Origin: an uncultured Bacilli bacterium
GTDB lineage: Bacteria; Bacillota_I; Bacilli_A; RF39; UBA660
DNA length: 32,609 bases
Reading direction: 5' to 3'
Assembly (NCBI GenBank): GCA_944329385.1
Contig: CALVIE010000007.1
Span: 1-32,609, forward strand
Below are positions 1 to 32,609 of this stretch, piece by piece (the stretch's first letter is position 1; the number at the start of each line of letters is the position of its first letter). The position numbers and the translations under genes were made by a program. The notes beneath the pieces are model-generated. The model made no database searches, was not told the DNA's origin, and saw nothing but the letters and a program-made list of their open reading frames with translations.

Positions 1-2
1 AA

Positions 3-38
3 ATGGAAGAAATAAAAAAAGAGAAAGAAAAAAACTGA
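3..38 (+). CDS. Possible C-terminal fragment of a gene entering from the left
   Basis: The frame starting at base 3 reads a short charged peptide rich in Glu and Lys (EEIKKEKEKN) and ends in TGA at 36-38. That composition is common for the tail of a coiled-coil or cytosolic protein, but only about 11 codons are visible and the local sequence is purine-rich by chance too. The stop lies 38 bases before the left arm of the large inverted repeat. No function can be given. Confidence 0.2.
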   Translation: MEEIKKEKEKN

Positions 39-75
39 GTAAGGTTATATATAGAGTGTAACTTTATTTAGCAAG

Positions 76-167
76 AGTTCGGAAAATACCCAAGCCATCA
101 ACCAACACGGCAATTTAAAATACCCCTAGAGGTCCTCTAGGGTTTCGTTTGCGTTGTAGTGCCACGC
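76..167 (+). repeat. Left arm of the 92-bp inverted repeat
   Basis: Identical in reverse complement to 751-842. Identity stops abruptly at both ends: the flanks beyond 76 and 842 do not match, and neither do the bases just inside. I see no obvious target-site duplication next to the two outer ends. Confidence 0.95.
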
Positions 168-750
168 GTGTTCTTGTTTTTCCTTAATTATCATTAATTA
201 TATAAATCAGAAAATTAAGGAAAAATTTTGAACACGATTTGTATTGAATTTTCCAAAAATATTTTCTATATATTTTAATAATGATTTTTTTGGAAAATTA
301 AAAGTTTAAGTTTTTTCATATAAATAAAAAAAAGAGAAACTTAAACTTTTCAATACAAATAAAACTTTACAACTAGTGAAAAATTATAGGTTTAACACTA
401 ATTTGAAGTGCGGTAATAAAAATGCTTTTTTATTTTATAAAATAAATAATGATTTGCATTTTTATTTTGTCGCACTTTATTAGTGTTTATGTAATTATAA
501 TATACAGCTTATATAATTATTTTTGCACTTTTTCCTTATAATTTAAAAAGAGAAAGTGCAAATTGTAATTAGATTATAATAATTCAATTTTTCATAGAGG
601 CTGTAATGAAATAATAAATAAAATAATAACGTCTATCATTACAGCCTCAGCAAGTTTATTAATTACATAAAAAACTTAATAGTTGGTAAATTTTAATTAC
701 TCAAATGTTATAAATAATTAATAAAATAAACTTGCACTAGTTTCAAGTTT

Positions 751-842
751 GCGTGGCACTACAACGCAAACGAAACCCTAGAGGACCTCTAGGGGTATTT
801 TAAATTGCCGTGTTGGTTGATGGCTTGGGTATTTTCCGAACT
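751..842 (-). repeat. Right arm of the 92-bp inverted repeat
   Basis: Exact reverse complement of 76-167, including the internal 19-bp palindrome (about 776-794). It ends nine bases before the oligo-A run that forms the terminator of the neighbouring minus-strand gene. Confidence 0.95.
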
Positions 843-871
843 AGTATATCAAAAAAAGCTAATAATATTAA
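843..871 (-). promoter_or_regulatory. Candidate extended -10 promoter firing into the inverted-repeat element
   Basis: On the minus strand a TGATATACT (extended -10, TATACT at 843-848) stands 17 bases after TTAATA (866-871, four of six consensus positions). A start about seven bases downstream would fall near 836, on the G pair at the beginning of the right arm, so a transcript would run through the whole folded element. The site overlaps the terminator of the upstream gene. The -35 match is weak. Confidence 0.4.
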
Positions 872-879
872 ATATTAGC
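851..879 (-). terminator. Rho-independent terminator of the 875-1678 gene
   Basis: On the minus strand GCTAATA (from 879) pairs with TATTAGC (to 858) around an eight-base loop and is followed by seven T residues (857-851). The stem includes the TAA stop codon of the gene. Confidence 0.8.
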
Positions 880-1678
880 CATTTTGAGTATTATGAACAT
901 CACAATCTTGTAATAATTTAAACTTAGAATCTTTTAATCCATAAATTCGGTAACAACTATCAAAAGTCGGAACATCAATTATTTCGTTAGCCACAATAAC
1001 TTCATATTTCCCATCACTCATCATATCTAAAGAATCAATCATTGTAAATGAACTTAAACCTTCTTTACTTTCAACAACTTCAACTTTACCATTATCAACA
1101 ATAAATAAATATGCGATCATATCATAATCAGTAACTTCGTAAGAAAAATTAGTAATAGTATATAAAGTTTCCTCTTTTCCATCACCATCATAATCAATAT
1201 CCAGTTTTTTTAAGGAATTTCTATAACTCTGTAAAGCTTCATTATTATCTGTCTGCACCACTTTTTTAATATAAACATCATCTGAATCATCATAACCTTG
1301 AATTCTATTTGCACTAGGTTTAATATCAAGATTATCAGTATATGCAATTCTAAAATCATCAAATTCATATTCATTATAATCATCATCAAAAAAATACCAT
1401 TTATTAGAATTATATTGAATTTTCACGTCTTCAACCTTGTTATCACCATTATAAACCGTAAAATTAAAATTACTTAAATCAGGTACATCTCCTAACTGTT
1501 CAAAATCACCATTAACTTTTTGATAAATTAAAGAATCACCAACTATTAAATAACTATCAGCATTACCATCATGATTCCCTTTAATACTCAAAAAAGCAAC
1601 CACAATATATAATACTAAAATCACAATTAAAACTATAATGTAAACTTTGTTTTTTCTTAATTCTTCTTTTATATTCAC
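875..1678 (-). CDS. Hypothetical single-span membrane protein with FG-GAP/VCBS-like exterior domain
   Basis: A 267-residue protein of unknown role. It has a short charged N-terminus, one hydrophobic helix at about residues 13-32, and an exported acidic domain. A DYDGDGKEE segment near residue 165 resembles the Asp-rich calcium loop of FG-GAP/VCBS beta-propeller repeats, which suggests a calcium-binding surface domain; that is inference. The start is GTG at 1678, because the ATG one base upstream is followed at once by TGA in its own frame; AGGTGAG lies eight bases before the GTG. The gene is monocistronic, with its own promoter (1700-1728) and terminator (851-879), and diverges from the 1789-2337 gene. 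Confidence 0.75.
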   Translation of the reverse strand: MNIKEELRKNKVYIIVLIVILVLYIVVAFLSIKGNHDGNADSYLIVGDSLIYQKVNGDFEQLGDVPDLSNFNFTVYNGDNKVEDVKIQYNSNKWYFFDDDYNEYEFDDFRIAYTDNLDIKPSANRIQGYDDSDDVYIKKVVQTDNNEALQSYRNSLKKLDIDYDGDGKEETLYTITNFSYEVTDYDMIAYLFIVDNGKVEVVESKEGLSSFTMIDSLDMMSDGKYEVIVANEIIDVPTFDSCYRIYGLKDSKFKLLQDCDVHNTQNG

Positions 1679-1699
1679 ATTAACTCACCTACTATTATA

Positions 1700-1728
1700 A
1701 TTATATCTATTTTTTTTAAATACTTCAA
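1700..1728 (-). promoter_or_regulatory. Promoter of the 875-1678 gene
   Basis: On the minus strand TTGAAG (1728-1723) and a perfect TATAAT (1705-1700) are separated by 17 bases. The -35 box lies back to back with the -35 of the divergent plus-strand promoter, 10 bases apart, so one bound regulator could affect both genes. Confidence 0.7.
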
Positions 1729-1738
1729 TTATATTTTA

Positions 1739-1767
1739 TTGATAAAAAAAATTTTTACTGATATAAT
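1739..1767 (+). promoter_or_regulatory. Promoter of the 1789-2337 gene with extended -10
   Basis: TTGATA (1739-1744), a 17-base spacer, and TATAAT (1762-1767) preceded by TG-n, giving an extended -10. The expected start near 1774 leaves about 15 bases of leader with GGAGG at 1779-1783. That rules out the in-frame ATG at 1777 and favours the ATG at 1789. Confidence 0.8.
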
Positions 1768-1788
1768 TTAAATAGGATGGAGGTAAAC

Positions 1789-2337
1789 ATGGAAGATGAA
1801 AATAAAATTAAACAAAAAATACATATAATAATTGCCATTATTGCAGTAATTATTATTATAATTATAGGCATAATAATATTTATAAATATTCAACAAAAAA
1901 TAAACAATGATAGATTTACTTCTTACATAAAAAATAACAATTATAAAAAAGATAATACTGGCATTTACACAAAGCAAAATGACCAAACCACATATAAAGC
2001 TATATATGACACTTATCTTCTTTTCAAAGAAACTTCTTCATCAACAAACACTAGCTTCACAAGCATTGCTACCGGTTACCAAAAAGATGGAACAATTGAA
2101 GTTAAATATAAAGAAGAAGGATATAATCAAAATGACGAAATTAGTACACTGTATCAAAAAGGAACATATAAAAATGGCGAATTCACGTGCAAAATTATAA
2201 ATAATAATGGCCTTAAAACCCAATGCCCAACAATGAAAGAAAAAGCCCAAGAATTTGAAAATGAAGTCAAAAGAATTCTTAAAGATAATAATATTAAAGT
2301 CAATTATATAACTCTAAAAGATAAAAATTCAAAATAA
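1789..2337 (+). CDS. Hypothetical single-span membrane protein
   Basis: A 182-residue protein of unknown function. After a charged N-terminus comes one very Ile-rich helix (about residues 13-35), then a Lys/Asn-rich exterior domain of about 145 residues with two Cys (in FTCKI and KTQCP) that could form a disulfide. The layout is that of a small membrane-anchored extracellular protein. The ATG at 1789 is chosen over 1777 because GGAGG at 1779-1783 sits at normal spacing and the promoter start would leave almost no leader for 1777. The gene stands alone and ends in a strong terminator. Confidence 0.75.
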   Translation: MEDENKIKQKIHIIIAIIAVIIIIIIGIIIFINIQQKINNDRFTSYIKNNNYKKDNTGIYTKQNDQTTYKAIYDTYLLFKETSSSTNTSFTSIATGYQKDGTIEVKYKEEGYNQNDEISTLYQKGTYKNGEFTCKIINNNGLKTQCPTMKEKAQEFENEVKRILKDNNIKVNYITLKDKNSK

Positions 2338-2355
2338 TTTAACAACAACCACAAC

Positions 2356-2387
2356 AAAAGCGACGGAATTAAACCGTCGCTTTTTTA
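2356..2387. terminator. Convergent terminator between the 1789-2337 gene and the T4SS block
   Basis: The stem AAAAGCGACGG (2356-2366) pairs with CCGTCGCTTTT (2374-2384) around seven bases, with a run of T on the plus strand to 2386. It ends the plus-strand gene and overlaps the TAA stop of the minus-strand gene at 2385. In the minus direction the U-tract is shorter (TTTTGTTGTGG), so it is probably weaker there. Confidence 0.85.
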
Positions 2388-4532
2388 TGATAAAATACTT
2401 TGTCCTAAATTTGTTGCACTTGAAACTCTCTTTCCAGCCCATTCCATATGCCAACCATTAGTTCCAGGATTTGAACCATAAGTTTGATAAAAAGCTACAT
2501 GTGACACTTCAAATTCCAAAACATTTTGACCATTATTATGGCCCCATTCATTAGCACCAGAATCACTTTCATTTTTTATATCAGCAATAATAGCCGGTAT
2601 TTTAGTACCATCATCTAAGAAGAAATCGACTTTATCACCAACATTACCAAATTTCTTAGTACAAGCAACAAGATATCGACCATCTATTACTGCAATTCCA
2701 TCATCCCACTCAGCTCCAGATGATGCCCATATATCATATACTCTACCTTGGTCATAAACCCAGTCCCAATCATTATAAACTGTAACTGTAAATCCGCCAC
2801 CGCCATATTCTTCAGGAATAATAATATCACCAGAAGTTTCACAATAATCCGCAGACCCACCAGTTGACGTACCTGCTTGTCCTTGCAATACATCAGTAGC
2901 ATACATGACCCTATAAGTCTCTACGACCCAGCCACTATAATTATCATCAAGTGTGTTACCGCTAACACCACCTGGATCAATTATCGTAACTTGACCATCA
3001 CTAACAGTATCCACTGCAACCCAGTGTTGTGCACTCGCATTATGACGAATATTTAATAAAATAAACTTTTGATATTTCCCCTCAGCCGGCGTCGATAATT
3101 CTTGAGATAAAACATTCGCTAGCGTTTGTGTATCACTTATGTTAACCGTATGCCTACCAGACAACACAACATTAGGTGCTATACTTTGATAACCACTCCA
3201 AGTAAACGCACCACCACTAACAAATCCACCATTTTGATTCAATGTTGTAACCAAAGCCCCAGGATTAAAACTACTATATCCACTAGGCAAATTCGTAATT
3301 TGTGTGCCAGATCTAGCAATTTGAATAGCCAAAGAAGTAACAAGACATCCAATGGCAGCCATATTTCTACCGCCACCTAATGAAATAGAACCCCATTCAG
3401 GATCAGCTTGTTTCCAAGTAGTATAAGCACCAGAAGCAGATGGATTAACAATACAATTATCCGCTAGACCTCCACCACTACTATCACGTAAATCTTCAGC
3501 TAAACCAACAATTTGTTCAGCCACAATATCTTTCTTTTCTTGATATTGCTCCTTACCTTCATCTGTACTTAAATCTGGATTTTGAACATGTTTATAAGTT
3601 CCCCCAATAAATCCTAAACCACAAATCTTATCCATGGTATAAAATCTACTCAGTCGAGTAGCCATAGCCGCATCTTGAGTGCTAAATCCGTCTAAATTGC
3701 TAAAGTCATGAGTAAGCTCTAATGGATCACCAGCAAAAAAATCATCCATTCCAGTCGCACTAATTGCTACATCCGCAACATTCCTAATCGTACAAAAAAT
3801 ACCATTATATGCAATAGAAATAAAATTCGTAATTGGATTACTTCTATCTATCAAATTTCCAACTAATCCTTCACCAGCTAAAGCTTCTTTATATTTATCA
3901 TCACTATAGCTTCCAATCCAACCGCTAGAATCAAGCATAACAATAGTTGCTGCCGTTAATAAATCAATTGATTGTGGTTTCTTTATTTCTGATTCCAAAT
4001 TTACATCAGTTGAATGTTCCCATTCATCAACATACATATCAATAACCTTATTTAAGACACAATTTTCATCTAAGCGTTGTTCAGTATGTGCATCTTCCCC
4101 TTCACCAACCAACACCTCGACTAAACATCCAATACTAGCCAAAACTGTTTTCCACATATACTGTGCCATACTCGTCGCACTACCAACAACTTTATCAAAC
4201 GATTCAGCTATCTCAGTCCATGTACTTCTAAATTCATCCTCACTAAAATTCTCATCATAAGAATCTTCAATATAATCTGTAAGCGTTCCTCTATGAACTA
4301 AAGTCGCATATAAAGCAGCTTCATCTGTTTGTTTTGGAAAAACCTCATGAATTATTTCTATCTTCCTAAGTAATTGTTGTTCTTTTTTATTGCCACTAGT
4401 TTCATCTTTTAAATAATCACCACGATTAATGGCAAATATCGGTCCTAAATTAACAAATAAAATCAATAAAATTAAACCCAAAAAAGAAAATAACTTAAAT
4501 CTTTTTTTTAATTTACTTTTCCTTTCCTTCAT
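2385..4532 (-). CDS. Large secreted or anchored protein with C39-like cysteine peptidase domain
   Basis: A 715-residue protein at the end of the T4SS-like segment. A basic N-terminus and hydrophobic stretch (about 12-34) act as signal peptide or anchor. Residues 60-350 are helical and not recognised. Residues about 370-545 resemble a C39-type papain-fold peptidase: WKQADPEWG, then GCLVTSLA with likely nucleophile Cys396, then HWVAVD with His503, then IIDPGG supplying Asp519. Residues about 590-705 (GNVGDKVDFFLDDGT, later EWGHNNGQ) recall the beta-barrel domains found at the ends of phage and conjugative-element lysins. In Gram-positive T4SS loci such multidomain enzymes open the cell wall (VirB1 role), so wall remodelling or peptide cleavage is the best guess. 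GGTGG precedes the ATG. It is downstream of a lipoprotein gene and transcribed with it. Confidence 0.75.
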   Translation of the reverse strand: MKERKSKLKKRFKLFSFLGLILLILFVNLGPIFAINRGDYLKDETSGNKKEQQLLRKIEIIHEVFPKQTDEAALYATLVHRGTLTDYIEDSYDENFSEDEFRSTWTEIAESFDKVVGSATSMAQYMWKTVLASIGCLVEVLVGEGEDAHTEQRLDENCVLNKVIDMYVDEWEHSTDVNLESEIKKPQSIDLLTAATIVMLDSSGWIGSYSDDKYKEALAGEGLVGNLIDRSNPITNFISIAYNGIFCTIRNVADVAISATGMDDFFAGDPLELTHDFSNLDGFSTQDAAMATRLSRFYTMDKICGLGFIGGTYKHVQNPDLSTDEGKEQYQEKKDIVAEQIVGLAEDLRDSSGGGLADNCIVNPSASGAYTTWKQADPEWGSISLGGGRNMAAIGCLVTSLAIQIARSGTQITNLPSGYSSFNPGALVTTLNQNGGFVSGGAFTWSGYQSIAPNVVLSGRHTVNISDTQTLANVLSQELSTPAEGKYQKFILLNIRHNASAQHWVAVDTVSDGQVTIIDPGGVSGNTLDDNYSGWVVETYRVMYATDVLQGQAGTSTGGSADYCETSGDIIIPEEYGGGGFTVTVYNDWDWVYDQGRVYDIWASSGAEWDDGIAVIDGRYLVACTKKFGNVGDKVDFFLDDGTKIPAIIADIKNESDSGANEWGHNNGQNVLEFEVSHVAFYQTYGSNPGTNGWHMEWAGKRVSSATNLGQSILS

Positions 4533-4548
4533 CTAAACACCACCCAAT

Positions 4549-5223
4549 TTAAAAATTATTATTCTTTTTTGTTTTAAACTTTACTAATATAAAAAATATA
4601 AAAATCACTAACAAAATAAAAACTATCACAAATATCAATGTTAAAAAACTATCATTTTCCTTTATTACATTCTCAGCTTTAACCGCCTTTTGAATTGTAA
4701 GCTTAATTGGTTTTTCATAATAATTTGAAATATCAATAAACCAATTATAAACTTTACCAGATACACTATCTGCATTATTGTCAGTTACTTTCATATCTGT
4801 TTTAATACTAATTTTTACATTATCAACCTGAAAATTATCCTCTAGCATATTTATACACCTAAATGTATCACTAGTGGCAAGATTAATTTGTTTATCATCA
4901 CTACTTAAAAAAACATTCTCATAACATTTACTTAAAAACATACTTTGAGTAAAATGACTATAATCATGAACATAATCATAAGAAAGAAAATAATTACTAT
5001 TATCTTCATTTAAAGACACCTTATAAATAGCATCTAAATCTGAACCTGGATATACATAATGATTATTTGTTAAATATGGTTCTAAAGCCGATCTATCAGT
5101 TTCAGCTTTCTTAAAATCGACTGTAACATTTTCCACAATATTATCTTCATTAATTTCCAAATTATATTCCGCACTACATCCAGTCAACAAAAATACTAAA
5201 AATAACAATAAAATTCTTTTCAT
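4549..5223 (-). CDS. Membrane-anchored lipoprotein, T4SS locus
   Basis: A 224-residue lipoprotein. It begins MKRILLLFLVFL and has a lipobox LTGC, so the Cys near residue 16 should be lipidated and held on the outer membrane face. A beta-rich exterior domain follows and a second hydrophobic helix lies near the C-terminus (FLTLIFVIVFILLVIFIFFI), then a Lys/Asn-rich tail. The N-terminal portion (YNLEINEDN, then VTVDFKK) is typical of small lipoproteins of unknown role. A longer reading from TTG at 5241 would overlap the upstream stop; the ATG at 5223 has AGGTG five bases before it and puts the signal peptide at the N-terminus. It lies between two wall-active enzymes, so a tethering or scaffold role is possible. 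Confidence 0.75.
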   Translation of the reverse strand: MKRILLLFLVFLLTGCSAEYNLEINEDNIVENVTVDFKKAETDRSALEPYLTNNHYVYPGSDLDAIYKVSLNEDNSNYFLSYDYVHDYSHFTQSMFLSKCYENVFLSSDDKQINLATSDTFRCINMLEDNFQVDNVKISIKTDMKVTDNNADSVSGKVYNWFIDISNYYEKPIKLTIQKAVKAENVIKENDSFLTLIFVIVFILLVIFIFFILVKFKTKKNNNF

Positions 5224-5237
5224 ATATTCACCTAATA

Positions 5238-5933
5238 TCAACCTTTATATCTCCTGTATACCTCAAATCCACCATGATAATCACAGTAATCTTGTAACGA
5301 TTCTTCTTGAACACCATCAATTCCAGATAAACCATACTCAGTCTTTATAGCCGAATGAATTACTGTTCCATTTCCAGAATATATCCCAACATGTCCAATA
5401 TTATTTCCACCATCTAAGATAATATCACCTGCCGAAAGTTCATCAGCCGATGTCACAGTTTCAAACAAATTAGAAGTAGCTAAACTCTTAGTATAATGTG
5501 GAACCTCAACACCTAAAGCCTGGCGATAACAATAAGCTACTAAACCTGAACAATCAAAAGAATCAGGTCCTTCTGCTCCAAATACATAAGGTTTACCTAT
5601 TTGCTGCCTAGCACATTCAACCACTGATGATGCTGAACCACTACTTCCAGAACCATTAAAACTATCAGACAAGGAACCACCACCGAAAATAGTTCCAATT
5701 AACATCTGCGGAATAGCAACAATAGCAAAAAATACAACGAATACAAAAGCAGCCAACGGTCCAGCAATAGAAATTACAATTATTAATGGTGTTTTTAACA
5801 CACCAAGAAATGACTTAACTCCTTCTTCATTTGAATTAGAAGTGACCGACTTTACAGCTTTAGCTGTTTTAACAGCTTTCGCTCCTTTTGAAATAGCACT
5901 CTTTGCTTTTAAAAGCACAACTGGTAAAGCCAT
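5238..5933 (-). CDS. NlpC/P60 peptidoglycan endopeptidase, VirB1-like role
   Basis: A 231-residue protein. An Ala/Lys-rich N-terminus (1-45) precedes a transmembrane segment (about 48-84), then a Gly/Ser linker and an NlpC/P60 domain from about 102. The catalytic Cys128 is in FDCSGLV and His181 in GHVGIY, with His193 in VIHS. The YVFGAEGPDSFDCSG pattern is standard for the family, which cuts D-Glu-diaminopimelate links in stem peptides. In Gram-positive conjugative elements a similar enzyme makes holes in the wall for the T4SS. The topology puts the enzyme outside on a membrane tether. GGAGGTGA precedes the ATG. It follows virB4 by 22 bases. Confidence 0.9.
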   Translation of the reverse strand: MALPVVLLKAKSAISKGAKAVKTAKAVKSVTSNSNEEGVKSFLGVLKTPLIIVISIAGPLAAFVFVVFFAIVAIPQMLIGTIFGGGSLSDSFNGSGSSGSASSVVECARQQIGKPYVFGAEGPDSFDCSGLVAYCYRQALGVEVPHYTKSLATSNLFETVTSADELSAGDIILDGGNNIGHVGIYSGNGTVIHSAIKTEYGLSGIDGVQEESLQDYCDYHGGFEVYRRYKG

Positions 5934-5955
5934 AATGTCACCTCCACTTCAAATA

Positions 5956-7740
5956 CTATAGTCCACCACCAGAACCAAACGAATCTAATTCTTGTTGAGT
6001 AACAACAACATTTATTCGCAAACGTTTACTTCCACATACAAACAAAGCTTCACCTTGATTATATCCTTTAATACTTTCTTTTTCATTATCATTTAAATCA
6101 ATTAATTTAGACAAATCCTCAACGGCCTGCTTTTTTAATCCCATTATTAAATAATAAGAAGCATTATCAAAAATTGCCTTACCTTGAGTAATTACACTAG
6201 GATCACTAAAATCAGTAGGTTGTTGTGTAATTATAATAGTTCCCGTATTATACTTACGAGCACGTCTTTGAATTTGCGCTAAGAAATCCGCTCCCAAAGT
6301 ATTATTACCTGACAAAAGCACATGAGCCTCATCAACCGTAAGTATTGTATTAATACTAGAATCCAAAGTTAAACTCCATGCATACTTAAGTACATTAAAG
6401 AATAAAGCATTTCTAATATTCTCATCAGCATTCATTAACTCTCTAATATTAAACACAATAAAATTACTTTTTGGAGTTATCGTAGTAGTTCCATCAAAAT
6501 AGAACCTTAATTCCCTAATTAATGGACGTAATTTTAACTCTAATTGTTCCAAAATATCTCTTTCTTTACTTTGCTCAGGCATTGCTGTAATCTTTCCTCT
6601 AACTGTTGCATATACATCTTTAAAAGTAGGATAATCTTTAGAGGTATAATGTGTAAAATCAACATTAAAGTCAATACCAAAACGCTTATAAGTTTCTTGA
6701 ACCATCTCACTAAAAATATTCAAAACATCTTCAGTAATAGATGGATCATAATATTTCATAAATGCCTTTACTGTTTGCAAAGAACGAGTAAGTACAGCAT
6801 ATCCCATACCCTGTTTAATTTCTTCTTCATCAGCATCCATAATAACTTCAAGCGGATTAATCATACCAAATTCTCCACCTTTACCAAGATCAATAAAATC
6901 ACCGCCATAAAGTCTTGTCATATCTTCAAGTTCACCTTCTGGATCAATTAAAACCATTTTATAACCATTTCTAATATGATTTCTCAAAAGCAATTTAGCT
7001 GCCGTTGATTTACCACTACCAGAAGTACCCAAAATAATCATATTAGCATTATTTCTATTGTGTTCCTTTTGAATCTGATACAAAAATTGATTAAATAATA
7101 TAACACCACCAGAAAAGTCTACACCAAGTAATGTTGAAAGTCCAGGGTCTTTAATACTATCAAATACATACGGATACATTGCTGCAAGTGTTGGTGAAGG
7201 AATTGGAATACCAATTCTTTCTTCAATATCTTGTTTTGGAAATATTGGAAGCATACTTTTTAAAACTTTTTCCTGTTCAAATCTTAAAGGAATAGCTCTC
7301 ATATCCATTGCCTCTAAAAAGTTCTTTACCTGTAATTTTCTTGTCGTAAGTTCATCTTCTGAATCAGCAGTAATCATCAAATGTAATTGAAAATCCCAAA
7401 TTTTAGCCTGCGTCGCAGCTAACTGTTTAATAAATTCTTCCAAAGACTCATAATCTTGACGCAACTTTTCTTGCATAGTTACATCATGTTCTTCCTGATA
7501 ACGAACTTTCATATCTGCTATTTCTTTATTAATCATCTTATTTATTACACTAAAAGGAAGGGGCAAATGTTTAATTACCATTTTAACCCCAGGAATACTA
7601 GTTAAATTAGATAAAAAACCAGGAGCTATCATTTTAGGATAACTAATAGCTGTCAAAATTGTAGAATATTTATCACTAGATACAAAAGAACTTGGTTTAA
7701 ATTCTAAACCTTTTGGAGCAATTTGCGTTCTTATATCCAT
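5956..7740 (-). CDS. virB4: VirB4/TraE-family T4SS ATPase (C-terminal part and motor)
   Basis: A 594-residue ATPase that powers assembly or transport in type IV secretion. Walker A GTSGSGKS is at 238-245, Walker B ILTVDE at 466-471, and RRARKYNTGTIIITQQ beyond it is the usual VirB4 arm with its sensor Gln. Residues 1-230 hold the latter half of the VirB4 N-terminal region (KGLEFKPSSF, MITADSEDE); the first part is encoded by the preceding gene. The stop of that gene overlaps this ATG by one base (TAATG), so translation is probably coupled. It lacks hydrophobic spans and should sit on the cytosolic face with the PrgI-like and VirB6-like proteins. Confidence 0.92.
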   Translation of the reverse strand: MDIRTQIAPKGLEFKPSSFVSSDKYSTILTAISYPKMIAPGFLSNLTSIPGVKMVIKHLPLPFSVINKMINKEIADMKVRYQEEHDVTMQEKLRQDYESLEEFIKQLAATQAKIWDFQLHLMITADSEDELTTRKLQVKNFLEAMDMRAIPLRFEQEKVLKSMLPIFPKQDIEERIGIPIPSPTLAAMYPYVFDSIKDPGLSTLLGVDFSGGVILFNQFLYQIQKEHNRNNANMIILGTSGSGKSTAAKLLLRNHIRNGYKMVLIDPEGELEDMTRLYGGDFIDLGKGGEFGMINPLEVIMDADEEEIKQGMGYAVLTRSLQTVKAFMKYYDPSITEDVLNIFSEMVQETYKRFGIDFNVDFTHYTSKDYPTFKDVYATVRGKITAMPEQSKERDILEQLELKLRPLIRELRFYFDGTTTITPKSNFIVFNIRELMNADENIRNALFFNVLKYAWSLTLDSSINTILTVDEAHVLLSGNNTLGADFLAQIQRRARKYNTGTIIITQQPTDFSDPSVITQGKAIFDNASYYLIMGLKKQAVEDLSKLIDLNDNEKESIKGYNQGEALFVCGSKRLRINVVVTQQELDSFGSGGGL

Positions 7741-8291
7741 TAACTCATCACCGCCCCAAAACTAGTAGTCATTCCACCATTCAAGAAATTATCCAAAATA
7801 ATTCTTAAATCATCATTTGAAGTTTGTGTTACATTAAGTCCTGCACTAGCAAATGCTTGAACTATATTTCTAATTTTTTTCTGAATCTTATCCATATCTT
7901 TTTCTTTAAAAAGTAAATAATATTCAGTATCAACAACATTCATAGTTGTCGTAAACATATTAGCCTTATTAATATCGTCTAAAATAAGCTTTCTTTTAAC
8001 AGGATTTGTCTCTGAATTATAAAGCAATTGTAATCTCGATAAATAAGAAGTAATATCAACTGGTCTGTCTGCAACAACAATCCAAAATTCATAATCTATC
8101 ATATTATAAACATTTTTTAAATTAGTAATAATCATATTTTGCAAATCAGGTTCCAAGATAAAGATATTTCTAGGAAATATCTTTACCCCAGTCACCTTTT
8201 CATTATTGTCACATATAATAATGCCATTTGTAATCGCTTTAATTGGCACAAAATCATTTGTGTATTTGCTGCGGTTCGTCCCCGTACTCAT
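7740..8291 (-). CDS. VirB4 N-terminal-domain protein (split VirB4)
   Basis: A 183-residue soluble protein that looks like the missing front of VirB4/TraE: it opens with a short segment ending FVPIKAITNGIIICDN, then KVTGVKIFPRNIF, and continues with a ferredoxin-like section (YEFWIVVADRPVDI, YYLLFKEKDMDK). In many Gram-positive T4SS ATPases this section is fused to the motor. Here it is a free ORF that overlaps the PrgI-like gene by 38 bases upstream and virB4 by one base downstream. No frameshift run is evident at the junction, and each ORF has sensible ends, so I read it as a genuine split rather than a sequencing error. The ATG at 8291 has only a weak ribosome-binding site, in line with coupling to the upstream gene. 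Confidence 0.7.
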   Translation of the reverse strand: MSTGTNRSKYTNDFVPIKAITNGIIICDNNEKVTGVKIFPRNIFILEPDLQNMIITNLKNVYNMIDYEFWIVVADRPVDITSYLSRLQLLYNSETNPVKRKLILDDINKANMFTTTMNVVDTEYYLLFKEKDMDKIQKKIRNIVQAFASAGLNVTQTSNDDLRIILDNFLNGGMTTSFGAVMS

Positions 8292-8583
8292 CTTTCACAC
8301 ACCATCCTTTCCATATAAACTTTTGTCTTGAGGTAAAATACCGATATGCCTCTTGAAGAATAATTCTAATATTATGATAATTTGGCACTGGCAAAACCAA
8401 AAATCCACAAATCAGTGCAGGCATCAAATCAATAACTGCTCCAAACATAGTATTAGGTGCTATCAATAGCAACATAATTACTGTAGCCGTTATACCACAA
8501 GCAAAAAGTATTAAATCAAAAGTTGTAAAAGCTCCAAAAATAAGCATTGACTTTTTCGAGTTAGCTGGTATTAAAAATTTCAT
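8254..8583 (-). CDS. PrgI/VirB3-like T4SS inner-membrane protein
   Basis: A 109-residue protein with two hydrophobic helices (about 17-42 and 47-66), then a cytosolic tail with aromatic residues (YRYFTSRQKFIWKGW). The N-terminus with FLIPANSKKSMLIFG and the immediate position before VirB4 match the PrgI family, the Gram-positive counterpart of VirB3, which binds VirB4 to the membrane. AAAGGGGTGA lies before the ATG. Its 3' end overlaps the next gene by 38 bases. Confidence 0.75.
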   Translation of the reverse strand: MKFLIPANSKKSMLIFGAFTTFDLILFACGITATVIMLLLIAPNTMFGAVIDLMPALICGFLVLPVPNYHNIRIILQEAYRYFTSRQKFIWKGWCVKDEYGDEPQQIHK

Positions 8584-8595
8584 ATAATCACCCCT

Positions 8596-9126
8596 TTACC
8601 TTTTAAAACTCTTTCTAACTTTATAATCTTTAATCATTTTATCATTATTTATATCATTCACATATACATCACTATTAACAATCTTCAAAATAGTCAACTG
8701 GGCCAATTCTGCAGAAGCAACAATTTCTTTCCACAAATCAAACTTCATCAAATCCATATTCAATAGATTAATATTACTGTTCTTTAACCTCTCTAAACCA
8801 TCTTTTATAATACCATATATAGAATCACTATTTTGACTATCAATATAATCAGACACAACCTTGCTTCTCAATCTATCTACTTCATTATTTAGTTTAATCC
8901 ACTCTTTCAATGAAATATGACCATTTTTAATAAAACTATCCAATTGACTTTCTTTCATCACAACAACTTGCCATCGAGGAAGTCTAGCCAAATCTAAAAT
9001 AGCTTTATGTTCCATCATATCTTTATCATCAATAATTTTTTGATACACCTGAATATGTTTAGAATAAACTTCACTTTTTGGTGTCATACCAATTTTATCT
9101 CTAAACAAAGATTCTAATATACTCAT
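8596..9126 (-). CDS. Soluble protein of unknown function in the T4SS operon
   Basis: A 176-residue protein with no signal peptide or membrane span, mostly helical by composition (LKEWIKLNNEVDRLRSKVVSDYI, then an Asp/Asn-rich stretch). I do not recognise it. It starts within TAATG at 9126, overlapping the stop of the VirB6-like gene by one base, and GGAGT lies upstream. Its place between the VirB6-like channel and PrgI suggests a cytosolic partner of the translocon base, but this is context only. Confidence 0.7.
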   Translation of the reverse strand: MSILESLFRDKIGMTPKSEVYSKHIQVYQKIIDDKDMMEHKAILDLARLPRWQVVVMKESQLDSFIKNGHISLKEWIKLNNEVDRLRSKVVSDYIDSQNSDSIYGIIKDGLERLKNSNINLLNMDLMKFDLWKEIVASAELAQLTILKIVNSDVYVNDINNDKMIKDYKVRKSFKR

Positions 9127-11309
9127 TATTGTTTACTCCAAAATGACTGTCTATTTTCAGAACGTAAACTATCATCAAGTGTTTTAGAGTCTTGATATTC
9201 TTCACTATTGCTAAGCATTAAAGCTTCTTTCTCTGCAGCCTTACTAACTTTATCTATATCCTCCCATTGAATATTTTCATCCACAGTCTGCACTAAAGGC
9301 TTACCATTATTATCAGTATAATTAAGTTTATTATCATTGTACTCCTTAACAAAAGCATTATGTTCTATAGTAAGCTGATAATCATCTTGAGAACTAATAT
9401 TTTGCGTTCCATCAGTTTTACCATAACTATTAATATAATTACTAATCATCCGTTGCTCATCATTAAAGAATTTATTCATTTCACTAGTAAATGCTTTCTC
9501 ATATTCTGCTTTATTGTTATAACTAGCTACTGCAACATTACCATTTGCATCAGTATAATGTATATCATGTCGATTTTTTACAGCCTCTTGCAAATTAGCT
9601 TTTTCTTGTTGTGTCCACTTCCACTTATCAGATTTTTTGCCTAACTGATCTGTAGCTCTATTTTTCATAGAAGATGCATGCTTTGCTAAACTGTCATGAT
9701 ACCCTATACGTTTATCTAAGCCTTCTTTTTTAGATTGCATACCAACTGCCTGCCTTGAATATGCACTAACACGTTGAGTTAATGTAGTATTAGTTTTTAA
9801 CGCTGCATTTCTACCAGCTATACCAGCAACATCCAGTGATTTAGATAATGTATTCTTGCCACCAGACCTAACACCAGCAACAACACCTCTTACAGCACCA
9901 GCGCCAACACCACCAACACCTCTTCTAAATGTAGTCCAAGCATTTCCACCTTCGTCACGCGTTGCAGCAGCCGCGGCAATACCAGACGCTGTAGCACCTA
10001 CGCCTAAACCGATAGCACCTCCAGCTAAAGTACCAAATCCGCTATCTCTAACTGCTCCCATAGACTTAAACGGATTCAAACTCAACTCTCCAGAACCTTT
10101 GATACCAAATATAGATTCAATCATTTTAGGTACTTGTTTAGCAAACATAAATGCTCCAATAATTAAGAATAAATATATCCAAATATTAAATACAATATCG
10201 TCGCCAGTTATATCATTAACTTTTTGCCCTAATGTTGAATCAGAAGCCAACACCATTGAAGAAATAACAGATATCAAAACTATAACTAAGAAAACAACCG
10301 CAAGCCTTAAGAAAAGAGAAAAATAAGTAGATGCGCATTCTTTTATCCAAGAATTTAATTTACCACTACCAATTGATTCCTTAGGATCAATATAAGATAC
10401 AATCGCAATCGGTGCAATCATTTGTAAGAAACATAATTTAATAACCCTAACTGCCACATCAACACAAAACACAATAAGTAAAAATACAACATATATACCA
10501 GCAGCAGTTGAAATAAATGGTAAATAATTAATTACATATTCTCCATCACTTTTCCACCACAATAACTTATCAAAATGAGAAAAATCACGTTCATCACAAA
10601 TACCATTAATACACTCATTTCCATCACGATCAGTATTACCAGCATATTTAAAAAAGCTATATAAATCCACATCATTTGCAGAAGCATCTTCATATCCACC
10701 TATTTCTGTATCTAATTGTTCCAAACAAGAACCAGTAAGTGCCATATCCTTTGAACCAAAGACACCACTAGTACCATTACAACCACTAAACAAAGCACCA
10801 TCACCTTCAGTTACCGCAGGATTCAAAGAATAAAAAGCTCCAAACATCATAAATTGTACATCTTTAGCCATTGTTTCAACACTATCAGGAGTTATTTTTC
10901 CATTTTCATCGGACATATTACTTCCTAATATTAACTTACCAATAACATTATTTTGAATAATCGTATTTTGCAACTGTGCTGCAAACTGAAAAACATAAGG
11001 TACACTAACTAAAAGTACTAATGCAACCAATACATTAGTTACTAATTTTCCCATTCCTTTAGAACTATCCCTAAAAGCACTAGGATCAACTATATACTGT
11101 AAAAGGGAAAAACTAACCTTAAACAACATAAATATTCCAAGTAATACATAAACACGATTAATTAATTCTTGAAGTGGATTATCTTCGCCACTAAATAAAT
11201 TTAATTGCGATAAATAAATAAATAATTTATATATTTGAGGAATCAACCCATATACAATATTATCTAGAAAAAACATTAAAGTTCTAAAAAGGTTTTGTAC
11301 TATTTCCAT
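9126..11309 (-). CDS. VirB6/TrbL-like polytopic T4SS channel protein
   Basis: A 727-residue protein. The N-terminal two-fifths hold hydrophobic spans near 15-35, 48-70 and 85-110, a large outside loop (about 120-260) with several Cys, then clustered spans near 262-310, 330-355 and 370-395. A Gly/Ala-rich stretch (GGAIGLGVGATASGIAAAAATR) follows, and a long charged, helical cytosolic tail from about 470 to the end. This polytopic core with a central loop and soluble tail is the pattern of VirB6/TrbL proteins, which build the inner-membrane channel. AAAGGAGG precedes the ATG. It lies 11 bases after the upstream pilin-like gene. Confidence 0.8.
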   Translation of the reverse strand: MEIVQNLFRTLMFFLDNIVYGLIPQIYKLFIYLSQLNLFSGEDNPLQELINRVYVLLGIFMLFKVSFSLLQYIVDPSAFRDSSKGMGKLVTNVLVALVLLVSVPYVFQFAAQLQNTIIQNNVIGKLILGSNMSDENGKITPDSVETMAKDVQFMMFGAFYSLNPAVTEGDGALFSGCNGTSGVFGSKDMALTGSCLEQLDTEIGGYEDASANDVDLYSFFKYAGNTDRDGNECINGICDERDFSHFDKLLWWKSDGEYVINYLPFISTAAGIYVVFLLIVFCVDVAVRVIKLCFLQMIAPIAIVSYIDPKESIGSGKLNSWIKECASTYFSLFLRLAVVFLVIVLISVISSMVLASDSTLGQKVNDITGDDIVFNIWIYLFLIIGAFMFAKQVPKMIESIFGIKGSGELSLNPFKSMGAVRDSGFGTLAGGAIGLGVGATASGIAAAAATRDEGGNAWTTFRRGVGGVGAGAVRGVVAGVRSGGKNTLSKSLDVAGIAGRNAALKTNTTLTQRVSAYSRQAVGMQSKKEGLDKRIGYHDSLAKHASSMKNRATDQLGKKSDKWKWTQQEKANLQEAVKNRHDIHYTDANGNVAVASYNNKAEYEKAFTSEMNKFFNDEQRMISNYINSYGKTDGTQNISSQDDYQLTIEHNAFVKEYNDNKLNYTDNNGKPLVQTVDENIQWEDIDKVSKAAEKEALMLSNSEEYQDSKTLDDSLRSENRQSFWSKQ

Positions 11310-11320
11310 AAGTTCCTCCT

Positions 11321-12181
11321 TTATTTCGTTATATCACAGAATATATCACCGTCAGCACCAATTTTTACAGTACCTCCAATATTATCATTAATAATATTTA
11401 TAATAAAAGTTAAAAACATTGGTAACAAAAGTAAAATAAACACTACTATAAGTCTAGTAATTAAATGACTAAATGCAGTCTTTAATTTTTCATCATCAGA
11501 ACCAACTATAGCTTTGATAAAACCAATTGCCGTCATAACGACGACTAAAATAATTGCTACAACACTAATAAACCAAAAAACACTAGATAAAATATTACTC
11601 ATATCATCATCAATAAGACTACAATCATTACCAACGTCATCAATTGAATATTCATTTCCTGCAGCCCAACTAGCAATTGCATTAGGATCTACCCCAGTAT
11701 CACTAAAAGCATCTGGATTAGCTGTAGCTTTTTCAATACATTTTTTAAATTCTTCAGAATTAATTTCATATGCATTATAACAATATCCTTGAGCTTTTGA
11801 AATATCTTGAGCTTGTTCAGTCCTATCAGCTGCCTCATCATCAGTTGCACCAGTAGCATCGTCCGCATTAGATGTTGCATCAGAATCAAAATCTTCTGTT
11901 GGATCTTCCCAATCTTCTTTATCTTCATTAGCCTGTTGTTGACATTTTGCCTTACATTGAGCACATGTTTGACCATTAGGATTTGTTTTACAAGCATCAC
12001 TTTTATTACAATTATCTATACAACTACTTCCACCAGAACTACTAGATCCACTAGAACCAGAAGAATTTCCTAAACAATCCGGCCAATCTGGACTAGTTTG
12101 ATTACAAACCGCATTAACTCCACTTATATTGACAAATAATATCCCTACAATTAACAAAATAGATATAAAACATTTTTTCAT
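11321..12181 (-). CDS. Secreted Cys-rich domain fused to a VirB2-like two-helix membrane module
   Basis: A 286-residue protein. A signal peptide (1-25) precedes a Ser/Gly-rich linker and a Cys cluster (CIDNCNKSDACKTN, QTCAQCKAKCQQQ), then an acidic stretch and two more Cys. The last 90 residues form two helices with a basic/polar turn (FIKAIVGSDDEKLK, then RLIVVFILLLLP). That hairpin repeats the pattern of the two short proteins upstream (FAKAIIGQDEDKIK; RLIAAVLVFLIV), so this looks like a VirB2-type module carrying an exported domain. It begins a transcription unit with its own promoter just after a terminator. AAGGTAAGGGA provides the ribosome-binding site. Confidence 0.75.
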   Translation of the reverse strand: MKKCFISILLIVGILFVNISGVNAVCNQTSPDWPDCLGNSSGSSGSSSSGGSSCIDNCNKSDACKTNPNGQTCAQCKAKCQQQANEDKEDWEDPTEDFDSDATSNADDATGATDDEAADRTEQAQDISKAQGYCYNAYEINSEEFKKCIEKATANPDAFSDTGVDPNAIASWAAGNEYSIDDVGNDCSLIDDDMSNILSSVFWFISVVAIILVVVMTAIGFIKAIVGSDDEKLKTAFSHLITRLIVVFILLLLPMFLTFIINIINDNIGGTVKIGADGDIFCDITK

Positions 12182-12211
12182 AAAATCCCTTACCTTAATA
12201 TATACATAACC

Positions 12212-12217
12212 ATTATA
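12212..12217 (-). promoter_or_regulatory. -10 element for the VirB6/VirB4 transcription unit
   Basis: A perfect TATAAT on the minus strand about 30 bases before the ATG at 12181. The -35 (TTTATC at about 12235-12240) is poor. The site follows directly after a terminator, which supports a new transcript here. Confidence 0.5.
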
Positions 12218-12260
12218 GCAAAAATAAGTTTAAAGATAAATAAAATTATACATAAAAACA

Positions 12261-12289
12261 AAAAAAGTTATTTTACAATAACCTTTTTT
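12261..12289 (-). terminator. Terminator after the two small pilin-like genes
   Basis: On the minus strand AAAAAAGGTTATT and AATAACTTTTTT form a stem (one mismatch, four-base loop) followed by a T-rich run. It directly follows the TAA of the 12288-12689 gene and should let the two small proteins be made in excess over the channel genes. Confidence 0.75.
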
Positions 12290-12689
12290 ATTCAGTAGTA
12301 TCTTCTATTTCGTTATTTGTATCAACACCGTTAATAAATTTTTTACTACAACTCCAAATATCACTAACAGTTGTACCATCTGGATTAGCTTGATCCTCAA
12401 CTCCAGATACTAAATTAACAGCAAGCTGAACTACAAATATGATTAAAAATACCACTAAAGCAGAAATAAGACGTGAAACAAATGCTTTTTGATATTTTTT
12501 TATATCTTCTTCTTTTTTTGCAATTACAGACTTTGTAAAATCCATCATACCCCAAATAATAAGTAATATTGGAACTACAATTTTAATTCCTTTAATAATA
12601 GTCGAAACTACATTAAACAAAGCATTAGGAACTAAAATTCCTTCACATAAAGTCGAATCAGCAGTATCTAACAAATATATTAAATCCAT
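12288..12689 (-). CDS. VirB2/TrbC-like two-helix pilin candidate
   Basis: A 133-residue protein with helices at about 25-47 and 68-93 joined by a charged turn (MDFTKSVIAKKEEDIKKYQKAF). It is clearly paralogous to the 122-residue product upstream: both share LLIIWGM-x-DF-x-K, a Lys-rich turn, RLI-x(2)-LVFLI and a final Cys after DIWSC. The size and the two-helix hairpin fit VirB2/TrbC pilins or the small hairpin proteins of Gram-positive T4SS. No signal peptide is visible beyond the helices. The 31-base gap to the upstream gene and the terminator just after it make a two-gene unit. Confidence 0.75.
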   Translation of the reverse strand: MDLIYLLDTADSTLCEGILVPNALFNVVSTIIKGIKIVVPILLIIWGMMDFTKSVIAKKEEDIKKYQKAFVSRLISALVVFLIIFVVQLAVNLVSGVEDQANPDGTTVSDIWSCSKKFINGVDTNNEIEDTTE

Positions 12690-12719
12690 ATCTCATTCCT
12701 ACTTTCCATATTTTTAAAT

Positions 12720-13088
12720 TTAAGCTTCTTGTCCTGTAATTAATGATTTTGCACAGCCCCATATATCTTGAGTATCTTCACCAACATTATCTTCACCAGC
12801 TACACTAGCTGCAACATTAATTAAAAGCTGAACAATAGTAACAATTAAGAAAACAAGTACAGCTGCAATAAGTCTTTTCATAAATAACTTTTGACCAGCT
12901 TTAATTTTGTCCTCATCTTGTCCAATAATAGCTTTCGCAAAATCAATCATACCCCAAATAATCAAAAGTATTGGAACTATAACTTGAATTGCAACAACAA
13001 TTAAATGGATGACGTTACCAATTCCTGTTGGAATACCTCCGTCAATTACACCTCCACAATAATCTAAAAAACTAACAAAATTTAACAT
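12720..13088 (-). CDS. VirB2/TrbC-like two-helix pilin candidate
   Basis: A 122-residue protein with helices at about 24-46 and 70-93, turn FAKAIIGQDEDKIKAGQK, and a C-terminal DIWGCAKSLI. Its paralogue follows directly. Both have a Cys near residue 10-15 and another near the C-terminus, so a disulfide bringing the ends together outside is plausible. GAGGAGG lies five bases before the ATG, and the promoter at 13116-13144 is one of the best in the window, so high expression is expected, as for a structural subunit. Confidence 0.78.
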   Translation of the reverse strand: MLNFVSFLDYCGGVIDGGIPTGIGNVIHLIVVAIQVIVPILLIIWGMIDFAKAIIGQDEDKIKAGQKLFMKRLIAAVLVFLIVTIVQLLINVAASVAGEDNVGEDTQDIWGCAKSLITGQEA

Positions 13089-13115
13089 ATAAACCTCCTC
13101 TTAATCTATATAATA

Positions 13116-13144
13116 AATATACCTTTTATTAAAGATTTTGTCAA
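13116..13144 (-). promoter_or_regulatory. Strong promoter of the VirB2-like gene pair
   Basis: Perfect TTGACA (13144-13139), 17-base spacer and TATATT (13121-13116) on the minus strand, about 30 bases before the ATG at 13088. Confidence 0.8.
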
Positions 13145-13192
13145 TAGATTGTGCAACATATACAAATAATTGACAAATTTACTAAACAAAGT

Positions 13193-13234
13193 TCTATTAC
13201 GAAAATACCCACAAATACATAAAAATTCGTAATA
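13193..13234. repeat. 42-bp direct repeat, copy 1 (3' side of the DUF4143 gene)
   Basis: Matches 14549-14590 at 37 of 42 positions in the same orientation. Both begin TCTATTACGAAA and end CATAAAAATTCGTAATA apart from one internal difference. Each copy carries inverted ends TATTACGAA and TTCGTAATA, so each can form a hairpin. Confidence 0.85.
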
Positions 13235-13238
13235 ACAA

Positions 13239-14492
13239 TCATAAATTTAAACTATTTTCATCTAAAAGAAAATTATATATTCCCATAGTAACAATACCAT
13301 TTTCATCTCTTCTTGGTTTTATATTATTTCTAACAACAATAATTTTTTTAAATGAATCACTAATATTAATCAAAGAATTATTCTCTTGCTTAAGTTTCTC
13401 AGTACTATCTATTGAAAAAGCCGATTGAATATAATACTTATTATTACCTTGTGAAGCAATAAAATCAACCTCATAATTTTTTAAAATTCTCTCACCCTTT
13501 TTATTACTATCATATGCACTAACAACCCCAACATCAACACTAAAACCTCGCACTCTAAGCTCATTATAAATAATATTTTCCATAACATGATTTTCCTCAG
13601 TCTGTCTAAAATTAAGTCTAGCATTCCTAAGCCCAATGTCTTCAAAATAATACTTATAAGGTGAATTAATATATTTCTTACCTTTAATATCAAATCTTTT
13701 TACTTTATTAATCAAAAAAGAATCCTCAAAATAACCAATATACTTATGAATAGTCTTATCACTAATTACTTTATTTTTTTCACTTTTAAAAGTTCTTGAA
13801 AGCTTAAAGGGATTAGTAAGTGAACCTATAGATGAAGCCAAAACATCCAAAAGTTCATCTAATTCTACCTTATTTCTTACGTTATTCCTCTCTACAATAT
13901 CTGATAAATAAACCTTATCAAAAAGCGAACTCAAATACCTTGCCTTTTCTAAAGAACCTTTATAACTCAAAGTAAGAGGCATTCCACCATAATTAAAATA
14001 ATCATCCCATGCTTCATCAACACTTCCATCATAAACAGAAAAATATTCTTTAAAGCTCAAAGGATAAACATGTATTTCATCTCCCCTACCTCTAAATTCA
14101 GTAATAACATCAGATGATAAAAACTTAGAATTACTTCCTGTCACATATATATCTATATTATCTATATGAAGCAAACTATTTAAAACTTCCTCAAACCTAT
14201 CCAAATATTGAATTTCGTCTAATAAAACATAATAAACTTTATTATCAATAATTTTTCCTTTTACATAATCAAGCATAACATAAGGATCTCTAAGCCTTTC
14301 ATTACTTAAATCATCTAATACAATAGAAATAATATGAGAATCATCAATTCCTTTTTCTATTAAATAATTATAAAATATTTTAAAAAGTAAAAACGATTTT
14401 CCAGATCTCCTTAATCCAGTTATAACCTTAATAAGTCCATTATTTTCCCTATTTTTAAGCATATTCAAATAATTATCTCTTTTAATATACAT
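13239..14492 (-). CDS. AAA+ ATPase of the AAA_14/DUF4143 family
   Basis: A 417-residue protein. Walker A GLRRSGKS at 26-33, Walker B LLDE at 91-94 after VYYV, and a YVTGSNS sensor region. The C-terminal half has the DUF4143 pattern (DIGLRNARL, NIIYNELRVRG, then YEVDFIASQGNNKYYIQ), which resembles a PD-(D/E)xK nuclease-like fold with E-V-D-F. This family is widespread and often multicopy in gut Bacillota and archaea; its function is not settled. It interrupts an otherwise functional series of pilus and T4SS genes and is bracketed by two copies of a 42-bp repeat, so it is probably a later insertion. No clear promoter is seen. Confidence 0.88.
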   Translation of the reverse strand: MYIKRDNYLNMLKNRENNGLIKVITGLRRSGKSFLLFKIFYNYLIEKGIDDSHIISIVLDDLSNERLRDPYVMLDYVKGKIIDNKVYYVLLDEIQYLDRFEEVLNSLLHIDNIDIYVTGSNSKFLSSDVITEFRGRGDEIHVYPLSFKEYFSVYDGSVDEAWDDYFNYGGMPLTLSYKGSLEKARYLSSLFDKVYLSDIVERNNVRNKVELDELLDVLASSIGSLTNPFKLSRTFKSEKNKVISDKTIHKYIGYFEDSFLINKVKRFDIKGKKYINSPYKYYFEDIGLRNARLNFRQTEENHVMENIIYNELRVRGFSVDVGVVSAYDSNKKGERILKNYEVDFIASQGNNKYYIQSAFSIDSTEKLKQENNSLINISDSFKKIIVVRNNIKPRRDENGIVTMGIYNFLLDENSLNL

Positions 14493-14548
14493 ACTTTTAC
14501 CTCATTTCAATTAATATTTTATAATTATTATATTAAACAGTCAAGTTT

Positions 14549-14590
14549 TCTATTACGAAATTACTTGCAAATGCATAAAAATTCGTAATA
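14549..14590. repeat. 42-bp direct repeat, copy 2 (5' side of the DUF4143 gene)
   Basis: Same orientation as 13193-13234 with five mismatches; the inverted ends CTATTACGAA (14550-14559) and TTCGTAATAG (14582-14591) form a 10-bp stem. It lies between the TadZ-like gene and the ATPase gene. Confidence 0.85.
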
Positions 14591-14601
14591 GAAAAAAAGA
14601 A

Positions 14602-15609
14602 TTACTTAAATATTCCCATAATTCCTTTTTTATCACCATCACCTTCAGAAGAATCTTGTTTATAAAATCCAAGCTTAGAAAAAAACTTATCCAAAGCTAT
14701 ATTTTGATCACTTTGGTCATTTAAAGGTGGAATAGTTGCAAACACTGTAAGCCCAGTTTCATATTCAAAATCAGCAACATCTTGTTTACTAATCATACAT
14801 TTATTAAGTACAATTTTTTTATTTTTGTTTCTCTCAAGCACCTTAGGATCACGGGCCAATAATTTATTAAGTTGTATTTTAGAAGGCTCAAGCAAATATA
14901 TAACCTCTGTTGCAAAAGTTTCAGCCATTTGGCTAGTATTTCCATCAAGTAAAATAATATCAGAAGTACTATATTTATTTATAGTATTACCAAGTTCTCC
15001 ACTATTGACACTATACATTTTATCCTCATCAAAATACATAAAATCATGTTTATCAACTTCTACAGCAACTACATCATAATTATGTGCTAACTGCTTTCTC
15101 GCAATATAAATTAATGTAGTAGCTCCCGCACCAGGTGTAATATCTTTAAAACAAATTACAGAACATCTTTTTAGCTCATTAGAATAACTAACCGGTGCCA
15201 CACCTACATCATAAGAGCCATGCGTCGTATCAAGCTGATGATACTGAGCAACATCACGATAACTATTTGGATGATCAATAAGCCATTTAACACCATCTAC
15301 ATTCATCGTAAAATTATAAATTCCCATCGAAATCAAATCAGATAAATATTCTGGATTAGATGTTTCTGGTGATGCATCAAGTAGTAAGACCACTTTACTA
15401 ACATCAAGTGATAAAGATAATTGCTGTAAAGTTTTAATTTCCTTATAATCTTTTAAAGCTGTTACATCCAAAATCATTTTTTGAAAAAAGAAATTTTGAA
15501 AAGTATTTATAATCTCATCAACCGTGTATTCTCCCTCTAATTTTTTTATAACCTCAATATCTAAATTAGATAAAGCATCACGGTATTTATTTGCAATTAT
15601 AACGTTCAT
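14602..15609 (-). CDS. TadZ/CpaE-like pilus-localisation protein with degenerate P-loop
   Basis: A 335-residue protein with a receiver-like N-terminal domain (about 1-115) and a ParA/MinD-type domain from about 148, the layout of TadZ/CpaE, which places Tad pilus machinery in the cell. The nucleotide loop reads ITPGAGATTL (159-165 core); the signature Lys of the deviant Walker A is missing and replaced by Ala. Later motifs are DIILLDGN (Walker B-like) and VLNKCMI. TadZ proteins are often atypical at this loop, so it may bind ATP without turning it over. GGAGGTGCGAG precedes the ATG. It is the last gene of the Tad segment before the DUF4143 insertion. Confidence 0.78.
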   Translation of the reverse strand: MNVIIANKYRDALSNLDIEVIKKLEGEYTVDEIINTFQNFFFQKMILDVTALKDYKEIKTLQQLSLSLDVSKVVLLLDASPETSNPEYLSDLISMGIYNFTMNVDGVKWLIDHPNSYRDVAQYHQLDTTHGSYDVGVAPVSYSNELKRCSVICFKDITPGAGATTLIYIARKQLAHNYDVVAVEVDKHDFMYFDEDKMYSVNSGELGNTINKYSTSDIILLDGNTSQMAETFATEVIYLLEPSKIQLNKLLARDPKVLERNKNKKIVLNKCMISKQDVADFEYETGLTVFATIPPLNDQSDQNIALDKFFSKLGFYKQDSSEGDGDKKGIMGIFK

Positions 15610-15621
15610 CTCGCACCTCCT

Positions 15622-16098
15622 CTAGCTATCTATTTCATTAAAGATCATTGTTTCACCATTTACTGGTAGTTTAAGTAATCCACCTAAAATAGGTAAATCA
15701 AAATACATATATGATATTACTCGGTAATATTTTCCACACTTAGCAGTATCAGAACCAGAGCCACATGTATCAAACTCATATACACAGTATTGATAAACAC
15801 CTTCAGAATTAAGTAATTGTCCACCTCTTCCGCCATTACCACTCGCAGTACTTGGACAAACATCAGAATTCTTATTGTAACCAACATTTGCTCTATAACC
15901 AATATTTCCAAGCCACTCTTCCACTCTAGCCTCAGTCGAACTAGTATAACCTTGATCTTTTTCTATTTCTTCAATAATTTTATTTTTCACCTTGAAAGCC
16001 CTAGAATAAGAAAGAGAACCAATAAAAAACATAATCAAAATTATAACAAATATAATAACTAAATTAAATATTCCAGCATTAGCTATAGCTTCTTTCAT
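15622..16098 (-). CDS. TadE-like minor pilin candidate
   Basis: A 158-residue protein beginning MKEAIANAG, followed by one hydrophobic helix (about 11-31), then a mixed outer domain with four or more Cys (VCPSTA, YQYCVYEFDTCG, AKCGKYY). The start overlaps the upstream gene by four bases (ATGA). It is similar to the 165-residue protein upstream (shared helix, IGY, QYCVY/LYCVY, YVDLPI/YFDLPI). One N-terminal helix followed by a disulfide-rich head is how Tad minor pilins look. No leader peptide longer than a few residues is present. Confidence 0.72.
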   Translation of the reverse strand: MKEAIANAGIFNLVIIFVIILIMFFIGSLSYSRAFKVKNKIIEEIEKDQGYTSSTEARVEEWLGNIGYRANVGYNKNSDVCPSTASGNGGRGGQLLNSEGVYQYCVYEFDTCGSGSDTAKCGKYYRVISYMYFDLPILGGLLKLPVNGETMIFNEIDS

Positions 16099-16592
16099 AT
16101 TCTATCACCCTGTCTTTGATCATCACTAAAATTATAAATTCTCTCACCTTTAGTAAATACAGGCAACTTAAATGCGTTAACAATTGGTAAATCAACATAA
16201 ATATAACTAGTAATTGCATAATTATAATATATAGGTTCATCATCACCATTATAGCGATTTAACTCCTGACTACCGCGGTCATCACTAAAATAATATACAC
16301 AGTATAAATGTTTAGCTGACCTTGAAGTTAATAAAACGCCTCCATCTTTTGTCTTTGGACAGCTATTTTGTCCAGTTGGACTATAAGTATATCCAATACT
16401 AGTCAAAAAATTTTGTATTTCCTCTTCAGATTTAGAATTATATCCTTCAAACTTATCAATCATATAAAGCATTCTCTCATTTACTTTAAAAGCTTTATAA
16501 TAACTAATAGTTGCTGAAAGTAGTCCAAACACAATTATAATAAACAAAATAATTATATTATATAAAAATATACTACCAATTCCCTCTCGCAT
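16095..16592 (-). CDS. TadE-like minor pilin candidate
   Basis: A 165-residue protein starting MREGIG with one helix (about 9-30), followed by a globular domain with two Cys (NSCPKTK, LYCVYYF) and TSYIYVDLPIVNAFKLPV, almost the same as in its downstream paralogue. The two genes probably arose by duplication. GGCGGTGAG lies before the ATG. It comes after the terminator hairpin of the major pilin gene, so its expression probably depends on read-through. Confidence 0.72.
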   Translation of the reverse strand: MREGIGSIFLYNIIILFIIIVFGLLSATISYYKAFKVNERMLYMIDKFEGYNSKSEEEIQNFLTSIGYTYSPTGQNSCPKTKDGGVLLTSRSAKHLYCVYYFSDDRGSQELNRYNGDDEPIYYNYAITSYIYVDLPIVNAFKLPVFTKGERIYNFSDDQRQGDRI

Positions 16593-16617
16593 TTTATCTC
16601 ACCGCCTTATTATTGAA

Positions 16618-16651
16618 TAAAAAGCCTGCTTCCAAAAAAGCAAGCTTTTTT
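16618..16651 (-). terminator. Hairpin terminator or attenuator after the Flp-like pilin
   Basis: AAAAGCTTGCTT pairs with AAGCAGGCTTTT on the minus strand (12 pairs, one G-U), followed by a T-rich tail. It sits between the major-pilin gene and the minor-pilin genes and should let the major pilin message dominate. Confidence 0.75.
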
Positions 16652-16654
16652 ATA

Positions 16655-16888
16655 TTATGTATTTGTAGTAGTATCCGAAGCTTCTACACATTCTGTATAT
16701 GCACTAGCATCACCATAAGATGTATCACACTGGCCACCAGACCATACACCTCCAGCATCTGTACAACAAGCACGTTCAGCTGTATTACTCATCAAATTGT
16801 TAATAAGTGGTGTAACAACCGCAACGATGACACCAATCAAGATAATTGCAACAACTGTTAAGTTTGCCTCTCCTGCTGCTTCCTTCAT
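16655..16888 (-). CDS. Flp-like major pilin candidate
   Basis: A 77-residue protein. It opens MKEAAGEANLTVV, followed by one hydrophobic helix (about 10-31) and a 45-residue polar tail with four Cys (RACCTDAGG, GQCDTS, YTECVE). The tiny size, single N-terminal helix and position just after TadB/TadC-like genes match Flp-type pilins. A possible cleavage site after AAG leaves EANLTV, but the leader would be only six residues. A terminator follows, in line with high expression. The double-Cys plus two Cys tail could form disulfides in the fibre. Confidence 0.72.
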   Translation of the reverse strand: MKEAAGEANLTVVAIILIGVIVAVVTPLINNLMSNTAERACCTDAGGVWSGGQCDTSYGDASAYTECVEASDTTTNT

Positions 16889-16947
16889 TAACTATCACCT
16901 ACCCTCCTATTTTTAATTATAACACAATTTATATAAATTGACTATAC

Positions 16948-17742
16948 TTAATAGCTCATCATCATCATCATTGACAAAAGTAGAAAACCAAGTATACCTC
17001 CACCAGTGCCAAACAGCATCATCATAGTCTTATTTTCCATTTTTTCTAAACGCTCTTTATACTTTTGTTCACGAGCCTTATTCTGTAAAGTAGATATTGT
17101 ACGTGAAAACATCATTAACTGTTCTTGTTTATTTTCCTGACTTCCTAATCCCAAACGATATAAAAGCCTCATCATTCTCATAGAATCACGTACAGGATAT
17201 TCATGAGCAAAATCCATATAAGGTTGAACAGAAGAATCACCCGCATCTATTTTCGCAACAAGTTCTCTAAGTCCTGATTTAAAAAGCTCTGGCGCTGTAT
17301 CAATAGAACGAGATAATGCAACTGGAACTGTATAATGCTGGACTAAAATTTCCAGTCCCTTTAAATAGTATGGAAGAAGTAAATTGATTTTATGCAAATT
17401 CTGTTTATAATAATTACTAAGTTGCATATAAGGCATTTTAAAAAGTGCAAATCCAATTAAGAAAGATAAAAGCACATAAGCAAATGAAAGCTGCTGTAAA
17501 AATATAAATAGACAAAAGATTATTCCTACAATTCCATTACGAACTCTAAGTCCAAACATTTTTTCAACATCAACATCACTGCCATACCTTATCTTAAGTA
17601 AAAACTCATAATCATCTTCCCTTAAAACATTAAAATAAGGTTCAGTTTCTTTAATAAATTTATTAGAACTAAAATGATTATTAACTTCAAGAATAACTAA
17701 AATAATAATCGCAATAATTATAAATATTAATCCCAAACTCAT
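16948..17742 (-). CDS. TadC-like inner-membrane platform protein
   Basis: A 264-residue protein with hydrophobic helices at the N-terminus, near 75-110 and at the C-terminus (MMMLFGTGGGILGFLLLSMMM), plus a T2SSF-like helical bundle between (ALSRSIDTAPELFKSGLRELV; FSRTISTLQNKAREQKYKERLEK). This is the GspF/TadC fold that anchors the pilus motor. The reading frame could begin at a GTG at 17781, but the ATG at 17742 starts one base after the TadB stop, puts the helix at the N-terminus and has a G-rich site before it, so I prefer it. Confidence 0.8.
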   Translation of the reverse strand: MSLGLIFIIIAIIILVILEVNNHFSSNKFIKETEPYFNVLREDDYEFLLKIRYGSDVDVEKMFGLRVRNGIVGIIFCLFIFLQQLSFAYVLLSFLIGFALFKMPYMQLSNYYKQNLHKINLLLPYYLKGLEILVQHYTVPVALSRSIDTAPELFKSGLRELVAKIDAGDSSVQPYMDFAHEYPVRDSMRMMRLLYRLGLGSQENKQEQLMMFSRTISTLQNKAREQKYKERLEKMENKTMMMLFGTGGGILGFLLLSMMMMMSY

Positions 17743-17743
17743 A

Positions 17744-18649
17744 TCACTCAGCCCCCACATCTTCATTATAATATTTTTCACCAGATAAGATGAAGAAAGT
17801 ATTTAACCAAATAATACCATGAAGTAATAACTGAACCCACCAATCGGTAAGCATTTCATTATAAGTTTCCATACCAAGCATAAATTGTACAAGCATAACC
17901 ATCAAATAAAGAATAATACCAAATTGTAAAAACTTTTTATGGAATGTTGCTCTATCAATTCTATCACGGTATACACTTTCAACAAGCATATCTATATCCT
18001 GACTCATGTTTTCCAAAGATTCGCCAGCATCTCTAGAACCTTCATTAGTAATTTGTAAAAATAGCTGATGCATATTTCTAACAATATGAAAATCATATTT
18101 TGCATTCATATAATTAAGTGATTGATCAATTGTACCATTTTGATAAGCCATATCAATCATCATCTTTACATCTGATTTAACAGGATCTTCAAGTACATTT
18201 GATGAATATACACCCTCAAGTGCTTTAACAAAAGACTGTGTCGTCGCAAATTCCATAATTGTATTTGTTGTATAAACTTGAATTTGTTCAAATATAAACT
18301 CACTATAAAGTCGTTTACAACGTAAATACGTTAAATAAGGAATAACTGCTACAGCCAAACATGAATAAATAATAGATACCACAATATTATAAAAATATAA
18401 ATATGTAATTACAGCCGCACCAACAGCAAACACCACTATCTGAATTGCATATTGTCTTGGTGTATATTCTTGACCTAGCTCCTTAATTTTTTCCCTAATT
18501 ACTCTAAATGAATAAGGAGCATACTTTTCATAAATTACACCCATTTTTTTATTAATAAATTTATAAACATTGTTTGAACTGCTATTATTCCGATATAAAA
18601 CAATAAATATTGCAATAACAGTAACAACTAAAAGAATTACAAATGTCAT
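17744..18649 (-). CDS. TadB-like inner-membrane platform protein
   Basis: A 301-residue protein with helices near 2-20, 78-115 and two at the C-terminus (about 235-260, 265-285). The central domain (YTTNTIMEFATTQSFVKALEGV; NMHQLFLQITNEGSRDAGESLENMSQDI) is a T2SSF domain, pairing with the TadC product downstream. Such TadB/TadC pairs hold the TadA motor and feed pilin into the fibre. AGGAGG precedes the ATG. It lies 11 bases after tadA. Confidence 0.83.
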   Translation of the reverse strand: MTFVILLVVTVIAIFIVLYRNNSSSNNVYKFINKKMGVIYEKYAPYSFRVIREKIKELGQEYTPRQYAIQIVVFAVGAAVITYLYFYNIVVSIIYSCLAVAVIPYLTYLRCKRLYSEFIFEQIQVYTTNTIMEFATTQSFVKALEGVYSSNVLEDPVKSDVKMMIDMAYQNGTIDQSLNYMNAKYDFHIVRNMHQLFLQITNEGSRDAGESLENMSQDIDMLVESVYRDRIDRATFHKKFLQFGIILYLMVMLVQFMLGMETYNEMLTDWWVQLLLHGIIWLNTFFILSGEKYYNEDVGAE

Positions 18650-18660
18650 AGTACCCTCCT

Positions 18661-19932
18661 TTACTCAAACAAATTTTCCACAGATTTATCTTCAGAAACA
18701 TTAGATAAAGATGCATTAAAAACATTACCCATCTGATTACTACTATTTAAAGAATTATTAATACTATTTACACTATTTTCCAAAGTATTAACACCTTGAG
18801 ATAAATGATTTACATCTTCCTTACTATTAGCCTCCGCACTAGCCTTCATAGACTCTGCATCAGTATAAGGTTCACCGGCCATATTTTGAAGTTCTTTTGG
18901 CAAAAATACACCTTGTACTTCCAAATAATCTATTAAATATGGACTAGGATTATTTCTAATCACCTTACCATCCGCACCTTTTCTGTAAATCACATTATGA
19001 CCAGCTTCATTTGTGTCATTAGTTACATAAAATTCAGTAACCTCCGCAATTTCACGTTTAAAATTGTGAGTAGCCTTATCAGTATAACCACGAATATAAA
19101 CACCAAGCTGAATATATCTACATATTGAGCTCATAAATTGATTCAAATCCTGATTAGTTTCAAGCAAACTATAAAGACGGTTTGGAATAGAAGCAGCCTT
19201 ATCCGCATGAATTGTTGATAAAATATAATGACCAGAAGAAATTGAGTTACGAACTGCTAAAACCGCTTCCGCACTACGAACCTCAGAAAGTAAAATCCAC
19301 TTAGGGTTCTGACGCATACATGCTTCCAAAATATCCGTATAAGAAGCTATATTATTTGTTTTCATCGATACTATATCCCTATGAGGAAAAATCTTATCCA
19401 AATGAAGTTCCAAAGTATCTTCGATTGTAATAATTTTCTCATCCTCAGCTATCTTAGATGCCAAATATTTAATAAACTCCGTTTTACCTGAACCAGTTTC
19501 ACCACAAGCAATAATATTACAGTGTCCACGCACACATTGCTCCAAAAAATCAATAACATCTAATTCAACATACTTATCCGCTACTATTTTCTCTTTTTGT
19601 AAACGAATTTTTGCTGGTGTCTTACGGACAACACAAGCAATTCCGTTTTGCGCTATAGAATCATGGACAAAAGCTAAACGTAACTCCGCACTTTCAGCAT
19701 CCAAAAATGGATGTGCCATGTTAAATGTTTTACCCATAACATTAGAGCATTGAAACGCAAGCTTTTCCATAAATGCATTATTAATAGCCGGATTTTCAAC
19801 TCTAAATATTCCTTTAGACAAAGTTTTCAAATGAATTTGACCACCATTGTCATAAGAAATATCTGTAATATCATCATCTTCTAAATAAGGTTTTAAATGA
19901 CCAAAATCAATTTGTTCAAAAACATTATTCAT
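18661..19932 (-). CDS. tadA: TadA/VirB11-family secretion ATPase
   Basis: A 423-residue hexameric-type ATPase. Walker A GETGSGKT at 144-151, Asp box near ITIEDTLEL, Walker B KWILLSEVRSAEA, and His box HYILSTIHADKA. These are the family signatures of GspE/TadA/VirB11 motors that drive pilin assembly. The N-terminal domain is short, as in VirB11. The last 70 or so residues after AGEPYTDA are Asn/Ser-rich and low in complexity, an extension that most TadA proteins lack. It follows the CpaB-like gene by one base and precedes TadB/TadC, so it is the motor of the pilus rather than of the VirB4 system. Confidence 0.93.
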   Translation of the reverse strand: MNNVFEQIDFGHLKPYLEDDDITDISYDNGGQIHLKTLSKGIFRVENPAINNAFMEKLAFQCSNVMGKTFNMAHPFLDAESAELRLAFVHDSIAQNGIACVVRKTPAKIRLQKEKIVADKYVELDVIDFLEQCVRGHCNIIACGETGSGKTEFIKYLASKIAEDEKIITIEDTLELHLDKIFPHRDIVSMKTNNIASYTDILEACMRQNPKWILLSEVRSAEAVLAVRNSISSGHYILSTIHADKAASIPNRLYSLLETNQDLNQFMSSICRYIQLGVYIRGYTDKATHNFKREIAEVTEFYVTNDTNEAGHNVIYRKGADGKVIRNNPSPYLIDYLEVQGVFLPKELQNMAGEPYTDAESMKASAEANSKEDVNHLSQGVNTLENSVNSINNSLNSSNQMGNVFNASLSNVSEDKSVENLFE

Positions 19933-19933
19933 A

Positions 19934-20986
19934 TTATGACTCCGTATTAGTTGAATTTGTCATCGGAATATTTGTAGTAATAGTGTGTGCTTCACCATTT
20001 TCTTCTTGAACTGTTGCAGTTAAAGTTCCATTACCAGTATAAACAACATTTTGAGTAGTTTTGGTAACTCTAACAGGCTTACCACCATCTTTTACATAAG
20101 TACAAGTATAAGTTCCATTACATCCCTCAGGGAAAGTAATAGTCACTGTATTTCTAGCACCACCAGTTTCAGCAATCGTTGGAATTAAAGGATCTTCTGT
20201 ATTTTCTTCAGCAATTGGAATATTAATAGAATGTGCATCTATATAATCAACTAATTGTTGTGTAGAAACTTGCGTAGCTCCCTCTTCTTCTACAGTACCT
20301 CCATGTGGCACTGGATAAAGCTCAACACCTAAAGATCCCATATAAGATGCTTTCTTAAGCAATAAATATAAATCAGTTTTTAAACCAAAAATCATCATCG
20401 CAGGACTTCTTCTTTCACTAGTATTTTCAAACACAGCTTGACCAGAAGAATCTTTAACTGCTAAAACTTCAATATTTTCAATTAATTTTCCAATCATAAT
20501 TTTTTCTTCATCGCCGTCGCCGACTTTCATGTAAATATCAATTTTATTACCAGGGAAAATTGAATTACCATAAGTACTTTCCATATCAACAGGGAAATTA
20601 TATACAACCTCACCAGATTTTACTTTAGCAAAAGCCGCATCTGGAAGTTCTTCAGCATCTACAACTGAATCTGTATAAAACATACTTCCCTCTGGAATTA
20701 CAGAATTAATATTAGAATACCTTCCCACAATTTGTGTTCTACTTCTAATAACATTCTCACTAAGCGAAACATTAGGCATATCAATCATTTGAACCATATC
20801 ATCTGTGATTTCAGTTCTTGGTTGAATAGTTTCAGTAGCTACAGGAATAGATACTGGTTCTACTGCTCTATTGATTTGTGTACTATAACCAACATACAGT
20901 AAAATCAAAATAATTATAACTCCAACAATCGTTACAATATTTTTGTTTTTTAAAAATCTTTTGGCAGAAGCCATCAAATTATTCAT
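19934..20986 (-). CDS. CpaB/RcpC-like SAF-domain pilus protein
   Basis: A 350-residue protein: helix at about 15-35, then a SAF domain (VPVATETIQPRTEITDDMV), then an RcpC/CpaB region (VKSGEVVYNFPVDM; FPGNKIDIYMKVG). CpaB proteins are periplasmic or wall-side parts of Tad pili; in Gram-positives they lie outside the membrane. The final 90 residues (TVTITFPEGCNGTYTCTYVKDGGK, then TKTTQNVVYTGNGTLTATV) form an extra beta-sandwich-like domain with a Cys pair that is not in standard CpaB. It sits between a minor pilin and tadA. Confidence 0.82.
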   Translation of the reverse strand: MNNLMASAKRFLKNKNIVTIVGVIIILILLYVGYSTQINRAVEPVSIPVATETIQPRTEITDDMVQMIDMPNVSLSENVIRSRTQIVGRYSNINSVIPEGSMFYTDSVVDAEELPDAAFAKVKSGEVVYNFPVDMESTYGNSIFPGNKIDIYMKVGDGDEEKIMIGKLIENIEVLAVKDSSGQAVFENTSERRSPAMMIFGLKTDLYLLLKKASYMGSLGVELYPVPHGGTVEEEGATQVSTQQLVDYIDAHSINIPIAEENTEDPLIPTIAETGGARNTVTITFPEGCNGTYTCTYVKDGGKPVRVTKTTQNVVYTGNGTLTATVQEENGEAHTITTNIPMTNSTNTES

Positions 20987-21011
20987 AAACTCATCCTCTC
21001 TTTCTTTTATT

Positions 21012-21413
21012 TTAATAAGGTACTTCTAGAATAGCATCAATTCTATTTTGTAAATCAAAAGTCATTCTAGTACTACCAGCAACACCAACAACTCCACTTT
21101 GTACACTCAAGCTTACTTTTGGTGGTTCCTCATTTATATCATAAAATTTTATAACATACTCTCTACTTCTACTCGCACTTTCGGCGTATCTTCTAATAAA
21201 ATTTTCTACAAATTTTTCACGGTAAATTCTAATCGTTCCATTAGTCCTATAAGAAGCATAATCAAATGCATCCCACATAGCTGCCTCGGTTACTTCTTTA
21301 AGCAGTTGTGAATTATGTTCATCAGTATTTGTTAAATTTTGAAATAAAACTATAAAGAAGATAGATAAAACACCAAGGCCTACAACAAATATACCCCAAA
21401 ATGACTCTTTCAT
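21012..21413 (-). CDS. TadE-like or minor-pilin protein
   Basis: A 133-residue protein starting MKESFWG, with one N-terminal helix (about 6-25), a helix with Arg-rich segments (YREKFVENFIRRYAESA), and a C-terminal beta region (KVSLSVQSGVVGV). It shares the MKE/MRE start with the three other small pilin-like products in this locus but has no Cys. A strong AGGAGGTGA precedes the ATG. It lies between the adhesin gene and the CpaB-like gene. Confidence 0.72.
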   Translation of the reverse strand: MKESFWGIFVVGLGVLSIFFIVLFQNLTNTDEHNSQLLKEVTEAAMWDAFDYASYRTNGTIRIYREKFVENFIRRYAESASRSREYVIKFYDINEEPPKVSLSVQSGVVGVAGSTRMTFDLQNRIDAILEVPY

Positions 21414-21426
21414 GTTTTATCACCTC

Positions 21427-24054
21427 CTATACATCTTTATCACATGAATAGAAATTTGAATAACTAGCATTGTAACATTTACCACTCATTTTACTGCGCA
21501 ATTCGTTTCTTAAAAACTCACTCAAACAAGCTCTACCGTTTCCAACATTACCATTATCAAATTTAATTTTACTATTTGCGCAACTTAAATCCCAGTTATC
21601 ATATTTTTCTTTATCATTATAATTTCTTATAGTTCTTATAGTCTGTGTATCTAACGTAATTTCATATAACACATGATCATTATCATACACTTTATGACCA
21701 TCACCACTTCTTATAATATAATTATTAGAAGTTTTATTATTGAACTTACAGTCAACTGAACCAGCTCTAAAACTACACCAATTTGAACCAGTTTCTCTAT
21801 TAGTTGCTGCTTGACCAGGAAAAGGATCTTCCAAATCAATCGTTCTATAAATAACATCTATACCACCAGGCCCTGGACAAGTACCATCAGGCATTGGGGC
21901 ACATTCGCCAGAAGGACAGCATCCATAAGGACATTCGCTCTCTGGACAAACATAATCAGTTTCATTACCGGCATAACATTTTCCAGTTTCAGGATTATAT
22001 TCAGTTCCTGCCGCACAGCAAACCTTTTGAGCAGGATTCCAATCTAATCCAAGCCTATTTGCGTCCTCTTCACTATCGCATCCATCACCGTCCCCAGGAT
22101 CCGTTGGTTCACTTTCACACTTTCCAGTTTCAGGATTATAAACTGTTCCTGCAGGACAACACTCTCCTGTTTTACTATTCCAATCCAATCCAAGTCTATC
22201 CGCATCCTCTTCAGTTTTACAATCATCATCAGTAATTCCAGATTCACACTTTCCAGTTTCAGGATTATAAACTGTTCCTGGTGGACAACACTCCCCTGCT
22301 TTACTATTCCAATCAACGCCTAACTTCTTCGCATCTTCCGGACTATCACATCCATCACCTGGATCATCATTTGGCAAATAAGAAGTTAATATCTTACAAG
22401 AATAGCCATCAGTTGGATTATCACCCATAATTGTACTCTTTGCAAGACAGCTTCCTCCACTACCACCATTTCCAAGTGAAGTAGCTAAATATCCACTATT
22501 TGATGCCGCTTTACCTAAAACCGCATTACTAGGCAAATCATAAGCAAATTGAATATCAGCTGCTTTATAATGAGTAGAATCTATTTTTACTCCATGATTC
22601 TCAAACGAAACAGGTAAATTTGCAATTCCAACTTCCTTATAAGGTTCTGATGGAACCTTTGACATAGAAAGACCATCTTTTAAACGAACATACCTATAAT
22701 ATTCTTCAGGTAATTTATATTGATTTGTATTTTCCATCGTTAGCTGTGCATCATCAGCAGCCACATTTTTAAGCCCAGAACTATAATCAGTTAAAGGATT
22801 ACTCTCATATACTGAATATAATTGTAACTCATCAGGTTCGTCCATATTATATTTACTGTCCTCATACGTTTCTGTATATTTAAACCATACTTTACCCATA
22901 TCACCAGCAAAATCTTCTTTTTTATCACTTTCATATTCTGATAAAGCCGCCCGTTTTGCTCTAAGTACCCTTGCTTGATAAGCTTCTAAAGTTTCATTAG
23001 GCATCCGTACCAAATCAACTTCTGCCCTACATTCTCGTTTCCTATATACCTTATAAGGCTTTAAATTAGGAATTGGTGAAGCCCCAAACTCTCCTAAAGC
23101 ATCAATTTCGCTTTGCTCGGGATTCATTATAAAATATCTACCAGGTTCTACATAAATCTGACTTAATGCATTTGGAAAATAAACACTAAATTCCTCTCTA
23201 CAAAAAACCTCACCTTGGCCATAACTTCCTTGACTAAAATATCCTTGAACGTTGCTGTTACTTGACTCTGTACTAGCCAAAATAGCATCCCAATTACTTG
23301 TATCTTTAATCGTATAAGCTAAATAATCACTATTAGTGTTTTCACAGTCCGCACATGATGATGTATAAGAATAATCATAATCTGCCGGTACAACCTCTAA
23401 CTCTGCTAACGGTTGATCTGCACCATTATCCCAAACAACACCAATACCTTTCATTTTTTTCTTATTTTTTTCATAATGAGCTCTTGCTTCTCTTTCAATC
23501 GTTTGTTCAAATGCTGTATTTTCATAAACGCACTGACTACTAGCCGGTTGTTCTTTACAAGGAAAAATTGACGGATTTCTTCCCGCATCAACCCAATAAC
23601 CAGTCGCTACCCAATTCGCATAATTATCAACGGCCATCCAAATCAATGTTTGACCAAAGAAATGCCTTTGTTCTATTGTTAAATCTGTTCTAACAGATTT
23701 TAAATAATCATCATAAAGTGCAATTTCAGTAAGTAAATCCTGAGCTTCATCTTTAGTTAAACCAAATCTACTTTGAAAAAATGAAACTGCATCATAAGCT
23801 CTCAAAGTACGGTTTGGCTTCCACTTAAGGCCTGTTTGAACACAGTATACCATTGTATTATTAACGTGTAAAACTCCCTCGCTCCATTCAGACAAAACCT
23901 CATTCGTATTATTTTTAAATGAAACAACCGTAACACCAGAATGCCTCTGCCAAGTCGTACCATAAGAACCAACTTTAGATAAAGCCGAAGCCTTATCACA
24001 TAACATTAATGAAATCATTATTACAAATGCCAGAAAAAAAGTTTTCTTATTCAT
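21427..24054 (-). CDS. Thioester-domain surface adhesin with Cys-rich repeats
   Basis: An 875-residue secreted protein. A signal peptide (1-24) is followed by a thioester domain: Cys71 in MVYCVQTG and Gln135 in FFGQTLIWMAVDN match the Cys and the TQ-x-IW Gln that form an internal thioester in Gram-positive thioester adhesins, which can bond covalently to host amines. A long central region (about 170-560) with SADC-type Cys pairs is unrecognised. Residues about 575-690 hold three units of about 40 residues with CC-P-G-T-x-YNPETGKC at their centre, and the C-terminal 150 residues have further Cys pairs. There is no LPxTG or C-terminal helix, so it may be held by the pilus or by disulfides. It overlaps the preceding gene by four bases. 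The thioester assignment rests on the two motifs only. Confidence 0.83.
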   Translation of the reverse strand: MNKKTFFLAFVIMISLMLCDKASALSKVGSYGTTWQRHSGVTVVSFKNNTNEVLSEWSEGVLHVNNTMVYCVQTGLKWKPNRTLRAYDAVSFFQSRFGLTKDEAQDLLTEIALYDDYLKSVRTDLTIEQRHFFGQTLIWMAVDNYANWVATGYWVDAGRNPSIFPCKEQPASSQCVYENTAFEQTIEREARAHYEKNKKKMKGIGVVWDNGADQPLAELEVVPADYDYSYTSSCADCENTNSDYLAYTIKDTSNWDAILASTESSNSNVQGYFSQGSYGQGEVFCREEFSVYFPNALSQIYVEPGRYFIMNPEQSEIDALGEFGASPIPNLKPYKVYRKRECRAEVDLVRMPNETLEAYQARVLRAKRAALSEYESDKKEDFAGDMGKVWFKYTETYEDSKYNMDEPDELQLYSVYESNPLTDYSSGLKNVAADDAQLTMENTNQYKLPEEYYRYVRLKDGLSMSKVPSEPYKEVGIANLPVSFENHGVKIDSTHYKAADIQFAYDLPSNAVLGKAASNSGYLATSLGNGGSGGSCLAKSTIMGDNPTDGYSCKILTSYLPNDDPGDGCDSPEDAKKLGVDWNSKAGECCPPGTVYNPETGKCESGITDDDCKTEEDADRLGLDWNSKTGECCPAGTVYNPETGKCESEPTDPGDGDGCDSEEDANRLGLDWNPAQKVCCAAGTEYNPETGKCYAGNETDYVCPESECPYGCCPSGECAPMPDGTCPGPGGIDVIYRTIDLEDPFPGQAATNRETGSNWCSFRAGSVDCKFNNKTSNNYIIRSGDGHKVYDNDHVLYEITLDTQTIRTIRNYNDKEKYDNWDLSCANSKIKFDNGNVGNGRACLSEFLRNELRSKMSGKCYNASYSNFYSCDKDV
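21975..22330. repeat. Three-copy intragenic repeat in the adhesin gene
   Basis: DNA coding for the GKCES/CCPAGT-x-YNPETGKC units is nearly identical between copies (for example TTTCCAGTTTCAGGATTATA recurs with the same flanks near 21980, 22126 and 22252). Recombination between copies could change the length of the stalk. Confidence 0.75.
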
Positions 24055-24692
24055 CGCTTACGCACCTTCTTTACCACAAAATAAGCCCCTAGTACAATTA
24101 TAGCAATCAAAACAACAACTCCAAAAACTATAACTATTTTATTGTTCAATATATCCTTTAAAATATCAAAAGCACTTTCTTTTTCTTCCTTTTCTGTTGA
24201 AACAGTTTTCTTATTACTCTTAACCTTCTGTAGTTCCTCTAAAAATTCATCTTGAGTATAAGAACTAGAATTATACCATAATGAGCACATCTCTAAATCT
24301 GAATTTTGACATTCTGGTAAAACTGAAAATTGATTATAATAAGGGAAATTTACATATTTAGTCAAAATAGAATAGCCTTTACAGTTATTATCATTTGAAC
24401 GAATTGTATATTCAACTGAATTTTGACCTAAACGATAATCTTGAGAAAACTCACTTTTTCCGCTAAAAGAATGTTCAAAATTATCCTCAATATAAATATC
24501 GTTTGTAACATTAGTTATATTTACCGTAAACGTTGGATAACCACGTGTAATTTTATAAGTATAATTAACCTGAACGTTACTAGCTATTCTAGAAAGCTCT
24601 GCTTCTCTTTGATAATCACAATCTGCATGAGAAATCAAAGGAATAAAAAACATACAAACCAAAGTAAATATCACATATTTAAAATACTTCAT
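24051..24692 (-). CDS. Single-span surface protein of unknown function, Tad operon
   Basis: A 213-residue protein with a signal peptide (1-23, ending SHADC), a beta-rich exterior domain (about 24-150) with Cys at NNCKGYS, PECQNSD and EMCSLWY, a Lys/Glu linker, and a C-terminal helix (about 186-208) followed by KKVRKR. This is a type I topology: outside domain, inside basic tail. I do not recognise it. The stop overlaps the adhesin start (ATGA), so the two are probably made in a fixed ratio, and it may anchor the adhesin at the membrane; that is inference. Confidence 0.72.
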   Translation of the reverse strand: MKYFKYVIFTLVCMFFIPLISHADCDYQREAELSRIASNVQVNYTYKITRGYPTFTVNITNVTNDIYIEDNFEHSFSGKSEFSQDYRLGQNSVEYTIRSNDNNCKGYSILTKYVNFPYYNQFSVLPECQNSDLEMCSLWYNSSSYTQDEFLEELQKVKSNKKTVSTEKEEKESAFDILKDILNNKIVIVFGVVVLIAIIVLGAYFVVKKVRKR

Positions 24693-24725
24693 ACCTATGC
24701 TCCTTTCTACTATTATAACATAGTC

Positions 24726-26333
24726 TTACTGTTTTAAAACATATCTATATGTCAAATTTCTAACTTTAAATGTCAAATTAACCTTTGTTGCATTAATTAC
24801 ATCAAGTGGTACCTCAATATAATAATTAGTATTATCCACACCAGCCTTAGGTTTAATGATTTGTGTATCAATTTTTTGTGAATACCAACTATTATTCAAC
24901 TCATAATTTATTGTTGCAAAATTATTTATAAAAGATGTAAAAGAAGATATTTCACTACTATTAACATTATCACTAGGCACAAAATAACCATTAATTCTCA
25001 TAAGCGTTTTATAATAATTTCCAGTCGCAGTAGGTGTTAAATATTCAGACGAATCAATACACTTATTAGTTGCATAACAATATTTATAACCTATTTTAAA
25101 CCAGTTATTAAATTCATAACCTTTAATTTTAAAAATAGATCCTTCTAAAACACTATTTTCAAATTTTAACTCATCACCAATTTTACTATCTATAATTTTT
25201 TCATTTTCAGTTAAATTAGTAGGATTTAAATCTATAAATATATTTTTTGCACCCATTTCACCTCTAACATAACTAACATTATCATTGAATTTCAATTGCA
25301 TCTTTTTTTCAGCATCTTCTAAAGGAATCACAAAAGCTAAAATATAACTTTGAAATTCATCCGTTAATTTTTGACCATTATAAGCTGTTCCTATATCATA
25401 AAGTTCTTTCGCATAATCTCTATTTTGGCCATAAGATATTCCGTCAATAATTAATGTCGTAAGCCCAGTATTTAAAGTATCATTAATACCTTGCTTTCTT
25501 AAATCCATCTTAATAACCACAATCATATCATCAGTAATTTTATTACCATTAGCATCAGACTGTGTCAAATAAGTATTTTTAACATTCATCATCACACCGC
25601 TCGCATTAAAAGCCGTACCTTGATCATAATTAGCTTTATAAAGCATAATACTCATATATATATTAAACCCTAAAGCAACCACTAAAATAACAATACATGT
25701 ATTGAATATAAATTTGTGTTCTTTATAAAAATATTTAAATAATCTTAATCGATACCTAATATTTCTATGAATTTTATTACCATCAAACTCTAAAGAAACC
25801 TCAATTTCTTCACTATCTTTTTCATTAATATCTAACTGTTGCAAATCAGTTCTAAAATCAAATTGCTTAATATCAAAACCTAAAGCTCTAACAGCATATA
25901 AAATCAAACAAATAAATTGCAATATACACGCAATCAAATATAAATCACGTAAAGCACTAGATGTACGAACATCAAGTAAATAAGAACTAATATCTCTAAG
26001 CGTTGGATAAGTAAAGAAAAATAATACTATTAACATAGCATAAACAATCAAACTAAAAATATAAAGTTTTTTTGGCTTTTTCTTATAAATCATTACCGAA
26101 AGCACAATTATAATTAAAATAATTATCAAAAGTGCTAATACAAAACTATACATATTTAACATTGTCCTAGGTGACATCTCACTTAATGCCGCACTATAAT
26201 CACCAACATAGACTCTAAAAAAATTATAAACTGAAAAAGAACGGTATAGCAAAAAAACAATTAAACCAACAATAATAGCATGTAACAGTTTAAAATATTT
26301 TATAAAAAACGCATAAGGTTTTCTTAAAATCAT
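24726..26333 (-). CDS. Five-helix membrane protein with large outer domain, head of the Tad operon
   Basis: A 535-residue protein with five hydrophobic segments (about 17-33, 62-85, 91-111, 128-148, 214-236) and then about 300 residues outside the membrane. The outer domain has beta-type composition (IDGISYGQNRDYAKEL, then KYCYATNKCIDSS). Unrecognised. Its position as the first gene, 34 bases before the next, and the mode of overlap after it make it part of the pilus unit. It could be a periplasmic-face scaffold specific to this lineage. Confidence 0.72.
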   Translation of the reverse strand: MILRKPYAFFIKYFKLLHAIIVGLIVFLLYRSFSVYNFFRVYVGDYSAALSEMSPRTMLNMYSFVLALLIIILIIIVLSVMIYKKKPKKLYIFSLIVYAMLIVLFFFTYPTLRDISSYLLDVRTSSALRDLYLIACILQFICLILYAVRALGFDIKQFDFRTDLQQLDINEKDSEEIEVSLEFDGNKIHRNIRYRLRLFKYFYKEHKFIFNTCIVILVVALGFNIYMSIMLYKANYDQGTAFNASGVMMNVKNTYLTQSDANGNKITDDMIVVIKMDLRKQGINDTLNTGLTTLIIDGISYGQNRDYAKELYDIGTAYNGQKLTDEFQSYILAFVIPLEDAEKKMQLKFNDNVSYVRGEMGAKNIFIDLNPTNLTENEKIIDSKIGDELKFENSVLEGSIFKIKGYEFNNWFKIGYKYCYATNKCIDSSEYLTPTATGNYYKTLMRINGYFVPSDNVNSSEISSFTSFINNFATINYELNNSWYSQKIDTQIIKPKAGVDNTNYYIEVPLDVINATKVNLTFKVRNLTYRYVLKQ

Positions 26334-26360
26334 CTTTAGCCGCCCCTTCCCTATAATATA

Positions 26361-26366
26361 ATTATA
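26361..26366 (-). promoter_or_regulatory. -10 element of the Tad-type operon
   Basis: Perfect TATAAT on the minus strand, about 28 bases upstream of the ATG at 26333, followed by a second TATTAT seven bases on. The -35 region is a run of T (TTTTTT) without a clear hexamer. AAGGGGCGG is the likely ribosome-binding site. Confidence 0.45.
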
Positions 26367-26397
26367 ACCTATTTTTTTCTAAAAAAAAAGAAAAATA

Positions 26398-26889
26398 TTA
26401 CTTTTTCAAACATTTTATAATTATTTCATATTTTTCTTTTAAATTATTAAAACTTAATCTCGCATTGGCCCCACTAGTTGATGGTAAATAAATAGCTTCA
26501 ATTCCCACACTTTTAAAACAGTATTTATTATATAAATCCAAAGCTTTTTTACCAGTTACAAAAATATATTTAATATCAGTACCTAAAATTAAACTTTTAA
26601 TATCATTAACTTTAGGATTTTTAATAGAACTGTCACTAGAACCTTCTATATCACAGCTTTCTAAAACATCCCATAAAGCAATTTTATTTTTCCTTAAAAA
26701 CTCTTTTTTATCACTTAAACTATCAGGAAATTCATCATCAAAAATATCACTTATTACTTTCCAAAATCTATTTTGTTTATGCATATAATAAAAACCATAC
26801 TCTCTGGATTTTAAAGAAGGTATCGAACCTAAAATTAATACTCTACTATCTTTATTAATATAAGGTCCAAACTCGTGACTTACTCTCAT
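26398..26889 (-). CDS. DNA-deoxyinosine glycosylase (uracil-DNA-glycosylase superfamily)
   Basis: A 163-residue enzyme that removes hypoxanthine from deaminated DNA. It matches the family pattern from end to end: VLILGSIPSLKSRE (18-30), YYMHKQNRFWKV (34-45), IALWDVLESCDIEGSSDSSI in the middle, and LPSTSGANARLSF near 134. The ATG gives the usual family N-terminus (SHEFGPY). No ribosome-binding site is visible just upstream. It is a separate gene after the Tad operon and not linked in function. Confidence 0.88.
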   Translation of the reverse strand: MRVSHEFGPYINKDSRVLILGSIPSLKSREYGFYYMHKQNRFWKVISDIFDDEFPDSLSDKKEFLRKNKIALWDVLESCDIEGSSDSSIKNPKVNDIKSLILGTDIKYIFVTGKKALDLYNKYCFKSVGIEAIYLPSTSGANARLSFNNLKEKYEIIIKCLKK

Positions 26890-27128
26890 ACTATTTTAAA
26901 ATATACATAAACAATAAATTTATAAAGCAAATTAACAAAACAAATATTTTTTTCTAACATAAATATTCCTTTCCAAATTCTTCAAATATATTCAAAAAAT
27001 ATAATATAAACATATTTTACCATATAATTTAACAATAAACAGCAATGATTTAATTAAAATTATCGTAAATTTTATATTTATTAACCCAACACAATATATA
27101 CAAAATGAGAAAAATTATCAATGTATTC

Positions 27129-27161
27129 GGACACTTTTCGAACACTTTTCGGACACTTTTC
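27129..27161. repeat. 11-bp tandem repeat, three copies
   Basis: Units GGACACTTTTC, GAACACTTTTC and GGACACTTTTC are followed by a partial GACCAC. The period is not a multiple of three, so it is not a protein repeat. Such iterated short sites are often regulator- or replication-protein-binding sites. Confidence 0.75.
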
Positions 27162-27187
27162 GACCACACAATTAAAAAATCATAAAA

Positions 27188-27208
27188 AAACGAACTATTA
27201 CTAGTTCG
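27188..27208 (-). terminator. Rho-independent terminator
   Basis: On the minus strand CGAACT, six-base loop, AGTTCG, then seven T. It lies about 130 bases after the nucleotidyltransferase gene and is the first good terminator in that direction. Confidence 0.75.
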
Positions 27209-27335
27209 AATAACTATCAATCTGGTGCCGTTGAGGAAGTTATCTACAACTTTTACCAAAGGTAACTGATGTATGAATCAATCACTATATACATTATAAT
27301 CCATTTTTTATTTTGAGGTTAATTATTTAATACAT

Positions 27336-28355
27336 TTACATTTTTTTCACAGAAGTTTCATTATAGTCATTATTTTTTTGCTCCTGCATAATTTCTTCAA
27401 CTCTATGTACTACTGATTTTGATATTGCCTTGTGATTTATGGTAAAATTATTTTTTCTTTCAACATCAAGTTTGTAATCAATCATCATATCTACATCATC
27501 TTTTATAATCCTTGCATCATATCTATCTTTTGGACGTGAATTCTTTTTTGAATTGTAAATACTTTCTAAACTCATCATTTTATAAGGGATACCATTATGA
27601 TATCTTATTAAATTAGAAAATGACATATCTGTATAATCTTTAGAAAAATGATGTTCATCAACAAATAGTTGTTTACTACCATTTTGATTTTCAAAATAAT
27701 ATTCTTTTGTAGTTATACTATTATCTGGTTGTCGTTCAAACAAAAATAAACCGATACTCATAGGAGTTCCTTTATATACGATTTTATATTCATGACCATT
27801 AACTTCTTTATGAGCCATATTACTAATAAATTCAAAATCTGCACTGGAATCTATTAAGTCTTTTAATGTTATTAATTGTTGTTCATTTATAAATAAGTCT
27901 AAATCTCCATGATATCTTTCTAACACATGATTAGTTGCTAAATAGCCCATAAGTCCACCTGTATAATAGCAATCAAATCTTCCTTCAATTAAAGCGTTGA
28001 ATTCATCGAAAGCATCAATAACTAACTGATGATTTTCTGTTAAAGGCATATTTGGATGTTCCATATTCATACCTTTAATCCAATTTAGTCTGGCAATCAA
28101 ATCATTAACAGATGTATACTGTTCAGGGTTTAATTTTATAATAGATTCAACATTTGCAAAAATATCTTCTTCGGTTATCATCTTTCTATTTAGTAAATCA
28201 TTTAATGAAACCAAAATAGCATCAATAGAGTCACTTATATTCATTGAACACAATTTGTTAATAGTATCATATATTTGATCTTGATTCGTAATATTTGCCC
28301 GTTGTGCAAAAGTATAAACTAGTTTAGTTACAGTTTCTTTTTGAAATTCATTCAT
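27336..28355 (-). CDS. Nucleotidyltransferase-superfamily protein
   Basis: A 339-residue protein. A helical N-terminal region (1-125) precedes a nucleotidyltransferase core: GGLMGYLATNH near 133-143 and HGDLDLFI with Asp151 and Asp153 as the metal pair. The GG...DxD pattern is that of the pol-beta fold found in toxin-antitoxin partners (AbiEii-like) and related enzymes that add nucleotides to RNA or protein. Which group it belongs to cannot be told from motifs alone; no partner gene is next to it. The ATG at 28355 is preferred over 28376: GAGGTG lies before it, and the -10 at 28380-28385 would place the transcript start past the earlier codon. It stands alone among repeats and terminators, as expected for an acquired gene. 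Confidence 0.72.
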   Translation of the reverse strand: MNEFQKETVTKLVYTFAQRANITNQDQIYDTINKLCSMNISDSIDAILVSLNDLLNRKMITEEDIFANVESIIKLNPEQYTSVNDLIARLNWIKGMNMEHPNMPLTENHQLVIDAFDEFNALIEGRFDCYYTGGLMGYLATNHVLERYHGDLDLFINEQQLITLKDLIDSSADFEFISNMAHKEVNGHEYKIVYKGTPMSIGLFLFERQPDNSITTKEYYFENQNGSKQLFVDEHHFSKDYTDMSFSNLIRYHNGIPYKMMSLESIYNSKKNSRPKDRYDARIIKDDVDMMIDYKLDVERKNNFTINHKAISKSVVHRVEEIMQEQKNNDYNETSVKKM

Positions 28356-28379
28356 ACAGCACCTCATACTTTCCATTCA

Positions 28380-28388
28380 ATTATATCA
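28380..28388 (-). promoter_or_regulatory. Extended -10 promoter of the nucleotidyltransferase gene
   Basis: TG-A-TATAAT on the minus strand about 25 bases before the ATG at 28355. No convincing -35 is present, which fits an extended -10 promoter. Confidence 0.55.
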
Positions 28389-28734
28389 TTAATTTTGGTA
28401 ATTTACTATATTTCCAAATCAAAGTCATCGTGATCTTTGTGTTTGTCAATTTTTCGTAAACCTTTTACACTCTGAATTGCATTGTTTGTTCAAGAAAGTG
28501 TACTATAATAACCGCTTTTTTCTATATTTTATGATGACAGATTTCTGTTTTTATCACTTGAATAGGGTAAAGTACTCATTCATTTTTACCTCCTTTCATA
28601 GATATATTTTGGCTCTAACAAAATATTTAACCCCCTAGGTATTTTGACATAAACATCAAAATAACCTGTGGGCTAAGGGATATTCCCTAGACCCCTTTTA
28701 GACTTATTTCTTCTAGGTTGATTTTTTCATAAAA
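28389..28734 (-). other. Structured leader-like segment with strong SD and two tiny overlapping reading frames
   Basis: No gene of normal length. On the minus strand a hairpin 28637-28666 (AGGT-ATTTTGA with TCAAAAT-A-ACCT, one bulge) and a near-palindrome GGGATATTCCC around 28678-28688 precede a strong AAAGGAGGT (28588-28596). Two ATGs follow: one at 28583 encodes MNEYFTLFK and stops, the other at 28579 encodes about 16 residues (MSTLPYSSDKNR...) and stops. The rest to 28389 is featureless. It looks like the leader and start of a gene whose body has been lost, or a regulatory leader peptide. Confidence 0.45.
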
Positions 28735-28763
28735 ACGAAAAAATCAATCATTTCTGATTGATT
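28735..28763 (-). terminator. Terminator of tRNA-Leu
   Basis: AATCAATCA, loop GAAA, TGATTGATT, followed by T-rich TTTTTTCG on the minus strand; perfect nine-base-pair stem with a stable tetraloop, about 40 bases after the tRNA. Confidence 0.85.
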
Positions 28764-28803
28764 CCTATATCAAAAGTTCGAATAGTTCGAACAGATTTCC
28801 CAA

Positions 28804-28889
28804 TGGTGCTCGTGGTGGGAATCGAACCCACATGGCCAAAAGCCACACGATTTTGAGTCGTGCGCGTCTACCAATTCCGCCACACAAGC
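28804..28889 (-). tRNA. tRNA-Leu (anticodon CAA)
   Basis: An 86-base tRNA including encoded CCA. Acceptor GCTTGTG pairs with CACGAGC (one G-U), discriminator A. The anticodon stem CACGA/TCGTG holds loop CTCAAAA, so the anticodon is CAA. A long variable arm (TGGCTTTTGGCCA) confirms class II, and the T arm is GTGGG-TTCGATT-CCCAC. It reads UUG. Confidence 0.97.
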
Positions 28890-28898
28890 AACAAAAAC

Positions 28899-28927
28899 AT
28901 TATAGCACAAATTCTTAACAATTTCAA
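28899..28927 (-). promoter_or_regulatory. Promoter of tRNA-Leu
   Basis: TTGAAA (28927-28922), 17-base spacer, TATAAT (28904-28899) on the minus strand, ten bases before the tRNA 5' end. It lies right after the end of the CaCA antiporter gene. Confidence 0.8.
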
Positions 28928-28933
28928 AAGAAT

Positions 28934-29884
28934 TTATACCATAAATAAATATACATAATAAATAATAAACAAAGTTAACATAAAAATTGCTTCATTTCTG
29001 CTAACTTCTTTTTTACTTTTTGCAAACAAATATAGACAAAAAGATGATAAAAACACCACTAAAATATCAACAAAATTAAAACCAGTTAACTCTACTCCAC
29101 CATATACAGCAACAGGTAATCCTAAAACCACACAAATATTAAATATATTTGTTCCAATAATATTTCCAATAGCCATGTCAAACTCACCTTTACTCGCACT
29201 AGTAATTGTCATAACAAGTTCAGGCAAACTTGTACCAACCACAATAATAAGCATAGTTATTATTTTCTTACTAACATTTAACTTTTCCGCTAAAGCCGTC
29301 GCACTATTTACCACTAAATCACTACTAACTATAGTCAAAAGTAAAGAAAAAACAATCAATAATAAAGAAAAAGCAAAACCATATTTAATATCATCATCAT
29401 TATTTTTCTCGTTACCTTTATGAATAAGACCTATTAAATAAAACACAAACACACTAAAAAACAAAAGTAAAACAATCCCATCAACCTTTGAAAAACTATT
29501 ATCCGTAAAAGGAATGAATAACTTATCTAACATAAGCACTGAAAAAACTGTTGTAATCAAAACTAAAATCGGTAACTCTTTTTTAATAGTTGCATGCTTC
29601 ACCCTAATTGGTTTTATCAAAGCTGCCATTCCAATAATTAAAAATACATTCACCACACAGCTACCTATAATATTCGCAAAAGCAATCTGCCCATCACCGC
29701 CTTTAACACTTTGAAAAGATATAGCCATCTCAGGTGCGCATGTTCCAAATGCCATAATAGTAAGTGCTACAAGCATCTTTGGTACGTTTAATCTAAGAGC
29801 TAAAGAAGCGGCAGCTTCTACTAATACATCTGCTGCTTTTACAATTAAAAAAAGGCCTAAAAACAATAATATTAAATCTATCAT
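28934..29884 (-). CDS. CaCA-family sodium/calcium exchanger, YrbG-like
   Basis: A 316-residue membrane protein of about ten helices in two homologous halves. The alpha-repeats are GTCAPEMAISFQSV...NIIGSCVVN in the first half and GTSLPELVMTITSA...NIIGTNIFN in the second, with the acidic residues of the ion site (Glu in each PE). This is the YrbG-type calcium or sodium/calcium antiporter of the cytoplasmic membrane. A cytosolic acidic loop (NEKNNDDDIK) separates the halves. The start overlaps scpB by four bases. Confidence 0.9.
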   Translation of the reverse strand: MIDLILLFLGLFLIVKAADVLVEAAASLALRLNVPKMLVALTIMAFGTCAPEMAISFQSVKGGDGQIAFANIIGSCVVNVFLIIGMAALIKPIRVKHATIKKELPILVLITTVFSVLMLDKLFIPFTDNSFSKVDGIVLLLFFSVFVFYLIGLIHKGNEKNNDDDIKYGFAFSLLLIVFSLLLTIVSSDLVVNSATALAEKLNVSKKIITMLIIVVGTSLPELVMTITSASKGEFDMAIGNIIGTNIFNICVVLGLPVAVYGGVELTGFNFVDILVVFLSSFCLYLFAKSKKEVSRNEAIFMLTLFIIYYVYLFMV

Positions 29885-30438
29885 ATTTCTTCCTTATATT
29901 TTGAGGTAAATAAATCTTGCTCACCATTGACTTTTTCTTCAGGTAAATCTGGAAGATCATCTAAAGACTTTAAACCAAAATAATCCAAAAATTGATCAGT
30001 CACTCCATATAACAATGGTCTACCTGGTAAATCTGATTTTCCAACTTCCTTGATCAAATTTTTTAAAACTAATTTCCTCATTACATAAGTTGATCCAACC
30101 CCTCTTATCTCATCCACCATAACTCTCGTAATAGGACCATTATATGCTATAATAGCTAAAGTTTCTAAAGCCGCCGAACTTAAAGTATCAGAGCTTTCTA
30201 TAGTAACTAATTTTTTATAAAAATCCGCATGCTCTTTTTTCGTTACAAGCTTATAATTATCGTTATATTCTTCTAAAAAAAATCCTCTTTCTTCATTATT
30301 CAAATCACTCTTATATTCTAAAACTAATTTTTCAAGTGCCTCTAAAGAAATGTTCAAAACCTCTTTCAATCTATCTTTAGTTATTCCTTCATCACCAACA
30401 ACAAATAATATACCTTCTAAAACAGCCTTTAAATTCAT
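29881..30438 (-). CDS. scpB: Segregation and condensation protein B
   Basis: A 185-residue protein with two winged-helix domains; LEGILFVVGDEGI at the N-terminus and SAALETLAIIAYNGPITRVMVDEIRGV and LPGRPLLYGVTDQFLDYFGL are diagnostic. As a dimer with ScpA it bridges the SMC head domains to condense and segregate chromosomes. It overlaps scpA by four bases, the usual coupling. The acidic C-terminal tail is typical. Confidence 0.96.
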   Translation of the reverse strand: MNLKAVLEGILFVVGDEGITKDRLKEVLNISLEALEKLVLEYKSDLNNEERGFFLEEYNDNYKLVTKKEHADFYKKLVTIESSDTLSSAALETLAIIAYNGPITRVMVDEIRGVGSTYVMRKLVLKNLIKEVGKSDLPGRPLLYGVTDQFLDYFGLKSLDDLPDLPEEKVNGEQDLFTSKYKEEI

Positions 30439-31154
30439 ACTCCCACCTCCTCTAAAACAATTTTATCTAAAGTCTTATCCTGTTTAATTTTTAACTGACC
30501 TTTTTTTGCTAAATCTAAAATAGCTAAAAATGTCACCACTACATAACTTTTATTTCTAATATCAAACAGTTCTTCAAAATTTACTTTTTTATTTTGACGT
30601 AATTTTTTCATAATATCATTACATCTCTTACTAACTGAATATTCTTTTCGTGTTATAACTGTATCTAAAGGTTCCTCTAAAATTTTCCTTTTTCTAAATT
30701 CCATAAAAGCTTTAAGCAAATCATCTAATGAAACATCTTCATCTAAAACCACATCTTCACCTTTAAAATCAGTAAGCTCACTCGAACTTTTTGAGTATAA
30801 ATATTTACGTTCTGACTCCATATCACGTAATTTTAAAGATAACTCTTTATACTTCTGATATTCTAATAATCTATTAATCAAATTTTCCCTAGGATCTTCC
30901 TCATCTTCTTCATCTGAATTTTCATCATTAGGTAATAAATATCTAGATTTCATTTCAATTAATTCAGCAGCCATCACTAAATATTCACTATCTACATTTA
31001 AATTTAAACATTCCATACTTTCAATATAATCCAAATATTGCTCAGTAATTTTAGCAACATCAATATCAAATATATCAATATCTGCTACCTTAATTAAATG
31101 AAGTAATAAATCCAAAGGACCTTGAAATTTGTAAGTTGTAAACTGATATTCCAT
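30435..31154 (-). CDS. scpA: Segregation and condensation protein A (kleisin)
   Basis: A 239-residue kleisin that closes the SMC ring. N-terminal YKFQGPLDLLLHLIKVADIDIFDIDVAKITEQYL and LVMAAELIEMKSRYLLP are conserved, as is the C-terminal winged-helix part (VVTFLAILDLAKKGQL). A long acidic stretch (NSDEEDEEDPRE) links them. GGAGAGG precedes the ATG. It is the first gene of the operon. Confidence 0.96.
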   Translation of the reverse strand: MEYQFTTYKFQGPLDLLLHLIKVADIDIFDIDVAKITEQYLDYIESMECLNLNVDSEYLVMAAELIEMKSRYLLPNDENSDEEDEEDPRENLINRLLEYQKYKELSLKLRDMESERKYLYSKSSSELTDFKGEDVVLDEDVSLDDLLKAFMEFRKRKILEEPLDTVITRKEYSVSKRCNDIMKKLRQNKKVNFEELFDIRNKSYVVVTFLAILDLAKKGQLKIKQDKTLDKIVLEEVGV

Positions 31155-31180
31155 ATTCTAAGCCTCTCCATCTTAAAAAC

Positions 31181-31210
31181 ATTATAACATTTTATTATTT
31201 CCAAGTTCAA
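31181..31210 (-). promoter_or_regulatory. Promoter of the scpA-scpB operon
   Basis: TTGAAC (31210-31205), 18-base spacer and TATAAT (31186-31181) on the minus strand, about 27 bases before the ATG. Confidence 0.7.
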
Positions 31211-31266
31211 GTAAACATTTTTAAATAACAAAACTAATACACTTAAATATAAAAGGAATGATAACC

Positions 31267-31491
31267 ATGATAGCTAGAATAATTTTCTTTTTAATTGGAT
31301 TTGGATTTAGTATTATAGGTTTTGTTTTCATAATTAGTTATCTAAATTTAATAACAATTGGGTATACTTTTAAAGAATATGTAAAGTTTATAAGTAGTAA
31401 TATAGAATGCTTAATTGGCCCAATCGGCCTTTTAATTTCCGCACTTGCAATATTTATACCAGGAGGCAAAAAAAATGAGTTACATATATGA
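31267..31491 (+). CDS. Small two-helix membrane protein
   Basis: A 74-residue protein with hydrophobic spans at about 2-28 and 47-66 and a short polar loop; ends GGKKNELHI. Unrecognised, but similar small proteins are common near genes of the next type in Bacilli. AAAAGGA lies nine bases before the ATG at 31267, whereas it abuts the in-frame ATG at 31258, so the later start is preferred. It overlaps the next gene by 17 bases, so the two are coupled. Confidence 0.65.
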   Translation: MIARIIFFLIGFGFSIIGFVFIISYLNLITIGYTFKEYVKFISSNIECLIGPIGLLISALAIFIPGGKKNELHI

Positions 31492-32113
31492 CGTTTTAGT
31501 AAATTTTCAAAAAGAATACTATGACTTCTTTGAATGGAATAAAAATGATAATATATATCACATAAGAAAAATTCCAATCTTTAAAATAAATAATGCAGAA
31601 TATAAAAACATCAAAGATAATATTGTAAAATTCGAACAAAAATTTCTAAATTTAATCAATCTTAAAACAGAACAATTTAAACAAAATAATATATCTAAAA
31701 TAAAATACTGTTTCATCATTAGTAATGGAAAAGAAGCTATAGCCATAAAACTTAATAAAAATGCAGTCACAACTCACAAAAGCGACCTTCTTCCAAATGA
31801 AACAGATGACCTATTAGAACTAATAAAACTAGAAAAAGAAACTAAAATAAATTTCAAAATTATAAAAACAAAAACACCTAATAATTTCAAAACAAGATTT
31901 GAAATAGAAAACGAAAAATTTCTTTATGAACAATTAGATAAAATATACAAACAAAATAATTTTCAAAAATTAAACTATCTTTGCTTAGAATGCTTTAATA
32001 AAGAAGAAAAGAATTCTAAAAATGCTTATCTTAAACTAAAAGAAGAAATTAAAAACACAAATCAAAACTTTCAAAAATTATATAATATTTTCAAAATAAT
32101 CACTCAAAAATAA
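31475..32113 (+). CDS. Soluble hypothetical protein, possibly DUF3603-like
   Basis: A 212-residue cytosolic protein, Lys/Asn-rich. The opening MSYIYDVLVNF and then FFEWNKNDNIYHIRKIPIFKI recalls the DUF3603/YjbA-type pattern in Bacilli, in which a YIYDVWVN start is followed by EW and a PLL-like motif; similarity is from memory and weak. The ATG at 31475 has AGGAGG at 31461-31466. The upstream TTG reading would add only ten residues and lies before that site. Confidence 0.7.
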   Translation: MSYIYDVLVNFQKEYYDFFEWNKNDNIYHIRKIPIFKINNAEYKNIKDNIVKFEQKFLNLINLKTEQFKQNNISKIKYCFIISNGKEAIAIKLNKNAVTTHKSDLLPNETDDLLELIKLEKETKINFKIIKTKTPNNFKTRFEIENEKFLYEQLDKIYKQNNFQKLNYLCLECFNKEEKNSKNAYLKLKEEIKNTNQNFQKLYNIFKIITQK

Positions 32114-32134
32114 AAAGGATAAATTAAATTATCC
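32105..32134 (-). terminator. Terminator of the repeat-protein gene
   Basis: On the minus strand GGATAA, loop, TTATCC, then TTTTTATTTTT. The stop TAA of the gene is inside the stem. Confidence 0.75.
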
Positions 32135-32609
32135 CATTAAATCAAATATAAGTGGCAATGCAAAAATAAATACAAGCAATAAAACGAATAAAATTATTAA
32201 AAAATTCTTAGTAGCCTTTTTATCTTTTATTAATTCAATATTTTCATCTTCTTTTTTTTGAGCCACCACAGTTTCTGGAGTCACTGGTATAGTTGGTGCT
32301 ACTCCAGGGATTGTTGCATTTACTTCTCCCATATTAACTGAAGCATCTGCTGTTGGTGCTGGATTCACATTTGTATTTACTTCTCCCATATTAACTGAAG
32401 TATCTGCTGTTGGTGCTGGATTCACATTTGTATTTACTTCTCCCATATTAACTGAAGTATCTGCTGTTGGTGCTGGATTCACATTTGTATTTACTTCTCC
32501 CATATTAACTGAAGCATCTGCTGTTGGTGCAAGATTCACATTTGTATTTACTTCTCCCATATTAACTGAAGCATCTGCTGTTGGTGCAGGATTCACATTT
32601 GTATTTACT
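32129..32609 (-). CDS. Tail-anchored protein with 20-residue tandem repeats (5' end outside window)
   Basis: The visible portion is the C-terminal part; the reading frame stays open to the window edge, so the true start is outside. At least five copies of a 20-residue unit (PTADASVNMGEV-NTNVN-x-AP, only Ala/Thr, Asn and one Leu varying) precede a Thr/Pro/Val linker, a Lys/Glu-rich segment (EDENIELIKDKKATKN) and a final helix (about 20 residues, ending FDLMG). The long repeats in DNA are 60 bp. The topology points to a C-terminal anchor. No family is recognised; the repeat suggests an outside stalk or a low-complexity cytosolic tail. Confidence 0.8.
   Translation of the reverse strand, partial: VNTNVNPAPTADASVNMGEVNTNVNLAPTADASVNMGEVNTNVNPAPTADTSVNMGEVNTNVNPAPTADTSVNMGEVNTNVNPAPTADASVNMGEVNATIPGVAPTIPVTPETVVAQKKEDENIELIKDKKATKNFLIILFVLLLVFIFALPLIFDLMG
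32275..32609. repeat. 60-bp tandem repeat within the gene
   Basis: The unit containing CATTTGTATTTACTTCTCCC recurs with period 60, at least five times, and continues past the window end. Only a few bases differ between copies, so unequal exchange or slippage is expected to vary copy number. Confidence 0.85.

What the first reader, a model, noticed from the sequence alone, without database searches (positions are those of the whole stretch)
76..842. A 767-nt non-coding element that folds on itself from end to end
Seen directly: a 92/92 perfect inverted repeat closes 583 bases that resolve into at least nine helices packed end to end. Helix A (168-235), three-way junction B (237-360) and the closing arm (362-378 with 735-750) meet the outer helix with linkers of zero or one base. 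Hairpins C, D, E and F fill the rest. Such packing is hard to explain by AT-rich chance, and there is no ORF. Simple terminal-repeat transposons need no internal junctions. Options: a large structured RNA of unknown class, a single-stranded DNA element, or a non-autonomous mobile element with RNA-like architecture.
Basis: partly seen in the sequence, partly recalled or inferred. Interest (0 to 1): 0.85.

Follow-up and report, generated by a model that had tools for sequence, protein, structure and literature searches.

The report
Self-folding mobile DNA in gut bacteria
This is a small gene-less stretch of jumping DNA, found in a few related gut bacteria, whose whole length is built from matching inverted repeats that the cell seems to keep identical at the DNA level, so it looks like a giant folded RNA but probably is not one.

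Summary
In detail: a 92/92 perfect inverted repeat closes 583 nt that fold far beyond chance. It is not unique to the window. Six full-length copies and many partial ones lie at different places in about eight genomes of one genus of uncultured Bacilli. None was found elsewhere. Fifteen helices are conserved between copies, 19 base pairs having changed on both sides (0 of 500 shuffles). Two facts speak against RNA function. G·U pairs are as rare as A·C mismatches (7 vs 13 of 943; a small tRNA control has 10% G·U), and the arms are 88-100% complementary within a copy but mostly 50-77% identical between copies. That is the signature of DNA-level palindrome repair by template switching. The element lacks genes, many copies sit just after a promoter -10 box behind a terminator, and in two genomes a copy interrupts the same T-box leader that is intact in others. 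Ends are used as IS605/TnpB-like left ends in chimeras, and IS110 elements repeatedly abut them; an IS110 right end abuts the window copy. Best reading: a large, modular, non-autonomous palindromic mobile element (MITE/foldback kind), closest in style to pneumococcal BOX. The mobilising enzyme is unproven. New variant of a known kind; interest moderate.

The parts
1..75 (+). 5' flank: probable right end (RE) of an IS110-family element; possible end of its recombinase gene (frame ..MEEIKKEKEKN*, stop at 37-39); RE terminus ..TTTATTTAGCAAG
   Evidence: local alignment to the RE of an intact IS110 (L137) scores 57 against a maximum of 54 in 300 shuffles; terminal AGCAAGAG shared by the IS110 copies of this group in the genus. 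The contig starts inside this flank.
76..167 (+). left arm of the perfect 92-nt inverted repeat, starting AGTTCGG; nt 76-77 are also the AG that follows the IS110 RE
124..142 (.). palindromic hairpin inside the left arm (CCCTAGAGGTCCTCTAGGG); stem sequence differs between copies but stays palindromic
168..235 (+). helix A (168-173/230-235 and 176-189/213-226)
237..360 (+). three-way junction B: 237-246/351-360, hairpins 247-259/287-299 and 300-313/337-350; L032 lacks the second hairpin and L028 the first (modular)
362..377 (+). closing helix 5' side: AAACTT (362-367 with 745-750) and AACTAGT (371-377 with 736-742); includes the most conserved linker AAACTTTACAACTA
378..593 (+). inner domain: 378-385/586-593, 395-402/479-486, 406-411/472-477, 415-425/456-466, hairpin 523-534/550-561
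597..648 (+). hairpin GAGGCTGTAATGA/TCATTACAGCCTC; replaced by an unrelated short hairpin in L034
650..735 (+). helix GCAAGTTTATT/AATAAACTTGC
736..750 (+). closing helix 3' side
751..842 (+). right arm of the inverted repeat, ending CCGAACT; palindrome 776-794
843..851 (-). host extended -10 promoter box (minus strand TGATATACT) immediately outside the right end; the native site in G033 reads ATGATATAAT at the same place
852..880 (-). T-run and terminator-like hairpin of the host gene 875-1678(-), behind which the promoter and then the element lie
   Evidence: sequence; orthologous arrangement in L231

Best explanation
A large, modular, non-autonomous mobile DNA element (palindromic MITE or foldback kind). 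SHOWN: it has no gene, occurs in several genomic places, has defined ends (AGTT..AACT) and, where the native site is known, sits exactly at a boundary in host sequence. Its arms and inner helices stay Watson-Crick paired while changing between copies. INFERRED: the pairing is kept at the DNA level, by template switching between inverted-repeat arms and possibly by selection for folding of a single-stranded or cruciform form. INFERRED, less sure: it moves in trans by an IS200/IS605-type system, its ends serving as left ends, because partial copies pair this end with a TnpB-element right end at the same kind of target (TATATAAG or TATACTAG, no target duplication seen). IS110 elements later insert at its AG|TT end, as IS110s are known to do at REP palindromes.
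For: Copies: 22 of 44 genus genomes give BLAST matches, but convincing copies lie in about 8 genomes. Conserved fold: 144 pairs, 91.9% of cells paired, 19 pairs changed on both sides against 10.2 in shuffles (0/500 reach it), at most 5 when the partner is slid. DNA-level signature: 911 WC, 7 GU, 13 AC, 12 other; tRNA control 7 GU and 0 AC in 72 pairs. Arms within copy 87.9-100%, between copies 50-77% (98% for one pair); interiors 84-95% between copies, one pair identical. Interior found in both orientations relative to host and IS110 end, as template switching predicts (PMC8604942). Site: in G011 the T-box leader of deoC reads GAAATAAG|TTAATAAC(element), in relatives GAAATAAGGTGGTACC; G033 shares the insertion. 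Window right flank: native G033 site is terminator, TGATATAAT, gene. -10-like hexamer next to 8 of 15 ends against 7% background, p 3e-6. Chimeras with TnpB right end: L029, L035, L037, L038, probably L040. A TnpB element sits at the same position as the L032 copy: GTGTACTAG|.
Against: No full-length copy was seen with native host DNA on both sides and a matched empty site, so its own far junction and any target duplication are unknown. No transposase shares the arms; Y1 transposase genes are found in only 5 of 44 genus genomes and not in the window's incomplete genome. Four of six full copies touch an IS110 right end and one an IS110 left end, which fits IS110 mobilisation too. The chimeras could be deletions between neighbouring elements. 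The helix and slide statistics use only five distinct sequences. The -10 background includes coding DNA. Empty-site comparisons of the three partial copies do not align cleanly at the junction.
Confidence: 0.6

Rival explanations
1. The element is part of, or is moved by, IS110: its AGTT end is used as an IS110 terminus with core AG, and together with an IS110 right end it bounds composite elements carrying passenger genes.
For: IS110 RE (AGCAAG-AG) directly abuts the element in window, L026, L031 and L033, from two divergent IS110 lineages (58% protein identity); L034 abuts an IS110 left end with the presumed bridge-RNA region. In G011 a 6,115-bp insertion in the T-box has the element at one end and an IS110 RE at the other, with AG at both borders.
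Against: The bases after the core at the element end (TTCGG, TTAGG, TTAATAAC) resemble IS110 target sites of the genus (TTATACT, TTTTATT), not the IS110 left end (GTTTG). L032 lies in a genome with no IS110 of this group. IS110s are known to insert into REP palindromes (PMC11208160), so adjacency can be secondary.
Confidence: 0.22
2. A genus-specific large structured RNA gene, transcribed from the host promoter at its edge, with the arms as a long closing duplex.
For: Fold and compensatory changes; -10 boxes at its edges reading inward; very conserved linker AAACTTTACAACTA.
Against: G-U 0.7% and no excess over A-C; minus strand folds about as well; no Rfam match; arms with no mismatch or G-U at all in three of six copies; dispersed, truncated and chimeric copies; absent from most genomes of the genus.
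Confidence: 0.1
3. A regulatory or insulating insertion domesticated by the host: a double-sided hairpin that captures or blocks the promoter it sits behind.
For: Position between -10 box and the gene in the native order of G033 and inside a T-box leader.
Against: Different genes at each site and no conserved location apart from the shared T-box site; presence or absence varies between related species.
Confidence: 0.05
4. Assembly or amplification artefact.
For: Several copies lie near contig ends, including the window copy.
Against: Independent assemblies and a mid-contig copy; arms carry conserved element sequence; the native host leader is split at the element edge in two genomes.
Confidence: 0.01

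Closest known systems
Pneumococcal BOX elements (boxA-boxB(n)-boxC; PMC3049150)
   Same: Interspersed, structured, no gene, modular inner hairpins that can be absent, terminal repeats paired with each other in the fold, one case joined to T-box leaders, up to 637 bp
   Different: No sequence relation was tested; this element has much longer near-perfect arms, a multi-branched interior of at least nine helices, and few copies per genome
Bacterial MITEs generally
   Same: Short, gene-free, inverted terminal repeats, dispersed, AT-rich interior
   Different: No parent transposase with the same terminal repeats found; no target duplication shown; arms differ between copies yet match within a copy
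Palindrome-associated elements of the IS200/IS605 family (PATEs; known to me from memory, not read here)
   Same: Palindromic ends; ends found with a TnpB-type right end at the same target motif
   Different: This has the same end inverted at both sides, 583 nt of folded interior, and no Y1 transposase was found in the window's genome
IS110/IS1111 elements with bridge RNA (PMC11208160)
   Same: IS110 sequence is adjacent in five of six full copies; shared AG at the junction
   Different: The element lacks recombinase and any recognisable bridge RNA; its end resembles IS110 targets, not IS110 ends
Large structured bacterial RNAs (OLE, GOLLD, HEARO, ROOL)
   Same: Size and branched fold
   Different: No Rfam match; no RNA-type G-U pattern; both strands fold alike

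Membership tests
MITE / foldback element | gene-free with terminal inverted repeats | tested here: met
   92/92 arms, longest stop-free frame 51 codons
MITE / foldback element | multiple dispersed copies with different flanks | tested here: met
MITE / foldback element | presence/absence at orthologous sites | tested here: met
   T-box site occupied in G011 and G033, uninterrupted in L208, L209, L210 and L212; partial copies
MITE / foldback element | target-site duplication | tested here: inconclusive
   no full copy with two native flanks; AG at both borders of the G011 insertion
MITE / foldback element | parent transposase with the same terminal repeats | tested here: not met
   no transposase gene found between these ends in the genus
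IS200/IS605-derived non-autonomous element | IS605-type left end with fixed target motif | tested here: inconclusive
   same TATATAAG/TATACTAG motif as TnpB elements
IS200/IS605-derived non-autonomous element | IS605-type right end at the other terminus | tested here: inconclusive
   present in partial copies L029, L035, L037, L038 and probably L040; absent in full copies
IS200/IS605-derived non-autonomous element | Y1 transposase acts on the ends | not testable with these tools
   needs experiment; Y1 gene found in 5 of 44 genus genomes
IS110-derived non-autonomous element | IS110 left and right ends at the termini | tested here: not met
   element ends differ from IS110 LE and RE; the RE lies outside the element
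Large structured ncRNA | match to a known RNA family | tested here: not met
Large structured ncRNA | RNA-type covariation (G-U tolerated, A-C not) | tested here: not met
   7 GU vs 13 AC
Large structured ncRNA | transcript | not testable with these tools
   no expression data
BOX elements | boxA/boxB/boxC sequence modules | not tested
   compared by description only (PMC3049150)

The most novel reading that the evidence does not exclude
A mobile element of a new kind that moves as a fully folded single strand: its 583-nt multi-branched fold is the recognition architecture for a recombinase that targets open promoter -10 boxes, and the long perfect arms are re-made each time by copying one arm from the other.
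Probability: 0.12. Interest if true: 0.85.

Novelty: new variant of a known kind. Interest (0 to 1): 0.5.

Why it matters
It suggests that strong compensatory 'covariation' in bacterial intergenic DNA can arise without RNA function: the missing G·U excess separates palindrome repair from RNA selection. That is a practical test for structured-RNA searches. It also points to insertion immediately downstream of promoter -10 boxes in small AT-rich gut Bacilli genomes, and to a meeting point of IS110 (bridge RNA) and TnpB (omega RNA) systems on one element.

Tried and rejected
Rfam at permissive threshold: only chance matches. Phage and plasmid collections: none. Viral contigs: two patterns with no hit; a third gave four contigs sharing only a 20-21-nt match. 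Genus-external homologues: a family-wide BLAST gave many short weak AT-rich matches, judged chance, and a helix-A covariance model found nothing outside the genus in 291 genomes. Group I/II intron: no Rfam support; the truncation pattern suggested target-primed insertion but the retained end is not of group II type. T-box or bridge RNA as the element itself: no similarity seen. The idea that terminator hairpins are the target was dropped when the native G033 site showed the promoter -10 box between terminator and element. L062's TnpB insertion could not serve as a clean empty-site test because its right flank lies in another gene.

Full report
OBSERVATION. The repeat and the fold are as described. 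Arms 76-167 and 751-842 match over 92 of 92 bases. The interior alone folds 14 standard deviations below shuffles as RNA, almost as well on the other strand (z -13.0) and as DNA (z -12.0). Interior G+C is 19%, arms 48%, window 30%, and no stop-free frame exceeds 51 codons.

COPIES. The window lies in an incomplete genome of 1.35 Mb (99 contigs, 81% complete) with a second copy at C27. In 44 genomes of the genus, named in public records as MAGs of uncultured Bacilli, convincing copies or large parts are in G000, G009, G011, G012, G014, G022, G026 and G031. Full-length copies: window, L026 (G031), L031 (G011), L033 (G000), L032 (G014), L034 (G026). A covariance model of helix A found no match in other genera of the family. 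Phages, plasmids and viral contigs have none.

STRUCTURE. The same architecture is found in the copies: closing arms, helix A, three-way junction B, closing helix AAACTT..AAGTTT, an inner domain and two or three further hairpins; L031 and L033 are predicted to fold differently in part of the 3' half. Modules come and go: L032 lacks the second B hairpin, L028 the first, and L034 has an unrelated hairpin at 597-648. On an alignment of five distinct full interiors, 19 of 144 pairs have a change on both sides, and no shuffle reaches this. In a hand-registered helix table, pairs are 911 Watson-Crick, 7 G·U, 13 A·C and 12 other. A structured RNA should tolerate G·U and avoid A·C; six tRNAs from the fetched loci give 10% G·U and no A·C (small control). 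The element shows neither strand preference (p 0.26) nor G·U enrichment. Arms are 100, 100, 100, 98.4, 89.8 and 87.9% identical within copies, but between copies only 50-77% except L031/L033, while interiors are 84-95% identical between copies, L031 and L033 being identical apart from one gap. Fast-changing arms that remain complementary point to one arm being copied from the other. Template switching between inverted-repeat arms does exactly this and also inverts the spacer (PMC8604942, studied in yeast). The interior is indeed found in both orientations relative to host and IS110 end: window and L026 against L031 and L033. This mechanism is inferred, not observed.

INSERTION SITES. In G011 the T-box leader upstream of deoC is split. 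It reads GAAATAAG, then the element (AG|TTAATAAC..), while L208, L209, L210 and L212 have GAAATAAGGTGGTACC uninterrupted; T-box identity is supported at E about 1e-17, slightly under Rfam's gathering score. The missing half, GTGGTACC, follows 6,115 bp later, right after an IS110 right end. G033 carries the element at the same site up to its contig end (L216). At the window's right flank the native order in G033 is: homologous gene end, T-run, TGATATAAT, next gene; the window has TGATATACT|AGTTCGG. So the element sits just behind a host -10 box. Eight of 15 ends have a TATAAT-like hexamer there against 7% background (background includes coding DNA).

PARTNERS. Two IS groups meet the element. 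(i) TnpB elements of the IS605 superfamily are abundant in the genus and start after the same TATATAAG/TATACTAG motif. A TnpB element in G023 and the L032 copy in G014 start at the same position of the same host sequence. Partial copies L029, L035, L037, L038 and probably L040 run from the element's end to a TnpB-element right end, with different internal junctions. (ii) IS110 recombinase genes with a SymE-like ORF; the noncoding left end is presumed to hold the bridge RNA. Their right ends (..AGCAAG-AG) abut the element in window, L026, L031 and L033, and an IS110 left end abuts L034. Since IS110s insert into REP palindromes (PMC11208160), and the element end looks like their targets (AG|TT), I read this as insertion at the foot of the palindrome, but co-mobilisation is not excluded.

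INTERPRETATION. Best: a non-autonomous palindromic mobile element with an unusually elaborate interior, whose pairing is maintained at the DNA level. Shown: copies, ends, occupied and uninterrupted sites, conserved pairing, homogenised arms. Inferred: template switching; single-strand or cruciform form; IS605-type mobilisation (weaker). Not supported: a large RNA of unknown class.

NOVELTY. Structured, modular MITEs are known (BOX, PMC3049150). The length of the near-perfect arms, the arm turnover and the many-helix interior make this a new variant of that kind. No known family was assigned, because no parent transposase with these ends was found.

Noticed in passing
L031/L151 (G011:C1:99007-105121): 6.1-kb insertion in a deoC T-box leader: element, perfect 139-nt inverted copy of the IS110 C-term/right end, ABC transporter, HTH gene, complete IS110.
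   Followed up: partly
L153 and L034: IS110 elements of this genus sit next to a small ribbon-helix-helix-like gene and a surface-protein-like gene (DUF6273 or DUF285); IS110 carries a SymE-like ORF between its noncoding left end and the recombinase.
   Followed up: partly
genus, e.g. G020, G017, G022: TnpB genes and fragments are very abundant (up to 22 matches in a genome) although Y1 transposases are in only 5 of 44 genomes.
   Followed up: no
window 2385-24692: Secretion or conjugation-like locus: TraG-type ATPase, T2SSE/TadA-like ATPase, NlpC/P60 protein, pilin-like proteins.
   Followed up: no
window 32129-32596 (-): ORF made largely of near-identical repeats (NPAPTADASVNMGEVNTNV) followed by a membrane segment.
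   Followed up: no
L030, L039: Solo ends: only about 25-30 nt of the arm next to a TATACTAG or TGTACTAG motif, beside a tRNA-Cys gene (L030) and a leucine-rich-repeat-like gene fragment (L039).
   Followed up: partly
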